From: Eubacterium sp.
GTDB lineage: Bacteria > Bacillota > Clostridia > Lachnospirales > Lachnospiraceae
DNA: 64,000 nucleotides
Assembly (NCBI GenBank): GCA_017539165.1
Contig: JAFYHN010000112.1
Span: forward strand, 1-64,000
Reading direction: 5' to 3'
Shown: one piece after another, positions 1 through 64,000 of the stretch
How positions within the stretch are numbered: position 1 is the first letter of the stretch
Layout: every line of letters begins with the position of its first letter
Notes under the pieces: generated by a model
The model's database searches: none
The model's input: only the letters and a program-made list of their open reading frames with translations
Told to the model about the DNA's origin: nothing
Translations under genes and position numbers: made by a program

Positions 1-2
1 AT

Positions 3-42
3 CATAGGCGGCAAACCTCCTTGAAATGATACTATAATTATA
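3..42 (-). promoter_or_regulatory. Ribosome site and start codon of a gene leaving the left edge
   Basis: On the minus strand an AAGGAGG ribosome site (16-22) lies 10 bases before an ATG (5-3), so a leftward gene begins here and runs out of the window. A TATAAT-like -10 lies at 37-42. No product can be inferred from one codon. Confidence 0.5.
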
Positions 43-46
43 TCAT

Positions 47-167
47 AAAAAGGGCTGTAAAACCAGTAAATATAAGGGTTTTCAGCCTTTTGACAAAGAA
101 AAATCAGGGGCGATGCCCCTGACTTTGTCTACAGTCTGAGAATGCCTCGGGATTCCCGAGGCATTCT
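47..167. terminator. Cluster of three hairpins
   Basis: Three hairpins follow one another. The first (47-91) is AT-rich and ends in TTTT on the plus strand. The second (104-122, TCAGGGGC paired with GCCCCTGA) is followed on the minus strand by TTTTT and fits a terminator for the leftward gene at 190-828. The third (139-167) is a perfect 13-bp stem with a 3-base loop followed by TTT on the plus strand, although no plus-strand gene lies upstream of it in the window. Confidence 0.6.
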
Positions 168-189
168 TTTATAAATATGAATAATAAAC

Positions 190-828
190 TTATTTAATCT
201 CTGATAATCCACCTGCTGAAACAAGTCCGTTCAGAGGCATGCCAGCTTTACAGAAAGGACATTCATGAGAGGTGTATGAAGCATATCCGTCGATATCTTT
301 TGCCTGGAATATTGAATGAACATCATATCCCTGAACGTTGTCGATAGCTGAGAATATAGCGGAAATTCCTGCGATAGAACCTCCGTAGTATTCGATGCAC
401 TCGATAGCCTTCTCTGTTGTCTGACCTGTTGTAGCTGTTGCAAGAAGAAGCATAACGTGTCTGTTCTTGATCATAGGGATTACATTATCCTTGAATGTAA
501 GCTGTCCCATAGAATTAACTTCCGGAGTGATAACATACATTGTACCGTGCTGGTTCATAGACATGATTCCGGATTCTGTAAGTGCGTCAGCAAGAAATGC
601 TCCGATAACATCTGTTCCATCTATACAGACTATTGTATCTACGATGGTGGTTGCAAGATATTCGTGACTGAGTGACTTTGCAACTGCCTTTGCCTCGCTC
701 GCTCTGGCTTTAAGTGTTGTCAGGTCGATATAGTAGTTAATGTGTGATGATGTTGTTGCGAAATGTCCCTGAGAAACCTTGAGGCTGATCAGGTTGTTGT
801 ACGGTGAATCAATTTTGAATGTCTGCAT
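190..828 (-). CDS. Phosphoribosyltransferase-like protein (orotate PRTase-like)
   Basis: A 212-residue cytoplasmic protein resembling the type I phosphoribosyltransferase fold of orotate phosphoribosyltransferases. A PRPP-loop-like stretch (LLLATATTGQTTEKAIECI) around residues 127-145 replaces the usual acidic pair before the TG(Q/K)T turn, so true PRTase activity is uncertain. A C-terminal pair of cysteines (CPFC) near residue 190 suggests metal binding or a structural knuckle. The start is well set: AGGGGG eight bases before the ATG. It is divergent from addB. A TTGTAA-16-TATAAT promoter with a 16-bp palindrome precedes it. It may be a salvage enzyme or a PRTase-fold regulator; I cannot tell which. 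Confidence 0.65.
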   Translation of the reverse strand: MQTFKIDSPYNNLISLKVSQGHFATTSSHINYYIDLTTLKARASEAKAVAKSLSHEYLATTIVDTIVCIDGTDVIGAFLADALTESGIMSMNQHGTMYVITPEVNSMGQLTFKDNVIPMIKNRHVMLLLATATTGQTTEKAIECIEYYGGSIAGISAIFSAIDNVQGYDVHSIFQAKDIDGYASYTSHECPFCKAGMPLNGLVSAGGLSEIK

Positions 829-882
829 TTTTTAAACCCCCTGTAGAAGTATAATATTTTAGAGTCATTATCCACCCCGTGG

Positions 883-923
883 AATAACTATAGTTATTAT
901 ACTATAATCTCTGATTTTTACAA
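883..923 (-). promoter_or_regulatory. Promoter with perfect palindrome, for the PRTase-like gene
   Basis: Reading leftward, TTGTAA (923-918) and TATAAT (901-896) are 16 bases apart. A perfect 16-bp palindrome, AATAACTATAGTTATT, at 883-898 overlaps the -10 and the expected start site, as an operator would. Confidence 0.5.
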
Positions 924-1021
924 TTGTTTTCGCAGACTTTATTCTGAAGATTTATTATTGTATAATGAAAGCTTGAGAGTGTCATTTGAGTTAATTAGAT
1001 ATGTAACGAGGTATATACTGA

Positions 1022-4000
1022 ATGAATTCTGACTTCAAGGTTATAGCCGGTCCGTCAATGTCCGGAAAAACATATAAGCTGTGCACAGATATCCTGCGAG
1101 AGGCAAATGAGCATCCTTCGGAAAACTATCTGATAATCATTCCGGAGCAGGCGGGAAATGCATATGAAAAAAAGCTTATAGAACTTAACCGAAAACTATA
1201 CGGACATCCGGGATTTATGAATATAGATGTCATAGGTTTTGGAAGATTGTCATACAGGATATTCGAACAGATGGGCGTGCGTGATACTTCTGTGCTGGAG
1301 GAGTATGAGAAGAGCATGCTTATTCGTGTTGTCTCAGGACAGGTTAAAGATAGACTGAAAGTTTTCGGAAGCAGCATCGATAAAGTTGGATTCACAGCCA
1401 AGATGAAGTCCTTGATCTCGGAACTGATACAGTATGGAATCACGGTTGAAGACGTAGAGAAAGTTGCCAAAGGGCTTGCGGATAATGGAAGTGATGCCCT
1501 TGCCACAAAGCTGGAAGATGTAAAGATAATATACGAAGGATTTAATGATATTCTTGGCAACATGAACAGCGGGATCTCTGAAGAGAGAATGAAGCTCCTG
1601 GCGAGACTTTTATCAGAGGACAGAGCCTGTCCTGTTATCGATAATGCAGTCGTTTGTTTTGATGAATTCAGAGGCTATACTCCTGATCAGCTCAGGATAA
1701 TCGGTGCCGTATCGAAACGTGCAAGAGAAGTCAGGTTTGGTCTCTGTATCGAGACAGACATAATAAAGAAAGGTCTTCAGGTCAAGGAACACGATATATT
1801 CAGACAGAGCTATGAGACTTTCAGAAGCCTTCAGCAGGTTATAGGGTATAAGCCGGAGGTCATTTTCACAGAGAGAAGAGGCGGAGGGATGCTGGGGCAT
1901 CTTGAGAAGAATGTGTTCCGTTTTCCAGTCAGAGAATATGAGGGAAATGACAACAGTCTTGAGATATTCAGTGCCCGTGATCCAGAAGAAGAGATACGAC
2001 TAGTGGCTGAGAGTATCAGAAAAGAAGTCAGAGATGGCCTTCGATATAAAGATATAGTTGTCGTAACCGGAGATACTCAGGGCTTTGACAGATTTGCGGA
2101 TAAGATATTTGATGAATATGATATTCCGGTGTTCTGTGATTTTAATAGAAAACTTAGAAAGAATCCGTATACTGAAGCTATACTTAGGCTGTTTGATATA
2201 GCTTGTAAGGATTACGACTATTCTGGCATTTTCGGGTTTGTTAAAACAGGTGTGCTGGCGGTTGAAGATGGGCATGCTCTGGATAACCTTGAGAATCATA
2301 TATTGAGAACGGGAATAAGAGGAAGGAAGCTGTGGGAGAAGACAATCAGTCCTTATGGAGAAGTCAGTGAAGAGACGAAAGAAAAATACGATAAAATGGA
2401 CGAGATTAGACATCTTATTGTCAAGGCAGTAAGTCCTATGACGGCATTTTCCACGGGGATACATAAGGTAAGTGATATACTTGCGGGACTTACCACGGTG
2501 ATAGAAGACCTTGATTTTGAAAATAAGATGGAGACTTCTGCACAGCAGCTTGAAGATATGGGGCTCATGACAGATGCACGTGTTATGAGAAGTTTATATG
2601 CCATCATAATGAAACTGATAGATGAGACAGATGGACTTCTGGGGGCACAGGAGATGAGACTTCAGGAGTTCGCTGAGATATTTGAATCGGGAATCGAAGA
2701 GGTTTCTATAGGCGTTATTCCGCCAACAATAGATTCGGTTCATATATGCGACCTGACAAGATCCAGGATCATCGATGCCAAGGTGGTGCATTTTATAAAT
2801 GTTAATGACGGCATAGTACCGGCTTCTAAAACGACTGGTTCTATACTCTCAGATAAAGATAAGGATAAAGTAGAGAAGATACTAGAAGACCTTGGAACTG
2901 GAAAAAAGCTTGCTTCGGCAGGTGTACGTCAGAGTATAGATGAACTCTTTATGATATATCAGATACTGTCCAAGCCGACTGTAAAATTATCAATAAGTTA
3001 CTCACTGTCGGATATGGAGGGAACAGAGTCTGAACCGTCATTTCTAGTGGGCAGAATAGGAAGACTGTTCCCTGATATCGATATGTCTTTCCGAGAGGCT
3101 GCGCCATTTGAAGGTACGGTAAAAAGTGATAAGAAATACTATATCAGCTGGCTTCGCAGCATGCTGGAAGAGATTCACGTTGTCAAGTCAGATGAAGCTC
3201 CGTCAGAAGTCTTTGATTCGAATATGAGAAATGTCATCAGATATCTTCAGTATGGAGAATGTACTGAACTATGCGAGAAAGAGGATATAACTCCGGCACT
3301 TGATTTCTCAAACAGATCCGAAGAGATTCCTGATGAGATAATGCGAGGGCTGGAGCTCAAGCTTTCAGTTTCAAAACTGGAGAGATATGCATCTTGTCCA
3401 TATTCGTATTTCCTCAAATACATTCTTGGACTTAAGGATAGACCGGAAAAGAAGATGGAATTCTATGATGTGGGAAATATCCTTCACAGATCTCTTGAAC
3501 TTACAATGACAGAGGTAAGAGATAATCATAGAAATGACTGGGTAAATATATCTGACGAGACACTTATAGATCTTATGGACGGTTCTCTGGAAAAAGCCTG
3601 GGACGAGTATGAGGCTCTAGAGAAAGATGATGTACAGTCAGATGGAAAGACTGAATATGTCTATAAGAATATGAAGATGCTGTCAGAGAGAACAATCCTT
3701 ACACTTAAGTCACACATCAATTCGGGAGAAATGCTTCCACAGATGATGGAGCAGGGGTTCTCGGCTGAGTTTACTGCGAATCGTCCTGATGGTACGGAAG
3801 TTCCGATAACAATTCAGGGCAAGATCGATCGTATAGATACACTTGAAGAAGATGACAGATTATATGTCAGAGTAATCGATTATAAAACGGGTAATCATGA
3901 ATTTAAACCGGTTGATATTAAAGAAGGACTGGATATTCAGCTCTCTGTTTATACGAAGATCATAGCAGAGATTTTGCAGGAGAAATACAGTGATAAGAAG

Positions 4001-4603
4001 GTCATTCCGGCGGGAATGTATTTTTATCATGTCAGCAATCCGGTGATAAAGCCGGTTGATAAAAAGACGCTAGATAAATGTGACGGGGATTATCTCAGAG
4101 CAAGTGTTATGCAGCTTGAAAAAGAGCTTCGATTACGAGGATTATCAAACTGTGATCCGGTTGTCACACCAGAAGATAAAATGTATTCACATAGATTTCT
4201 GAACCTTCATGACAGAAGACTAGTCAGCCCTGAAACTGGAATGATGCTTTCTTCGAGTATAGTTATTCCGGTCGGAGAGAAGGATGGAAGCATTACTAGT
4301 ACTTCTGTTGTGGCTGAAACAGCGGATTTTAATGGAGTATGTGAATTCAGTATAGATAAGATGAAGGAGTCTGCAGACAGGGTTCTTGCAGGACATTTTG
4401 AAAAAACTCCTTCAAAGACTGCAGGTGCAATGGAAGGCAGCTGTAGGTACTGCGATTATAAATCAGTGTGCCGTTTCAATAAAACCTCAGGTGAGGAGAG
4501 AGTTATCTCAAAACCTGATGGAACGGTATCGGAGCAGATAAAGGATCTGAGTAGCAAGGCTTCATCAGATTCAAAGATTAGAGACTCAAGGTTTCGGAGG
4601 TAA
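1022..4603 (+). CDS. addB: ATP-dependent helicase/deoxyribonuclease subunit B
   Basis: AddB, the 1193-residue partner of AddA in the Firmicutes RecBCD-type enzyme that resects double-strand breaks for RecA and degrades linear DNA. Seen: an N-terminal Walker A (GPSMSGKT, residues 10-17), a degenerate helicase core, and a C-terminal RecB-type nuclease (VIDYKTG near residue 960). Four cysteines at 792, 1141, 1144 and 1150 have the spacing of the AddB iron-sulfur cluster that surrounds the nuclease domain. Length matches the family (about 1150-1200). The -10 is a good TATAAT (961-966) with a weak -35. It ends six bases before addA, whose ribosome site lies within the last addB codons, so the two subunits are translationally coupled. 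Confidence 0.95.
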   Translation: MNSDFKVIAGPSMSGKTYKLCTDILREANEHPSENYLIIIPEQAGNAYEKKLIELNRKLYGHPGFMNIDVIGFGRLSYRIFEQMGVRDTSVLEEYEKSMLIRVVSGQVKDRLKVFGSSIDKVGFTAKMKSLISELIQYGITVEDVEKVAKGLADNGSDALATKLEDVKIIYEGFNDILGNMNSGISEERMKLLARLLSEDRACPVIDNAVVCFDEFRGYTPDQLRIIGAVSKRAREVRFGLCIETDIIKKGLQVKEHDIFRQSYETFRSLQQVIGYKPEVIFTERRGGGMLGHLEKNVFRFPVREYEGNDNSLEIFSARDPEEEIRLVAESIRKEVRDGLRYKDIVVVTGDTQGFDRFADKIFDEYDIPVFCDFNRKLRKNPYTEAILRLFDIACKDYDYSGIFGFVKTGVLAVEDGHALDNLENHILRTGIRGRKLWEKTISPYGEVSEETKEKYDKMDEIRHLIVKAVSPMTAFSTGIHKVSDILAGLTTVIEDLDFENKMETSAQQLEDMGLMTDARVMRSLYAIIMKLIDETDGLLGAQEMRLQEFAEIFESGIEEVSIGVIPPTIDSVHICDLTRSRIIDAKVVHFINVNDGIVPASKTTGSILSDKDKDKVEKILEDLGTGKKLASAGVRQSIDELFMIYQILSKPTVKLSISYSLSDMEGTESEPSFLVGRIGRLFPDIDMSFREAAPFEGTVKSDKKYYISWLRSMLEEIHVVKSDEAPSEVFDSNMRNVIRYLQYGECTELCEKEDITPALDFSNRSEEIPDEIMRGLELKLSVSKLERYASCPYSYFLKYILGLKDRPEKKMEFYDVGNILHRSLELTMTEVRDNHRNDWVNISDETLIDLMDGSLEKAWDEYEALEKDDVQSDGKTEYVYKNMKMLSERTILTLKSHINSGEMLPQMMEQGFSAEFTANRPDGTEVPITIQGKIDRIDTLEEDDRLYVRVIDYKTGNHEFKPVDIKEGLDIQLSVYTKIIAEILQEKYSDKKVIPAGMYFYHVSNPVIKPVDKKTLDKCDGDYLRASVMQLEKELRLRGLSNCDPVVTPEDKMYSHRFLNLHDRRLVSPETGMMLSSSIVIPVGEKDGSITSTSVVAETADFNGVCEFSIDKMKESADRVLAGHFEKTPSKTAGAMEGSCRYCDYKSVCRFNKTSGEERVISKPDGTVSEQIKDLSSKASSDSKIRDSRFRR

Positions 4604-4608
4604 CTGGA

Positions 4609-7600
4609 TTGCCGAATTGGAATAAATCACAACAGGAAGTTCTGGATAGTCTGAAGGACGAGTGCAATGTCCTTGTTTCGGCGGCAGCTGGTTCGGGAAA
4701 GACCGCTGTTCTTGTTGAACGTATAATCCGTACTGTTCAGCAGGGGCTGGCGGATATAGATGAGATACTTGTATGTACATTTACAAGAGCTGCAGCAGCA
4801 CAGATGAAGACCAAGATCATAAAACAGTTTGAAAAGCTGGCGTCTGTTGATTCGGACTCCGATAACAGATTTGCAAGGCAGCTTACTCTTGCGCAATCAG
4901 CAGATATTATGACTATCGACAGTTTCTGTAACAAGGTTGTAAGAGAAAACTTCAGTATGGCGGGAATGGATCCTGCATTTGAGATATATGATTCAGACGA
5001 GGTTTCACTTCTTAAGGATGATATTCTGGATGAAGTGCTGGACTATCATTACAGAGATGATGAGGGGTTCTGCAGACTGGCTGGATTCTTGATGAACAGA
5101 AGTATAGATGACAGTGGAATCAAGAAGAGGATAATGGATATTTATTCGGTTTCAGAAAGCTATGCTTATCCTGAAGGCTGGCTCGCAAGTTCCAGGGTAT
5201 ATGTGCCAGACAAAAGAAAGAGCAAAGAGGAACTGGATAAAGAATTAAGAGAATATATAAGTAAGCAGAAGTGGGTAAAAGATTACATTTCCTATTTCAA
5301 AAATCTTGCTACAGAATGTATCCATATCCTTGAAAAAAGACGTGAGTTTTTTGAGGTTCCTGCAACCGACGAAAAAGAGAAGCTTAATATAAAGATGCTG
5401 GAAATGTATGACGATGATCTGGATAGACTGAGGATTGTCGCTAAGTCGGAGACGCTGGAGAACATGAAGTCAGTGGTTTCTCCGAGATGGAAGAATTTTC
5501 AGAATCAGAAGTTTAAAGATGTATATGGTGAGGAACTATGGGCGCTCCTGAAGGATGAACGAGATGCAATAAAGGATGGTATTAAGAATATCTACAGTGA
5601 AGAAGATATAATGAGTGATATCCTTGATTCGGGAGAATACATAAACTGTCTCATTGATATCATATTTGAATTCAGAAACAGACTTCGTGAAGAAAAAGAT
5701 AAACTGAAGAAATACGAATTTGCTGATATTGCGCATGCAACATTCAAAATCTTATATGACGTCGAAGAGGATGCGCCAACGGCCGTTGGAAAAAGAATGT
5801 CCGAGATATATAAATATATCTATATAGATGAGTATCAGGACAGTAACGACCTTCAGGAGAATATACTGAATGCAGTGGCAAGAAGAAAAGACGGTGTTAT
5901 CTCAAATGTCTTCATGGTTGGAGACGTTAAGCAGAGTATCTACAGATTTCGACTTGCCAGACCAGACCTCTTCAACTATAAATCAGAGAAGTATCAGGAA
6001 GGTGTTGGAGGTAAGCTGATCAATCTGAATATGAACTATCGTTCCAGGGCACAGGTTCTTGATGCGACGAACTATTTATTCAGAACTCTTATGACAAAAG
6101 AGTTTGGTGGAATAGAATACAGCAGCGATGTTGAACTCCATGTGCCAGATGCGATGGCATACAACAGCAACTTTCCAAAGCTTTCGGATGATACTGTACA
6201 GGATAATAAGACTGAACTTATCGAGATAGATATTTCTCGAGATGAAGATCAGGAAAATGAATCTGCTGCTCAGAGCTATACACCTAACGAGGTGGAAGCT
6301 GTTGAGATAGGCAGAAGGATAAAAGAACTGGTTGAAGGCAATCCGGCAGAGAATAAAGATAAGTTTTATATTGTAAATGAACATTTTGACAGTAAGAAAC
6401 CTGAGAGTGAAAGAAACCAAAGATACAGACCTGTAAAATATGGTGATATTGTGATACTTCAGCGAAAAGTCAGAGGTATGACACGCATGGTCAGAATCTA
6501 TGAGCAGATGGGGATACCGGTTATGCTGGAAGACAGCAGCGGATATTTTGATGCGATGGAAATATCAACCATGATAAGTGTACTAAGGATCATAGATAAT
6601 GTACAGCAGGATATTCCATTTGCATCGGTTCTGCTATCTCATATAGGTGGACTTAGCGATACAGACCTAGCGAGAATAGAAAGTCTCTCAGTGGACCGAA
6701 GAATGAGTCTGGCGGATAAGTGCAGATTGTTCGAAGCGGGATATCTGAATTCAGAGCATACGGAACTGAAGGAAGTGGCAGAAAAACTTCACCGTTTGTC
6801 GGAAATGACAGAACGTTGGAGAAGCCTTCGTCCTTATATAAGTATCGCCGAACTGATCGACAAGATACTGCAGGATACAAATTATGAGACATTTGTTGCG
6901 GCTATGCCAGAAGGTGAGAGAAGACTTGGTAATCTGAAGATATTCCGTGTTCGAGCAGAGAAGTTTGAATCGGTAAGAAATGCAGGACTGCTGGATTATT
7001 TAAAATATATAGACAAATGCCGTCTGCATGATATAGATTATTCAGAGGCGAAGGTCAATGTTGAGGCTGGAAATGCAGTACGAATCATGTCCATTCATAA
7101 GAGTAAGGGTCTTGAATTCCCGGTTGTATTTGTTTCGACAACAGGTGGGCAGTTTATGCTTCGGGATATGTCCGGCACGATAGCTGTGGACAGCGATTAT
7201 AAGATCGGAATGGATAACTTCTGGTATCTTGATAATGGTATAATGGTCAGAACTGGAAATGTAAAAAAAGATATAATGAAAGTTCTGAATGAAAATGCTG
7301 TCAAGACCGAAGAGGCAAGACTTCTGTATGTTGCCATGACCAGAGCTAAAGAGAAACTGATAATAACTGGTACATATGATAAAAATCCGGTTCCGATAGT
7401 AGGCCTCTCCAAGTCACTTCTTGACTATGTCAGATATGTCATAGCAAATAATGAGAATGAAGAGATAAATGTGATCTCTAAAACTAAAAATGAGATCATT
7501 GAGGACTTCACTAAAAGATATATCAAGAAGAGTATGGATTATACTTCAGATACAGAAAAACTGCTGGCGATGATATCCACAGAAATGAAGAATGATATCG

Positions 7601-8373
7601 TATCCGGAACGGATAATCCATACAGTTATATATATCCATACGAATTCCAGACAGGTGCAAAGGCTAAGATGTCAGTATCTGAGATCAAGCATCAGGAGAT
7701 GGAAAATCATATGGTTATCGAAGATACGACGGATGTTATTGAAACTGATGGCGTTGCGGAAGAGATAACTGAAGCAGAGGAATGTGAGGAAAGCAGAAGA
7801 AAAGCTGCGCTTCGAGGTACTATCATTCACTATCTCTTTGAAAAACTGGATTACTCAAAAGTGAATTCAAAAGAAGAACTGAAGGAACATTTTGAAGATA
7901 TACTAAAAGCTTCTATATATTCGGAAGAAGAGAAGAGTCTAGTAAAAACTTCATATCTGACTCGGTTTTATTCAGAGGATGAAGATTCACTCTTTATGAG
8001 AATGAAGAGGAGCTTCATGAATGATAAACTCTTCAGAGAGAAACAGTTTATAGCTGGGCTTGGACTTGATGAGATTCCGGGATATGATATATCGCAGCTA
8101 CAGAATTCAGGTGACGAGGATTATACTGTAATACAGGGAATCATAGATGCTTACTTCTATCAGGATGATGGAAGTATCATATTGGTTGATTATAAAACAG
8201 ATAATGTTGATGAACCGGAGGAACTGATCGATAGATATGGAGCTCAGATGTACCTCTATGCACTAACACTGGAGAAGCTTACATCAAGCCGTGTAGAGGA
8301 TGTGGTACTTTATTCCACACGGCATGGAGAGGTTCACTATACGCGCTGGAGGGAATATATCCACGGCAAGTAA
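4609..8373 (+). CDS. addA: ATP-dependent helicase/nuclease subunit A
   Basis: AddA, a UvrD-type superfamily 1 3'-5' helicase fused to a nuclease; it forms the recombination enzyme with AddB. Seen: Q motif (Q8), Walker A (SAAAGSGKTA, lysine 31), Walker B (YIDEYQDSN), motif IV-VI elements such as MSIHKSKGLEFPVVFV and LLYVAMTRAKEKL, and a C-terminal PD-(D/E)XK nuclease with LVDYKTD. At 1254 residues it is full length. The start is TTG, chosen because GGAGG (4596-4600) sits eight bases upstream and the next ATG codons lie inside conserved helicase sequence. Operon with addB. Confidence 0.95.
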   Translation: MPNWNKSQQEVLDSLKDECNVLVSAAAGSGKTAVLVERIIRTVQQGLADIDEILVCTFTRAAAAQMKTKIIKQFEKLASVDSDSDNRFARQLTLAQSADIMTIDSFCNKVVRENFSMAGMDPAFEIYDSDEVSLLKDDILDEVLDYHYRDDEGFCRLAGFLMNRSIDDSGIKKRIMDIYSVSESYAYPEGWLASSRVYVPDKRKSKEELDKELREYISKQKWVKDYISYFKNLATECIHILEKRREFFEVPATDEKEKLNIKMLEMYDDDLDRLRIVAKSETLENMKSVVSPRWKNFQNQKFKDVYGEELWALLKDERDAIKDGIKNIYSEEDIMSDILDSGEYINCLIDIIFEFRNRLREEKDKLKKYEFADIAHATFKILYDVEEDAPTAVGKRMSEIYKYIYIDEYQDSNDLQENILNAVARRKDGVISNVFMVGDVKQSIYRFRLARPDLFNYKSEKYQEGVGGKLINLNMNYRSRAQVLDATNYLFRTLMTKEFGGIEYSSDVELHVPDAMAYNSNFPKLSDDTVQDNKTELIEIDISRDEDQENESAAQSYTPNEVEAVEIGRRIKELVEGNPAENKDKFYIVNEHFDSKKPESERNQRYRPVKYGDIVILQRKVRGMTRMVRIYEQMGIPVMLEDSSGYFDAMEISTMISVLRIIDNVQQDIPFASVLLSHIGGLSDTDLARIESLSVDRRMSLADKCRLFEAGYLNSEHTELKEVAEKLHRLSEMTERWRSLRPYISIAELIDKILQDTNYETFVAAMPEGERRLGNLKIFRVRAEKFESVRNAGLLDYLKYIDKCRLHDIDYSEAKVNVEAGNAVRIMSIHKSKGLEFPVVFVSTTGGQFMLRDMSGTIAVDSDYKIGMDNFWYLDNGIMVRTGNVKKDIMKVLNENAVKTEEARLLYVAMTRAKEKLIITGTYDKNPVPIVGLSKSLLDYVRYVIANNENEEINVISKTKNEIIEDFTKRYIKKSMDYTSDTEKLLAMISTEMKNDIVSGTDNPYSYIYPYEFQTGAKAKMSVSEIKHQEMENHMVIEDTTDVIETDGVAEEITEAEECEESRRKAALRGTIIHYLFEKLDYSKVNSKEELKEHFEDILKASIYSEEEKSLVKTSYLTRFYSEDEDSLFMRMKRSFMNDKLFREKQFIAGLGLDEIPGYDISQLQNSGDEDYTVIQGIIDAYFYQDDGSIILVDYKTDNVDEPEELIDRYGAQMYLYALTLEKLTSSRVEDVVLYSTRHGEVHYTRWREYIHGK

Positions 8374-8412
8374 AATTTCTTGCTCGCGACTTAAGAAAAG
8401 GAGAAAACGAAC

Positions 8413-8898
8413 ATGGCAAGAGAAAACGAAAATCTTTCGCTTCTGGGAAACCAGGACGTGAAATATCCACAGGAGTATGATCCATCAATTCTGGAATCTT
8501 TTGAGAATAAGCATCCAGATAATGATTACTTTGTTAAGTTTAACTGTCCGGAATTCACAAGTCTTTGTCCTATAACAGGACAGCCTGACTTTGCATCTAT
8601 TTATATCTCATATGTACCGGATGTGAAAATGGTTGAGAGCAAATCTCTCAAGCTGTATCTTTTCAGTTTCCGTAATCATGGTGATTTTCATGAGGACTGT
8701 GTGAATAAGATTATGAAGGATCTGATCAATCTTATGAATCCAAAGTATATTGAAGTATGGGGTAAGTTTACTCCTCGTGGTGGCATTTCCATCGATCCAT
8801 ATGCGAACTATGGAAGACCTGGAACGAAGTGGGAAGAGATGGCATGGATGCGTCTTCAGCAGCATGATATGTACCCGGAAAAGGTAGATAACAGATAA
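8413..8898 (+). CDS. queF: NADPH-dependent preQ0 reductase
   Basis: QueF reduces 7-cyano-7-deazaguanine (preQ0) to 7-aminomethyl-7-deazaguanine (preQ1), the base that Tgt inserts into tRNA on the way to queuosine. The 161-residue protein is the short, single-domain form. Catalytic cysteine 52 lies in [14 protein letters not shown] with the partner aspartate at 59, and the family signature ESKSLKLYL starts at residue 75. The AAGGAG ribosome site gives a clear start. It sits 39 bases behind addA, without an obvious terminator, and may be co-transcribed. tgt and queH are elsewhere in this window. Confidence 0.95.
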
Positions 8899-8918
8899 GG
8901 ATTCGTAACGTTGCATTT

Positions 8919-8947
8919 TTGACACGTGATTTAATATGTGGTATTGT
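8919..8947 (+). promoter_or_regulatory. Sigma-A-type promoter next to the palindromic element
   Basis: TTGACA (8919-8924), 17-base spacer, TATTGT (8942-8947). The predicted start, around 8954, falls within the left arm of the nested palindrome, so the element would form most of the 5' leader of the small gene and the TPR gene. Confidence 0.5.
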
Positions 8948-9069
8948 TACTATTCACAGTATCGCAAGATAAACAACAAAGTTGGCTGCTTGCAGACGAT
9001 ACTTTGTTGTTTATCTTGCGATAACTGCGAAGCAGTAACCTCGTTAGCATGAGGTTACTGTGAATAGTA
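8948..9069. repeat. Nested palindromic element (MITE-like or structured leader)
   Basis: About 122 bases bounded by perfect 14-base inverted repeats (TACTATTCACAGTA at 8948-8961, its complement at 9056-9069). Inside lie a perfect 23-bp stem (8960-8982 with 9001-9023, whose loop holds a CTGC-TT-GCAG mini-hairpin), a 5-bp stem (9024-9036) and a 7-bp stem (9036-9057). Folded, it is a clover-leaf. No coding potential. Either a miniature inverted-repeat element or a leader RNA; multiple genomic copies would favour the former. Confidence 0.75.
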
Positions 9070-9104
9070 GTTTTGAATAGCCACTTATGTAGAAAGGAAA
9101 TCTT

Positions 9105-9260
9105 ATGATAGATTTTGATGAAGAGATAAAGAGATTCGCTCCTAGCCTTGAAGTGAGTCAGGCAGATGAGGACATTTACAAGAATGATCTGAAGGATATA
9201 ACAGATATCGTACTTCAGATGACAGAAGATTTGAGAGGAACATTCACAAATGGCAGGTAG
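9105..9260 (+). CDS. Small acidic protein of unknown function (51 aa)
   Basis: A 51-residue open frame beginning MIDFDEEIKRFAPSL, with AAAGGAAA eight bases before the ATG. It is acidic and probably helical, with no signal peptide, membrane segment or cysteine. Its last 11 bases overlap the start of the following TPR/zinc-ribbon gene, which implies translational coupling and argues that the frame is real. I do not recognise the family. A partner or adaptor of the TPR protein is a plain inference from the overlap only. Confidence 0.6.
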   Translation: MIDFDEEIKRFAPSLEVSQADEDIYKNDLKDITDIVLQMTEDLRGTFTNGR

Positions 9261-10491
9261 AAGAGTCTGTATATATTGCGGAGGTACCGTTAGCGTAAAT
9301 GGATACTGCAAGGCTTGTGGTCTTGGTCAGGGATTCCTATGGAAGGCTGGAAATACTTCGCATTATTACTACAACATAGCGCTTGATAGAGTTGGAGTGA
9401 GGGATCTCAGTGGAGCTATAGATTCCCTGAAAATGTCACTTCGCTATAACAAGTCGAATACTGATGCAAGAAATCTTCTTGGACTGATATATTATGAAAT
9501 GGGTGAAACAGTGTCTGCCCTTGGTTCTTGGGTTATAAGTGTAAATCATAAGCCTAAGGATAATATTGCGGTCAGATACCTTAAGGATCTAAGGGATAAT
9601 CCGGAGACTCTTAATCAGGCAACTGAGATAGCAAGAACATTTAACAAGGGACTTGAGCTCGCACAGAATCATGACTTTGATCTTGCAATAATACAGTTGA
9701 GAAAATGTATAAGCATGAATCCAAAGTTTGTTAAGGCATATCTTTTACTCAGCCTTATTTCTATTGCGCAGAAACGAGAGGGTGTGGCTAAGAAGTACAT
9801 ATCCAAGGTTGTTGCCATAGACAGGACGAATCCTATCGCGCTTGACTTCTTAAGAGAGATGGGAGAGTCTGATGCAGATATTAATCGTCTTGCTGAGGAT
9901 GGACTTGATTCTGAAGATGAGCTGTTTGACTATTACGGAATGGAACAGGAGAAAAAGGGCAAAAGACCTGCTAAGAAGATTGTTCCGAGAGCTCAGGAGA
10001 AGACTAGAAGTCTTAGACTTAGTAGATATAAAGAGCAGAATCTTGCTCGTTTTTCGAATATTTATATGATGGCTGGTATTGTAATAGGTCTTGCTGTGTT
10101 CTATTTTCTGATAGCACCTTCAATCAGATCTAACTACAATGAAAAGCTTCGAGAGGCAGAAACTGGTTATAACAAGACAATCTCTACGAAGAATAGTGAG
10201 ATTGATAACCTTAAGAAAGAGGTTGAAAGTCTGAATAGCAAGAATTCTTCTTACGAATCGAAGGAAAGCGAAATGCAGGAGACCATCCAGAGACTTACTT
10301 CAGAGGTTGAAAACCTTAAGAGAACGGTTGAAGCTGGTGGTGGAAGTGTTGCACCACAAAGCGAGGGAGATAACCCAGAAGCAGAAGGTGGCGAGGTTCA
10401 GAGTAGTTCCAATGCGGCAGCTGATAGAAATAATGCAAATGTAGTTGGTATCAGCGGAGATTCGATCGAAGATATGATATCAAACGAGTGA
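9250..10491 (+). CDS. Zinc-ribbon TPR membrane protein with extracellular coiled coil
   Basis: A 413-residue protein. Residues 7-23 hold a zinc ribbon (CIYCGG...CKACG). Residues about 35-200 read as TPR-like helical repeats (NTDARNLLGLIYYEMGETVSAL; KFVKAYLLLSLISIAQ). One membrane segment lies near 273-292 (MMAGIVIGLAVFYFLIAPSI), followed by a heptad-rich coiled coil to about 360 and a Ser/Gly/Glu-rich tail. Topology predicts TPRs inside and coiled coil outside. No enzyme motif is visible. It overlaps the small gene before it. The zinc-ribbon module recurs in the FHA-like and both kinase genes downstream, so this is probably a scaffold of the same island (inference). Confidence 0.75.
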   Translation: MAGRRVCIYCGGTVSVNGYCKACGLGQGFLWKAGNTSHYYYNIALDRVGVRDLSGAIDSLKMSLRYNKSNTDARNLLGLIYYEMGETVSALGSWVISVNHKPKDNIAVRYLKDLRDNPETLNQATEIARTFNKGLELAQNHDFDLAIIQLRKCISMNPKFVKAYLLLSLISIAQKREGVAKKYISKVVAIDRTNPIALDFLREMGESDADINRLAEDGLDSEDELFDYYGMEQEKKGKRPAKKIVPRAQEKTRSLRLSRYKEQNLARFSNIYMMAGIVIGLAVFYFLIAPSIRSNYNEKLREAETGYNKTISTKNSEIDNLKKEVESLNSKNSSYESKESEMQETIQRLTSEVENLKRTVEAGGGSVAPQSEGDNPEAEGGEVQSSSNAAADRNNANVVGISGDSIEDMISNE

Positions 10492-10560
10492 CTTGTATGC
10501 GATGTGGACTTAAGAGTGAATTTTGTATGTTGAAAAACAAAAGAATAAAAAGGTAAAAAA

Positions 10561-11703
10561 ATGAATATTAAATTTGCGTTTAAACAGCGAATGAAGAGCT
10601 ATGTACAGAATGAATATCTTCCCAAAGTATATGAAGGATACATTCTGAAGAAAGACGTAAAAAAAGGTAAGGTCATTATGGCAGATATGCATAGTGACAG
10701 TTTGCCGTTCAGCATGGAATCAACTTATAATGCTCTTGTAAAAAAAGGATATAGTCCCCGAGTTATGTGTCGGGATATCGCTAAGCTTACTCTACCGGGT
10801 AAGCTTAGCTTTTTGAGGCGCTTTATGAAGGAATATGCGTCTGCGGAATATGTTTTTATATGCAGCTATTTTCTTCCGGTGTCTTCGTGTGTAAAAAGAT
10901 CTGAGACGAAAGTGATTCAGCTCTGGCACTCGGGCGGACTTCTGAAGAAGATGGGATATGATACAAATGATGATATCCCTGAAGGATATGTGGGAGATGT
11001 AACTGCAAACTATGATCTTGTTACAGTCAGTTCTGAAGTATGTGTTCCAATCTGGGAACAGGCGCTCAAGCTTCCAAAAGGAATAACAGAGCCTTTGGGA
11101 CTTGCAAGAACAGATGTATATTTTGATAAAGAATGGAATGATAAGCAGAAAAATCTGTTTTATAAATTATACCCGGAAGCCAGAGGGAAGAAGGTGGCTC
11201 TCTATGCACCTTCATTTTCGGGGAATGCTGCTGATCCGCATTGTAAAGGTATAGAATCCGGAATAACAGAAGTAATGAAAAAGTTTTCGGATGAATGGTT
11301 TTTTATAGTCAGGTTACATCCTCTTCTCAGAGAGAAGTATCCTCAGTTCTGGTCAAAGACAGATGAGAAAATGCCTACAGAAAAACTACTTCCTGTAGTG
11401 AATCTTCTTATCACGGATTATTCATCAGTGCTTTTTGATTATTCAATCTATAAGAAGCCTTTTGTGATGTATTGTCCGGATTTGGATGAATTTAAGAAAT
11501 CAAGAGGATTTTATGCTGATCCGGAGGAGTTTCCTGCTCCGATAGCGAAGACAGCAGAAGAACTTGAAAAAGTAATTGACGAAAAAACATATTTTGAATA
11601 TGGCGAAGAAGAGTATGAGGACTTTTGTAAACACTATATGGGAGAATGCGATGGAAATAGCGCAAAACGTATAGTGGACAGAATCGTAAATCTTTCGCAT
11701 TAA
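10561..11703 (+). CDS. CDP-glycerol glycerophosphotransferase family protein
   Basis: A 380-residue GT-B-type enzyme of the TagB/TagF family, which moves glycerol phosphate (or a related polyol phosphate) from its CDP carrier to a wall-polymer precursor. Seen: LWHSGGLLKKMG near residue 122, GLARTDVYF, ALYAPSFSG, RLHPLL, and the hallmark TDYSSVLFDYSIYKKPFVMY near 280-299. There is no polybasic or membrane segment, so it acts at the inner face of the membrane. It stands 69 bases after the TPR gene with a weak ribosome site. Acceptor is unknown; teichoic-acid-like polymer or capsule are both possible. Confidence 0.85.
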   Translation: MNIKFAFKQRMKSYVQNEYLPKVYEGYILKKDVKKGKVIMADMHSDSLPFSMESTYNALVKKGYSPRVMCRDIAKLTLPGKLSFLRRFMKEYASAEYVFICSYFLPVSSCVKRSETKVIQLWHSGGLLKKMGYDTNDDIPEGYVGDVTANYDLVTVSSEVCVPIWEQALKLPKGITEPLGLARTDVYFDKEWNDKQKNLFYKLYPEARGKKVALYAPSFSGNAADPHCKGIESGITEVMKKFSDEWFFIVRLHPLLREKYPQFWSKTDEKMPTEKLLPVVNLLITDYSSVLFDYSIYKKPFVMYCPDLDEFKKSRGFYADPEEFPAPIAKTAEELEKVIDEKTYFEYGEEEYEDFCKHYMGECDGNSAKRIVDRIVNLSH

Positions 11704-11772
11704 GCTGTTTTTACTAAGCAAAAGAAGACGTTTTTTCTATCCTTCCACCACCTATTTTGTAAGGTATTATAC

Positions 11773-11821
11773 TTGAAAAAGAGGGTTAAATTAGTGTATT
11801 ATATAAGTGTTTAAATACACT
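11773..11821 (+). promoter_or_regulatory. Promoter with inverted repeat, start of the kinase operon
   Basis: TTGAAA (11773-11778) and TATTAT (11797-11802), 18 bases apart. AGTGTATT at 11793-11800 and AATACACT at 11814-11821 form an 8-bp inverted repeat covering the -10 and predicted start site, as a repressor operator would. The start codon is at 11889. Confidence 0.5.
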
Positions 11822-11888
11822 GGGTATGATGTGTGAAAGAATTATAAAATGTGGCTTTTTCCACAAGTGAGAGGTTGTGGAGATTGGG

Positions 11889-13379
11889 ATGAAAAATCGT
11901 ACTAAAAAACGTAAAGGGAAGACTGCAAAGTGCATGAGCATCGTTTTGATGTTTTTGTTTTTGTGTTTTTCATCATTTGCTTCATATGCATCCGAAGACA
12001 GAGGTGAATCTGTAAATATTTCGGATGAAGATGGATATTATAGAATAGAACAGATTCGGGCGGTTGCTCCATATACAAGAGTATTCATTTACCCGGATGA
12101 TAGTTTTGGAACCAATATTCAGGTGAACGGATATCTGAATGGGTTGAAACTCGATCTTGTTAATGTAGATACATGGGCAAGTATCGGTATGGGAATAGAT
12201 TATTATTTTCTGATAGATTTATCTGTATCTATCGATGAAGATGATTTTTCAGCAGTAAAAGATGATCTGGTTGAATTAGCCTCTTCAATGGGAAGTAAGG
12301 ATACTTTGTCTATATATGTGGTCGGAGATAAAAAAACTGTAAGAAAAGCTGACAGATTCTCTTCGTCTCAGGCAGGCGAACTTCAGCAGATTCTTGAGGA
12401 TGTCGAAAGAAAAGGTCAGAATATAGACATATATAAAGCAATAAATACTGTGGTTTTCAATATTAATTCTGAAGATCATAGGAAAGTATTCCAGGAAACC
12501 GAGAATATAGAAGAAGGGCTGGGGCTTGGTGATAACAGAAGAGTCATTGTTGTTATTTCTGATGGAGTGAATGATTCTGGAGACGAAGAAAAAGAAGCTG
12601 TGACATTGGAAAAACTAAATAACAGTAATATACCTCTTTATCTGGTTCAGCTGAGAAAACAGGATAAAAAGCATGTGGAAAATAAAGCTGATATTAAGAG
12701 GATTGCTATAGAGAGCGGAGGAGAGGTTTTTCCTGCTATAGATGATGAAAATGAGAATCCAATAGATAATCTTCAGTTTGAACTAAACTGCTGTTATGTT
12801 GTGACAATGATGTCCAAAAACAATAAAATCAGTAAAGCTCCGATTCCGTTTAATATGGAATATGGTTTTTCAGGTGGTTCGGAACCTTTAAAAACATTTA
12901 ATGATAAGAATGTTATTATAGACAAACATATGATGGACAGTTCTAAACCGACTGTTGAAAGAGTAAAGATAAGTAATGATCATACGGTCCGTGTTGAGTA
13001 TTCAGAACTTATATCTGAAAATGCCAGAGATGTGAATCTGTATAAGCTGACAGATGAAATGGGTAATGTGTATAAACCGACAGGGGCGGACTATTCTGTT
13101 GATGGAAAGAATGTCGTTATACTTACATTTCCTCATAGGTTTTATAATGGAAAGTATAAGCTGAGTATCATGTCGGGAATAACTGATGATACAGAGGAAA
13201 AGAATGAGCTGGAAGCTGTAACAAGAGAGATGATATTCTATGGTGGAGAAGATTTCGTTGTTGAGGAAAGCAGTTTCTTCACCAGATATCGTGTGGGTAT
13301 TATAGTCGTTGGAGCGATACTAGCAATAATTATTCTGGTACTTATATGGAATGAGGCCGGAAAAGTGTCTGATGACTGA
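11889..13379 (+). CDS. Secreted, membrane-anchored von Willebrand factor A domain protein
   Basis: A 496-residue protein with a basic signal peptide (hydrophobic core MSIVLMFLFLCFSSF), an extracellular vWA domain around residues 100-300, a beta-rich region and a C-terminal membrane anchor (VGIIVVGAILAIIILVLIW) with a short cytoplasmic tail. The metal-ion-dependent adhesion site is intact: D110, S112 and S114 in LIDLSVSI, and the later VISDGVND. vWA domains bind protein or glycan ligands through Mg2+. ATG 11889 is preferred over the upstream GTG (11877) because GGAG lies six bases before it. First gene of an operon with the FHA-like, pseudokinase and kinase genes. Ligand unknown. Confidence 0.8.
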   Translation: MKNRTKKRKGKTAKCMSIVLMFLFLCFSSFASYASEDRGESVNISDEDGYYRIEQIRAVAPYTRVFIYPDDSFGTNIQVNGYLNGLKLDLVNVDTWASIGMGIDYYFLIDLSVSIDEDDFSAVKDDLVELASSMGSKDTLSIYVVGDKKTVRKADRFSSSQAGELQQILEDVERKGQNIDIYKAINTVVFNINSEDHRKVFQETENIEEGLGLGDNRRVIVVISDGVNDSGDEEKEAVTLEKLNNSNIPLYLVQLRKQDKKHVENKADIKRIAIESGGEVFPAIDDENENPIDNLQFELNCCYVVTMMSKNNKISKAPIPFNMEYGFSGGSEPLKTFNDKNVIIDKHMMDSSKPTVERVKISNDHTVRVEYSELISENARDVNLYKLTDEMGNVYKPTGADYSVDGKNVVILTFPHRFYNGKYKLSIMSGITDDTEEKNELEAVTREMIFYGGEDFVVEESSFFTRYRVGIIVVGAILAIIILVLIWNEAGKVSDD

Positions 13380-13408
13380 GTATCAGGTTTATAGCGGGAG
13401 ATGATATA

Positions 13409-13933
13409 ATGGACATAATCAAGTGTGATAAGGGGCATTTTTATGATGCGGACGTATTCTCGGAATGTCCTCATTGTAATCAGCGTATAAATAATGAAGA
13501 TGTGTCAGAGGAGTCTGAGGAAACAAAACTTGTGGTCGGATGGCTTGTTTGTACGAGTGGAGAAGAGTTTGGACAGTTCTACACTTTATATAATGAGATC
13601 AATTCCATAAATGGAGTAAGCATAGTATTTAATGACGAGCTTTCAAGGATTTATGTGGATCTGGCGGGTTCTGAAGTGATACCGGATCTTAATAACAGAG
13701 AGCTTTCGGAAAATGAATATATATATGATCATGATAAATTGCGTATTAAGAATAATACGTTTATGTTAGTGGAACTCTGCAGAGATGGTTTTTCATGGAA
13801 GAAGAAACCTGTAGATGAACGTTCAAATCGTGATATGTTGAAATCTATGTGGAAATGTAGAGTTTGTGGAGTGAAAAACGAGGAAACGACTAATTATTGT
13901 TTTGTATGCGGAGCGGAAAAACCCCAGGAATAA
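13409..13933 (+). CDS. Double zinc-ribbon protein with degenerate FHA-like core
   Basis: A 174-residue cytoplasmic protein. The N-terminus has a metal knuckle (C6, H10, C20, C23), and the C-terminus a CxxC-x11-CxxC zinc ribbon. The middle (about 45-130) opens with GWLVCTSGEEFGQFYTLY, which resembles the start of zinc-ribbon FHA proteins of Firmicutes, but the conserved GR...S..H phosphothreonine-binding residues are not visible, so phosphopeptide binding is doubtful. Lies 29 bases after the vWA gene and 29 before the pseudokinase gene, in one operon. Likely an adaptor of the kinase system (inference). The FHA assignment is tentative; the zinc ribbons are plain. Confidence 0.65.
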   Translation: MDIIKCDKGHFYDADVFSECPHCNQRINNEDVSEESEETKLVVGWLVCTSGEEFGQFYTLYNEINSINGVSIVFNDELSRIYVDLAGSEVIPDLNNRELSENEYIYDHDKLRIKNNTFMLVELCRDGFSWKKKPVDERSNRDMLKSMWKCRVCGVKNEETTNYCFVCGAEKPQE

Positions 13934-13962
13934 GCCGGTAGTATTCGTGATGGGTGATGAAT

Positions 13963-16419
13963 ATGAATAGGAAGTGTACACAATGCAATAACATATTTCG
14001 GATACCCGAAGGGCATGAGGATGATGAACTCTGCTGCCCGTTTTGCGAGAGCGTGGTTGGTTCTGAGGGGAATACTTCTGAACTTCTATATTCTTCTGCG
14101 TTAGCCTCTGGTACTGAAATCGGTGGTAGTTATATCATCGAAGATACTATCAGACAGAGAAGTTTTGAGATAATATATAAAGCCAGGGATAAGAAATCGG
14201 ATTCCCAGGTTATCGTAAAGGAATACTTTCCGGATGGAATACTGGTGAGATCAGAAGGTTCTTATGTAAGTATGCATTCAGAGGTTGAAAGCGGTACTTA
14301 TGAAAGTGGAAAGAGGGACTTTATAAAACTTGCCAATAAGCTAAAGGAATTAAACGGCTTCTGGGGGATACCTGAAGTTCTTGATGTATTAGAAGGGAAT
14401 GGAACGGCATATGTCGTGATGGAGTATCTGAAGGGACGAAAACTCAAGGAATATATGCCTGAAGGGCATATAATGAGTTGGGAACAGGTTGAATCGGCGG
14501 TTTTCCAGATGCTTGATATATTGCAGACACTTCACGATAGAGGGGTGATACATCGCAATATCACAGCCGATAATATACTGGTTGATTCTAAAGGTACATT
14601 TAAGCTTCTGGATTTCGGAATGGATAAGGGCGACGGTGTTGGAGTCCTTGATGATATATATGCTGTGGGTTCTATCCTGTATAGGGCATTTACCGGTAAA
14701 TATCCTCCTTCGAAAAAGGACAGAGAGGCGGGAACTGAGTTTTTACCAGTATATGCTATGAACTCAGAGGTTTCCGTAGAGCTTAGCGATATGGTCATGA
14801 AAGCTATAGCTCTTCAGGAGGAAGACAGATATCAGAGTATAGGTGAGTTTAAGGCAGATATCGAAAGGCTTCAATGGAGTGAGTCTGAAGATGAACCTGG
14901 ATATGAAGATCAAGGGAATCAGGCAACTGAAGATGCTGCAGATCTTCCGCCGGAGAATAGTGGTCCCATTCAGGGGAAAAAACATAAGAGAAAATCCTAC
15001 GAAGAGAATATAAGAAGTGGAAACTGGATGGTTCTGAGGATACTGTTGATCATTATCCTGTTTATGATACTTGGAATCATCATGATAATAAATATAGGAA
15101 TATACAAAGGACCGGCCCCGGAAGAAACGGCTACAGGTGTTGACCTGTCAAGGGATGGAAAGGTTCTGAATATACAGTGTTGGAATACGGAGTTTATTAC
15201 AAGGCTGGCTGAGCATTATCCGGGATTTGTTCTGAATGATCCGGATGATGTTTCAAAAGGCGGAAAGATAGGAGACATCGAAGTAAAGTTATCGATAACG
15301 CCGTCTGATAATGAAGCATATCAGAATAATCTGGATGTGGTGCTGAAGGATAATGCTTCGAAGGAAGAGGATGATAGAGTTGATATCTTCCTGGTTGAAG
15401 CTGATTATGCTTTAAAGTATGTTGATACTGATTATACTGTTCCGATATCTGAACTTGGAATAGATGTTGAGAAAGAACTAGTAACTCAGTATGCTTATAC
15501 GAAGAATATCGTCACTGATTCACTTGGACGTTTGAAAGGGGTATCATGGCAGGTGTGCCCCGGAGTTATGATATATAACAGAGATGCAGCCAAGAAGGTT
15601 TTCGGAAGTGATAATCCGAATACTGTTCAGACAAAAGTTGAGAACTGGTATGAATATAAGAAGGTTGCTGAGCTGATGTATGAAAAAGGTTATCAGATGA
15701 CCTCCTCTGTAGAGGATACTTATAGGGTATTTGCTAATAATGCATCGGCACCATGGGTCGTTGATGGAAGAATCCGTATCGACGACCAGATGAAAGCTTG
15801 GGTAGATATGTCCAGGGAACAGGTTGAAAAGGGGTATACAACAACAGCAGATCTTTGGTCTGCAGAATGGGCGAAAGGCTTTGCTGCAGATTCAAATGTA
15901 TTCTGCTATTTCGGACCGGCCTGGCTTATAAACTTTTCTATGGGCAATATAGATAACGGCAAAAATGAGGATGATGGCTCCAGATGTTTTAAAGGTGGAT
16001 GGGCTGCAACAACGGGCCCGCAGGGATTCTTCTGGGGAGGAACCTGGATATGTGCGGCAAATGGAACTGATAATCCGGCACTTATTGCTGATATTATGAG
16101 AAAGATGACCACTGATGCAGAGATTATGTCTGCTATAGTAAAAGACGACAATGATTTTGTGAATAATATTCCGGCTATGAGAAATGCGGCTACGGATGAT
16201 TCATATGCATTTAAGTCGTTAGGCGGTCAGAATCCCATAGGATTATTTGTGAAGGGAGCAGATAGGATAAAAATAGACAACCTTTCTAAGTATGATCAGG
16301 GATGTAACAATTCTTTCTTGGGGGAGATGAAGGGTTATATCAGGCAGGAAATGACATACGAAGAAGCGGTAAAGAATTTCAAAAAATCAGTTAAGAATAA
16401 ATATCCGGAATTAGACTAG
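13963..16419 (+). CDS. Membrane pseudokinase with extracellular solute-binding domain
   Basis: An 818-residue fusion. Zinc ribbon at residues 5-28 (C5, C8, C25, C28). A Ser/Thr kinase-like domain follows (about 45-300): lysine 86 (IVKEYFPDG) and DFG (217-219) are kept, but the glycine-rich loop is lost and the catalytic HRD is HRN (197-199), so the base aspartate is missing. One membrane segment spans about 355-380. The remainder outside (about 390-818) reads as a family 1 ABC-type sugar-binding protein (GVSWQVCPGVMIYNRDA; WGGTWICAANGTDNPAL) without lipobox. Start: ATG 13963, not the earlier GTG/ATG codons, because it aligns with the start of the next kinase and has GGGTGA upstream. Probably a solute sensor acting through the neighbouring active kinase (inference). 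Confidence 0.8.
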   Translation: MNRKCTQCNNIFRIPEGHEDDELCCPFCESVVGSEGNTSELLYSSALASGTEIGGSYIIEDTIRQRSFEIIYKARDKKSDSQVIVKEYFPDGILVRSEGSYVSMHSEVESGTYESGKRDFIKLANKLKELNGFWGIPEVLDVLEGNGTAYVVMEYLKGRKLKEYMPEGHIMSWEQVESAVFQMLDILQTLHDRGVIHRNITADNILVDSKGTFKLLDFGMDKGDGVGVLDDIYAVGSILYRAFTGKYPPSKKDREAGTEFLPVYAMNSEVSVELSDMVMKAIALQEEDRYQSIGEFKADIERLQWSESEDEPGYEDQGNQATEDAADLPPENSGPIQGKKHKRKSYEENIRSGNWMVLRILLIIILFMILGIIMIINIGIYKGPAPEETATGVDLSRDGKVLNIQCWNTEFITRLAEHYPGFVLNDPDDVSKGGKIGDIEVKLSITPSDNEAYQNNLDVVLKDNASKEEDDRVDIFLVEADYALKYVDTDYTVPISELGIDVEKELVTQYAYTKNIVTDSLGRLKGVSWQVCPGVMIYNRDAAKKVFGSDNPNTVQTKVENWYEYKKVAELMYEKGYQMTSSVEDTYRVFANNASAPWVVDGRIRIDDQMKAWVDMSREQVEKGYTTTADLWSAEWAKGFAADSNVFCYFGPAWLINFSMGNIDNGKNEDDGSRCFKGGWAATTGPQGFFWGGTWICAANGTDNPALIADIMRKMTTDAEIMSAIVKDDNDFVNNIPAMRNAATDDSYAFKSLGGQNPIGLFVKGADRIKIDNLSKYDQGCNNSFLGEMKGYIRQEMTYEEAVKNFKKSVKNKYPELD

Positions 16420-16474
16420 ATAAGGGATAATGGTTATGTTATTCTTAAGTAAGAAAAAATAGGAAGGTGAGTTC

Positions 16475-18277
16475 ATGGAAAGACGATGCATGAACTGCAT
16501 GAGGATTTTTGAGATACCCAAAGGATATGAGGACGCCGATTTCTGTTGTCCTTTTTGTGGGTTCGTAGAGAATACTTCGCCGGAGAATGAGTCACATCTG
16601 CATCCGGGAGTGGCGGTGAATGAACGATATAAAATCGGCACTGTCATAGGTGCCGGAGGATTTGGGGTTACTTACAAAGCATGGGATGATACTCTGGATA
16701 GTCAGATAGCTGTTAAGGAATATTTTCCTGAGGGGCTTGCTGTCAGAGATAAAGACGGAGTAACGGTTTCGGCGGTTTCTTCAGAAGGTAAAGAAGCATA
16801 TTCGCTCGGAAGAGAGCGGTTTCTGAAAGAAGCCAGAAGTCTTGCAAAGTTCAATAATAATCCGGGAACGGTAACTATATATGATTTCTTTGAACAGAAT
16901 GGTACAGCCTATATAACTATGGAATATCTTGATGGATGTAACATGATGGAGTATATTGAGACCAGGAATGAAAAGGTTTCACTGGATATGCTCCTGGATA
17001 TCACAGACTGTATATGTAATGTTCTGTCTGTGGTGCATTCGACAGGAGTCATACATAGAGATATAAGTCCGGAGAATATATTTGCTGAGTCAGATGGTAC
17101 ATATAAGCTTATTGATTTTGGGGCTGCCAAACAGCAGATTACAAAAGATAAGCGTTCATCTACCGTTATATTGAAACATGATTATGCTCCGTTGGAACAG
17201 TTTTCACATAAAGGAAATGTAGGTCCCTGGACAGATATATATTCATTAGGGGCAACATTATATAAGATTCTGACGGGAATCACACCGAAGGAATCTATTC
17301 AAAGGATCATGCATGATGATATACAGGAACCTATAGAACTTAGGCCTGATATTCCTAAGTATGTAAGCGACTCGATCATGAAAGCTATATCACTGCAGAT
17401 CAAAGATAGGTATAAAACGGCGTTGGAGTTTAAAACTGCGATGCATGGTGAGGGGAAAGAGGAAGATTATAATTTTTCCAGAGTTGAAGTCAGTGATCAG
17501 GATAGAAACAGATTAAGTTCCAAAGAATCTGAAGATAATACTGATGACAAGAATCAAAAAGGTGGAATTCAGCAACAGGAGAGAGATATGGGTAAAGAAT
17601 TGCAGGAGAAAGCATTAAGCGAGACAGAAGGCGATAGCTTTCTTGATATTAATGATTTCATTAATTTCGATGACACAGAGGTGGCACAACAATCTACACA
17701 GATATTGAGAGGAATTCAGGAGGCTGCTAAACAAGATGGCAGTCAGATTCTTAGTTCAACGCCAGTACCAGGAGCTATACCTGGATATGAGGCACCTGGT
17801 GGTAAACAGCCGGGAGCTGAAAAGGTGGAAGAGAAAAAAGAACCATCCAATCCTCAACCGGAAGAAAGAATGCCGCTTGGTTATACCGAGCCACCTAAGA
17901 TTCAGAGAACGGTACCAGGTCAACCGGGAATGCCTCAGCGACCTGTGGGATATGGAGGTCAGCCGGGACAGGGACAGCCTGTACCACCGCCACATCATCC
18001 TCGTCCAAAACAGGGTGGTATGCTCTCTGCCAGAAGAGATGCTGCAAATCAGTTTAAAGAGGAACATGAGAATACAGGCACACTTTCGATGTCTAAGATG
18101 AGCATGGCAAAGTCTACACCTGCTCATAAGCCGAAGGGTATCAGTGCAGTAATAGAACAGCAGACTAACATTTTAAAGGCAACCGACGAGGCTGCCCAGG
18201 CAGCTCAGGGATCAATGTCTGATGATACTGAAAAGAAGAGAAAAGGACTTGGTTCCTTATTCGGAAAGAAAAAGTAA
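16475..18277 (+). CDS. Zinc-ribbon Ser/Thr protein kinase, soluble
   Basis: A 600-residue kinase. The N-terminal zinc ribbon (C5, C8, C25, C28) has exactly the spacing of the pseudokinase before it. The kinase domain (about 50-310) is intact: glycine loop GAGGFG (59-64), lysine 81 in VKEYFPEG, HRD 194-196 with N201, DFG 214-216, and YAPLEQ as the APE region. After residue 320 comes a disordered tail: acidic, then Pro/Gln/Gly-rich, ending in a basic KKRKGLGSLFGKKK. No membrane segment and no PASTA domain, so it is not PrkC. A strong AGGAAGGTGA precedes the ATG. It lies 55 bases after the pseudokinase and is followed by a terminator. No PP2C phosphatase is nearby. Confidence 0.9.
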   Translation: MERRCMNCMRIFEIPKGYEDADFCCPFCGFVENTSPENESHLHPGVAVNERYKIGTVIGAGGFGVTYKAWDDTLDSQIAVKEYFPEGLAVRDKDGVTVSAVSSEGKEAYSLGRERFLKEARSLAKFNNNPGTVTIYDFFEQNGTAYITMEYLDGCNMMEYIETRNEKVSLDMLLDITDCICNVLSVVHSTGVIHRDISPENIFAESDGTYKLIDFGAAKQQITKDKRSSTVILKHDYAPLEQFSHKGNVGPWTDIYSLGATLYKILTGITPKESIQRIMHDDIQEPIELRPDIPKYVSDSIMKAISLQIKDRYKTALEFKTAMHGEGKEEDYNFSRVEVSDQDRNRLSSKESEDNTDDKNQKGGIQQQERDMGKELQEKALSETEGDSFLDINDFINFDDTEVAQQSTQILRGIQEAAKQDGSQILSSTPVPGAIPGYEAPGGKQPGAEKVEEKKEPSNPQPEERMPLGYTEPPKIQRTVPGQPGMPQRPVGYGGQPGQGQPVPPPHHPRPKQGGMLSARRDAANQFKEEHENTGTLSMSKMSMAKSTPAHKPKGISAVIEQQTNILKATDEAAQAAQGSMSDDTEKKRKGLGSLFGKKK

Positions 18278-18283
18278 TACTTT

Positions 18284-18320
18284 AGCGGGACGGAGGTCAT
18301 ACCCCCGGTCCCGCTTTTAA
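18284..18320 (+). terminator. Terminator of the kinase operon
   Basis: AGCGGGAC (18284-18291) pairs with GTCCCGCT (18308-18315), with further G-C pairs inside, followed by TTTAAGTTTTG. Confidence 0.8.
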
Positions 18321-18327
18321 GTTTTGT

Positions 18328-18356
18328 TTGCCAAAAGACCTAAAACATTATATACT
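18328..18356 (+). promoter_or_regulatory. Promoter of the DUF308-like gene
   Basis: TTGCCA, 17-base spacer, TATACT, directly after the preceding terminator and 29 bases before the start codon. Confidence 0.55.
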
Positions 18357-18384
18357 AGTGGGCGTGATAAAGGAGTGAAAATAT

Positions 18385-18954
18385 ATGAAAAACAAATCGA
18401 TAAAAGATTTTTTTGAGAAAAATGCATCATCTTTGTCGGTTCCACTTATCATGATAATCATAGGACTTTTATTTATATTTGCTCCAGGAGGAGCAGTTAG
18501 TTTCACTGTTAGTGTGATAGGAGTTATATTTGTTGTGGTCGGACTGATAATGGCAGGAACGCTTCTTGCGTCGTACTCTCCATTTACTATGGGTGTTTCA
18601 GTTGTGCTGATCATCTTTGGAATAGTATGTATAGCCAGACCTGCAGCAATAGCCGATTTTATAATAAAAGTTATAGGGATAGTGATTCTTGTGAATTCAG
18701 GATTCAGAATTTATGATGCTTATCAGATCAAGGGAAAAACCGATAACTTTGTTAAGTATGTAATAAATGACATCATTACATTTATTCTTGGACTAGTTCT
18801 TCTATGTTTCTCATTAAATGCAGTAGGTGCAGTTGTAAGAGTAGTTGGAGTATTTATGCTTGTTCTTGGAATTACAAATGTTATCACTGCTGTTAAGGTT
18901 TACAAAGATGGACGATATGTAGATGATGGATCAGATGTAGTCTGGGAAGAATAA
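18385..18954 (+). CDS. DUF308/HdeD-like integral membrane protein
   Basis: A 189-residue protein made almost wholly of six hydrophobic helices in two-helix units, with short basic loops, as in the HdeD/DUF308 family. The N-terminal 17 residues are charged and probably cytoplasmic, and the end is acidic. AAAGGAG precedes the ATG. HdeD proteins are linked to acid resistance in enterobacteria, but the role in Firmicutes is unknown. It has its own promoter and leads a run with ispF and the following membrane protein, spaced only 16 bases from ispF. Confidence 0.7.
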   Translation: MKNKSIKDFFEKNASSLSVPLIMIIIGLLFIFAPGGAVSFTVSVIGVIFVVVGLIMAGTLLASYSPFTMGVSVVLIIFGIVCIARPAAIADFIIKVIGIVILVNSGFRIYDAYQIKGKTDNFVKYVINDIITFILGLVLLCFSLNAVGAVVRVVGVFMLVLGITNVITAVKVYKDGRYVDDGSDVVWEE

Positions 18955-18970
18955 TTAAAGAGGACTTAAT

Positions 18971-19540
18971 ATGAGAGTAGGAATGGGATATGATGTTCAC
19001 AAGCTTGTTGAGGACAGGCCACTTATCCTTGGAGGCGTGAATATACCATTTGAGAAAGGGCTTTTGGGTCATTCTGATGCAGATTGTCTTACACATGCTA
19101 TTATGGACAGTCTGCTTGGAGCGGCAGCATTGGGAGATATAGGAAAGCATTTCCCTGATACTGACCCAAAGTATGAAGGGGCTGATAGTCTTAAGCTGCT
19201 TTCTGTTGTCAGAGATAAGCTTGATGAGAGAAGCTATATAATCGGTAATATCGATGCTACGATAATAGCTCAGAAACCGAAGATGCTTCCGCATATAGAG
19301 AAAATGAGACAGAATATAGCTGACACACTTGAGATAGAGATTGATCGAGTGAATATAAAAGCTACAACTGAAGAAGGACTTGGGTTTACCGGTGAGGGAC
19401 TGGGAATATCCTGCCAATCTATAGCATTGCTGGAGACGGTCGATAACTATGTTTATAGAAATGCTACAACAGGTTTTGTTGATGACGTGGAAGGGGAAGG
19501 ACTTAAAGGACTTAAGGATCAGAGAAGCTGTTGTAGATAA
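18971..19540 (+). CDS. ispF: 2-C-methyl-D-erythritol 2,4-cyclodiphosphate synthase
   Basis: IspF catalyses the fifth step of the MEP isoprenoid pathway, cyclising CDP-ME-2-phosphate with release of CMP. Metal ligands D8 and H10 (GMGYDVH), the [26 protein letters not shown] block and [18 protein letters not shown] are all present. At 189 residues it is about 30 longer than the usual 157-160. The extra tail after roughly residue 160 ([11 protein letters not shown]...) ends in QRSCCR and matches nothing I know. Ribosome site AGAGGA. No ispD is adjacent, although the two are often linked. Confidence 0.93.
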
Positions 19541-19578
19541 TAATACTAAAATAATAAGATTGGAGATATTACTGAAAA

Positions 19579-20076
19579 ATGGACAGATATGATGAATATG
19601 TTGTAAAAGCTAAGCCACAGGTGACAGGACCTATCGGAATCATAGGAGGAGTTATTCTTGCTTTGCTAGGTTTGTTTACGTTTCTGACTTTATCAAGTGC
19701 AGGAATCATTCTTCTTGCAGGTGGTGTAGCACTTTGTGTTTTCTCAAAAGAATCAATGGATCTCGAATATGAATACATATTCACAAACGGAGATATAGAT
19801 GTTGCTAAGGTAATAGCAAAGAAGAGACGTAAGAATATTCTTAGCATTGAATCCAGTAGTATAGCTAAGATGGATAGAGGAGATTCAGACAGAGTCAAAA
19901 ATGATATGAGTCTCGGAAAACTTAGAATCAAAGAGTTTCTTGGAAAAGAAGATCCGAATCCTATCGCTTTTTATGTAGGAGAGGGTGACAATCAGTACAT
20001 GCTCCTTCTTGATCTGAATGATACATGTATAGAACATATGAAGGCAATTCTTAAATCAAAGAGTGAGATCAGATAG
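19579..20076 (+). CDS. Conserved membrane-anchored protein of unknown function
   Basis: A 165-residue protein. Two adjacent membrane helices at about 17-55 (GPIGIIGGVILALLGLF and AGIILLAGGVALCVF) are followed by a soluble mixed alpha/beta domain that begins SMDLEYEYIFTNGDIDVAKV and looks like a bacterial PH-like beta fold. No catalytic residues are evident. It resembles a small family common in Lachnospiraceae (I think DUF6106, not certain). A TGGAG lies 12 bases before the ATG. Same direction as ispF, 38 bases on, with a terminator after it. Confidence 0.6.
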   Translation: MDRYDEYVVKAKPQVTGPIGIIGGVILALLGLFTFLTLSSAGIILLAGGVALCVFSKESMDLEYEYIFTNGDIDVAKVIAKKRRKNILSIESSSIAKMDRGDSDRVKNDMSLGKLRIKEFLGKEDPNPIAFYVGEGDNQYMLLLDLNDTCIEHMKAILKSKSEIR

Positions 20077-20101
20077 TTTAAAACTATAAGAAGTAAAAAA
20101 C

Positions 20102-20136
20102 AGAAGCAGGTGTTTATACACCTGCTTCTTATAAAG
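20102..20136. terminator. Bidirectional terminator
   Basis: A perfect 12-bp stem (AGAAGCAGGTGT with its complement) and TTAT loop. On the minus strand it is followed by TTTTTT, ending the small leftward gene; on the plus strand it ends the gene before it. Confidence 0.8.
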
Positions 20137-20158
20137 ATAAAAGACAAATCAAAAACAA

Positions 20159-20392
20159 TCATGGTTCAAGTGGTATCATTCGAAGTCCTTTGTAAACTTT
20201 GGTATACATACTTTTTTCATCGGTGTAAAGCATGATACCGCGAGAACCATCACGAATTATATAGGCATATTTATTTTTTTGCACATTCATGTACAGTACT
20301 TCATCGACATTAAGCTCTTGTGCTTTGATCTTGGCAGTATAAGTATTAACGGGATCCAGCTTATACTTTTTTACGGCCTGTTGTACAGTCAT
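20159..20392 (-). CDS. Small protein of unknown function (77 aa)
   Basis: A 77-residue protein with no signal peptide or membrane segment. The first half is helical (TVQQAVKKYKLDPVNTYTAK) and reads like a short DNA- or protein-binding helix pair; the second half alternates charged and hydrophobic residues in beta-strand fashion (YAYIIRDGSRGIMLYTDE). A strong AGGAGG lies seven bases before the ATG, and a good terminator follows, so it is a real single-gene unit. Divergent from queH. I do not recognise the family. Confidence 0.65.
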   Translation of the reverse strand: MTVQQAVKKYKLDPVNTYTAKIKAQELNVDEVLYMNVQKNKYAYIIRDGSRGIMLYTDEKSMYTKVYKGLRMIPLEP

Positions 20393-20525
20393 GTAATGAA
20401 CCTCCTGACATACGGGAAAAAATATTCACAGTTATCTCAGAATAAGCTTCCTTTAAAGTATATTAAAAATATTGCACAAGGTCAATCGTACAAACTATAC
20501 AAAATTGTAGATAATATACGAAAGA

Positions 20526-21194
20526 ATGACGGTTATGGGAATCAATTACTATTTGAAATTTGAAAAACAGATAAATGGGTTGAAGGAAGAAGGAAGAAAA
20601 CCAACTTTGCTCCTTCAGGCTTGCTGCTGTCCGTGCAGCTCCCATTGTCTTGAAGTGTTGAATGGTTATTTTGATATTACTGTATTCTTTTATAATCCTA
20701 ATATCGATGATAGAACTGAGTATGATAAAAGGCTGAAAGAACTTTACAGATTCACTGAGGAGGCACCCTTTGCCATGGATGTAAAAGTGGTGGATGGTGA
20801 TTATGAGCCAGAAGTATTTTATGAGATGGCTAAAGGAAGGGAAGATCTTCCTGAACGAGGCGCAAGATGCTATGACTGTTACAAGTTGAGGCTTCGTAAG
20901 ACAGCGGAGTATGCGTTGGAGAATAGTTACGATTACTTTTCCACCACGCTCTCGATCAGCCCTTATAAGAATAGTGAATGGATAAATGAGATAGGAATGG
21001 AGCTCGAAAATGAAATGAGGGACAGAAGCGGTGATAGACCAGTCCCGGTTTTCCTTTTCAGCGACTTTAAAAAGAAGAACGGATATAAACGTTCTATAGA
21101 ACTGTCGCAGGAATATGGACTCTATCGACAGGATTATTGTGGGTGCGTTTATTCAAAACGTGATCATGAAAGAAAATTAAAAGAGAAAGGTTAA
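20526..21194 (+). CDS. queH: Epoxyqueuosine reductase QueH
   Basis: QueH (DUF208) reduces epoxyqueuosine to queuosine in tRNA in organisms lacking QueG, using an iron-sulfur cluster and a second metal. Seen: LLLQACCCPCSSHCLEVL near residue 28, the ARCYDCYKLRL block near 119, and the C-terminal QDYCGCVYS, all cysteine motifs of the family. 222 residues is typical. The ribosome site is weak for both ATG 20526 and ATG 20535, so the start is not secure. Followed 11 bases later by hslO. The third queuosine gene in the window with queF and tgt. Confidence 0.9.
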   Translation: MTVMGINYYLKFEKQINGLKEEGRKPTLLLQACCCPCSSHCLEVLNGYFDITVFFYNPNIDDRTEYDKRLKELYRFTEEAPFAMDVKVVDGDYEPEVFYEMAKGREDLPERGARCYDCYKLRLRKTAEYALENSYDYFSTTLSISPYKNSEWINEIGMELENEMRDRSGDRPVPVFLFSDFKKKNGYKRSIELSQEYGLYRQDYCGCVYSKRDHERKLKEKG

Positions 21195-21205
21195 TAAAAG
21201 ATACG

Positions 21206-22096
21206 ATGGAAGATTATATCATAAAGGGAATGGCTGCAGGGAATGAGATAAGATTCTTTGCAGGATATACAAGAGAGGTTGTAGATATAGCAAGACAGAC
21301 TCATGACCTGAGTCCTGTATGTACTGCTGCACTTGGAAGACTTCTTACAGGCGGGGCTCTGATGGGATCGATGTGTAAGAATGACGATGATGTACTGACT
21401 CTTAAGGTTAATGGTGATGGACCGGTTAAAGCAATCACTGTTACTGCTGATGCTTCGTCGAATGTAAAAGGAATAATATATAATAATGCAGTCCAGCTTC
21501 CACTCAAGGCTGACGGCCATCTGGATGTCGGTGGCGCAGTTGGAAGAGGTACACTTACTGTTATCAGAGATGAAGGTCCGGGGGAACCTTACGTGGGTCA
21601 GACTGCTCTTGTATCAGGTGAGATAGGTGAAGATATAACATATTACTTTGCTGAAAGTGAACAGATACCTACATCGGTCGGACTCGGAGTATTGGTAGAC
21701 AGGGATCTCAGTGTTAAACATGCAGGAGGATTTATAATCCAGCTGCTTCCATTTGCTTCAGAGGAAACGATTACTAAGCTTGAAAACAGTCTTGCTAATG
21801 TCGCTTCAGTAACAAACTATTTCAATGATGGAATGACAGTAGAAGAAATGATGAGAAGTATCATTGGCGAGGAAGTATTTGGAGATGATATACGCATAGA
21901 AGAAAAAAGAAGTACAAAGTATCACTGTAATTGCAGCAGGGAAAGAGTTACAAAAGCTCTGATCAGTATCGGAAAAACTGAACTTAAATCCATGATAGAT
22001 GATGGGGAGCCTGTAAATCTTCATTGTGACTTCTGTAATACAGATTATGAGTTCTCTATTGATGAATTAAAAACTATTTATTCACAATCAATTTAA
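21206..22096 (+). CDS. hslO: Redox-regulated chaperone Hsp33
   Basis: Hsp33 is a zinc-containing holdase chaperone activated when oxidation turns its four cysteines into disulfides. The 296-residue protein has the family pattern: N-terminal domain beginning MEDYIIKGMAAGNEIRFFA, GGALMGSMCK, and the C-terminal zinc site CNCSRERV...CDFCNTDYEF (CxC and CxxC). All four redox cysteines are present. Same operon as queH, only 11 bases apart. Confidence 0.95.
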   Translation: MEDYIIKGMAAGNEIRFFAGYTREVVDIARQTHDLSPVCTAALGRLLTGGALMGSMCKNDDDVLTLKVNGDGPVKAITVTADASSNVKGIIYNNAVQLPLKADGHLDVGGAVGRGTLTVIRDEGPGEPYVGQTALVSGEIGEDITYYFAESEQIPTSVGLGVLVDRDLSVKHAGGFIIQLLPFASEETITKLENSLANVASVTNYFNDGMTVEEMMRSIIGEEVFGDDIRIEEKRSTKYHCNCSRERVTKALISIGKTELKSMIDDGEPVNLHCDFCNTDYEFSIDELKTIYSQSI

Positions 22097-22156
22097 AAAC
22101 ACACTCAATATATACAAAGTGAACAAATTATACTGTCATATTGTATAATGATATCC

Positions 22157-22204
22157 TTGGAAAAATGTCAAAAATATGATAAAATGAATTAACTTTCGTT
22201 AATT
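22157..22204 (+). promoter_or_regulatory. Promoter with inverted repeat before the LacI-EAL gene
   Basis: TTGGAA (22157-22162), 17 bases, TAAAAT (22180-22185), followed at once by AATTAAC-TTTC-GTTAATT (22187-22204), an inverted repeat at the predicted start site and a plausible operator. Confidence 0.5.
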
Positions 22205-22267
22205 GATTCTGAAAAGTGCATTTCAAGTTACATTGTAGTAACACTAAAGCTAACATATGGGGGTAAT

Positions 22268-25200
22268 ATGGGAGTTGTTGGGAAGATAGCACTACTGGTA
22301 GGTCAGGCGGACGAGGCTTACCAGCAGGAATTTATCAGTGGCGTTATGAAGCAGGCATTTAAGAGGGGGTATAGTGTCTGTGTTTTTTCTATGTATATTA
22401 AATATCAAAACAGCAAAGAACGTGAAGTAGGAGATTCGAATATATTCAGTCTCATTAACTACGACATGTTTGATGCTGTTATTATTTTGTCTGATACTAT
22501 ACAGACTCCCGGAGTGGAGCAGAAGATAGAGGAGACAATACATAATAGTTATTCGGGTCCAGTCATTTGTGTGGATGTAGACAGTCCATACTTCGAATCA
22601 TATTGGACTGATGGTTATAGTGCAGTGTATTCATTGGTATCTCATCTCATAGAGAAAAGACATTTAACAGATATAGCTTATCTGACCGGAAGAGCACAGC
22701 ATCCTCATTCTAAAAGACGTCTTGAGGCATTTATGGACGCTATGAATGATCATGCCTTAAAGGTGGATGAAAACAGAGTGGGGTATGGGGATTTCTGGTA
22801 TACAAGTGGAATGGTATTTGCAGAAGAAATTCTGAGAGATAGAGAAAATATGCCTCAGGCTGTTGTTTGCGCAAATGACTGTATGGCTATAGGCTTGGCT
22901 GATGAGCTTTCGAGACATGGTATCAATATTCCGGAGGATATGGCGATTGCGGGATATGGAACATCGGAAGAGGGGTGGTCGTGTCCAAAATCTCTGACGT
23001 CTACTTATATTCCTGCAGAGTACTATGGAAGTTTTACTGTGGAATGTCTGGAGAGACTCATGGCAGGAGAGAATATAAGACCTCCATTTTATACTCCAGA
23101 GCTTTTCCTGGGTGAAAGTACAGGAGACAGAACAGTAGCACCGCCTTATGAGAAAAGGCGGAGAGAAAAGTGGGTATCTAAAACTGCAGAAGAAGGATAC
23201 TACTCTATTCATAATACGCTCACACGAGATTTACAGCATTCGAATGATCTGAGTGAGTTTGCTTCTAATCTGTATGAACATCTGTATCAGATTCAGGGAA
23301 TAAAAAGATTCTGTCTTTGTTTGAATGATCTGTGGCTTATGCCGGAATATATGATAGAGAAGGATTTTCCTGAAGAAGGTTATTCAGATAAGATAGCCAT
23401 TGTTGTGGATTATTATACGGATGATTCGGGAGAAACCATAATAGATGTAAACAGAACGTTTAAACGTACGGATCTCCTTCCTGATTTCAGTGATGAACCA
23501 GAAGGATATATATTTACACCTATATATGCTGAAGAAAAGTCGCTTGGATATGTAATGATAAGCTATGGAAAAAATCCAAGAAGTTATGATGAGCTGTATC
23601 GTTTATGGACGGAAGATCTGGCTGAAGGACTGGAATCACTCAGAAGACTTATATGTATGCGTGCTTTCAGAAGTAAAGTGGCAGAACTTGAGAGTATTAA
23701 ATATGCAGGTTCTATCGCATTTGAAGAAACTCGTGAGGAACGAGATGTTTCTGAAGAGGAAATGAAAGAAATACATGAGGTAGAAAGGATTCTTGATGAG
23801 AATCTCTTTGTATATCATTTCCAGCCTATAGTGAATACGATAGATGGAGGTATATTCTCATATGAAGCATTGATGAGATCTGCGACGGATTGGAAGATAC
23901 CGCCGCTTCAGATTATTAAGCATGCTGATACGCTTGGAAGAATATCTGATATAGAAAAGGCAACATTTAATAATATCCTGAGTATAGTCGGAAACTATAT
24001 GAATGTATTCAATGACAGGAAAGTATTTATCAACAGTATACCGGGATGTGAACTGGAAGAGGGAGACAGAAACAGGATACAGGAACTTCTTTCGGAGTAT
24101 TCGGGAATAGCTGTTGTAGAGCTTACTGAACAGGATGAGATTCGTGATGATCAATTGGCTGATCTGAAGCAGAACTATAAAGATCTTGGAATAGAACTGG
24201 CGCTGGATGATTATGGTACAGGATATTCGAACATGAAGAATCTCCTTCGATATATGCCGGGAATAGTAAAGATAGACAGAAGTATTTTGACAGAGATACA
24301 GGGCAGCAAACAGAAACAACATTTTGTAAAAGATGTTATAGATTTTTGTCATTCTAATAGTATTCTCGCATTGGCAGAAGGAGTTGAAACATCCGATGAG
24401 CTGAAGACTGTGATTAGACTCGGGGCGGATCTTGTACAGGGTTACTATACGGGAAGGCCTTCAGAAACTATAGTTGATTCTATAGATGAGAAGATAAGGG
24501 CTGAGATCAGGCATTATCATGAGATGATCAGTCAGGGCGACCTGGATCAGGAATACGAGGCAGGACGAATAAACAGAATATCTGTTAATAATCTTGTCAA
24601 AGAGGGTGTAAACTCTGTTATCATCGGCACAGAAGGTATGACATTTAGAGATATAACTCTTGTGGGGACACCAGGACATAGAACCAATCTTCATGTGCAT
24701 ATAAATAAAGGATATGAGGGTACACTTACCCTTGAAAATGTATCTCTTATCGATACAAAAGGCCATCCTTGTATAGATATAGAACCTGGATCCAGAGCTA
24801 CTATAAGGCTTGTTGGAATGAATCACCTTACTAGCGGAGGGATAAGGGTTCCGGAAGATGCTTCTCTTTTCTTTGAAGGAGAAGGTAATCTGAATATATA
24901 CCTGGACGTAAATGACTGTTATGGAATAGGAAATGGAATTGACAGCCGACATGGTGATCTGTTCTTCTATCAGGATGGAACGATATTTATTGAATCTATG
25001 GGAAGGCGGGCGATAGCTATAGGTTCTGGTCTTGGCGGACGCATAAACATCTGTAAGGGAATGTATAATATCAGTCTTAATTCTGATGAAGGTGTTGCAG
25101 TCGGTTCAATAAATGGAAGTGAAGCTATACTTATACATGAATGTTCTCTTAAGATAAATGCATCTTTGAAGAGTGGAGTTTGTGTCGGAAGTATACGAAA

Positions 25201-25591
25201 TTCCACACAGATAGGAATATGGAACTCATTTGTACAGACCATGACCTCAGGAAAGAGGATAGTTGCATTCGGTACTCTGGAGGGAGAGCGGGCAGAGATT
25301 AAGATGCACGATATGGGGCTGAACATGGATATTATATCAAATGATATGGTTGCGTTAGGAAGTCTTTCAGGAAGTACCGTATTTGATATGAAAACATCCA
25401 ATATCACCTGTTCAGTTGCTGGGGAAAATGCATATGTATTCGGAGGAACAGAGGATGTCGATGTTCGTCTTAAGAATACAGATGTAAGCATTGTTCTGAA
25501 AACGGAAAATGGAGCTGTTTCAAAAGCACCGAAAGAAAGCATAAAAGTTTACAGCAGCCGTTATAGAGTTGTTGATGCTAATCAGCAATAG
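22268..25591 (+). CDS. LacI-type sugar-binding / EAL phosphodiesterase / beta-helix fusion
   Basis: An 1107-residue cytoplasmic protein with four parts. Residues about 1-285 form a periplasmic-binding-type domain as in LacI regulators (AVVCANDCMAIGLADELSRHG; DMAIAGYGTS), but with no DNA-binding helix and no signal peptide. Residues 290-490 are an unassigned, perhaps GAF-like linker. An EAL domain follows (about 505-750): E533-A-L, FINS, ELTEQ, DDYGTGYS (D647, D648), VKIDRS, AEGVET and VQGYYTGRP are all present, so c-di-GMP hydrolysis is likely. Residues about 780-1090 form repeated short beta strands with Gly/Asn/Ser turns, like a right-handed beta-helix. GGGGG precedes the ATG. Single gene with its own promoter. 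Confidence 0.85.
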   Translation: MGVVGKIALLVGQADEAYQQEFISGVMKQAFKRGYSVCVFSMYIKYQNSKEREVGDSNIFSLINYDMFDAVIILSDTIQTPGVEQKIEETIHNSYSGPVICVDVDSPYFESYWTDGYSAVYSLVSHLIEKRHLTDIAYLTGRAQHPHSKRRLEAFMDAMNDHALKVDENRVGYGDFWYTSGMVFAEEILRDRENMPQAVVCANDCMAIGLADELSRHGINIPEDMAIAGYGTSEEGWSCPKSLTSTYIPAEYYGSFTVECLERLMAGENIRPPFYTPELFLGESTGDRTVAPPYEKRRREKWVSKTAEEGYYSIHNTLTRDLQHSNDLSEFASNLYEHLYQIQGIKRFCLCLNDLWLMPEYMIEKDFPEEGYSDKIAIVVDYYTDDSGETIIDVNRTFKRTDLLPDFSDEPEGYIFTPIYAEEKSLGYVMISYGKNPRSYDELYRLWTEDLAEGLESLRRLICMRAFRSKVAELESIKYAGSIAFEETREERDVSEEEMKEIHEVERILDENLFVYHFQPIVNTIDGGIFSYEALMRSATDWKIPPLQIIKHADTLGRISDIEKATFNNILSIVGNYMNVFNDRKVFINSIPGCELEEGDRNRIQELLSEYSGIAVVELTEQDEIRDDQLADLKQNYKDLGIELALDDYGTGYSNMKNLLRYMPGIVKIDRSILTEIQGSKQKQHFVKDVIDFCHSNSILALAEGVETSDELKTVIRLGADLVQGYYTGRPSETIVDSIDEKIRAEIRHYHEMISQGDLDQEYEAGRINRISVNNLVKEGVNSVIIGTEGMTFRDITLVGTPGHRTNLHVHINKGYEGTLTLENVSLIDTKGHPCIDIEPGSRATIRLVGMNHLTSGGIRVPEDASLFFEGEGNLNIYLDVNDCYGIGNGIDSRHGDLFFYQDGTIFIESMGRRAIAIGSGLGGRINICKGMYNISLNSDEGVAVGSINGSEAILIHECSLKINASLKSGVCVGSIRNSTQIGIWNSFVQTMTSGKRIVAFGTLEGERAEIKMHDMGLNMDIISNDMVALGSLSGSTVFDMKTSNITCSVAGENAYVFGGTEDVDVRLKNTDVSIVLKTENGAVSKAPKESIKVYSSRYRVVDANQQ

Positions 25592-25671
25592 GTATTTGGG
25601 TGATTTGCAGTGTATAGAAAGGCGTGTTCACGTAATAGAGGAACCTCGTGTTCACGAAAAATAAAATTCAA

Positions 25672-25746
25672 TTGACATCATATAGGCGGAGTGATAAAAT
25701 CTGTTCTCGAAAGTCGGGAGACTGGCTTTCGTGAACGGATTTTTTT
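25672..25746 (+). promoter_or_regulatory. lic operon promoter followed by a terminator hairpin
   Basis: Consensus TTGACA (25672-25677), 17 bases, TAAAAT (25695-25700). A long hairpin (25701-25739, core CGAAAGTC paired with GGCTTTCG) and seven Ts follow, and the first gene begins at 25779. The hairpin may end readthrough from upstream, but every transcript from this promoter must also pass it, so it can act as an attenuator. Upstream, CGTGTTCACG occurs twice (25623-25632, 25647-25656). Confidence 0.6.
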
Positions 25747-25778
25747 TCTAATATACATAAATGAGAAAGGCGGCATAT

Positions 25779-27557
25779 ATGAAGCTATCTATTATCGATA
25801 AAGATATACTGATAACTCTCTATAAAAAAGGGTATTCCAATCAAAGAAACCTTATGAAAGATTCGGGATACTCATTGGGGTCGGTTAATAAGTCTCTTGG
25901 CATTCTTTCTAATGCCGGTTTCCTTGATTCAAAAATGATGATTACTCAGAAGGCTATTAAATTCATAAAAGATCTCAGTCCGAAGAATGCAATCATTCTT
26001 GCGGCTGGATATGGTATGCGTATGGTTCCAATCAATACTGAAACTCCAAAGGGGCTTCTTACGGTTGATGGAGAACCTCTGGTAGAGAGAACCATTAAGC
26101 ATCTCCATGATATTGGTATAACCGATATCAGTATCGTGGTTGGTTTTATGATGGAAAGTTATGATTATCTCGTGGATAAATATGATGTGAAGATGATCTA
26201 TAACAATGAGTATGCATTTAAAAATAATCTTCATTCTCTTTCGCTTGCGGCTGAAAGGATAGATCGTACATATATTGTTCCTTGCGACATATGGAGTGAA
26301 TCTAATCCATTCAGTGCTCAGGAATGTTACTCATGGTATATGGTAAGTGATCTGGCAGACAGTGACAGCTGGATCAGAGTAAACAGAAAGGCTGAACTGG
26401 TTCGGCTGGAAAATGATAAGGATTCCGGAAGCAGGATGATCGGCGTTTCATATGTATGCGGTAATGAAGCTGAAAAGCTTCGCGAAAAGCTTTTGGATAT
26501 GTCTCAGAAGACTATGTATCATGACAGCTTCTGGGAAGAGGCGGCATTTGAAGGCAATAAGATGTTTTTGAATGCTAAGGTTGTTAAGGAAGGAACAGTA
26601 ACCGAGATAAATACATTTGAACAGCTTAGAGCTCTGGATTCAGATAGTAAGAATCTTGCGAATGAAGCTATGGACGTAGCTGCATCGACTCTTGGTGCTG
26701 AGATATCGGATATAAAGAATATAACAGTTCTCAAGAAGGGAATGACTAACAGGTCATTTCTTTTCTTCTGCAGGGACAGTAAATATATAATGAGAATTCC
26801 CGGAGAAGGAACAGATAACCTGATTGACAGAAAGAAAGAAGCGGCAGTTTATAAGGCGTTGGAAGGAAAGGGTATATGTGATGATAATGTATACATGAAT
26901 CCGGAGAATGGTTTTAAGATTACCCGTTTTATAGAAGGTGCAAGAAACTGTGATCCTAAAAATCAGAAGGATCTTGAGATATGTATGAAGAAGCTTAGGG
27001 ATTTTCATGATATGAAACTTTCAGTGCCTCATACATTTGACATATTCGAACGGGCTGAGTATTACAAGTCGCTTTGGGGAACGGATAAATCCGTGTATTG
27101 TGACTATGAAGATACCAGAGCTAAAGTTATTTCATTGAAGGATTATATTCAAAAGCAGAAGATAGAAATGACTCTCGCGCATATTGATGCTGTTCCGGAC
27201 AACTTTATGATAATAGAGGGTGAAAAAGGAAAAGAACCTAGAGTTTTGCTTATCGACTGGGAATATGCCGGAATGCAGGATAAATATGTGGATCTTGCAA
27301 TGTTTGCTATCTATGCACTGTATGACAGAGCTGAGATAGACAATCTTATAGATACATACTTTGCCGTAGGCGGAGAAAAAGCGGATGAAGATATACGCAC
27401 AAGAATTTATGCATACGTTTCTATCTGCGGATTCCTGTGGAGTAACTGGTGTGAGTATAAGAGAGGACTTGGCGTAGACTTCGGAGACTATTCTCTCAGA
27501 CAGTATAGATATGCAAAAGATTTCTATAAACTGGTTCAGGAGAGGATAAATGAATAA
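25779..27557 (+). CDS. licCA: wHTH-phosphocholine cytidylyltransferase-choline kinase fusion
   Basis: A 592-residue fusion of three parts. Residues about 1-62 are a winged helix (GYSLGSVNKSLGILSNAGFLD). About 68-295 is a LicC-type nucleotidyltransferase with the AAGYGMRMVP...ETPKGLL signature, which makes CDP-choline. About 310-592 is a LicA-type choline kinase with AHIDAVPDNFM and LLIDWEYAGMQD for catalysis and metal binding. Together they convert choline to CDP-choline. ATG 25779 is chosen over 25761 because AAAGGCGG lies just before it. It overlaps the next gene by 8 bases. The transferase has PCDIW where its neighbour has LDGDLV, so one may be less active. Fused LicCA is known from Treponema; the winged helix suggests self-regulation. 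Confidence 0.85.
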   Translation: MKLSIIDKDILITLYKKGYSNQRNLMKDSGYSLGSVNKSLGILSNAGFLDSKMMITQKAIKFIKDLSPKNAIILAAGYGMRMVPINTETPKGLLTVDGEPLVERTIKHLHDIGITDISIVVGFMMESYDYLVDKYDVKMIYNNEYAFKNNLHSLSLAAERIDRTYIVPCDIWSESNPFSAQECYSWYMVSDLADSDSWIRVNRKAELVRLENDKDSGSRMIGVSYVCGNEAEKLREKLLDMSQKTMYHDSFWEEAAFEGNKMFLNAKVVKEGTVTEINTFEQLRALDSDSKNLANEAMDVAASTLGAEISDIKNITVLKKGMTNRSFLFFCRDSKYIMRIPGEGTDNLIDRKKEAAVYKALEGKGICDDNVYMNPENGFKITRFIEGARNCDPKNQKDLEICMKKLRDFHDMKLSVPHTFDIFERAEYYKSLWGTDKSVYCDYEDTRAKVISLKDYIQKQKIEMTLAHIDAVPDNFMIIEGEKGKEPRVLLIDWEYAGMQDKYVDLAMFAIYALYDRAEIDNLIDTYFAVGGEKADEDIRTRIYAYVSICGFLWSNWCEYKRGLGVDFGDYSLRQYRYAKDFYKLVQERINE

Positions 27558-28278
27558 GGTTAAAAGAGCTATAGTAATGGCGGCTGGAAAGGGCGAGCGA
27601 CTTCGTCCTGTTACTCTGGATACGCCTAAGCCTTTAGTGAAGGTAAATGGTGTCAGAATGATTGACACCATAATAGACGGTCTGCATGCAAATGGAATCG
27701 ATGAGATTCACATAGTGACCGGTTATATGATGGAGGAATTCCGAGTTTTGAAAGAAAAGTATCCGGATATCCATCTTCTATCAAATCAGTTTTATACCGA
27801 GTATAACAATATCTCGTCACTATATGTGGCCAGAGAATATCTGAGTGACTGTATGATCCTTGATGGTGATCTGGTCATCAGCAATCCGGATATACTGAAA
27901 GCTGATTTCGACAGATCAGGTTATGCGGCACTCTGGACTGATGGGAAAACTGATGAGTGGCTGATGCAGGTTAATGATGAGGGAATAGTAACTTCCTGCA
28001 GCAGGGATGGTGGAGAAAAAGGATGGATTCTCTTCAGTATATCAAGATGGAGTGCTGAGGATGGTCGAAAACTGAAGAAATATCTTGAGTATGAATTCGA
28101 CTATGCTGAAAATCGTGATCTGTATTGGGATGATGTGGCTATGTTCAGACATCCCGAACATTTTAAACTTGGAATATACCCTATGGATCGAGGCGACGTC
28201 GTTGAGATTGATGGCTTCGATGAACTTGTTAGTATAGACCCTTCTTACAAGGGATATGAACAAAAAGAGTTACCATAG
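27550..28278 (+). CDS. licC: LicC-like phosphocholine cytidylyltransferase
   Basis: A 242-residue sugar-nucleotidyltransferase fold enzyme. The signature AAGKGERLRPVTLDTPKPLV binds the nucleotide near residues 11-30, and LDGDLV near 98 supplies a metal aspartate. In this context it most likely joins phosphocholine with CTP to give CDP-choline, duplicating the transferase part of the preceding fusion. It may instead act on a related phospho-amino-alcohol. Overlaps the fusion gene by 8 bases and stands 23 bases before the transporter. Confidence 0.8.
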   Translation: MNKVKRAIVMAAGKGERLRPVTLDTPKPLVKVNGVRMIDTIIDGLHANGIDEIHIVTGYMMEEFRVLKEKYPDIHLLSNQFYTEYNNISSLYVAREYLSDCMILDGDLVISNPDILKADFDRSGYAALWTDGKTDEWLMQVNDEGIVTSCSRDGGEKGWILFSISRWSAEDGRKLKKYLEYEFDYAENRDLYWDDVAMFRHPEHFKLGIYPMDRGDVVEIDGFDELVSIDPSYKGYEQKELP

Positions 28279-28301
28279 GATAAATAATTGGAGGAAAAAT
28301 A

Positions 28302-29921
28302 ATGAGTAACCAAAAGAATTCAGAGAAAAAGAAAGAGGATGTTACCAAGAACAGTGACGGGTATGTGGTAGTTAAGGGCAGAAAGATGGATCCAACTACA
28401 ACACTTGCACCACTTGTGGTACTACTTATCCTATGTGCACTGTTTGTTATTAACCCCGAGGGCTCAACAAATACGATATCAATGATAAGAGACTTTCTAG
28501 GAACAGAGCTTGGTCTCTACTATCTGGTAGTAGCTCTTGGAATATTCCTGGTTTCTCTTTATCTGGCATTTTCAGACCTTGGTAAAGTAAGACTTGGTGG
28601 AAAGAATGAAAAACCTAAATATGGTTTCTTTTCATGGGGTGCTATGGTCTTCTGTTGCGGGCTTGCTGCTGATATCCTGTTCTATTCATTCTGCGAATGG
28701 ATCTACTATGCAGAAGAACCGAGACTTAAAGAACTTGGAAGTATTCAGGATTGGGCAAATGCTATGCCGCTTTATCATTGGGGACCTGTAGTCTGGAGCT
28801 TTTATGCAGTACTTGCAGCGTGTTTCGGATTTATGATCCATGTAAGAGGAAGTAAGAAACAGAAATACAGTGAAGCCTGTAGACCTATCCTTGGAAAGCA
28901 TACTGATGGTATTCCGGGGAAGATAATAGATGTGCTTGCAGTTATCGCACTTATAGCAGGAACAGCTACAACGTTCAGCGTAGCGACGCCTCTTCTTGGA
29001 AGTGCACTCACAACTCTTTTCGGAATTGCGTATTCTAAGTGGGTTACTATCGGAATCCTTCTTGTTACATGTGCTACATATACTACATCTGTAATGATTG
29101 GAATGAAGGGTGTAAACAATCTTTCAAAGATATGTATGATACTCTTCGGAATCCTTCTTATATATGTCCTTGTAGTAAGTGGTAAAGCAGTATATATTCT
29201 TGAAAATGGATTCTCATCACTGGGACTTGTAGTTCAGAACTTCCCTGTACTTAGTACTTACACAGATCCACTCAGAACGAATAACTTCCCACAGAACTGG
29301 ACAATGTATTACTGGGCTTACTGGCTTGTATGGTGTGTTGCAGCTCCTTTCTTTATGGGAAATATCTCTAGAGGGCGTACAGTAAAACAGGTTATTCTTG
29401 GAACATATGTATTTGGACTGTTTTCAACACTGATTTCATTTATCGTTTTAGGAAACTATGGACTTAACCTTCAGGTAACAGGTAAGTTTGATGCGATAGC
29501 ATCCTACGAGGCAAATGGATATGATCTCTATGCGGTTATTATAGATATTATAAAGACAATACCTGGTTATCAGTTTGTACTTATAATACTTATACTTTCG
29601 ATGATCGCATTCTATGCGACATCATTTGACTCTATCACACTTGTTGCTTCATCCTATTCATATAAGAACATGAAGGGAGATGAGATGGCGTCAAAGAAGA
29701 TGAAACTGTTCTGGGCAGGGCTTCTTATACTTCTTCCTATAGCACTTATCTTTAGTGAAAGTAGCATGAACAATATTCAGTCCGTGTCCATTATAGCTGC
29801 ATTTCCTGTTGGAATAGTTATTATCCTGATCATAGCAAGCTTTATAAAAGATGCCAGAAAATATATAGACAATAATGAAGATCCGGTAGATCTCGAAACG
29901 GAAGAGATTGAAGATCAGTAA
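28302..29921 (+). CDS. BCCT family choline/betaine transporter
   Basis: A 539-residue membrane transporter of the betaine/carnitine/choline family with about 12 helices. The family's tryptophan-rich segment is present near 345-372 (WTMYYWAYWLVWCVAAPFF followed by GNISRGRTVK). The N-terminal 40 residues are charged and cytoplasmic, and the C-terminal tail is acidic. Within a lic operon it should supply choline, replacing the unrelated LicB permease of Haemophilus. Strong ribosome site GGAGGAAAA. A terminator follows. Confidence 0.9.
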   Translation: MSNQKNSEKKKEDVTKNSDGYVVVKGRKMDPTTTLAPLVVLLILCALFVINPEGSTNTISMIRDFLGTELGLYYLVVALGIFLVSLYLAFSDLGKVRLGGKNEKPKYGFFSWGAMVFCCGLAADILFYSFCEWIYYAEEPRLKELGSIQDWANAMPLYHWGPVVWSFYAVLAACFGFMIHVRGSKKQKYSEACRPILGKHTDGIPGKIIDVLAVIALIAGTATTFSVATPLLGSALTTLFGIAYSKWVTIGILLVTCATYTTSVMIGMKGVNNLSKICMILFGILLIYVLVVSGKAVYILENGFSSLGLVVQNFPVLSTYTDPLRTNNFPQNWTMYYWAYWLVWCVAAPFFMGNISRGRTVKQVILGTYVFGLFSTLISFIVLGNYGLNLQVTGKFDAIASYEANGYDLYAVIIDIIKTIPGYQFVLIILILSMIAFYATSFDSITLVASSYSYKNMKGDEMASKKMKLFWAGLLILLPIALIFSESSMNNIQSVSIIAAFPVGIVIILIIASFIKDARKYIDNNEDPVDLETEEIEDQ

Positions 29922-29939
29922 ACTAAATATGAATGTATT

Positions 29940-29984
29940 TAAGGAGGGACTGCGAAAATATATCTCGCATTCTCTCCTTATTTC
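29940..29984 (+). terminator. Terminator after the BCCT gene
   Basis: AAGGAGGGACTGCGA pairs with TCGCATTCTCTCCTT across an AT-rich loop, followed by ATTTCTG. licD therefore probably has its own promoter; TATAGT at about 29990-29995 is a candidate -10. Confidence 0.65.
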
Positions 29985-30029
29985 TGTTATAGTAGTACGC
30001 GAACTCAGAACATAATGAGAGGTAAAGTA

Positions 30030-30887
30030 ATGACTGAGCAGGAACAGAATATAGTAGACAAAATCCACAAATACGAGTTTGATATGATGTGTAAACTGGA
30101 TGATGTCTGCCGACGTCACGATATAACATATTATCTTGAGGGAGGCACTTTAATAGGTGCAGTAAGACATAAAGATTTTGTACCTTGGGATGATGATATT
30201 GACATTTATATAAAGAGGAAAGATTTTGATAAACTCCTCAAGTATCGTGATGAGCTGGAACCGTACTTTATACATGTTCCGAATCCGGAAGACTACAGCT
30301 TTTGGGATTTTACATCAAGGATAATGTATGATAAGGTTCGATTTAAGAAAGAGGATGCTGAGGCCAGATTTTATAATCATATACATTGTCAGTATCTGTT
30401 CTTTGATTTCTTTATAATGGACAATTTCCCTGGAGGGCTTAGAGGAAAGCTTCAGATTTTGGAGCTTAAACTTCTGTATGTTCTTGCGACGAGCAGAAGA
30501 TATAAACTAAAGTATTATCCGCCGGAGAATCCGATAAGCAGACTTGCGGTATATCTGATCTGCCGTATCGGATTATTTTTCCCGATAGCGTGGATATTCA
30601 AAAGATACGACAAGGTTTCCAGAAGATATAATAAGAAAAAAGGATGTGAGGATTTTATCCTTTCAAATGCATCAGCTTCATTTCTTGCAAATTGCATTTA
30701 CAAGAAGAAATGGTACAAGACAAGGGCGGAGCTTCCTGTGCGAGGAAGAAACTTCTTTGTTCCTGGAGATTATGATGCATCTCTCAGGAATTATTATGGG
30801 GACTATATGAAGCTCCCACCGGAAGAGGACAGGATTCCGGAACATGTTGATAGTTTTGATGTTGTTGAATTTCTCGATGAAGAGTAA
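30030..30887 (+). CDS. licD: LicD family phosphotransferase
   Basis: LicD enzymes transfer phosphocholine from CDP-choline to a surface glycan such as a teichoic or lipo-oligosaccharide chain. The 285-residue protein has the family core LEGGTLIGAVRHKDFVPWDDDIDI with the metal-binding DDDID, and near the end DSFDVVEFLDEE. No membrane segment. ATG 30030 is preferred to the earlier in-frame ATG at 30015 because AGAGG lies seven bases before it. Separated from the transporter by a terminator but clearly part of the phosphocholine locus. Confidence 0.9.
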   Translation: MTEQEQNIVDKIHKYEFDMMCKLDDVCRRHDITYYLEGGTLIGAVRHKDFVPWDDDIDIYIKRKDFDKLLKYRDELEPYFIHVPNPEDYSFWDFTSRIMYDKVRFKKEDAEARFYNHIHCQYLFFDFFIMDNFPGGLRGKLQILELKLLYVLATSRRYKLKYYPPENPISRLAVYLICRIGLFFPIAWIFKRYDKVSRRYNKKKGCEDFILSNASASFLANCIYKKKWYKTRAELPVRGRNFFVPGDYDASLRNYYGDYMKLPPEEDRIPEHVDSFDVVEFLDEE

Positions 30888-30949
30888 CAGGACATCTATT
30901 ATATAATTATTTTTTACTACGTATATAACGTTCAAGAGGAGGAACAGAG

Positions 30950-32263
30950 ATGGCAAAGTATTTCCAGGAAGAAATCGAGACAATGCCGGTTGAACAGCTT
31001 AAAGCACTTCAGGAGGAGAAGTTCTTAAAGCAGGTAAAGTTTGTTTATGAGAATAATGAGTATTACCGCAATCTTATGGATGAAAAAGGAATTAAGCCGG
31101 AAGACATCAAGAGCATGGATGATATTCAAAAGCTTCCATTCCTTACAAAGAGTGATCTGAGAGAAGCTTATCCTTACGGACTTCTTTCAAAACCTCTTAA
31201 GGATTGTGTTCGCATACAATCAACAAGCGGAACTACAGGAAGAAGAGTAGTTGCATTCTATACACAGCATGATTTGGATATATGGGAAGAGTGCTGCGCA
31301 AGAGCAATCGTTGCTGTAGGTGGATCTAACAAGGACGTTGTTCAGGTGGCTTACGGATACGGACTTTTTACAGGTGGTGCCGGACTTCATGGAGGATCAC
31401 ACAAGGTTGGAAGTCTTACACTTCCTATGTCATCAGGTAACACAGAGAGACAGATTCAGTTCATGAGAGATCTGAATGCTACAATCCTCTGCTGTACACC
31501 ATCATATGCAGCATATATCGGAGAGAAGCTTCATGATATGGGACTTACTCCTGATGATATCAATCTTAAAGCAGGTATCTTCGGTGCAGAACCATGGACT
31601 GAAGAGATGAGACAGAACATAGAGAAGAGTCTTGGAATCAAAGCTTATGATATCTATGGACTTACAGAGATATCCGGACCTGGTGTATCATTTGAGTGTG
31701 AAGCCCAGACAGGAATGCATATCAATGAAGATCACTTCTATGCTGAGGTTATCGATCCTGATACAGGAGAAGTTCTTCCTGAAGGCTCAGAAGGAGAGCT
31801 TGTCTTCACATCTCTTGATAAGGAGGCATTTCCACTTCTCAGATACAGAACAAGAGATCTTGTAGTTCTTAAGAGAGAGAAATGTCCATGCGGACGTACA
31901 CATATCAAGATGTGCAAGCCAAAGGGACGTTCAGATGATATGATGATCATCCGTGGCGTAAATGTATTCCCATCTCAGATTGAAACAGTACTTCTTAAGT
32001 GCGGATACACACCAAATTACCAGATACTTGTAGACAGAGTTGGCAATGAAGATACTTTTGATATAAATGTAGAGCTGTCAGAAGAACAGTTCAAGAAATA
32101 CAGAGAAGAATCAGATCTTGATGCGGCAAGAAAGAGTCTTACATCAGCTATGGTAACTATGCTTGGAATCAGACCTAAGATGCATCTGCTTGCACCAAAA
32201 TCTATAGTAAGAAGTGAAGGAAAAGCAGTTAGAATAATAGATAAGAGAAAACTGCACGATTAA
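30950..32263 (+). CDS. Phenylacetate-CoA ligase family protein
   Basis: A 437-residue adenylate-forming enzyme of the PaaK family. Seen: the AMP-binding loop STSGTTGRRVVAF near residue 95, GIFGAEPWTEEMR, YGLTEISGPGVSFEC, and RGVNVFPSQIE near the hinge. In gut anaerobes such enzymes activate aryl acids (phenylacetate, indoleacetate) as CoA thioesters beside 2-ketoacid ferredoxin oxidoreductases; no such oxidoreductase is next door here. Very strong ribosome site AGAGGAGG. The exact acid cannot be told from sequence. Confidence 0.85.
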   Translation: MAKYFQEEIETMPVEQLKALQEEKFLKQVKFVYENNEYYRNLMDEKGIKPEDIKSMDDIQKLPFLTKSDLREAYPYGLLSKPLKDCVRIQSTSGTTGRRVVAFYTQHDLDIWEECCARAIVAVGGSNKDVVQVAYGYGLFTGGAGLHGGSHKVGSLTLPMSSGNTERQIQFMRDLNATILCCTPSYAAYIGEKLHDMGLTPDDINLKAGIFGAEPWTEEMRQNIEKSLGIKAYDIYGLTEISGPGVSFECEAQTGMHINEDHFYAEVIDPDTGEVLPEGSEGELVFTSLDKEAFPLLRYRTRDLVVLKREKCPCGRTHIKMCKPKGRSDDMMIIRGVNVFPSQIETVLLKCGYTPNYQILVDRVGNEDTFDINVELSEEQFKKYREESDLDAARKSLTSAMVTMLGIRPKMHLLAPKSIVRSEGKAVRIIDKRKLHD

Positions 32264-32266
32264 AAT

Positions 32267-33214
32267 ATGGGTGATAAGAAAAAAATCTTTTTCACATTTA
32301 TCGTTCTTCCGATAGTACTGATAGCAGGTCTTGCAGTCAGCCTTATGATGAATAGAAAGACTGACGAAGAAGAAAAAACGAATTCTGTTTCTGATTTATC
32401 TAAAGATGAAGAGATTGACAGAATGCTGCTTGAGGAATACCGAAAATCACAAGCTACCAGAGAATATCTGGAATATAGCACTGAAGCACCGGTGGATCTC
32501 ACTCCGGATGACCCTGAATATGATGACATGATCGACTTCTCGGAGATAGACTTTTCAACAAGTTCGGATGATTCAGAAGATGCGATAATTGCGGAAGCTG
32601 AAAGAAAATCATGGGAAGAAGACAGTAAATATGTTGCAAGTAGTGGTATCGAGATTGTATCCAGTATGAATCAGCTTGCTACAAATGGCGACTGGATACT
32701 TAATCTATCGGATGATGAATTAAAAGCATCGCATCCGTTGCTGCTACAGTATGATCCGAGATGGGCAACATTTCCTTATGGAAGTGGTACTATGAAATCA
32801 TCGGCTTGTGGTCCTACAAGTCTTTCGATGGTTATAACAGCCCTCACGAATATAACCTATGCTTCGCCGCCTTATATAGCGACATACAGTATGAATCATG
32901 GTTATTATGTCAGTGGTGTTGGTACGGCTCACGAACTTTTCTGGGAGGCGGCTCCTGAGTTTGGATTATATTGTACAAAGATAGCAGTTGATGAGATGGA
33001 TTTTAAAAGACATCTTGATAGTGGAGAGATGCTGATACTTGCTATGCATGTTGGACACTTTACCAGCTGCGGACATTTCATAGTTGTATATGGTTATGAT
33101 AATAACGGATTCATGGTAAATGATCCGGGATCATTTGACAGAAGTACAGTGTACTGGCCATTTAGTATACTCGGTTCTGAAGCTGATAATGCATATGCGC
33201 TAGGCAGAGATTAA
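32267..33214 (+). CDS. Membrane-anchored C39-like cysteine peptidase
   Basis: A 315-residue protein with an N-terminal membrane anchor (FFTFIVLPIVLIAGLAVSLMM), an acidic linker to about 145, then a peptidase C39-like domain. LLLQYDPRWATFPYGSG leads to the catalytic cysteine in SSACGPTSLSMV; the catalytic histidine and aspartate are in GHFIVVYGYD and VNDPGS. It probably cleaves peptides or peptidoglycan-linked amides outside the cell. No Shine-Dalgarno is visible: the ATG stands three bases after the stop of the ligase gene, so translation may depend on coupling. Confidence 0.75.
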   Translation: MGDKKKIFFTFIVLPIVLIAGLAVSLMMNRKTDEEEKTNSVSDLSKDEEIDRMLLEEYRKSQATREYLEYSTEAPVDLTPDDPEYDDMIDFSEIDFSTSSDDSEDAIIAEAERKSWEEDSKYVASSGIEIVSSMNQLATNGDWILNLSDDELKASHPLLLQYDPRWATFPYGSGTMKSSACGPTSLSMVITALTNITYASPPYIATYSMNHGYYVSGVGTAHELFWEAAPEFGLYCTKIAVDEMDFKRHLDSGEMLILAMHVGHFTSCGHFIVVYGYDNNGFMVNDPGSFDRSTVYWPFSILGSEADNAYALGRD

Positions 33215-33224
33215 GGGTAAAAAT

Positions 33225-34874
33225 ATGAATTACTATCTTACAGGCAGTCAAGCAGGATTAATAGATAAGTATACACAGGACAAGGTCGGGATTCCCGGCC
33301 TTGTTTTAATGGAAAAAGCAGCAGATGTGGCTGTGCAGGAACTGGAAAGAAGGTTGAATGGATCAGAAGGATTCTTTTCAAAGACAAGAGATAAGATCCT
33401 TGTGGTAGCAGAAAGCGGCAATAACGGCGGAGATGGTGTTGCGGTTGCCAGAATCTTAAAGACCAAAGGATATGATACATATGTCTACGAGATAAAAGGG
33501 ATATCTTCAAGCTCGGACTCTTATAGGAAACAGATAGAGATAGCAAAGAATCTGAATGTTAAGTTCGTGGAACCAGACCTAAAAGACGAAAATGTATTCG
33601 CAGAGTACAGGGTGATCGTTGATTCTATATTTGGAGTGGGACTTTCCAGAGAAGTAAAAGGAATTCATAGCGACGTGATTGACAGGATCAATCATGCACG
33701 TGAAGCAGAGTCCTATATATTCAGTATTGATATTCCAAGTGGTATCAGCAGTAGTACGGGGCATATTTTAGGAAATGCTGTCAGAAGTGATATGACGGTC
33801 ACATTTCAATATATAAAGTATGGTATGCTGATACATGAGGGAAGAGATTATTCAGGGGATATCATTTGTAGAGATATTGGACTTTATATTCCAGATAATA
33901 TGGAAGAAATGATGAGTATTGTTTCTGAACCAATATTTTATGAGTATGAGAACTCTGAGATTAAGTCTCTAATTCCACAAAGAAAAGCTGATTCAAATAA
34001 AGGTACATATGGTAAGGTTATGGTCGTAGCCGGTTCAAAGGATGTATATGGCGCTGTATACATGGCTGCCGAGTCTGTCCTTAGAGTTGGAGCGGGACTG
34101 GTAAAGGTTGTGACAGATATCAGAAACAGAGATGTATTAGCTGATAAACTTCCGGAAACGATGATGCTGACCTATGATTCGGGAGAGTTTAAGGAGTCAG
34201 GTTTTCAGGATGGCTTTGAAGAAAAACTTGCGGAGTCTGTATCATGGGCAGATGTTATTCTGGTAGGACCGGGTCTGGGAACCGACAGTGTAGCAGAACA
34301 TATTCTTACAAGTACTCTCAGATCTTGTGACGGAAAGAAGCTTGTTCTTGATGCTGATTCACTGAATGTTATTTCAGAGATGGATGTTGAAACTATTTTC
34401 GAAGAGATGACAGAGAAAACAGGAAGAGGAAATGTGATAATCACTCCTCATATAGCTGAGATGAGCAGACTGGCGAAGATTATTCTGGATGAAAAGGCAG
34501 AAAGTGCTGCTATAAACCGGATTAAATATATAAAAGAAAATCCAGGAATGGTTGCTAGGGAGGTGTCTGACAGATATGGTGTAGTGACTGTTCTAAAAGA
34601 TGCTAGGACAGTTGTCACGTCTCCAGATGATGCAGCAATATATGTGAATACTACAGGGAATTCAGGAATGTCTACCGGAGGTTCGGGAGATGTACTGGCT
34701 GGTGCGGTGGCAGGTCTGCTTGCCCAGATGGAGCCTTCCCGGTATTCTGTTAAGGAGATTGCTTCTGCAACGGTGAGGCTTCACGGAACTGCAGGGGATA
34801 AAGCCTGTCTTGATAAGGGTGAACGAGGGATGACTGCTACGGATATCCTTGTTGCACTATATATGAATTTTTGA
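33225..34874 (+). CDS. nnr: Bifunctional NAD(P)HX epimerase/dehydratase
   Basis: Repairs damaged NADH and NADPH hydrates. The N-terminal half (about 1-220) is the YjeF_N epimerase: AESGNNGGDGVAVARIL and VDSIFGVGLSREVKG. The C-terminal half is the ribokinase-like dehydratase: GKVMVVAGSKDVYGA, GPGLGTD, VLDADSLN and the NTTGNSGMSTGGSGDVLAG phosphate-binding block. 549 residues is slightly longer than usual. Lies 10 bases after the peptidase gene and runs into alr, a frequent nnr partner. Confidence 0.93.
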   Translation: MNYYLTGSQAGLIDKYTQDKVGIPGLVLMEKAADVAVQELERRLNGSEGFFSKTRDKILVVAESGNNGGDGVAVARILKTKGYDTYVYEIKGISSSSDSYRKQIEIAKNLNVKFVEPDLKDENVFAEYRVIVDSIFGVGLSREVKGIHSDVIDRINHAREAESYIFSIDIPSGISSSTGHILGNAVRSDMTVTFQYIKYGMLIHEGRDYSGDIICRDIGLYIPDNMEEMMSIVSEPIFYEYENSEIKSLIPQRKADSNKGTYGKVMVVAGSKDVYGAVYMAAESVLRVGAGLVKVVTDIRNRDVLADKLPETMMLTYDSGEFKESGFQDGFEEKLAESVSWADVILVGPGLGTDSVAEHILTSTLRSCDGKKLVLDADSLNVISEMDVETIFEEMTEKTGRGNVIITPHIAEMSRLAKIILDEKAESAAINRIKYIKENPGMVAREVSDRYGVVTVLKDARTVVTSPDDAAIYVNTTGNSGMSTGGSGDVLAGAVAGLLAQMEPSRYSVKEIASATVRLHGTAGDKACLDKGERGMTATDILVALYMNF

Positions 34875-34949
34875 TAGAATTACGTTACTGTTGTCGTGTT
34901 GAGAGATATACGACGGAAAAACAAAAATAGTTAGTGGAAGTAGTCGGAA

Positions 34950-36128
34950 ATGAATGAATTACCATACAGACGTGTTGAGGCAGATATAGATTTAGATGCG
35001 ATAAGATACAATATCGAAACTGTGCAGGAGCTTAATTCTTCGGAGACAAAAACTCTCCTGGTCATAAAGGCTGATGCATACGGGCATGGAGCGGTGCCAC
35101 TGGCCCGTGAGTTGGATGATCTGGCAGATTACTATGCAGTTGCCACTGTTGAAGAAGCTCTGGAACTCAGAAGAAATGATATAGATAAGCCTATTCTTAT
35201 TCTAGGCTATACTGATGAAAGTGAATATGAAGCAGTTATTGATAACGATATAACAACTGCGGAATATGACCTTGAAAGGGCAGAGATATTATCTGATCTT
35301 GCTCTTAAGAAGAATAAAAAAGCGAAGGTTCATATCAAGGTAGACAGCGGAATGAGCCGAATCGGTTTTCAATGTGACGATGAAGGTGTTTCTGAAGCTT
35401 TAAAGCTTGCAGAACTTCCGGGACTTGATGTAGAGGGGATATTTACTCACTATGCCAAGGCAGACTATGTTGACAAATCCGATGCGATGGTTCAGTACGG
35501 AAGATTCTCATGGTTTGTAAAACAGCTTGAAGCTGAAGGGATTGAATTCAGATTCAGACATATAGACAACAGTGCAGGAGCTATGGAGATACATTCCAAG
35601 GGCTTTGATATGATGAGGCTTGGTATAGTGATATATGGACTGTATCCGTCTGAAGAGATAGATAAGCGGGTTGAGCTAAAACCGGCAATGACCTTGAAGG
35701 CAAAAGTAATCCATGTAAAGGAACTACCTGCTGGCAGAGGAATAGGTTACGGTTGGACATATATAACTGACAGACCTACGATGGTCGCTACAGTATCTGT
35801 GGGGTATGCAGATGGTTATCCGAGAGCTCTTTCTGGAAAAGGAAGGGTACTTATTCACGGACAATATGCACCGATACTCGGAAGAGTGTGTATGGATCAG
35901 ATCATGATAGATGTTACCGATATCGTTGATTCGGGAGAGGATGTTGTGGTTGGTGATGAAGTGGTTCTGTTCGGAAAACAGGGTGACAATATAATCCCTG
36001 TAGAGGAGGTTGCGGAACCGGCGAACAGCTTTAATTATGAAGCAGTTTGCAATATCAGCAGAAGAGTCCCAAGGGTATACTATAAGGATGGGAATGAGAT
36101 CTATACTGTTGATTATCTGACAAAATAA
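34950..36128 (+). CDS. alr: Alanine racemase
   Basis: PLP enzyme that interconverts L- and D-alanine for peptidoglycan and teichoic acid D-alanylation. The PLP lysine is K40 in VIKADAYGHGA, and the second catalytic tyrosine lies in the GYGWTY segment near residue 268. KVDSGMSRIGF, DNSAGAM and MDQIMIDVTD are other family blocks. 392 residues is normal. Downstream of nnr by 75 bases. Confidence 0.95.
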   Translation: MNELPYRRVEADIDLDAIRYNIETVQELNSSETKTLLVIKADAYGHGAVPLARELDDLADYYAVATVEEALELRRNDIDKPILILGYTDESEYEAVIDNDITTAEYDLERAEILSDLALKKNKKAKVHIKVDSGMSRIGFQCDDEGVSEALKLAELPGLDVEGIFTHYAKADYVDKSDAMVQYGRFSWFVKQLEAEGIEFRFRHIDNSAGAMEIHSKGFDMMRLGIVIYGLYPSEEIDKRVELKPAMTLKAKVIHVKELPAGRGIGYGWTYITDRPTMVATVSVGYADGYPRALSGKGRVLIHGQYAPILGRVCMDQIMIDVTDIVDSGEDVVVGDEVVLFGKQGDNIIPVEEVAEPANSFNYEAVCNISRRVPRVYYKDGNEIYTVDYLTK

Positions 36129-36154
36129 ATAATACATGAAAAGAGGAAATAAAA

Positions 36155-37429
36155 ATGAAAATACTTTTAGTTGGCGGCGGTGGTCGTGAGCATGCTATAG
36201 CGTGGGCAGTTGCAAAGAGTCCTAAGTGCGATAAATTATATGCAGCACCCGGTAATGCAGGAATAGCAGAGCTTGCTGAATGCGTACCTATATCTGTTAT
36301 GGACGCACCGGCGCTTGTTTCATTTGCCAAAGAAAAAGATATTGATTTTGTTATAGTAGCACCGGATGATCCTCTTGCAGCGGGCGTTGCGGATGCATTC
36401 CTCGATGAGGGAATCAGAACATTCGGTCCAAGAAAGAATGCAGCTATCATTGAGGCTTCAAAGGCATTCTGTAAGGATCTTATGAAGAAGTACGATATAC
36501 CTTCAGCTGCATATGAGACATTTGATGATCCTGATAAGGCGCTTGCATACCTTGATACTATAGAGGCTCCTTATGTTATAAAGGCTGACGGTCTTGCACT
36601 GGGTAAGGGTGTTCTTATATGCCAGACTATAGAAGAGGCAAGAGATGGAATCAAAGAGATCATGATAGATAAGAAGTTCGGTGATTCAGGTAATAAAGTA
36701 GTCATCGAGGAATTCATGACAGGACGTGAAGTATCTGTTCTCTGCTTCTCAGATGGAAAAACTATCATTCCTATGACATCTGCTCAGGATCATAAGCGTG
36801 CAGGTGATGGTGATACAGGTCTTAACACAGGCGGTATGGGTACATTTTCACCTAGTCCATTCTACACAGATGAAGTAGCTAAGTTCTGTGAAGAAAATGT
36901 CTATCAGAAGACAATCGATGCTATGGCTGCAGAAGGAAGAGAGTTCAAGGGAGTTCTTTTCTGCGGACTTATGCTTACAGATAAGGGACCTAAGGTACTT
37001 GAGTTCAATGCAAGATTCGGAGATCCTGAAACACAGGTTGTCCTTCCGAGACTTAAGAATGATATAGTTGAAGTTTTTGAGGCGTGTGCTGATGGAACAC
37101 TCGATAAGATAGATCTTCAGTTTGAAGACAATGCAGCAGTATGTGTAATGCTTGCTTCTGAAGGATATCCTGTATCTTATGAAAAGGGATATGAGATAAG
37201 AGGTCTTGAGAACTTCAAGGATAAAGAAGGTTACTTTGTATTCCATTCTGGAACAAAGTTTGATGAAAATGGTAAGGTTGTAACTAATGGTGGACGTGTT
37301 ATCGGAGTTACGGCTCTTGGACGTGATCTTGTAGAGGCAAGAGCAAATGCTTATAAAGCAACAGAACTTATAGACTTTGATAACAAGTATATGAGACACG
37401 ATATAGGAAAAGCGATCGACGAACAGTGA
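36155..37429 (+). CDS. purD: Phosphoribosylamine-glycine ligase
   Basis: PurD, the second step of purine synthesis: it joins phosphoribosylamine and glycine with ATP. N-terminal VGGGGREHAIAWA, ATP-grasp residues in FNARFGDPETQVVLPRL, and LNTGGMGTFSPSPF identify it. 424 residues is full length. AGAGGAAA ribosome site. It stands alone without other pur genes, and its last bases overlap the start of clpC (GTGA). Confidence 0.96.
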   Translation: MKILLVGGGGREHAIAWAVAKSPKCDKLYAAPGNAGIAELAECVPISVMDAPALVSFAKEKDIDFVIVAPDDPLAAGVADAFLDEGIRTFGPRKNAAIIEASKAFCKDLMKKYDIPSAAYETFDDPDKALAYLDTIEAPYVIKADGLALGKGVLICQTIEEARDGIKEIMIDKKFGDSGNKVVIEEFMTGREVSVLCFSDGKTIIPMTSAQDHKRAGDGDTGLNTGGMGTFSPSPFYTDEVAKFCEENVYQKTIDAMAAEGREFKGVLFCGLMLTDKGPKVLEFNARFGDPETQVVLPRLKNDIVEVFEACADGTLDKIDLQFEDNAAVCVMLASEGYPVSYEKGYEIRGLENFKDKEGYFVFHSGTKFDENGKVVTNGGRVIGVTALGRDLVEARANAYKATELIDFDNKYMRHDIGKAIDEQ

Positions 37430-39891
37430 ATGAGATAAAATATTCGGTTACATTTAATATTGTGCTTCAGGAAGCACGCAATATAGCAAGAAGACTGGGA
37501 AGCAGCTATGCAGATAGCAGGCATGTTTTTATTGCGCTTTATACCGTGCACAGAGGGACATCATACAGTATCCTTCTGAAAAATGGATTAAGATCCGAAA
37601 ATATGCAGCAACTTGCAGGTGTCATTCGTGAACAGGCACTTCTTGAAGTCAGATCAACAGCAATATTGCTGCCTGAACTTACAGACAGAACTAAAGAACT
37701 TATCGAGAAAGCAAAGGTTGAAGCTGGTAAGCTTGGTTCTGATAGTGTTGGTACGGCGCATATGCTTATCATGATACTTCAGGATGAAAATGAAGATATC
37801 ATGAATTGCCTGAAAGAGAAGAATATCAATGCAAAGAATGTAGTGGTAGAAGCTCTTATGGCATGCGGAATGGAAAAGGCTGAGGCTGTTAAATACAGTG
37901 AGAAGTTTGTCTCTGCAAATAAAGGCGCTGTTCAGTTTTCAAAGAAGAAAAAGACTATGCTGGAGACTTACTGCAGAGATCTTACTAAAGAGGCTGCAGA
38001 GCTTAAACTTGATCCTGTTATCGGACGAAAACAGGAGATTCTCAGAGTGATGCAGATACTTGGAAGAAGATCCAAGAACAATGCATGTCTTGTTGGCGAG
38101 CCTGGTGTTGGAAAGACAGCTATCGTTGAAGGATTAGCTGATATGATCCATAAGAAGGTTGTTCCGGACAGTCTTAAGAATACTAGGATACTGAGCCTGG
38201 ATCTTTCTGCTATGATCGCAGGTACAAGATACCGTGGTGATTTTGAAGAACGTCTGAAGGGTACTATAGATGAGCTGAAGGCTGATCCTGATATAGTACT
38301 GTTCATAGATGAACTCCATACACTTATCGGTGCCGGTGGTACTGAAGGAACGCATGATGCGGCAAATGTATTCAAACCGGCTCTGTCCAGAGGAGAACTC
38401 CATGTTATCGGAGCAACTACTCTTGATGAATACAGAAAATATATCGAGAAGGATTCGGCTCTCGAGAGAAGATTCCAGCCTGTTACGGTTGAAGAGCCTA
38501 CGAGAGAAGAAACAATCGAGATGCTGGAAGGACTGGCAGAAAACTATCAGAGCTATCATGGCGTGACCATCACAAAAGAAGCCATAGTAGCTGCTGTTGA
38601 CATGTCTATCAGATATATAAATGACAGGTTCTTACCTGATAAGGCTATCGATCTTGTCGATGAAGCCTGTTCAAAAGTCAAGCTTGGAAATATACCAGAG
38701 GATTTCTGTTATGATTTCTCGGAATCATCTGAATGGTTTCTGAAGAGACTTATGGAAGAGGCTCTTCATGATGGAAAGATTGAGAAGGCTGCACAGCTCA
38801 GAAATACTCTTAATCAGAAAAAGAAAGAAAGGGAGTCCGAGCAGGCTGAGAAAGATTTCGGGTTGCTTAAGATTACTCCTGACGATATAGCAGATGTAGT
38901 AGCTATATGGACAAAGATTCCTGTTGCAAGACTTACAGAAACAGAACAGTCCAGACTTGTTAAACTGGAAGATACTCTTCATAAGAGAGTGGTGGGTCAG
39001 CAGGAAGCTGTAGCTGCTATAGCTAGTGCGGTTAGACGAAGCAGAGCTGGACTTAGAAGCCCTGATAAGCCTATTGGGTCATTTCTCTTCCTCGGACCAA
39101 CTGGTGTTGGTAAGACTGAGCTTTCAAAGGCTTTGGCTGAGGCACTTTTCGGAGATGAGAAGAACCTTATCCGCGTAGATATGTCTGAATACATGGAGAA
39201 GCATAATGTATCTAAGATGATTGGATCTCCTCCGGGTTATGTAGGATACGATGAAGGGGGACAGCTTTCTGAACAGGTAAGAAGAAATCCTTACAGTGTC
39301 GTACTTTTCGACGAGGTTGAAAAAGCTCATCCGGATGTATTCAATGTGTTGCTTCAGGTTCTGGACGATGGTGTAATAACCGATGCTCAGGGCAGAAGAG
39401 TCAACTTCAAGAATACCCTTATTATCATGACATCCAATCTCGGAGCAAATAGGATAATCGATCCTAAGACTCTTGGCTTTGTTACAGATAAGTCTGAAGA
39501 CAGAAATTATGCTGAGATGAAGGATAATGTCATGGAAGAGGTTAAGAATCTCTTCAAACCTGAGTTCCTGAATCGACTTGATGATATCATAGTATTTAAG
39601 GCTCTTAGTGAAACTGAAGTAACTCAGATTGCTGAGCTTATGGTCAAGGAACTTAAGCTCAGAGTAGAAAAGAATATGAACATAACACTTTCATATGGTT
39701 CAAGGCTGACGAAGTTTATCTTCGAAAAAGGATATGACAAAAAGTACGGGGCTCGTCCTCTTAGAAGAGCTATTCAGGAGTATATCGAAGATCCGATGGC
39801 GGAACAGATTCTGAAGGGAGAGATAAAAGAAGGAGATACTGTCAGCATTTCCATACTGAAGGATAAAGTGAAGTTTAAGGTAAGAAAATAA
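37426..39891 (+). CDS. clpC: ATP-dependent Clp protease ATP-binding subunit ClpC
   Basis: A Hsp100 unfoldase that feeds ClpP. Order: Clp-N repeat domain (about 1-150), first AAA+ (GEPGVGKTAIVEGLA), UVR-like middle segment (SEWFLKRLMEEALHDGKIEKA), second AAA+ (GPTGVGKTELSKALAEALF) and D2-small domain. 821 residues fits ClpC. Start is GTG, overlapping the purD stop, with no good ribosome site, so coupling to purD is likely. The usual ctsR-mcsA-mcsB genes of Firmicutes clpC operons are missing, yet radA, the usual next gene, follows after one small gene. Confidence 0.93.
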   Translation: MNEIKYSVTFNIVLQEARNIARRLGSSYADSRHVFIALYTVHRGTSYSILLKNGLRSENMQQLAGVIREQALLEVRSTAILLPELTDRTKELIEKAKVEAGKLGSDSVGTAHMLIMILQDENEDIMNCLKEKNINAKNVVVEALMACGMEKAEAVKYSEKFVSANKGAVQFSKKKKTMLETYCRDLTKEAAELKLDPVIGRKQEILRVMQILGRRSKNNACLVGEPGVGKTAIVEGLADMIHKKVVPDSLKNTRILSLDLSAMIAGTRYRGDFEERLKGTIDELKADPDIVLFIDELHTLIGAGGTEGTHDAANVFKPALSRGELHVIGATTLDEYRKYIEKDSALERRFQPVTVEEPTREETIEMLEGLAENYQSYHGVTITKEAIVAAVDMSIRYINDRFLPDKAIDLVDEACSKVKLGNIPEDFCYDFSESSEWFLKRLMEEALHDGKIEKAAQLRNTLNQKKKERESEQAEKDFGLLKITPDDIADVVAIWTKIPVARLTETEQSRLVKLEDTLHKRVVGQQEAVAAIASAVRRSRAGLRSPDKPIGSFLFLGPTGVGKTELSKALAEALFGDEKNLIRVDMSEYMEKHNVSKMIGSPPGYVGYDEGGQLSEQVRRNPYSVVLFDEVEKAHPDVFNVLLQVLDDGVITDAQGRRVNFKNTLIIMTSNLGANRIIDPKTLGFVTDKSEDRNYAEMKDNVMEEVKNLFKPEFLNRLDDIIVFKALSETEVTQIAELMVKELKLRVEKNMNITLSYGSRLTKFIFEKGYDKKYGARPLRRAIQEYIEDPMAEQILKGEIKEGDTVSISILKDKVKFKVRK

Positions 39892-40031
39892 TTCAGTAAA
39901 ATAATAAGTAAATGTAGAAATAAAAACTGTTTTTTGTTACAATTAACTTAGCTGTAATATACAGTGGTTAGTGTGGTAAAAACTCGCAGTAACAAGATCA
40001 AACAGTGTAGCTACCAGGAGGTAAAAAAGAG

Positions 40032-40445
40032 ATGGCAGTAATTGATGAACTCATCCGTGAAGAAGAAAACGGTTCAATAAGCTTTGGTAATTATGAGCTC
40101 ACTTCAAAGACAAAAAAAGATGGATTTGAATATAATGGAGATAGTTATAAGATAAAGACGTTTAATGAGATTACAAAGCTTGAAAGAAATGGAATGTTCG
40201 TATACGAATCAGTTCCGGGAACTGTAGTTCATGAGTTCAGAGCAAACGGGGAAAAGGTAATGTTCAGTGTTGAGGGTGAAGCTGATGCTCAGATAACACT
40301 TGAGCTCGAAGCTGAAACCGAATACAAGGTTCATGTTGGTGGAGTATACGTTGGAAAGATGACAACAAATCTCGGAGGAAAGCTCAGTATAAGTGTGGAA
40401 CTGGAAGATAACGATTTGGTAGATGTGGTTATTGAAAAGCAGTAA
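40032..40445 (+). CDS. Small conserved protein of unknown function (137 aa)
   Basis: A 137-residue soluble protein rich in acidic residues and predicted beta strands. It starts MAVIDELIREEENGSISFGNY and ends with strands of SISVELEDNDLVDVVIEK type. Similar short proteins in Lachnospiraceae carry the label endosialidase in databases as I recall, but nothing here supports a sialidase: no Asp-box and far too short. Strong ribosome site CAGGAGG. It has a 130-base leader and a terminator right after, so it is probably a well-expressed single gene. Confidence 0.7.
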   Translation: MAVIDELIREEENGSISFGNYELTSKTKKDGFEYNGDSYKIKTFNEITKLERNGMFVYESVPGTVVHEFRANGEKVMFSVEGEADAQITLELEAETEYKVHVGGVYVGKMTTNLGGKLSISVELEDNDLVDVVIEKQ

Positions 40446-40469
40446 GAAGAGTGACTGAGAATATAGTAG

Positions 40470-40504
40470 AAAAAAAGCGAACAGATTTCTGCTCGCTTTT
40501 TTTC
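40470..40504 (+). terminator. Terminator after the 137-aa gene
   Basis: AAAAAAGCGA...CAG-ATTT-CTG...TCGCTTTTTTT: a GC-core stem flanked by A and T runs, usable in both directions. Confidence 0.85.
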
Positions 40505-40533
40505 TAAATATAAAATGATTTGAAAGCCTCATG

Positions 40534-40670
40534 GATGTAAGGTACCTTTTCAAGACTCTACTTGCGTACGGTTTGGGCAGCCCCTAGCGGACACTAAGCT
40601 CTCACTTCGCATAGCTCGTGAATCGCTAAGTGCCGAGGCCCAAAACGGTCTTGAAAAGGTACCTTGCATC
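40534..40670. repeat. Nested palindromic element before radA
   Basis: Fills most of the 346-base gap between the 137-aa gene and radA. Outer arms of 23 bases (40534-40556 and 40648-40670) match with one G-T. Inside, TTTGGGC (40572-40578) pairs with GCCCAAA (40638-40644), then CGG/CACT pairs with AGTG/CCG around a bulge, with a TCAC...GTGA tip. No open frame. Sequence differs from the element at 8948 but the design is similar. The rest of the gap (40671-40791) shows nothing beyond the radA ribosome site. Confidence 0.7.
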
Positions 40671-40791
40671 TGCTGGGGAGTACAAATGGGTATAGACTGA
40701 ATCATATATATTTAGAAAAAAATGCGAGTTGGGGATATAAGATAGTTGAAGTAGGGAAAAGAAGGTTAAATAGTATTAAGAAGGAGCCAAG

Positions 40792-42168
40792 ATGGGAAAG
40801 GAAAAACAAGTATTTTACTGTAAGGAATGCGGATATGAGTCGAGCCGATGGCTGGGACAGTGTCCCGGATGTCGTGCCTGGAATACTTTTGTTGAGGAGA
40901 AAGTAACTGTTAAGTCTAAGGTAACGGGTAGGACTGTGCCGGTTTCGGAGCGTCCTAAGGCGACGAGTATAAAGAATGTATCTTCTTCTGAGGAGACTAG
41001 GATTAAGACGAGGATTGGAGAATTGGATAGAGTTCTTGGTGGAGGTATTGTTCAGGGCTCTCTGGTTCTTGTTGGTGGTGATCCCGGTATCGGTAAGTCT
41101 ACTTTGCTTCTTGAAATGTGTAAGAATCTGGTTGAGACTGATACGAAAGTCTTGTATGTATCAGGCGAGGAGTCGGTTTCTCAGATCAAGTCTAGGGCGG
41201 TTAGACTTGGAATAACTGCTGGAACAGTAATGGAAGAAAGACTTATGCTGCTGAGTGACAATGATATGGATAATATTGAGAATCAGATTGATGCACTTAA
41301 AGCTGAAGTTGTTATCGTTGACTCTATTCAGACTATCATGTCGGCTGATATAGATAATGCTCCTGGTACTGTTTCACAGGTTAGGGAAGTTACTGCAAGG
41401 CTTCTTCAGATTGCAAAACAGAAGAATGCGGCAGTATTTATTGTAGGACATGTTACAAAGGAAGGTACCGTAGCTGGACCGAGAACTCTGGAGCATATGG
41501 TGGATTCGGTACTCTATTTTGAAGGTGATGAGAGTGGCGGATTCAGAATGCTGCGTGCAAATAAGAACAGATTTGGATCGACTAATGAGGTTGGAGTTTT
41601 CAATATGACTGATTCAGGACTTGAAGAGGTTACGAATCCGTCGGAATACTTCCTGAACGGAAGACCGGCAGATTCATCTGGATCGGTCGTGGTATGTACG
41701 GTTGAAGGAACAAGGGCTCTTCTGGTTGAGATTCAGGCTCTCTGTACTGATTCTAACTTTAATATGCCAAGAAGAACTGCCGTAGGTCTGGACTATAACA
41801 GGGTAAATCTTCTTATTGCGGTGCTTGAAAAGCGAGGCGGACTCAGTTTGTCAGGATGTGACTGTTATGTTAATATAGCAGGAGGAATGAAGCTTAATGA
41901 TCCGTCCACGGATCTTGGTGTATTATGTGCCATTGCTTCATCTTTCAGAGACAGACCTATTGATGAACATACTTGTATTATCGGTGAGATAGGTCTGGCA
42001 GGAGAGATAAGAGGAGTGAGAAATATCGCGCAGAGAGCTAAAGAGGCAGTGAAACTTGGATATACACGACTTATCATTCCAAAGTCGAATAAGAGTAAAG
42101 AACTCGATCAGTTGAAGGCTGATGTAAATTATGTGGCGAATATCAGAGAGACTCTTGATATTCTCTAA
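40792..42168 (+). CDS. radA: DNA repair protein RadA
   Basis: RadA/Sms, a RecA-like ATPase that drives branch migration in recombination. N-terminal zinc finger CKECGYESSRWLGQCPGC, Walker A GGDPGIGKSTLLL, the RadA-specific KNRFG motif (RANKNRFGSTNEVG), and a Lon-like C-terminal domain. 458 residues, full length. Strong AAGGAG ribosome site. The clpC-radA pairing is common in Firmicutes. Confidence 0.96.
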   Translation: MGKEKQVFYCKECGYESSRWLGQCPGCRAWNTFVEEKVTVKSKVTGRTVPVSERPKATSIKNVSSSEETRIKTRIGELDRVLGGGIVQGSLVLVGGDPGIGKSTLLLEMCKNLVETDTKVLYVSGEESVSQIKSRAVRLGITAGTVMEERLMLLSDNDMDNIENQIDALKAEVVIVDSIQTIMSADIDNAPGTVSQVREVTARLLQIAKQKNAAVFIVGHVTKEGTVAGPRTLEHMVDSVLYFEGDESGGFRMLRANKNRFGSTNEVGVFNMTDSGLEEVTNPSEYFLNGRPADSSGSVVVCTVEGTRALLVEIQALCTDSNFNMPRRTAVGLDYNRVNLLIAVLEKRGGLSLSGCDCYVNIAGGMKLNDPSTDLGVLCAIASSFRDRPIDEHTCIIGEIGLAGEIRGVRNIAQRAKEAVKLGYTRLIIPKSNKSKELDQLKADVNYVANIRETLDIL

Positions 42169-42178
42169 GGGGGAGAAA

Positions 42179-43066
42179 ATGAACAAAAAATCTGTGAGAA
42201 GGATGCTGAGTATATTACTTGGCTTGATGTTTCTGGTTTCATTATGTGGATGTATACCGAATGCTTATTCGAGAGAAGAAGGGGAACAGGCGGAAAAAGA
42301 GCTTAAGGGTTATGTTGAGGAATGGTTGGATCAGAATGTTCCTGGGGCTTATATCAATTCGTGCGAAGTTGAAAGTAGTTATATAACTTCTGGAGCTGCA
42401 TTTGGAAATGGTCTAACTGATATAATAACTGGGGCTTATTCTGTTTCGGGAAAATCACATGAGTTTTTATACGTAAGATCTTCCGATGCTATGTATACAC
42501 AGGATTTATATGATGAAGCGGAAAATATAGTTAGAGATTTGTTTTTTTATGGACTTGGGTTCTCAAAAGAAGATTTGATCATATCGGATGTTTATAGAGT
42601 TGAAGTAGATATTCAACATAAAATTTATTATGATGCAGATGAAGATGGTAAGTTGGAAAGTGAACCTTCACATGGTTACTTTATATATCTACCAAGTGCA
42701 CTAAAACAAGAAGATTTAGATAATTATATTCTCGATGGACTATCTTCTAAAAAAGTAATAGTTGGGGGCTTGGATTTCGAGCTGAATGGTGATATTGAAC
42801 CCGAAGATATAAAACTTGAAGTGTTAAGATTATATCCTGGGTTTGGAACAATCAAGATAAAAACTGACAACGCTGATTATTGTATAATGATCAGTCAGGA
42901 AGATATCGATGGGAAGACGAAGGATGTTATATCCATTGAAAAAAAGACTATTTCAAATGCAACGAAAACTGATGCTACTGCGCAGTCAGCTCAAAAAGCA
43001 TATAATAGTCATTATTATATATATGATCTGGAAAGTTTACATTTTATAAAGGATTATGGTGATTAA
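42179..43066 (+). CDS. Putative lipoprotein of unknown function
   Basis: A 295-residue protein with a lipoprotein signal: basic start, hydrophobic stretch and lipobox LCGC (cysteine near residue 24). The mature part has mixed charged residues and no domain I recognise; it ends with a Thr/Ala/Gln-rich stretch before a final hydrophobic strand. ATG 42179 is set by AAGGGGGAG just before it. It is 10 bases after radA. The second half is visibly more AT-rich than radA, which could mean later acquisition. Terminator follows. Confidence 0.7.
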   Translation: MNKKSVRRMLSILLGLMFLVSLCGCIPNAYSREEGEQAEKELKGYVEEWLDQNVPGAYINSCEVESSYITSGAAFGNGLTDIITGAYSVSGKSHEFLYVRSSDAMYTQDLYDEAENIVRDLFFYGLGFSKEDLIISDVYRVEVDIQHKIYYDADEDGKLESEPSHGYFIYLPSALKQEDLDNYILDGLSSKKVIVGGLDFELNGDIEPEDIKLEVLRLYPGFGTIKIKTDNADYCIMISQEDIDGKTKDVISIEKKTISNATKTDATAQSAQKAYNSHYYIYDLESLHFIKDYGD

Positions 43067-43090
43067 AAGGTCTTAATTGATACGAAATAT

Positions 43091-43128
43091 AAAAGAGAGT
43101 AACAGCTGATTATTGTTACTCTCTTTTT
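43091..43128 (+). terminator. Terminator after the lipoprotein gene
   Basis: AAAAGAGAGTAACA pairs with TGTTACTCTCTTTT, then T. The following 43129-43308 holds no gene; two weak stems (AGAGATC/GATCTCT; ATG-ATTCC/GGAAT-CAT) are the only structure I see. Confidence 0.85.
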
Positions 43129-43309
43129 AACCCCCTAGAGATCACTTCCCCATGTCGAAGATCTCTAACGAAATGCATTCCTAAGTCAATGAATCAGCAC
43201 CTGGGAATACATGAATTTAACTACAGGTGATATATTATCAAAAATGATATTTTGATTGTATATATATGGATGTGAATTAATTATTGATATTTTTCGTCTT
43301 TGGAGAAAT

Positions 43310-43342
43310 AAAAAAGGTCCACCTTTCTGTAAAGGTAGACCT
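43310..43342 (-). terminator. Terminator of the thrH-like gene
   Basis: On the minus strand AGGTCTACCTTTACAGAAAG GTGGACCT is a stem-loop, followed by TTTTTT. Confidence 0.8.
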
Positions 43343-43364
43343 GGAATTAATCTGTGAAAAATGA

Positions 43365-43970
43365 TTAGAGAGCAGCCTTGAATGCAGCTAAAAGATCACT
43401 GTATTCTTCATATGCAGGAAGATCAGGATAATCTGCCTTAATCTGCTCTGTAGAGCGGAAGAGGAATCCCGCCTTACTTGCCTGAATCATGGCAAGATCG
43501 TTGAAGCTGTCTCCAGTTGCGATAGTATCAAATCCGCAGCTCTGAAGAGCTTTAACTGTTGTGAGTTTAGATTTTTCGCATCTCATCTTGAATCCTGTGA
43601 TGCGTCCATCATCAGCAACTTCAAGTGTGTTGCAGAAAAGCGTAGGCATTCCAAGCTTCTCCATAAGTGGCTTTGCAAACTGCTCGAAAGTATCACTTAT
43701 TATTATAGTCTGAGTTACTGAACGAAGCTCGTCGAGGAATTCTTTTGCTCCAGGAAGTGGATCAATCTTAGCGATTGTTTCCTGAATCTCTTTAAGTCCG
43801 AGACCATGCTCGTTAAGAATTCCGATTCTCCAGTTCATAAGTTTATCATAATCAGGTTCATCTCTTGTCGTTTTCTTAAGTTCAGGAATTCCACTTGCCT
43901 CCGAAAATGCAATCCATATCTCCGGAACAAGTACTCCTTCAAGATCAAGACATGCAACATTCATTCCCAT
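43365..43970 (-). CDS. thrH: Phosphoserine phosphatase / homoserine phosphotransferase-like (ThrH)
   Basis: A 201-residue HAD-superfamily enzyme. Nucleophile aspartate in CLDLEGVLVPE (D9), motif II serine/threonine in IIISDTFEQF, and motif III/IV in ATGDSFNDLAMI. The DLEG form of motif I and overall length match ThrH, which hydrolyses phosphoserine and can move phosphate to homoserine in vitro, so it is tied to serine and threonine synthesis. AGGAGG nine bases before the ATG. Single gene with its own promoter and terminator. Confidence 0.85.
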   Translation of the reverse strand: MGMNVACLDLEGVLVPEIWIAFSEASGIPELKKTTRDEPDYDKLMNWRIGILNEHGLGLKEIQETIAKIDPLPGAKEFLDELRSVTQTIIISDTFEQFAKPLMEKLGMPTLFCNTLEVADDGRITGFKMRCEKSKLTTVKALQSCGFDTIATGDSFNDLAMIQASKAGFLFRSTEQIKADYPDLPAYEEYSDLLAAFKAAL

Positions 43971-44008
43971 TTATTTTTTCCTCCTAAATTAAATAAAAAC
44001 CATCCCTA

Positions 44009-44037
44009 ATTATCTATTCGAAGAGCTGATATGTCAA
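44009..44037 (-). promoter_or_regulatory. Promoter of the thrH-like gene
   Basis: Leftward TTGACA (44037-44032), 17 bases, GATAAT (44014-44009), 39 bases before the start codon. Confidence 0.6.
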
Positions 44038-44086
44038 GTATAATCGCAATCTGTATGTGAGTAGGCTGATAATATAGGTAAAAAAC

Positions 44087-44115
44087 TTGACAGTAAAAAG
44101 AGTGGATAGTAGACT
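44087..44115 (+). promoter_or_regulatory. Promoter of the ABC-F gene
   Basis: TTGACA (44087-44092), 17 bases, TAGACT (44110-44115), 42 bases before the ATG. Confidence 0.45.
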
Positions 44116-44157
44116 AAACACGTTGTTTTTGGTCGGAAAGGTATAAAGTGATAGATT

Positions 44158-46125
44158 ATGATATTAGCTTGTCAGAATATACAGAAGAGCTTCGGTGAAA
44201 AAACTGTATTAAAGGATATAAATTTTCATATAGAGAACAGAGATAAATGTGCAATAGTCGGTATTAACGGTGCGGGTAAGACTACTCTTCTCAAGATAAT
44301 ACTTGGAGAAGATGAACCGGATTCCGGTCAGGTAGTTATTGCGCGTGATGTCAGAGTTGGATATCTGTCTCAGACGCAGGACACTGAACTTGATAACACT
44401 ATCTATGGAGCCATGCAGGATGCCAAGAGGTATATTCTTGATATGGAGCAGAGAATGCGCGCTCTTGAGCAGGAAATGCAGGAGAAGACGGGAGATGAGC
44501 TTGCAAGCATTATGGAAGCTTATAACCGACTGTCTACTACATATGACAGAGAGAATGGATATGCCTATGAAAGTGAGATTACAGGAGTTATAGCAGGACT
44601 TGGTTTTACCCAGGATGATTACGACCGTCCTATAGAAACTCTGTCCGGAGGACAGAAGATGCGAGTGGGTTTGGGGAGACTTCTCCTGAGTCATCCTGAT
44701 ATCATCATTCTCGATGAGCCTACTAACCATCTTGATATGTCTTCAATCAGCTGGCTTGAAGGGTTCCTGGCTTCATATCCGGGAGCTGTAATAGTTGTCA
44801 GCCATGATAGATATTTTATAGATAAGATATCGAATAAGATACTTGAGATAGATCAGGGAAGATCTACCATGTACAATGGCAGCTATTCTTATTATAGTGA
44901 GGAAAAGGCGAAGAAACGTAAAGCTGCAATGAATGAGTATCTGAAGCAACAGGCGGAGATTGCCCATGAAGAAGCAGTAATAACAAAGCTCAAACAGTTT
45001 AACAGAGAAAAATCAATAAAACGTGCTGAAAGCCGTGAAAAGAAGCTTGATAAGATAGAACGCATTGAAAAACCAACTGAAGTAAGTGCTGATATGAGAC
45101 TTAAACTTGAGCCGGTATGCGAATCTGGAAATGACGTTCTTCTTGTTGAAGGACTGGCAAAAGCTTTTGGTGATAATAAGCTTTTTGATGACCTTAATAT
45201 GGATATCAAACGTGGAGAGCACGTGGCTCTTATCGGTGGTAACGGTACAGGAAAGACTACCATTCTGAAGATGATCAATAGAATGCTTTCCAAAGATAAC
45301 GGGAAGATTACATTTGGCTCCAAGGTCCGTGTTGGCTACTTTGATCAGGAACATCACGATCTGGATACGAGAAAGACTATATTTGAAGAAATGTCGGATT
45401 CATTTCCAGATATGAACAATACCCGTATAAGAAATGTACTAGCTGCTTTCCTTTTTACAGGAGAGGATGTGTTTAAATCGATAGGTGACCTGTCAGGAGG
45501 TGAGAGAGGACGACTGTCGCTGGCTAAGCTTATGCTTTCTCCGGCTAACTTCCTGATCCTCGATGAGCCTACGAATCATCTTGATATATCTTCAAAGGAG
45601 ATTCTTGAAGATGCACTTAAGGAATACACAGGTACTATCCTGTATGTAAGTCATGACAGATATTTTATTAATAAAACAGCAACCAGAATAATAGAACTGA
45701 GGAATAAGGTTCTTACGAACTTCGTGGGTGATTTTGACTTCTATGAAGAGAATAGAGACAGACTCTATGAACTTCAGCATGGAGAGAACACAGGTTCATC
45801 TGATGATGGTAAGATGGAGATGACCTCTTCGGTTCAGAGTTTAGGAGGAGAAAAAGATTCTTCCGATACTAAATCTGAGGGACGTCTTGAATATGAATCT
45901 AAGAAAGCTCAGTATGCAGCTGAACGCAAGAAGGCAAATGAAATAAAAAGGATTGAATCTGCTATAGCGGAGATAGAAGAAAAACTTGCAGACATTGATT
46001 CGCAGCTTGCTGATCCAGCAAATGGAACCAATGTGGATCTTCTGGTAGAACTTTCACGAAAAAAAGAAGAGTCTGAGGAGACTCTTCTGGAACTCTATAC
46101 CAGACAGGAAGAGCTGTCTGAATGA
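44158..46125 (+). CDS. ABC-F family ATPase
   Basis: A 655-residue protein with two ABC domains and no membrane segment: Walker A GINGAGKTTLLK and GGNGTGKTTILK, signatures LSGGQKMRVGLG and LSGGERGRLSLA, and Walker B ILDEPTNHLDM/I in both. The basic linker between the domains and a C-terminal coiled coil (ERKKANEIKRIESAIAEIEE...) are the ribosome-binding features of ABC-F proteins of the YdiF/Uup type. These act on stalled ribosomes, and some give antibiotic protection. The ribosome site is weak. Converges with the CPBP gene, 25 bases apart. Confidence 0.92.
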   Translation: MILACQNIQKSFGEKTVLKDINFHIENRDKCAIVGINGAGKTTLLKIILGEDEPDSGQVVIARDVRVGYLSQTQDTELDNTIYGAMQDAKRYILDMEQRMRALEQEMQEKTGDELASIMEAYNRLSTTYDRENGYAYESEITGVIAGLGFTQDDYDRPIETLSGGQKMRVGLGRLLLSHPDIIILDEPTNHLDMSSISWLEGFLASYPGAVIVVSHDRYFIDKISNKILEIDQGRSTMYNGSYSYYSEEKAKKRKAAMNEYLKQQAEIAHEEAVITKLKQFNREKSIKRAESREKKLDKIERIEKPTEVSADMRLKLEPVCESGNDVLLVEGLAKAFGDNKLFDDLNMDIKRGEHVALIGGNGTGKTTILKMINRMLSKDNGKITFGSKVRVGYFDQEHHDLDTRKTIFEEMSDSFPDMNNTRIRNVLAAFLFTGEDVFKSIGDLSGGERGRLSLAKLMLSPANFLILDEPTNHLDISSKEILEDALKEYTGTILYVSHDRYFINKTATRIIELRNKVLTNFVGDFDFYEENRDRLYELQHGENTGSSDDGKMEMTSSVQSLGGEKDSSDTKSEGRLEYESKKAQYAAERKKANEIKRIESAIAEIEEKLADIDSQLADPANGTNVDLLVELSRKKEESEETLLELYTRQEELSE

Positions 46126-46150
46126 TTTTGTAATAAGTTATTGATGTATG

Positions 46151-47194
46151 TCAATTCATTAATACGATCTCAAAGATACTGTATCCGATAGTGATGATAA
46201 AGAATAATATCATACCGAGATTATAGAAGATGGCCGGTACTGCTTCAGGTTTCTGGAGTGGTGACTGGCTATCATTTACTTTAAGCTGTCTATGATTTAA
46301 AGCAAAAATAATGATTCCTGCTACAACAAATATAAGAAGTATTATGATGTATAGAACATATGACAGCATATAAGGATTTGATAAAAGCTGTGTCATCTTC
46401 TGGGTGTATGCCGGATTGGTTTTATCCATGGTAGACAGTTCTAAAGCTTCATCAGTATCTATATGCTTAAGAAATATCATTGGAAGGATGCCGTGAATAA
46501 AGTTTACAGTCATATGAAGAATAACACTGTAACGGAGTTTTCCTGTTATCGTGTAGATATACGCAAATACCATCCCGATAAAGAATGCATAGAAGAACTG
46601 ATAAAGATTTGTGTGGATCAGTCCAAACATGATTCCTGAAAGAATGATTGTATATTTCTTTGAATATCCACTGACTCTGTCAAGAAGAAGCTTTCTGAAT
46701 GCCAGCTCTTCAAGGATTGGTCCGAGGATAACTGCAAAGATTATGCTCGGAAGAATCTTCTGTTTGGATATCAGATCGATGGTGTCGTTCTTGATGATGA
46801 TACCAACACCATTCTCCAGAACATATGATATCATGTTTCCGATAATGCTTCCGCCTATCATCATAAATGTCAGCATAAGGTAAAACTGAACCAGATATTT
46901 TGGTTTCATGACTTCGTCCGCAGGACGCTTGGCAGGAACTTTTCTGAGCATCAGATAGCATACCGGGAATCCGAAAGCCCATATCGGTGCAAGTCCGAGT
47001 ATATATGTTGCCCAACTGTTCAGTCCGGATATATTCATGCTTTTGAGGATAAAACTGAGTAAGAATGATGCGCCAATCTCAACAACCATGAATACGAAGT
47101 AACTGAGTCCGATCCAGTTGAATACTTTTCTTATTTCATTTGTATTATTTGAGGTGTTTGTTTCATATGTATCGTAAGTGTTATATGTGTCCAT
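46151..47194 (-). CDS. CPBP family intramembrane metalloprotease
   Basis: A 347-residue protein with about eight membrane helices after a short Thr/Asn/Tyr-rich cytoplasmic start. The CPBP (Abi) motifs are present: GPILEELAFRKLLLDRV (EExxxR), IMFGLIHTNL (FxxxH) and VILHMTVNFIHG. These proteases mature peptides or prenylated proteins, or give bacteriocin self-immunity. ATG 47194 is preferred over the one at 47221 because CGGAGG lies just before it. No bacteriocin gene is nearby. Confidence 0.85.
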   Translation of the reverse strand: MDTYNTYDTYETNTSNNTNEIRKVFNWIGLSYFVFMVVEIGASFLLSFILKSMNISGLNSWATYILGLAPIWAFGFPVCYLMLRKVPAKRPADEVMKPKYLVQFYLMLTFMMIGGSIIGNMISYVLENGVGIIIKNDTIDLISKQKILPSIIFAVILGPILEELAFRKLLLDRVSGYSKKYTIILSGIMFGLIHTNLYQFFYAFFIGMVFAYIYTITGKLRYSVILHMTVNFIHGILPMIFLKHIDTDEALELSTMDKTNPAYTQKMTQLLSNPYMLSYVLYIIILLIFVVAGIIIFALNHRQLKVNDSQSPLQKPEAVPAIFYNLGMILFFIITIGYSIFEIVLMN

Positions 47195-47339
47195 AGTAAT
47201 CCTCCGGTGAAGTTTTGTCACAAAAATACGACGCTTCTGATTATAGCAGAGATTGATGTGTTTGGAAAGATGAATGGAATTTGATGGATATATCTGATAT
47301 ACTTAAGACATTACATTTTTATAAAAGAAGAATAGAGAT

Positions 47340-48446
47340 ATGGATAGAGAAAAGAAAGTAATACAGACAAGTATAATAGGAATCATAGCGAATATTTTTC
47401 TGGCGGTATTTAAAGCTGCGGTTGGACTGATGGCCCATTCGGTTGCTATAACTCTTGATGCGGTTAACAATCTGAGTGATGCTCTGTCGTCGATAATAAC
47501 TATCATAGGAACAAAACTGGCTGCAAGAGAACCTGATAAGGATCACCCGCTGGGGCATGGAAGGATAGAGTATCTGACAGCTATGGTAATAGCTGTTATC
47601 ATCTTATATGCAGGTGTTACTGCGTTTATAGAGTCGATAAAGAAGATCATTGATCCTGAAACACCGGATTATTCTACATATTCGATCATAATAGTAATAG
47701 TAGCAATATTTGTAAAAATAATATTGGGTACTTATGTCAAAAAGGTTGGAGAAGATGTAAAGTCAGATTCTCTTGTTGCTTCCGGAAAGGATGCCCTGTT
47801 TGATGCGGTCATTTCCACTTCGACACTTATTGCTGCTATCATATTTATAGTTTTCAGACTTAGTCTTGAGAGCTATCTTGGAGCGGTTATTGCAGTCGTG
47901 ATCATAAAGTCCGGTTTTGATATATTGAAAGATACAGTGAGCGAACTTCTGGGTAAACGTGTAGATTCAGAGCTTTCTAAGAAGGTAAAGGATACGGTTA
48001 TGTCATTTTCTGAGGTTACGGGTGTCTATGATCTTGTGATACATAACTATGGACCGGATAGAATGGTAGGGTCGTTTCATGTTGAACTCCCATCGGATAT
48101 GACTGTTAAGGAGTTGGATATACTTCAGCGTGAGATTGCTACAAAAGTATATGAGGAAACGGGGGTACTTATAACAGGAGTTTCGGTTTACAGTGCGACT
48201 GACTGCGGAGATGTTGAAGAAGCTGTACTCTGTCATATAAAAGAGATCGTGGATAGATATAAAGAGATACTTGAAATCCACGGTTTTTATCTCGAAAAGG
48301 AAAGGAAAAAGATCAGGTTCGATATAATCATAGATTTTAATGCTCAGAACAGAAAAGATATATATTCAGAATTTTGTGACGAAGTTAAAAAGGAATATCC
48401 GGATTATGAGATATGCATAACTCTTGATGCTGACATGACAGATTAA
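47340..48446 (+). CDS. Cation diffusion facilitator family transporter
   Basis: A 368-residue divalent metal exporter: six membrane helices, the signature DAVNNLSDALSSIITIIG with the metal aspartates, DKDHPLGHGRIEYL, and a cytoplasmic ferredoxin-like C-terminal domain with HVELPSDMTV. A longer than usual tail (after about 290) follows. Zn, Mn, Fe or Co are all possible cargos. Weak ribosome site. Divergent from the CPBP gene. Confidence 0.9.
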   Translation: MDREKKVIQTSIIGIIANIFLAVFKAAVGLMAHSVAITLDAVNNLSDALSSIITIIGTKLAAREPDKDHPLGHGRIEYLTAMVIAVIILYAGVTAFIESIKKIIDPETPDYSTYSIIIVIVAIFVKIILGTYVKKVGEDVKSDSLVASGKDALFDAVISTSTLIAAIIFIVFRLSLESYLGAVIAVVIIKSGFDILKDTVSELLGKRVDSELSKKVKDTVMSFSEVTGVYDLVIHNYGPDRMVGSFHVELPSDMTVKELDILQREIATKVYEETGVLITGVSVYSATDCGDVEEAVLCHIKEIVDRYKEILEIHGFYLEKERKKIRFDIIIDFNAQNRKDIYSEFCDEVKKEYPDYEICITLDADMTD

Positions 48447-48648
48447 TAAAGTGACTTGAATGACTGATATGTCGTTTACACAGTTATTCTGTCGTTCACT
48501 CAATGAGTGTTGAGTTTCCCTTTGACACGTGTGATATAATATTAATTGCGTGTGGTTTTCGGTAGTTTTACACATGTAAAGTATGAGGAATTATTATCAC
48601 AAATGTCTACTAAAATGTAGATATTTCCAAGCAATTAAGGGGGACAAA

Positions 48649-49434
48649 ATGAAAACTAAAAGTTTTAAATTTATATCTTTTTTAATGACACTCATTATGG
48701 CTTTGAGCATGACTCCGGCTCTTGCAGTTTCCGCGAGGGAGATTGATCATGTCGGTCTTTCAAAGGTTTCACTTAAGGTAAAAAACACTGATGCATACTA
48801 TTATGATGGATCAGGTACATTTTACTGTCTTGCAGGTGAAAGACCTACAGTTTCAGCATCAATAAATGGATTGTCAGAAGGCAATTATTATGATCTTGAT
48901 GTTGAGCTCTATAAGGAAGGCTATTATGTCACAGGTGATTCATATGGCCATCTTTCAGGCAAGCCATACAGCATTACTCTGCCGAAGCTTTCTGTTGGAA
49001 GGTATATGGTAAGATATACATTTAGTGGAAAAGATATAAGTGAAAAATCTTTTAACTATAGCATTTATGTAATGGATAAAAATGCATATAGCTTTTGTGA
49101 TAACCTTTTCAATGCTTTCGGTGTTCCGAAGACAGCTGAAACAGAACAGTATAAGTATATGAATGCTTATAGTCTTTCTATTGATGATGTTATGTCAAGA
49201 ATGGTAATCACAATGGCATATAATAAATCAAATATAAACAATGTAAGCAACGAAGATTTTGTAAACGCTTTGTATAAGGGTATTCTTCAGAGAGAAGCCG
49301 ATAAAGGTGGATATGCTTACTGGCTCAATAAACTGAATTCAGGCAAGAAATCTAGAGCAGAAGTTACTGCTGCTTTTATGACTTCAGATGAATTTAAAAA
49401 CGTTACATGTAAAAATTTTAATATTCCTTGGTAA
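48649..49434 (+). CDS. Secreted protein with C-terminal DUF4214 domain
   Basis: A 261-residue exported protein. Signal peptide MKTKSFKFISFLMTLIMAL... cut near AVSA; a beta-rich middle with VSLKVKNTDAYYYDGSGTFY resembling a filamin/Ig-like module; then DUF4214 (FVNALYKGILQREADKGGYAYWLNKL), a domain found in surface and phycobilisome-linker-like proteins. ATG 48649 rather than 48583, since AAGGGGGAC lies just before and a signal peptide then starts the protein. A TATAAT at 48535-48540 and a CACTCA-A-TGAGTG palindrome (48497-48509) lie upstream. Confidence 0.8.
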   Translation: MKTKSFKFISFLMTLIMALSMTPALAVSAREIDHVGLSKVSLKVKNTDAYYYDGSGTFYCLAGERPTVSASINGLSEGNYYDLDVELYKEGYYVTGDSYGHLSGKPYSITLPKLSVGRYMVRYTFSGKDISEKSFNYSIYVMDKNAYSFCDNLFNAFGVPKTAETEQYKYMNAYSLSIDDVMSRMVITMAYNKSNINNVSNEDFVNALYKGILQREADKGGYAYWLNKLNSGKKSRAEVTAAFMTSDEFKNVTCKNFNIPW

Positions 49435-49469
49435 AAAAATAATTTAAGTATTATTTATCTAAAACTACT

Positions 49470-49499
49470 AAGAGACGTCAATCCGACGTCTCTTCTTTT
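49470..49499 (+). terminator. Terminator after the DUF4214 gene
   Basis: AGAGACGTC pairs with GACGTCTCT across AATCC, followed by TCTTTT. Confidence 0.8.
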
Positions 49500-49515
49500 A
49501 AAGAAAGGCTCGTAT

Positions 49516-50295
49516 ATGCAGATAAGACTGGAAAAATATCTGGCGGATTCAGGTTTTGGAACAAGAAGTCAGGTGAAAAAGATAATAAAACAGGGGAATG
49601 TATTCGTAAATGGAGTTCCTGAAAAGGATGGCAGCAGACGGGTGGATACAGATGCGGACGAGGTTGTATGTAATGGAAAGAAAGTCGGCTACTGTGAATA
49701 TGAGTATTATCTTCTTTATAAACCGGCCGGAATTATAACAGCTTCGCGTGATAAGACAGAAAAGACTGTTGTGGACATGATAGAGTCCAAGAAACGAAGA
49801 GACCTTTTTCCTGTGGGAAGACTGGACAGGGATACGGAAGGACTGCTCCTTATCACAAATGATGGGAAGCTTAGTCATGAGCTTCTTGCTCCGGGGAAAC
49901 ATGTAGATAAGGAGTATATCGCTCTTATCGAAGGGATTATTCCGGACTATACAATCGAGAGGTTTAGAGAAGGTGTTGATATCGGAGATGAGGAACTGAC
50001 TAAACCTGCGGAACTTGTCATTTATGAGAAAGTAGAAGATACCGGAGATGACAGGATAAAAGAAAAGTATATCGAAATCACCCGGGAAATGAATGAGACC
50101 GGGCAGGAAAAGAATATTTCGGCAATCAGAATTACAATTACTGAAGGCAGATATCACGAGATAAAACGTATGTTTGAGGTGGTTGGCTGCAAGGTTGTAT
50201 ATTTGAAGAGGATATCTATGGGCAAACTTAATCTCCCTGCTGATATGGATCTTGGAGAATATATAAAGATTGATAAGTCAGATATTGTAAGTTAA
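49516..50295 (+). CDS. rRNA pseudouridine synthase, RsuA/RluB family
   Basis: A 259-residue RNA-modifying enzyme. An S4 RNA-binding domain at the N-terminus (MQIRLEKYLADSGFGTRSQV) is followed by the synthase core with the catalytic aspartate in PVGRLDRDTEGLLLITNDG and YLLYKPAG. RsuA modifies 16S and RluB 23S rRNA; sequence alone does not separate them here. AAAGG precedes the ATG. Just after a terminator, so the promoter is probably within the gap or shared by readthrough. Confidence 0.9.
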   Translation: MQIRLEKYLADSGFGTRSQVKKIIKQGNVFVNGVPEKDGSRRVDTDADEVVCNGKKVGYCEYEYYLLYKPAGIITASRDKTEKTVVDMIESKKRRDLFPVGRLDRDTEGLLLITNDGKLSHELLAPGKHVDKEYIALIEGIIPDYTIERFREGVDIGDEELTKPAELVIYEKVEDTGDDRIKEKYIEITREMNETGQEKNISAIRITITEGRYHEIKRMFEVVGCKVVYLKRISMGKLNLPADMDLGEYIKIDKSDIVS

Positions 50296-50348
50296 CTGTG
50301 AAGAGTAGCGATAGCTGCACTATATGATGTGTTTTATGATGCTAGGCG

Positions 50349-50377
50349 TTGCATATTCTTGTGTTTTTTGATACAAT
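50349..50377 (+). promoter_or_regulatory. Promoter of nrdR
   Basis: TTGCAT (50349-50354), 17 bases, TACAAT (50372-50377), leaving an 80-base leader. Confidence 0.5.
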
Positions 50378-50463
50378 GAACGGGTTATTAAAGAAGGGCT
50401 ATATCTTGTTGCCGTAACAGGCATCTGAATGTTGAAAAAAGCTTAAAGAACGGGAGAAAAACT

Positions 50464-50913
50464 ATGAAATGTCCATATTGTTCAGATGATAACACCAGAG
50501 TAATCGATTCGAGACCGGCAGATGATAATACTGCTATCAGAAGACGTAGACAGTGCGATGTTTGTGGAAAGAGATTCACAACATATGAAAAGGTAGAGGC
50601 TATACCTCTAATGGTTATTAAGAAAGACAGAACCAGAGAACCATATGATAGAGAGAAGCTTATGCAGGGTATTATCAGAAGCTGTCATAAGAGACCGGTT
50701 TCAATGGACAGAATAGAAAACTGCATCAATGAGATAGAATCTGAGATCTACAATATGGAAACAAGAGAGATTGACAGTGTTACAATCGGAAGTATTGTTA
50801 TGGATAAGATCAAGGACCTGGATGGAGTTGCGTACGTAAGATTCGCTTCTGTTTACAGAGAGTTCAAGGATGTAAATACATTTATGGACGAACTTAAGAA
50901 ACTCCTTAAATAA
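50464..50913 (+). CDS. nrdR: Ribonucleotide reductase transcriptional repressor NrdR
   Basis: NrdR represses nrd genes when dATP is high. 149 residues: zinc ribbon at the start (CPYC...CDVCGKRF; C3, C6, C31, C34) and an ATP-cone domain (PLMVIKKDRTREPYDREKL). No nrd gene is nearby, and no clear NrdR box was seen here. Strong GGGAG ribosome site. A YigZ-family gene follows 15 bases on. Confidence 0.95.
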   Translation: MKCPYCSDDNTRVIDSRPADDNTAIRRRRQCDVCGKRFTTYEKVEAIPLMVIKKDRTREPYDREKLMQGIIRSCHKRPVSMDRIENCINEIESEIYNMETREIDSVTIGSIVMDKIKDLDGVAYVRFASVYREFKDVNTFMDELKKLLK

Positions 50914-50928
50914 TTGGTAACTGAGATA

Positions 50929-51543
50929 ATGGATAAAAAGAAGATCATAAAAAACGGAGAGTCTGAGGTAATCATAAAGAAATCCAGATTTCTCGGAGTT
51001 GCGGCATATGTTGAAACGGAAGAAGAGGCAAGAGAACTTGTTAATTCGATAAAGAAGGAACATTTTTCTGCAAGACATGTGTGTTATGCATATAGTATCG
51101 GAGAAGAGAATCCCAGACTTAAGTTTTCGGATGATGGAGAACCGGGAGGAACAGCAGGAAAACCAATTCTGGATGTTATTAATAATTCCGGGATCTATAA
51201 TGTTGTGATCGCAGTGATAAGATATTTTGGAGGTGTTCTGCTTGGAACAGGAGGACTGGTCCGGGCATATACACAGGCAGCAGCTGAAGCTGTTCAAGCG
51301 GCGGGAGTAAAGACAGTATGTCTTTGCAGTATATATGAGATAGTTCTTGATTACAGTGATTACGATAAAGTGATGTATATACTGAATCAGACCGAGGGCG
51401 TGATGGCTGAGACGGATTATTCTGATAAGGTAACCGTAACAGCAACTATTCCTGCTGACTGCGCTGATTCATTGGTAGAAACGATAAGAGAAAAGACTGC
51501 GGGGAAAAGTGAGATCAGTTATCTCCGTGATGAGGTCATTTAA
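50929..51543 (+). CDS. YigZ/IMPACT family protein
   Basis: A 204-residue protein of the UPF0029 family. The signature IVIKKSRFLG-like segment starts the domain, followed by ARHVCYAY, SDDGEPGGTAGKPILDVI and VIRYFGGVLLGTGGLVRAYTQAA, the family hallmark. Eukaryotic IMPACT binds Gcn1; bacterial members may bind RNA or peptides, and function is not settled. ATG 50929 is chosen; a TTG at 50914 directly after the nrdR stop is the alternative. Neither has a strong ribosome site. Confidence 0.88.
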   Translation: MDKKKIIKNGESEVIIKKSRFLGVAAYVETEEEARELVNSIKKEHFSARHVCYAYSIGEENPRLKFSDDGEPGGTAGKPILDVINNSGIYNVVIAVIRYFGGVLLGTGGLVRAYTQAAAEAVQAAGVKTVCLCSIYEIVLDYSDYDKVMYILNQTEGVMAETDYSDKVTVTATIPADCADSLVETIREKTAGKSEISYLRDEVI

Positions 51544-51550
51544 TGATAAT

Positions 51551-51593
51551 AACGCCACAGGGACTTGTGTATTGATTCAGTCCTGTGGCGTTT
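51551..51593. terminator. Bidirectional terminator
   Basis: AACGCCACAGG...CCTGTGGCGTT stem with one bulged G, followed by TTACTGTTT on the plus strand; serves the YigZ gene and the convergent small gene. Confidence 0.75.
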
Positions 51594-51598
51594 ACTGT

Positions 51599-51880
51599 TT
51601 ATTCCCATACGTGATCTTCTTCAATAACGTGAAAATCTAGATAGTCGAAATCGATTGTTTCTACGAAGTTCTGATCATTGAATCGTGTGCGGGCATGTTT
51701 TATGAATTCCTGCTGGTTGCTTTCCAGCCAGATAGGAACAGCGAGATCGAATTCGTCGCATAACATTTCCAATGCCTTATATACTTTTTTTGTTCGTGAC
51801 AGTTCACGTCCCGGTAATTCTATAGTATAATCTTTGATTAGATGGTTTTCGTGGATTAGTTTTCCCCAGACTCTGAACAT
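51599..51880 (-). CDS. Small cytoplasmic protein of unknown function (93 aa)
   Basis: A 93-residue protein starting MFRVWGKLIHENHLIKDYT, with no signal or membrane segment. It is predicted beta-alpha-beta: a strand, then a helix (RTKKVYKALEMLCDEFDLAVP), then acidic strands ending EEDHVWE. I see no active-site motif. ATG 51880 rather than the earlier in-frame ATG at 51937: AAAGGGG lies nine bases before it. Single-gene unit divergent from htrA. Family not recognised. Confidence 0.65.
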   Translation of the reverse strand: MFRVWGKLIHENHLIKDYTIELPGRELSRTKKVYKALEMLCDEFDLAVPIWLESNQQEFIKHARTRFNDQNFVETIDFDYLDFHVIEEDHVWE

Positions 51881-52072
51881 TGTGTTATCCCCTTTTGATA
51901 TCAGTATTAGAGTTTGATTTGTGAACATTTGTTTCATCGTTTTTCACAAACATGGAACAAGTATAACATAAAAAAATCACATTTGCGCGCTATTATTCGA
52001 GTTATCCAAAAGAGGAATAACTTTTAGTAAATGGTTTAAAAGAAAATATACTTAGGAAAGGAAGTGTTCATT

Positions 52073-53548
52073 ATGGCAAATGAATACGATTCAAACAATC
52101 TAAACCAGGAAAATAAAAGAGAGGAAAACGGATATTCGGGTTATTCCGGAATGAATGGGATGAGGTATACTTCACCATATACTTCTAATGGATATGGATC
52201 GAATACTTCTTCAAATACTCCACCGAATGGTCCGCAGCCAAATAATCAAAACATGAATCATACGAAACCGCCTAAACAGAAATCAAAGAAAAACGGCATG
52301 GGTAAGACCATAGGAAAGACTGCAGCTATTGCAGCTGTGTTTGGACTTGTGGCAGGTGGCGCTTTTCAGGGAGTTAATTACGGTGTATCTAGGTTCAGAG
52401 GGGATGAACCCGTGTATGAATCGGTTGAAGGGGATGACTCCGCAAAGATAGATGACGATTCTATATCATATGCTGCTGAAGAAGCTACCGAAGAGGATGC
52501 AAAGAGTACGGATATGGCGGCTAATGATGATTCTAAAGTAAGTACGACAAAGATAGCTCAGCAGGAACAGGCTGCATCTGTTTCATATGATGTTGCCAAT
52601 ATCGTAAAGAAGGCTCAGCCATCTATTGTTTCAATTACCACTACAGTAACTCAGAGTTATCAGTATTTCTTCCAGAACTATGAAAAGGATGCAACGGGCG
52701 CAGGCTCAGGTATCATTATAGGACAGAATGATGATGTACTCTATGTTGCATCAAACTACCACGTTATTGATGGCGCTAAAGAGATAAAGGTTGGTTTCAA
52801 CGATGGTGAGATAGTAGATGCAGAGGTAAAAGGATTTGATGCTTCGGAAGATATAGCAGTTGTTGCTGTTAAGCTTTCTGATATGAAGGATTCAACTAAG
52901 AATTCCATAACTGTGGCAAATGTAGGTGATTCTGACGCTCTTCAGGTTGGTGAGCCAGCTATAGCAATAGGAAATGCGCTTGGTTACGGTCAGTCTGTAA
53001 CTGTTGGATATATCAGTGCTCTTAACAGAACGATTGAAGATTCTGATGGATCTTATATTCAGACAGATGCTGCAATCAATCCTGGTAACAGTGGTGGCGC
53101 ACTTATTAATTCAAGCGGTCAGGTTATCGGTATTAATTCAGTTAAGTATGTTGATAGTACTGTAGAAGGAATGGGATTCTCTATTCCTATCAATACAGCT
53201 ATGGCAATCATAAATGACATCATAGAAGGAAAGCAGGAAGGGAATGCTTACCTTGGAATAAATGGTGAAGCTATAAGCAGAGAGTATGCTCAGATATATG
53301 GTTTCCCAACAGGCGTATATGTAAAAGAAGTAAAGGATGGTTCACCTGCAGATGCGGCTGGACTTCATCCAGGAGATATTATTTCTAAGTTTAATGATAA
53401 GGACATTACATCAAATGATGATCTCCAGTCAGCTCTCAGAGAAAAGAAGGCAGGAGAAACTGTTGAAATAGTTGTTTACAGAGCTGATAATATGGGTTAT
53501 TATGAGGAAACGAAACTTTCGGTAACCCTTGCGGCTGAAACTCCGTAA
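52073..53548 (+). CDS. htrA: HtrA/DegP-type serine protease
   Basis: A 491-residue membrane-anchored quality-control protease. A long Asn/Gly/Ser/Pro-rich cytoplasmic start (about 1-80) precedes one membrane segment (KTAAIAAVFGLVAGGAF), an acidic linker, the trypsin-like domain and one PDZ domain. The triad is visible: histidine in YVASNYHVIDG, aspartate in SEDIAVVAV, serine in INPGNSGGALI. ATG 52073, with AGGAAAGGAAG upstream, is chosen over GTG 52064. An inverted repeat TTTGTGA...TCACAAA (around 51923-51950) and a GTTATCC/GGAATAAC hairpin lie in the leader region. Confidence 0.93.
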   Translation: MANEYDSNNLNQENKREENGYSGYSGMNGMRYTSPYTSNGYGSNTSSNTPPNGPQPNNQNMNHTKPPKQKSKKNGMGKTIGKTAAIAAVFGLVAGGAFQGVNYGVSRFRGDEPVYESVEGDDSAKIDDDSISYAAEEATEEDAKSTDMAANDDSKVSTTKIAQQEQAASVSYDVANIVKKAQPSIVSITTTVTQSYQYFFQNYEKDATGAGSGIIIGQNDDVLYVASNYHVIDGAKEIKVGFNDGEIVDAEVKGFDASEDIAVVAVKLSDMKDSTKNSITVANVGDSDALQVGEPAIAIGNALGYGQSVTVGYISALNRTIEDSDGSYIQTDAAINPGNSGGALINSSGQVIGINSVKYVDSTVEGMGFSIPINTAMAIINDIIEGKQEGNAYLGINGEAISREYAQIYGFPTGVYVKEVKDGSPADAAGLHPGDIISKFNDKDITSNDDLQSALREKKAGETVEIVVYRADNMGYYEETKLSVTLAAETP

Positions 53549-53561
53549 AGGCAGTTCGTAG

Positions 53562-54716
<1,155 letters not shown>

Positions 54717-54721
54717 AAAAT

Positions 54722-54762
54722 GAGCTATAGTGCCAGATTTTGGCGCTATAGCTCTTGTTTAT
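54722..54762. terminator. Bidirectional terminator
   Basis: GAGCTATAGTGCC pairs with GGCGCTATAGCTC; TTGTTT follows on the plus strand and ATTTTTTA on the minus strand. Confidence 0.85.
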
Positions 54763-54980
54763 AGTCCGTGTTTTTTCATGATATCATCGATCTGTTGCTC
54801 TTTTTCTTTGTACAAAGGATCGTTCCTTAGTTTTTTCTTTAACATACGGGAGCTGCAGTGACCAGAACATGTAGGCGCGTCGGGACAGGCTCCGCATGTT
54901 CCGTGTCTATATAGATATCTGATGGCGAAAAATAGAAGTGCCGCCAGTATCATAAGTGCGATTATCGTGGATATATTCAT
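54759..54980 (-). CDS. Small Cys-rich membrane protein (FeoB-associated type)
   Basis: A 73-residue protein: one N-terminal membrane helix (ISTIIALMILAALLFFAIRYL), then GTCGACPDAPTCSGHC with four cysteines and a histidine, and a charged helical tail. This layout matches the FeoB-associated Cys-rich membrane proteins, but no feoA or feoB is next to it here. AGAGGAAA precedes the ATG. Likely binds iron, zinc or an iron-sulfur cluster at the cytoplasmic face. Confidence 0.7.
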   Translation of the reverse strand: MNISTIIALMILAALLFFAIRYLYRHGTCGACPDAPTCSGHCSSRMLKKKLRNDPLYKEKEQQIDDIMKKHGL

Positions 54981-55159
54981 ATATTTCCTCTATTTCTCAT
55001 TGCGAGTTAGTTTTGGTTAACTATAGGTATGATAGCTTGTTTGTTATGTGTTGTCAAGAAATAACAGAAAGCCTTGCATAAATGACCAATTTATAATAAG
55101 ATGATAAGAGCGCTTTTTAGCTAAGTGTTGATTATAAATCATTAGAGGAGTGAAAAATT

Positions 55160-55576
55160 ATGACTTTTTTAACAGGATTAGTTAATTTTGCGGCTGATGC
55201 TGCCACAACTGGAGAACCAAACGGCGGTATGGGCATCGGTATCATGGTAGGATACATCGTCATTATCATTGCATTTTTTTATGTTATAGCTATCAGACCT
55301 CAGAAGAAGCAGAATGCTCAGCATGAGGAGATGGTTAAGAAGCTTAAGCCAGGCGATTCAATAATGACAACAAGTGGTTTCTACGGAACTGTAGTTGCTG
55401 TAGATGATGATACAGTTATCGTGGAGTTTGGAAATAACAAGAATTGCCGTATTCCTATGCACGTAAAGGCTATCGCTGAAGTTGAGAGCGAAGAAGATTC
55501 TTACGAGAAGGAAGAGACAGTAGAAGAGGAAACTACAGAAGAGAAGTCTTCAGTATTCGGTAAAAAGAAGAAATAA
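55160..55576 (+). CDS. yajC: Preprotein translocase subunit YajC
   Basis: YajC accompanies SecDF at the Sec channel. 138 residues: one membrane helix (GIGIMVGYIVIIIAFFYVI) directly followed by the family block AIRPQKKQNAQHEEMVKKLKPGDSIMTTSGFYGTV, then a glutamate-rich tail ending in lysines. Strong AGAGGAG ribosome site. tgt and yajC often lie together in bacteria; here a small inverted gene splits them. A lipoprotein gene follows 14 bases on. Confidence 0.93.
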   Translation: MTFLTGLVNFAADAATTGEPNGGMGIGIMVGYIVIIIAFFYVIAIRPQKKQNAQHEEMVKKLKPGDSIMTTSGFYGTVVAVDDDTVIVEFGNNKNCRIPMHVKAIAEVESEEDSYEKEETVEEETTEEKSSVFGKKKK

Positions 55577-55590
55577 TAAAGGTAGAACTT

Positions 55591-56361
55591 ATGAGATTAA
55601 ACAAGGGAAGAATATCAGCTGTTCTTATTGGCCTTACTATATTAGGTCTGCTTCCGGGATGTGGAAAGCAGGAAGAACCTTACTCTTCACCGACATTTAA
55701 GAATTCGACCACCGAAGAAGTTGTCAGTGACGAATCGAATGGAGTGCCAGCAAGCATAACGGATGCGCTTAATATCGCGAGTTATTCTGATGCGACAAGT
55801 TCTGATGCAGCTAAAAAGAAGGCAGAGCTTGCTTCTGTGGGAGACGCACTTCTCATGGGAATCAAAAAGGGAAATGTATATTACAATACTCTTGCCGGTT
55901 TTAAGATAACAGTTGACGGAATTGCGTGGAAATTGCTTGATGGAGTTGAGGTAGCATCTGCTACAGGAGCTACAGCTGATTATATAGATGAACTGTGGCG
56001 CGGATATAGATCTCCATATGATGAGGAAACTTCGTATGCCGCTATAGCTTATGAGGTTGCTTCAGGGGCCAATATCATAGTTTCATATATTAATCCCGAT
56101 AAGTTCCAGATGCCTGAATTCAATGCGAATTCATATCTGAAGATGGCAGCGGACAGATATGAGGGTGTTAGTGTTGCTGAGACCACTTTCCTTGGACAGC
56201 AGTATTCATATCTTGTTGTTCCTGCTTCGAAGACATCTATGGGTGAAAGAGCACAATTTGCCATAGATAAAGAAGGTCTTATAGTTCTGATAACATTTAC
56301 GCTAAGCGATAGTGTTGAATTGGCGGACGCTGTAAGTTTACTTGCGCCACTGTATTACTAG
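55591..56361 (+). CDS. Putative lipoprotein of unknown function
   Basis: A 256-residue protein with a signal peptide and lipobox (LGLLPGCGKQ, cysteine near residue 24). The mature protein begins with a Ser/Thr/Glu-rich linker, then a compact alpha/beta domain (GNVYYNTLAGFKITVDGIAWKL...) to the end. No domain recognised. Only 14 bases after yajC, so co-transcribed; export through Sec would fit that placement. Confidence 0.75.
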   Translation: MRLNKGRISAVLIGLTILGLLPGCGKQEEPYSSPTFKNSTTEEVVSDESNGVPASITDALNIASYSDATSSDAAKKKAELASVGDALLMGIKKGNVYYNTLAGFKITVDGIAWKLLDGVEVASATGATADYIDELWRGYRSPYDEETSYAAIAYEVASGANIIVSYINPDKFQMPEFNANSYLKMAADRYEGVSVAETTFLGQQYSYLVVPASKTSMGERAQFAIDKEGLIVLITFTLSDSVELADAVSLLAPLYY

Positions 56362-56391
56362 TAATAGAGCCGGCTGAGAGGTACCCGTTGT

Positions 56392-57126
56392 ATGAAGAAT
56401 AAAAACAGAGTTATGAGAAATATGCTCATCAGCATGATAGGTGCGGCTATCTGTATGGCTTCTGCTTGGCTCTCATCAGCATATGGTGAGGGAAATGTAA
56501 GAAATGGCCTCATCCAGAGCAACTGGCCTAAAATGCCATTTCTGAGATTTGAGCTCTCTCTGATTTTCAGTGCCATCGGGATCCCGATATATTATCTCGG
56601 GATGAAGGAGCTTGTGAAGGCGATCAGACTCGCTAGAAGAAAGAGAAGTCTGTCTGATCTGAAAATGGCTAAGCTTTTCGATATGAGTGCAAATATCGGA
56701 GCTGTTGGATTTATGTTTGTCAGTGCCGGATATACAATGATGGCCATAGTATATAAGCTTCTGTATAGTACTAATCTGATGGGCGCAGATATTATCTCGA
56801 CTACCGAAGGTATGTTTTACTATCTGGCTATCCCGCTTTTTGCATTTTATATAATTGCCATTGGCGGTGTTTCGTTCCCATTTATGTACTATGTGTTAAA
56901 TGAAAGACTTAAGGTCTCAAAGATATGTGTACTCTTTAATCCTCTTGTTTTCTTAGGGATTGGAGAGGTGCTGAAACTTACCAAGATATTCTATCTGGCT
57001 GATTTTGCCAGTGCAGCAATTCCATTTGGCTATCTTCTGATGATGGCTGCCGGACTTGTACATGTAGCACAGCTTCCGAATATCAAGAGACGAAGAAGAG
57101 TGAGCAGAGAACGAGAAACATACTAA
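56392..57126 (+). CDS. Six-helix integral membrane protein of unknown function
   Basis: A 244-residue protein with a short basic start and about six or seven hydrophobic helices, the rest being short basic loops, ending in a very basic tail (NIKRRRRVSRERE). No transport or enzyme motif stands out. It follows the lipoprotein gene by 30 bases in the same direction. The ribosome site (GAGAGG) is about 10 bases upstream. Family not recognised with confidence. Confidence 0.7.
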   Translation: MKNKNRVMRNMLISMIGAAICMASAWLSSAYGEGNVRNGLIQSNWPKMPFLRFELSLIFSAIGIPIYYLGMKELVKAIRLARRKRSLSDLKMAKLFDMSANIGAVGFMFVSAGYTMMAIVYKLLYSTNLMGADIISTTEGMFYYLAIPLFAFYIIAIGGVSFPFMYYVLNERLKVSKICVLFNPLVFLGIGEVLKLTKIFYLADFASAAIPFGYLLMMAAGLVHVAQLPNIKRRRRVSRERETY

Positions 57127-57161
57127 AGGTTACTAAAACTGTATATTATAGAATATTTACG

Positions 57162-57200
57162 GGTCAGGCCTTCTGGGACAGAGAGCCTGGCCTCATTTTT
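57162..57200 (+). terminator. Terminator before the exonuclease III gene
   Basis: GGTCAGGC pairs with GCCTGGCC (one G-T), followed by TCATTTTT; the next gene starts at 57219. Confidence 0.7.
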
Positions 57201-57218
57201 CAGAAAGGACTAGAGAAT

Positions 57219-57974
57219 ATGAGATTCGTATCATGGAATGTAAATGGAATCAGAGCGTGTGTAAATAAAGGCTTCTATGATTCGTTTAAAGAATTAGATG
57301 CTGACATATTTGCGATTCAGGAGAGTAAGATGCAGAAAGATCAGCTGATTCTTGATACTCCAGGTTATCATCAGTACTGGAACTATGCCAAAAAGAAGGG
57401 ATATTCGGGAACAGCGATATTCACAAAGAAGGAACCGGTTTCAGTTGTAAATGGAATGGGTCTGGAACAGCATGATCAGGAAGGAAGACTTATAACTCTT
57501 GATATGGGAGATTATTACTTCATATGCGTTTACGTTCCGAATTCACAGAATGAGCTGAAGAGACTTGACTATCGTATGGAGTGGGAAAATGACTTCAGAG
57601 AGTATCTTTCAAAGCTTGCAAAGGAAAAGCCTGTAATAATGTGTGGCGATCTTAACGTGGCTCATCAGGAGATAGATCTAAAGAATCCTTCTTCCAATCA
57701 TAAGAATGCAGGTTTCACAGATGAGGAGAGAGGAAAGTTCAGTGAACTTCTCGAGGCAGGTTTTGTAGATAGTTTCAGATATAAGTATCCGGATCTTACA
57801 GATACATATTCCTGGTGGTCATACAGATTCAATTCGAGAGTGCGAAATGCAGGATGGCGTATAGATTATTTCGTCGTTTCAGATTCGATAAAAGATAAGA
57901 TAGTAGATGCGAAGATTCATAATGAAGTATACGGGTCGGATCACTGTCCTGTTGAACTTGAGATTAACATTTAA
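57219..57974 (+). CDS. xth: Exodeoxyribonuclease III / AP endonuclease
   Basis: A 251-residue base-excision repair enzyme that cuts at abasic sites. Family motifs: WNVNGIRACVNKGF, QESKMQ (metal glutamate), CGDLNVAHQEIDLKNP, WRIDYFVVS and the final GSDHCPVELEI. Full length. AGAAAGGAC ribosome site. Stands alone between a terminator and the promoter of the next gene. Confidence 0.95.
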   Translation: MRFVSWNVNGIRACVNKGFYDSFKELDADIFAIQESKMQKDQLILDTPGYHQYWNYAKKKGYSGTAIFTKKEPVSVVNGMGLEQHDQEGRLITLDMGDYYFICVYVPNSQNELKRLDYRMEWENDFREYLSKLAKEKPVIMCGDLNVAHQEIDLKNPSSNHKNAGFTDEERGKFSELLEAGFVDSFRYKYPDLTDTYSWWSYRFNSRVRNAGWRIDYFVVSDSIKDKIVDAKIHNEVYGSDHCPVELEINI

Positions 57975-58000
57975 TAAACTTGGAATTTAAAAAAAACAAG

Positions 58001-58060
58001 TTGAAACAAAAAAAACATGATGTTATAATCTGCACGACCACATGTAGTTTTCAAAACTAC
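58001..58060 (+). promoter_or_regulatory. Promoter and start-site palindrome of the acyl-CoA synthetase gene
   Basis: TTGAAA (58001-58006), exactly 17 bases, TATAAT (58024-58029). Downstream, GTAGTTTT-C-AAAACTAC (58044-58060) is a perfect 8-bp inverted repeat, flanked by GCACG and CGTGC, in the 5' leader: an operator or leader hairpin. Confidence 0.7.
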
Positions 58061-58123
58061 GTGCGAATTCCGCAGACATAATAGCGGTGACTCAATAATA
58101 TACAAGAAAAGAAAGGGATTTCC

Positions 58124-59827
58124 ATGAGTAATAATAATGGAAATGCAATAGAATACACTCTGACTCCTGAGGAGGGAATTGCAGGTTCATATATCTCATC
58201 ATATGTGGATGAGAAAGGACTATTGAAGAGCATAGATATTCATGATGATGAGAATTTTAATTTTGGTTTCGATGTGGTCGATGCTCTTGCCAAGAAATGT
58301 CCTGACAAAACTGCCATGCTTCACATATCAAAGCATGGGAAAGAAAGACGTTTTACTTTTAAGGATATGATGTTATATTCTAATAAGACAGCTAACTACC
58401 TTACCTATCTTGGTATCAAGAAGGGTGACCGTGTGCTTCTTATCCTTAAGAGACATTACCAGTTCTGGTTTACATTGGTTGCACTTCATAAGATCGGTGC
58501 GATAGCTGTTCCGTGTTCATTTCTTCTTACAAAGAAAGATTTTGAATACAGACTTAAGGCGGCTCAGATAAATGCTGCAATCGTAACTGCTGACGGAGAG
58601 GTTTCCGGTGAGCTGGATAAGGCAGCTAAGAACTATCTGGGACTTAAGACTAAGATTATAGTCGGAAATCCGAAAGAGGGCTGGGCGAATTACAATAGAG
58701 ATATAAGATATTTTTCGAGTACATTTAAAAGAACAGAAGAATCTGCAGGTGGAAATGACACCTCACTTATGTTCTTCACATCAGGTACTACATCATATCC
58801 CAAGATGGCAGCACATAGCTTTAAGTATCCTTTGGGACACTATGTGACGGCTAAGTACTGGCATCAGGTTGATAGCGAAGGAATGCATTTTACCATAAGT
58901 GATACTGGCTGGGGTAAGGCGCTCTGGGGTAAGATCTACGGCCAATGGCTTTCCGAAGCATCAATCTTTACATATGATTATGACGAATTCTTTGCCAAAG
59001 AGATTCTGTCAATGATAGAAAAATATCGAATGACTTCATTTTGTGCACCGCCTACGGTTTTCAGAATGCTTGTGCATGTAGATATGAGAAAGTTTGATCT
59101 GTCTTCACTGAAAAATGTATCTACAGCCGGTGAGGCATTGAATCCTGAAATATATGATAAGTTCTATAAGATGACAGGACTTAAGATTATGGAGGGGTTC
59201 GGACAGACAGAGACAACACTTCTTATCGCAAATCTCAAAGGTATGGATCCGAAACCGGGATCTATGGGAAAACCTAGTCCACTTTATGATATTCATCTGC
59301 TTGCTGATGGCGACAGAGAAGTAGAGCCTGGACAGGCAGGAGAAATCTGCGTTAAAGTATCAGATAAGACACCTTGTGGCTTATACAAGGGCTACTATCT
59401 TGATGAAGAGAAGACAAATGCTGTGCTTCACGATGGTTATTATCATACAGGAGATACGGCTTATATGGATGATGACGGATATCTTTACTATATTGGAAGA
59501 GTTGATGACGTTATTAAGTCAGCAGGCTACAGAGTGGGTCCTTTCGAGATAGAAAATGAGATCATGAAGCTTCCATATGTTCTTGAATGTGCAGTTACCA
59601 GCGTGCCGGACATCGTAAGAGGTCAGGCTATCAAAGCCTCAATCGTTCTTACAAAGGGGACAGCTGCAACGGATAAACTTAGAAAAGATACTATGAAATA
59701 TCTTAAGGCTAATCTTGCTTCTTACAAGAGGCCTAAGATCGTTGATTTTGTAGATGATCTCCCTAAGACTAGCAGTGGAAAGATAAGACGTGCTGAGATC
59801 AAGGCAAAAGATTGGAAAAATGCATGA
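58124..59827 (+). CDS. AMP-forming acyl-CoA synthetase
   Basis: A 567-residue adenylate-forming ligase that makes acyl-CoA from a fatty or short-chain acid, ATP and CoA. AMP loop MFFTSGTTSYPKMAAHS, EGFGQTETTLLIA, YYHTGDTAYMDDDGYLYYIGRVDDVIKSAGYRVGPFEIE and the catalytic lysine in KTSSGKIRRAE are present. It resembles the medium-chain acyl-CoA/acetyl-CoA synthetase group of Clostridia; the exact chain length is not readable. The stop overlaps the next gene by four bases (ATGA), and the fatty-acid genes follow. Confidence 0.9.
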   Translation: MSNNNGNAIEYTLTPEEGIAGSYISSYVDEKGLLKSIDIHDDENFNFGFDVVDALAKKCPDKTAMLHISKHGKERRFTFKDMMLYSNKTANYLTYLGIKKGDRVLLILKRHYQFWFTLVALHKIGAIAVPCSFLLTKKDFEYRLKAAQINAAIVTADGEVSGELDKAAKNYLGLKTKIIVGNPKEGWANYNRDIRYFSSTFKRTEESAGGNDTSLMFFTSGTTSYPKMAAHSFKYPLGHYVTAKYWHQVDSEGMHFTISDTGWGKALWGKIYGQWLSEASIFTYDYDEFFAKEILSMIEKYRMTSFCAPPTVFRMLVHVDMRKFDLSSLKNVSTAGEALNPEIYDKFYKMTGLKIMEGFGQTETTLLIANLKGMDPKPGSMGKPSPLYDIHLLADGDREVEPGQAGEICVKVSDKTPCGLYKGYYLDEEKTNAVLHDGYYHTGDTAYMDDDGYLYYIGRVDDVIKSAGYRVGPFEIENEIMKLPYVLECAVTSVPDIVRGQAIKASIVLTKGTAATDKLRKDTMKYLKANLASYKRPKIVDFVDDLPKTSSGKIRRAEIKAKDWKNA

Positions 59828-60390
59828 ATATAAGATATTTAAATGAAAAGAAAGCGGCATCAGAAGAATTAAAGAAAAAGATCCTGATGATCATAGCAAT
59901 GATATTAGGTGATTTTAATCTGTTTGGTGTGGTATATTTCATTATATTTAAAACTGGCTGGGCAATCGTTATGTTTTCTATTTTCCTGGCCATGGATGCG
60001 TTTATATTCTGGCTTGGTGTAAAAGCCGGAAGAAGAGTTGAAATGGCAAGAAGGTATGAAACGATATTTGGAAGTGACGAGGATGGATTTGTTACCGTAG
60101 GAGAGATCAGTTCGCTTCTTCAGCAGCCAGGTAATAAGATTCTTGCAGAACTTAAATTGCTTTTCAGAAAGAAATTCTTTCTGAATTGTAATCTGGAAAC
60201 AAAAGGTCAGCCGATGGTGTATATCTATAACGCTCAGCCTGACCAGAATATAAATGATGGTGTTGGTTTTGTTGTGTGTACATGCGGTAACTGTGGAACG
60301 CAGAATCGTATAAGAGCTGGTGCTATGAGCAGATGCTATGCATGTCAGGCTCCACTGCAGGGAACGGTTAATCCGGTAAACAGGGGGTGA
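59824..60390 (+). CDS. Membrane zinc-ribbon protein, first of two paralogues
   Basis: A 188-residue protein: two membrane helices (about 20-65), a cytoplasmic winged-helix-like or EF-hand-like segment (SDEDGFVTVGEISSLL...AELKLLFRKKFF) and a C-terminal zinc ribbon (CGNCGTQNRIRAGAMSRCYAC). ATG 59824 overlaps the stop of the acyl-CoA synthetase; the earlier TTG (59812) is less likely. It matches the next protein in length and layout. Function unknown; coupling to the synthetase suggests a role in lipid metabolism or its sensing (inference). Confidence 0.75.
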   Translation: MNIRYLNEKKAASEELKKKILMIIAMILGDFNLFGVVYFIIFKTGWAIVMFSIFLAMDAFIFWLGVKAGRRVEMARRYETIFGSDEDGFVTVGEISSLLQQPGNKILAELKLLFRKKFFLNCNLETKGQPMVYIYNAQPDQNINDGVGFVVCTCGNCGTQNRIRAGAMSRCYACQAPLQGTVNPVNRG

Positions 60391-60391
60391 C

Positions 60392-60958
60392 ATGATGGAT
60401 CAGACAAGAACATATCTTAATCAAAATCTGATAACAAAGAATAAGAAAAAATCAAGTCTTCAGTTTAAGATAGGAATAGGAATGCTAATTTTTTACAGTT
60501 TTGATTTTATAGCAATTTATGAAGGCAGTCTTGATAAGTATTATATTCCGCTTGTTATAGCATTGATGATGCCAGCTTTTTATCTTATCTGGTGTAGCAG
60601 AAAGAACAGTGCTGAGATATCTGAAGCAACAAAGTATGATGAGGTGTTCTGCAAGGATAAGAATGGAATAGTTACTGCTCATGAGATGGCTGAAGCTCTT
60701 GATAAAAAGTATTTTGATATATTTGTTGAGCTGGAGAGGCTTTTTAGATGCGGCTATTTTGTAAACTGTACTCTGCAGCAGGGGAGAAATCCCAGCGTTA
60801 TCATGTACGCCGCTCAGATGAATGATGGTAAAAGCGTCGGCTTTATGCAGGTTGTCTGCAAAAAGTGTGGTGCATCCACAAGGATAAGAGCTAATTCCAG
60901 AGGAAAATGTGAATACTGTGGTTCGATCATAAGTACGGTAAACCGTAAGAATCCGTAG
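60392..60958 (+). CDS. Membrane zinc-ribbon protein, second of two paralogues
   Basis: A 188-residue paralogue of the preceding protein: two membrane helices (about 26-70), the same domain (KDKNGIVTAHEMAEALDKKYF...ELERLFRCGYFVNC) and a C-terminal zinc ribbon (CKKCGASTRIRANSRGKCEYC). Sequence identity to its neighbour is modest but co-linear, so the duplication is old. AGGGGGTGA lies before two adjacent ATGs (60392, 60395); the second has the better spacing. Separated by one base from its neighbour's stop. Confidence 0.75.
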   Translation: MMDQTRTYLNQNLITKNKKKSSLQFKIGIGMLIFYSFDFIAIYEGSLDKYYIPLVIALMMPAFYLIWCSRKNSAEISEATKYDEVFCKDKNGIVTAHEMAEALDKKYFDIFVELERLFRCGYFVNCTLQQGRNPSVIMYAAQMNDGKSVGFMQVVCKKCGASTRIRANSRGKCEYCGSIISTVNRKNP

Positions 60959-60988
60959 TGTGATCGGGATGGATTGATTAAAAATCTC

Positions 60989-61059
60989 TTGACAATAGAA
61001 TGATATGTAATATAATGGAAAAGGTTAAAAAATTTTAAGTAAAAATTTTTAACCTTTTT
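60989..61059 (+). promoter_or_regulatory. acpP promoter and start-site hairpin
   Basis: TTGACA (60989-60994), 16 bases, TATAAT (61011-61016). AAAAGGTTAAAAA (61019-61031) pairs with TTTTTAACCTTTT (61046-61058) with further A-T pairs inside: an inverted repeat beginning at the predicted start site and ending in Ts. It may be an operator for a fatty-acid regulator or an attenuator. Confidence 0.65.
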
Positions 61060-61087
61060 AATTTTTGAAAAAAAGGAGACAAAGAAT

Positions 61088-61312
61088 ATGTTTGAAGAAA
61101 TTAAGGCTGTAATCGTAGAGACACTTAGTGTTGATGAGAGTGCTGTTACTCTTGAGGCTTCTCTTTCAGATGACCTTGGAGCTGATTCACTTGATGCTGT
61201 TGAACTTGGAATGGCTATCGAGGATGCAGTTGGAGTAGCTATCGCTGATGAAGATCTTCCAAACATCAAGACAGTTCAGGATCTTGTAGATTACGTAGAA
61301 TCACATAAATAA
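61088..61312 (+). CDS. acpP: Acyl carrier protein
   Basis: 74-residue acidic four-helix carrier of growing acyl chains. The phosphopantetheine serine is S34 in [17 protein letters not shown]. Length is normal. Very strong ribosome site AAAAGGAGA. Leads the fatty-acid cluster acpP-accD-accA-fabK, 130 bases before accD. Confidence 0.96.
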
Positions 61313-61333
61313 TTTTTTCAAAAAATCAAAATG

Positions 61334-61403
61334 GGGGTCAGGCAAGGAGACGAAGCGTTTGGGATCTTCGCTCTGTATGGTAAAACTATACATGCTTGAC
61401 TCC
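61334..61403 (+). ncRNA. Predicted three-way-junction RNA between acpP and accD
   Basis: GGGGTCAGGC (61334-61343) pairs with GCTTGACTCC (61394-61403), ten pairs with two G-U. Inside are two hairpins back to back: GAG-a-CGAAG (61347-61355) with CTTCGCTC (61366-61373), and TGTAT (61374-61378) with ATACA (61388-61392). It ends 40 bases before the accD start. Not a terminator (no T run). Candidate leader or cis-regulatory RNA; no known family recognised. Confidence 0.5.
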
Positions 61404-61442
61404 TTGTGCATTTAATAGGGAATACTTTCGGAGGGATTTTTT

Positions 61443-62348
61443 ATGAAGCTTTTTGGTAAGCACGGAAATAAAAAAGATAATTCCGATCTTAAAAACGATT
61501 ATGAATTTGTTGAGGTAGAAAAGGGGAGTTCTGAAGATTCAACCGAGAATACCGAGGTTGAACAGCAGTATACATGCAAGGGCTGCGGTAAGACATTCTC
61601 ACTTTCTGATATAAAAAAGAACATGTATGTATGTCCTGAGTGTGGTAAGCACGACAAGATATCTGCAAGAAGAAGGATATCAGGTTTGGCTGATCCTGGA
61701 ACATTCAGGAAACTAAAAACGGATATTCCATTTAGAAATCCATTGGATTATCCGGATTATGCAGAGAAAATAAACGGTCTCAAAGCGAAGACTGGACTTG
61801 ATGAAGGAACACTTGCAGGCGTTTGTGAGATCGAAGGATATAAAACAGTTGTAGCTGTTATGGCCAGTGAATTCCTTATGGGAAGCATGGGAATAGCAGT
61901 TGGTGAAACTATTACGAAGGCATTTGAAGTTGCTGAGAAGATGGAACTTCCTATTATCATTTTCACTGCCAGTGGTGGTGCGAGAATGCAGGAAGGTATC
62001 CTGTCTCTTATGCAGATGGCTAAGACATCTGCTGCAGTTCAGAGATTCAGTGAGAATGGCGGACTATATGTATCTGTTCTGACACATCCTACAACAGGTG
62101 GTGTAAGTGCTAGTTTTGCAACTCTTGCAGATATTACTATAGCTGAACCTGGAGCACTGATAGGATTTGCCGGACCTAGAGTTATCGAGCAGACCATAGG
62201 ACAGAAACTTCCGGCCGGTTTCCAGCGTGCCGAATATCTGGAGGAACATGGTTTTGTAGATGGCATAGTTGTACGTACAGAAATGCGTGATCAGCTGGCG
62301 CAGATACTCAGACTCCACGAGAAGAGGAGGAAGTCATGGCTACGATAA
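61443..62348 (+). CDS. accD: Acetyl-CoA carboxylase carboxyltransferase subunit beta
   Basis: With AccA it moves CO2 from carboxybiotin to acetyl-CoA, giving malonyl-CoA. 301 residues: a charged start, then the zinc ribbon CKGCGKTFSLSDIKKNMYVCPECGKH, and a crotonase-type core (VMASEFLMGSMGIAVGE; TASGGARMQEGILSLMQM; PTTGGVSASFA). CGGAGGG ribosome site. Overlaps accA by 13 bases. accB and accC are not in the window. Confidence 0.96.
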   Translation: MKLFGKHGNKKDNSDLKNDYEFVEVEKGSSEDSTENTEVEQQYTCKGCGKTFSLSDIKKNMYVCPECGKHDKISARRRISGLADPGTFRKLKTDIPFRNPLDYPDYAEKINGLKAKTGLDEGTLAGVCEIEGYKTVVAVMASEFLMGSMGIAVGETITKAFEVAEKMELPIIIFTASGGARMQEGILSLMQMAKTSAAVQRFSENGGLYVSVLTHPTTGGVSASFATLADITIAEPGALIGFAGPRVIEQTIGQKLPAGFQRAEYLEEHGFVDGIVVRTEMRDQLAQILRLHEKRRKSWLR

Positions 62349-63295
62349 GAGAGATAGATGATAAGTTAAATGCTCTTGAAGAGCAGATAGATGCGCTTAA
62401 GGACAATATGGAGTATATAGAGATACTCAGCAGTCTTCATGCAGAGTATGATAAGACAGCTGAAGATGCAGCTGTACTTACTCCTCATGACAGAGTATTT
62501 CTTGCAAGACATCCAAAACGTCCTAAGGTTGATGATTATATAGAAGCACTCTTTGATGATTTCTTCATTCAGAGAGGTGATCTTCTGAATAAAGAAGATA
62601 AAAGTATATTCGGTGGAATAGCTATGTTCCACGGGGTTCCTGTAACAGTTCTTGGACACAGAAAAGGAAGAGATCTTCAGGAAAACCTTGAATTTAACTT
62701 TGGAATGCCTGAGCCAGAAGGTTACAGAAAAGCCCTTCGTCTTATGAAACAGGCTGAGAAGTTTGGAAGACCGATCATTACATTTATCGATACACCTGGT
62801 GCATATCCTGGACTTGATGCAGAGGCTCATGGTCAGAGTCAGGCTATATCAAGAAACCTTGCTGAGATGAGTGCACTTAAGGTTCCTGTTATCGCAATTG
62901 TTACAGGAGAAGGAAGCAGCGGTGGAGCACTTGCTATCGGTGTTGCCAATACAGTATATATGCTTGAAAATGCAGTCTATTCGGTGCTCTCACCTGAAGG
63001 TTTTGCAACTATCCTCTGGAAGGATTCTTCAAGAGCAGGGGAGGCATGTGAGCTTATGAAGCTTACAGCTCATGATCTGTATGAGTATGGTGTGATCGAT
63101 GGAATCATAAGAGAGCCTCTTGGTGGAGCTCACAGAAGTCCTGGAGTTGTATACCGTGATATAGATGAGATGCTTGTAAGAGAACTTAGAAAATTCAAGG
63201 GCAAGTCAGGTGCTGAGATAGCTCGTGACAGATATGAGAAGTTCCGTAACATAGATCAGGTTGTGCTTAAGGACAATGTAGAGGTAATAAGATAA
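62336..63295 (+). CDS. accA: Acetyl-CoA carboxylase carboxyltransferase subunit alpha
   Basis: The second half of the carboxyltransferase. 319 residues: helical N-terminus (LEEQIDALKDN), GHRKGRDLQENLEFNFGMPEPEGYRKALRLM, FIDTPGAYPGLDAEAHGQSQAISRNL and GEGSSGGALAIGVAN. AGGAGG-type site inside accD. Its stop overlaps the fabK start (ATAATG). Confidence 0.96.
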   Translation: MATIREIDDKLNALEEQIDALKDNMEYIEILSSLHAEYDKTAEDAAVLTPHDRVFLARHPKRPKVDDYIEALFDDFFIQRGDLLNKEDKSIFGGIAMFHGVPVTVLGHRKGRDLQENLEFNFGMPEPEGYRKALRLMKQAEKFGRPIITFIDTPGAYPGLDAEAHGQSQAISRNLAEMSALKVPVIAIVTGEGSSGGALAIGVANTVYMLENAVYSVLSPEGFATILWKDSSRAGEACELMKLTAHDLYEYGVIDGIIREPLGGAHRSPGVVYRDIDEMLVRELRKFKGKSGAEIARDRYEKFRNIDQVVLKDNVEVIR

Positions 63296-64000
63296 TGGAC
63301 AGAAAAATGATTAATGAATTACTTGGTACAAAATATCCTATAATTCAGGGCGGTATGGCAAATATCGCACTTGGTAAGTTTGCAGCTGCTGTATCAAACG
63401 CAGGTGGTCTCGGACTTATCGGCTCAGGTGGATATGATGCCGCAAGAATCGAGCAGGAGATACATGATGCAAGAAATGCAACAGATAAGCCATTTGGTGT
63501 GAATCTGATGCTTCTCAATCCAGATGTAGATAATATCGCTGATCTTCTTGTTCGCGAAAAGATCAAGATTATAACAACAGGAGCTGGTACTCCTGGTAAG
63601 TATATGGAAATGTGGAAAGAGATGGGAGCTATCGTAATCCCTGTAGTAGCAAGTAGTGCACTTGCTCGTCGTGTTGAGAAGCAGGGCGCTGATGCGGTAA
63701 TCGCAGAAGGCGGCGAAAGTGGTGGTCATGTAGGTGATATGACTACTATGGCTCTTGTACCACAGATAGTTGACTGTGTAGATATTCCTGTAATTGCAGC
63801 AGGAGGAATCGCTGACGGAAGACAGTTTGCAGCTGCTATGTGTCTCGGCGCATCAGGTGTTCAGATTGGAACATGTCTTCTTGTAAGTGAGGAGTGTCCT
63901 GTACACGACAACTATAAGCAGGAGCTTATCAAAGCTAAGGACAACAGTACAACTGTAACAGGACGTTCACTTAACGCACCTGTTCGTATAATAAAGAATC
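63295..64000 (+). CDS. fabK: Enoyl-ACP reductase II, partial
   Basis: The first 235 residues of a flavin enzyme of the FabK/nitronate monooxygenase family; the end lies outside the window. LGTKYPIIQGGMANIA, SNAGGLGLIGSGGYD, KPFGVNLML, EGGESGGHVGDMTTMALVPQ and AAGGIADGRQFAAAMCLGASGVQIGT are FabK motifs for FMN binding. In this operon it should reduce enoyl-ACP in the last step of each elongation cycle, in place of FabI. Its ATG overlaps the accA stop by one base. Confidence 0.93.
   Translation, partial: MDRKMINELLGTKYPIIQGGMANIALGKFAAAVSNAGGLGLIGSGGYDAARIEQEIHDARNATDKPFGVNLMLLNPDVDNIADLLVREKIKIITTGAGTPGKYMEMWKEMGAIVIPVVASSALARRVEKQGADAVIAEGGESGGHVGDMTTMALVPQIVDCVDIPVIAAGGIADGRQFAAAMCLGASGVQIGTCLLVSEECPVHDNYKQELIKAKDNSTTVTGRSLNAPVRIIKN

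Follow-up and report, generated by a model that had tools for sequence, protein, structure and literature searches.

What does a bacterium gain by joining a kinase fold, through a membrane helix, to the sugar-binding protein of an ABC importer? The question is raised by one gene in a 64,000-nucleotide stretch of Eubacterium sp. DNA (the window), in which a first-pass annotation had recognised such a polypeptide. The likely start of this gene is the ATG at 13963, giving a protein of 818 amino acids, which comprises from the N to the C terminus a Cys ribbon, a kinase fold, a charged linker, one transmembrane (TM) helix and a solute-binding (SBP) domain (Table 1). Profile searches and alignments confirmed this reading. 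The four cysteines of the N-terminal ribbon aligned with those of the neighbouring kinase K2 and of relatives, and Pfam gave no match to the ribbon at E 0.1. Pfam Pkinase matched the 821-residue form of the protein at 1.5e-18 (67.6 bits against a cut-off of 31.7), the hydropathy scan returned the single membrane helix that had been proposed, and SBP_bac_8 matched residues 444-751 of the 821-residue form at 3e-12. The score of the last match, 47.4 bits against a cut-off of 27, removed the concern that the outer 430 residues or so might not be a sugar-binding protein at all. The kinase precedes the only TM helix and the SBP follows, so that a topology like that of PASTA kinases would put the SBP outside the cell.

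Table 1. Features of the pseudokinase gene and its neighbours, with positions in the window and residues of the protein where applicable.
Feature	Positions	Residues	Strand	Basis and remarks
VWA-TM protein	11877..13379		+	Pfam VWA 1.2e-9; TM 473-491; orthologue 75% in G318
FHA-like ribbon protein	13409..13933		+	Core resembles FHA by eye; Pfam calls no FHA
Pseudokinase-TM-SBP gene	13954..16419		+	821 aa from GTG 13954; no internal stop
Cys4 ribbon	13975..14046	5-28	+	CTQC ... CCPFC (C5xxC8 ... C25xxC28); Cys columns common to K2 and relatives
Kinase-fold domain	14131..14862	about 57-300	+	Pfam Pkinase; alignment with 53 kinases
Catalytic triplet HRN (Asp to Asn)	14551..14559	197-199	+	Asp in 53/53 other kinase domains
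DFG and shortened activation segment	14611..14655	217-219 (DFG)	+	11 residues to alphaF Asp231, against 35-42 in 53 others
Single TM helix	15040..15096	360-378	+	Mean hydropathy 3.31 across 19 residues; sole strong hydrophobic segment
Extracellular solute-binding domain (predicted)	15130..16416	390-818	+	Pfam SBP_bac_8
Neighbour kinase K2	16475..18277		+	Intact motifs, same ribbon as pseudokinase, no TM; proposed output partner

The kinase fold was compared with 53 other kinase domains, all from the window genome and its genus. This set was collected by similarity to the window protein and is thus no census; copies in 11 overlapping loci and open reading frames with phmmer values worse than E 1e-15 had been removed. 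Among the 54 domains so compared, only the window protein has lost the catalytic aspartate, its HRD motif reading HRN as the annotation had noticed. The three glycines of the loop, correctly described there as missing, are replaced by R, R and E and are kept in 52, 53 and 47 of the 53 others. The alphaC Glu is a Leu and the APE Glu is deleted, each being present in all 53 other domains. Lys86, the catalytic-loop Asn204, DFG and the alphaF Asp are intact. Neither the alphaC and activation-segment lesions nor the retention of Lys86, Asn204 and DFG had been mentioned in the annotation. A wider profile search brought in three more sequences, an N-lobe remnant and two truncated kinases in which HRD is present. 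The N-lobe remnant at L083:5129-6196 was considered as a mirror-image pseudokinase and rejected; Pfam found nothing in it, and the profile covers positions 1-91 only.

The glycine loop, alphaC Glu, HRD Asp and activation segment that characterise an active Hanks-type Ser/Thr kinase are therefore all missing or truncated, and with lesions at four sites and the fold retained the domain is classified from its sequence as a pseudokinase. Because Lys86, Asn204 and DFG are kept and these other elements are lost, contact with a nucleotide is conceivable and phosphotransfer is unlikely. The retained lysine, asparagine and DFG aspartate could also mean that the fold kept or gained a chemistry independent of the HRD Asp, for which SidJ, a pseudokinase with another activity in the literature accessible to us, would be a precedent; the loss of all four elements renders such chemistry improbable.

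The nearest relatives of the outer domain in 61 genomes of the genus were separate SBPs, up to 66% identical (the SBP of genome G302), so the profile match is no chance hit. Those close SBPs that were read begin like lipoproteins and are followed by two permease genes. On a tree of 98 SBP domains the outer domain fell within a 22-row set (SH-aLRT 98) made up mostly of SBPs from the genus. Searched against solved structures, the outer domain had no relative as a single sequence (one match, E 3.3) and only 5ixp as a profile (E 5.5e-5). In place of a signal peptide or lipobox the fused SBP has a TM anchor behind a kinase, and no permease-like open reading frame was seen beside the pseudokinase gene. 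We identify the outer domain as an SBP captured from a carbohydrate ABC importer. It keeps 28 of the 28 aromatic and His positions conserved in the 57 close SBPs with which it was compared. Over all conserved SBP positions it keeps 110 of 121 (0.909), the lowest share among 58 rows, the 57 others ranging from 0.926 to 1.000. This lowest share marks the domain as relaxed or retuned, in that its predicted core is present and has drifted more than any importer SBP compared.

Is this architecture unique? Searching the 61 genomes, from whose matches 40 stretches were taken, uncovered eight further kinase-TM-SBP proteins in six other genomes of the genus: G356, G313 (two), G335 (two), G347, G304 and G346. 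Pfam called SBP_bac_8 in two of the eight (L086 and L093), and the SBP of the other six was recognised by phmmer with the window domain (E 3e-18 to 6e-101); a strong TM segment precedes the SBP in all eight. The domain order that the annotation had proposed to look for in other genomes thus recurred within the genus, but not beyond it among the matches listed. In 299 genomes of the family, with at most three candidates scored in each, only the window protein among the matches listed spanned both halves. Outside the genus (397 and 391 genomes, the best two candidates at most from each), none among the matches listed joined both halves in one frame, which suggests that the fusion is rare there.

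All eight further fusions keep the Lys, the alphaC Glu, the HRD Asp and DFG, with one loop glycine changed in each of L083 and L086. The architecture is therefore not peculiar to a pseudokinase; because the eight others retain their catalytic residues, the window protein is better placed as the degenerate, pseudokinase member of a receptor-kinase type. Their occurrence indicates that SBP domains act as kinase ectodomains in this genus. On the SBP tree, supported branches separated three places, one taken by the window domain, one by that of G356 and one by a five-member group (L085 twice, L086, L089 and L093), suggesting at least three captures; L094 had no firm place on this tree, and L084 was left out because its match was too short. 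The kinase L083 of G356 and the kinase L105 of G301 are very similar and both have a TM helix. The C-terminal part of L105 is an unrelated domain without a Pfam match, and the SBP nearest to the L083 ectodomain is L061 of G301, which adjoins a permease gene and whose likeness to L083 reaches into the linker. The two genomes thus capture a change of ectodomain between two very similar kinases. Another type of binding protein, Peripla_BP_4 (1.1e-26), is borne by the kinase L112 of G347.

The conserved aromatics, and the presence of two importers of related type in the window genome, would also be expected if the outer domain were still engaged in transport, as a tethered SBP that feeds a paralogous importer while the kinase fold serves as a vestigial anchor. 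No close importer permease was found in the window genome, where the best matches to the first (MalF-type) permease reached 40% and 38%; both adjoin SBPs of their own, which are 31-32% identical to the fused SBP. In G302 and G338 a close SBP and two permeases are flanked on one side by a GH13-like gene and on the other by DnaG-like genes (names that come from sequence reading or a similarity query), and the same syntenic locus of the window genome holds a divergent set instead. G356 gave no match at E 1e-10 to the permease adjoining L061, for which G301 gave two matches, at 100% and 95%. Permeases of the captured importer type were thus not found in either of the two fusion genomes checked, and a continuing role in transport appears improbable.

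The junction between kinase and SBP in the window gene is known from one assembly only (G000; 112 contigs, 4.17% contamination, completeness estimated at 99.54%). That assembly record, the long branch of the pseudokinase and the lowest share of conserved SBP positions could betray a decaying gene or an assembly chimera, and the annotation had itself feared a fusion that would be absent from related genomes. The recurrence described above dispels this fear, one of the bearers, G304, being a single-contig genome. GC content varies little along the gene, from 0.405 to 0.432 when measured within it in windows of 600 bases. In a related species, G318, one contig carries the VWA gene and ends inside the FHA-like gene, and on a second the final 84 residues of the SBP precede K2; the gene order equals that of the window, and the contigs break between the FHA-like gene and the SBP tail. 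The 84 residues are 90% identical between the window and G318 with a dN/dS of 0.11, revealing purifying selection on the last 84 codons of the pseudokinase gene; the corresponding ratios are 0.09 for K2, 0.18 for the VWA gene and 0.04 for the FHA-like gene. We judge an artefact of assembly unlikely because the architecture occurs in six other genomes and the two G318 contigs bracket the gene, and decay or chimerism taken together very improbable.

The operon runs from the VWA-TM protein through the FHA-like ribbon protein and the pseudokinase to K2, whose gene begins 55 bases downstream of the pseudokinase gene. Two attempts at a kinase tree left the pseudokinase on a long branch without a supported place and did not put it with the K2 group, a grouping that was not rejected either (p-AU 0.20). 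The common ribbon points to the K2 group as kin of the pseudokinase and goes no further than that. A relative of the VWA protein is present in 7 of the 61 genomes of the genus, the window genome included, and in G311, G338 and G334 it sits in a longer module. By Pfam, the module of G311 contains two PP2C, FHA proteins, VWA-FHA, kinase-FHA, an FHA-ABC exporter, FHA-trypsin and a ribbon kinase. The ribbon kinases of these three modules have a TM helix and 149-163 residues after it; a TM helix is missing in 4 of 10 K2-group relatives, one of which is the orthologue of K2 in G318. The window operon would then be a pared-down form of the module, with the pseudokinase as its TM sensor. The lack of a TM helix in K2, set beside its presence in the module kinases, would fit a transfer of the sensing part to the pseudokinase.

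This neighbourhood lends itself to a second account, that of a ligand-controlled scaffold: K2 would phosphorylate the pseudokinase and the FHA-like protein would read it, or else the pseudokinase would offer a platform to the VWA protein or to an envelope complex. FHA-like and VWA-TM proteins are indeed encoded in the operon, and FHA and PP2C domains occur in the related modules of the genus. In the accessible text of a 2025 review of bacterial pseudokinase families (PMC12599244), precedents are EssB/YukC in type VII secretion and MviN of Mycobacterium tuberculosis, a target of PknB phosphorylation that recruits FhaA; in concept MviN is the pseudokinase nearest to the window protein, and it acts there as a phosphorylated scaffold and not as an activator. 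Pfam finds no FHA domain in the FHA-like protein of the operon, and we regard a scaffold as rather unlikely, preferring a receptor that acts on K2.

What might such a receptor bind? Of 20 loci from the family (among the best-matching, some on short contigs), 9 have a GH94 gene at least 50% identical to the query in the flank of the SBP, and a tenth has a 32% GH94 match. GH94 is present in 6 of 15 loci of a second set (at least 8 kb), one of the six being the GH94 query itself, and this query matches solved cellobiose phosphorylases. The 43% identical SBP of Lachnospira eligens has in its vicinity a GH1 beta-glucosidase and a GH94-like gene, the latter carrying the annotation glycosyl transferase, and a cellobiose phosphorylase-like gene is found elsewhere in the window genome. 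The ligand may differ, since GH94 is missing from all four importer loci taken from the host genus (L167-L170). Most likely, and short of certainty, the putative ligand is a beta-gluco-oligosaccharide such as cellobiose or a short cellodextrin.

Parts of this design are familiar from other systems. The eukaryotic receptor pseudokinase HER3/ErbB3 has HRN for HRD and works by activating a partner kinase; the partner is itself a receptor, and the HER3 ectodomain is unrelated to that of the window protein. NCBI holds actinobacterial proteins named "bifunctional serine/threonine-protein kinase/ABC transporter substrate-binding protein", with a Peripla_BP-type domain. Among the matches listed, the literature search gave no such actinobacterial fusion and no plasmid record covered 80% of either query. 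The window protein is not a PASTA kinase (PknB/PrkC), given no PASTA match in Pfam and 113 bits with NF033483 against a cut-off of 450. It shares with PASTA receptor kinases a cytoplasmic kinase, one TM helix and an extracellular sensor, but their sensor consists of PASTA repeats that interact with peptidoglycan, as outlined in the available text of PMC6213207.

The nearest precedent in concept is MviN, a peptidoglycan-synthesis protein of the ActPs3 family that, as far as the review text goes, combines in M. tuberculosis a membrane pseudokinase with a carbohydrate-binding domain (PMC12599244). The window protein resembles it as a membrane pseudokinase with a putative sugar-binding part and an activation-loop deletion. 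All canonical catalytic motifs of MviN are degraded and ATP is not bound (PMC12599244), whereas the window protein keeps the Lys, Asn and DFG; its ectodomain is an importer SBP, for which the review text has no counterpart in MviN. By the family descriptions in that text, the window protein has the activation-loop deletion and the TM helix that often follows the kinase in ActPs3 but not the complete loss of catalytic motifs, and it shares with the DYD family (beta3 Lys to Arg, DYD motif) only the lost alphaC Glu, and so belongs to neither (PMC12599244). EssB/YukC of Firmicutes is likewise a TM pseudokinase with a degenerate glycine loop and a shortened activation loop, yet unlike the window protein has all three catalytic motifs degraded, and no SBP domain is mentioned for it in the same text (PMC12599244). 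GlnH-GlnX-PknG of Actinobacteria, in the available text of PMC6069109, offers an extracytoplasmic SBP proposed to control a Ser/Thr kinase via a membrane protein; there three separate proteins and an amino-acid ligand are involved, whereas SBP, TM helix and pseudokinase form one chain here. The proposed sensing role has a parallel in CuaD-CuaS-CuaR of Ruminiclostridium cellulolyticum, where a second, cellobiose-specific SBP serves sensing and not transport and the target genes encode a cellobiose importer and a phosphorylase; unlike the window fusion, that SBP is a separate lipoprotein acting on a histidine kinase (PMC10384115, available text).

The annotation had known of no SBP on a Ser/Thr pseudokinase. 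No kinase-SBP or pseudokinase-SBP fusion is named in the titles or abstract openings of the literature searched, which largely comprised papers outside subscription, and the main text of the 2025 review does not contain the terms solute-binding, substrate-binding or extracellular (PMC12599244). The statement holds to this extent, and must be tempered by MviN and GlnH/PknG as precedents in concept and by the actinobacterial product name given above. New here is a predicted variant of receptor Ser/Thr kinase that has an SBP as its ectodomain and arises repeatedly within one genus.

We propose, with a probability of roughly 0.45, that the window protein, which crosses the membrane once, is a receptor pseudokinase that senses a beta-gluco-oligosaccharide and controls K2 by contact. 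The outer domain would close on the sugar; closure or dimerisation would be relayed through the TM helix to the kinase fold; and the kinase fold, unable to transfer phosphate, would contact and regulate the soluble, active-looking K2. The model builds on what was computed, namely the domain order, the missing catalytic residues, purifying selection on the final 84 codons, permeases that were not found and, in two species, an SBP tail with K2 behind it, and from these we infer the ligand class, the allostery, the partner and the direction of control. For the genus as a whole we suggest, more tentatively, that importer SBPs have repeatedly been captured as ectodomains of receptor kinases, a part of a transport system becoming a receptor with the permeases gone from both lineages that were checked, those of the window genome and of G356, and that the window lineage went on to split the receptor into a dead membrane-bound sensing kinase and a live soluble one, in the style of HER3.

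The stimuli that activate bacterial Ser/Thr kinases are an outstanding question, according to the available text of PMC6069109. Ligands of SBPs are open to direct screening, and with an SBP as ectodomain it becomes possible to test a bacterial receptor-kinase family for which the ligand can be identified. Allosteric receptor pseudokinases occur in animals; if the proposal is true, they would have a bacterial counterpart in this receptor pseudokinase and the active-looking kinase next to it.

The genus carries a large phospho-Thr module, in which Pfam called, at L185, two PP2C proteins, a VWA-FHA protein, a kinase-FHA protein, an FHA-ABC exporter, an FHA-trypsin-like protease and a kinase with the N-terminal cysteine ribbon. 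Compared with this module, the operon of the window seems to be a pared-down version; neither FHA nor PP2C was called by Pfam in the six proteins scanned. Among the operon's products is a ribbon protein whose middle resembles FHA, although Pfam calls no FHA domain in it. By eye, similar genes were found at L186:8202-8831 and L191:1048-1644, and the three may perhaps encode a conserved degenerate FHA. Elsewhere in the window, at 22268-25591, a 1107-aa protein appears, judged purely on its sequence, to consist of a LacI-type binding domain, then an EAL domain, then a tail of repeats. In G356, a relative's genome, a kinase remnant adjoins the active-looking kinase-SBP fusion.

Features of the module, the window operon and related loci
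Feature	Location	Strand	Basis or remark
Ribbon protein with FHA-resembling middle	window 13409-13933	+	likeness to the module's FHA proteins
Large phospho-Thr module	L185:1327-16094 (G311); also L186, L187		Pfam run on L185
Ribbon, kinase N-lobe remnant, hydrophobic segments	L083:5129-6196	-	
Zn_Ribbon_1 (N-terminus) and SBP domain (296-707)	L095:3311-5437		one 709-aa protein

At one conserved importer locus, compared between the window's own genome (C76, L165) and L167 and L168 of the same genus, the mature SBP and the permeases differ between species, whereas the signal peptide region remains similar; the importer has apparently been swapped in place. L074:7776-10929 holds two SBP-like proteins in tandem, with a TM-like start and no adjoining permease; some kilobases upstream of them is a putative FtsK/HerA-like ATPase, so assigned by its sequence.

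The 709-aa ribbon-SBP protein gave no kinase domain match. Related SBP domains share single chains with choline-binding repeats (L090, L091, L092, L099 and L100) or with BspA-type LRR (L087, slightly below the cut-off, L088 and L096), so that in this genus the SBP class serves as a surface module that is mobile between proteins.
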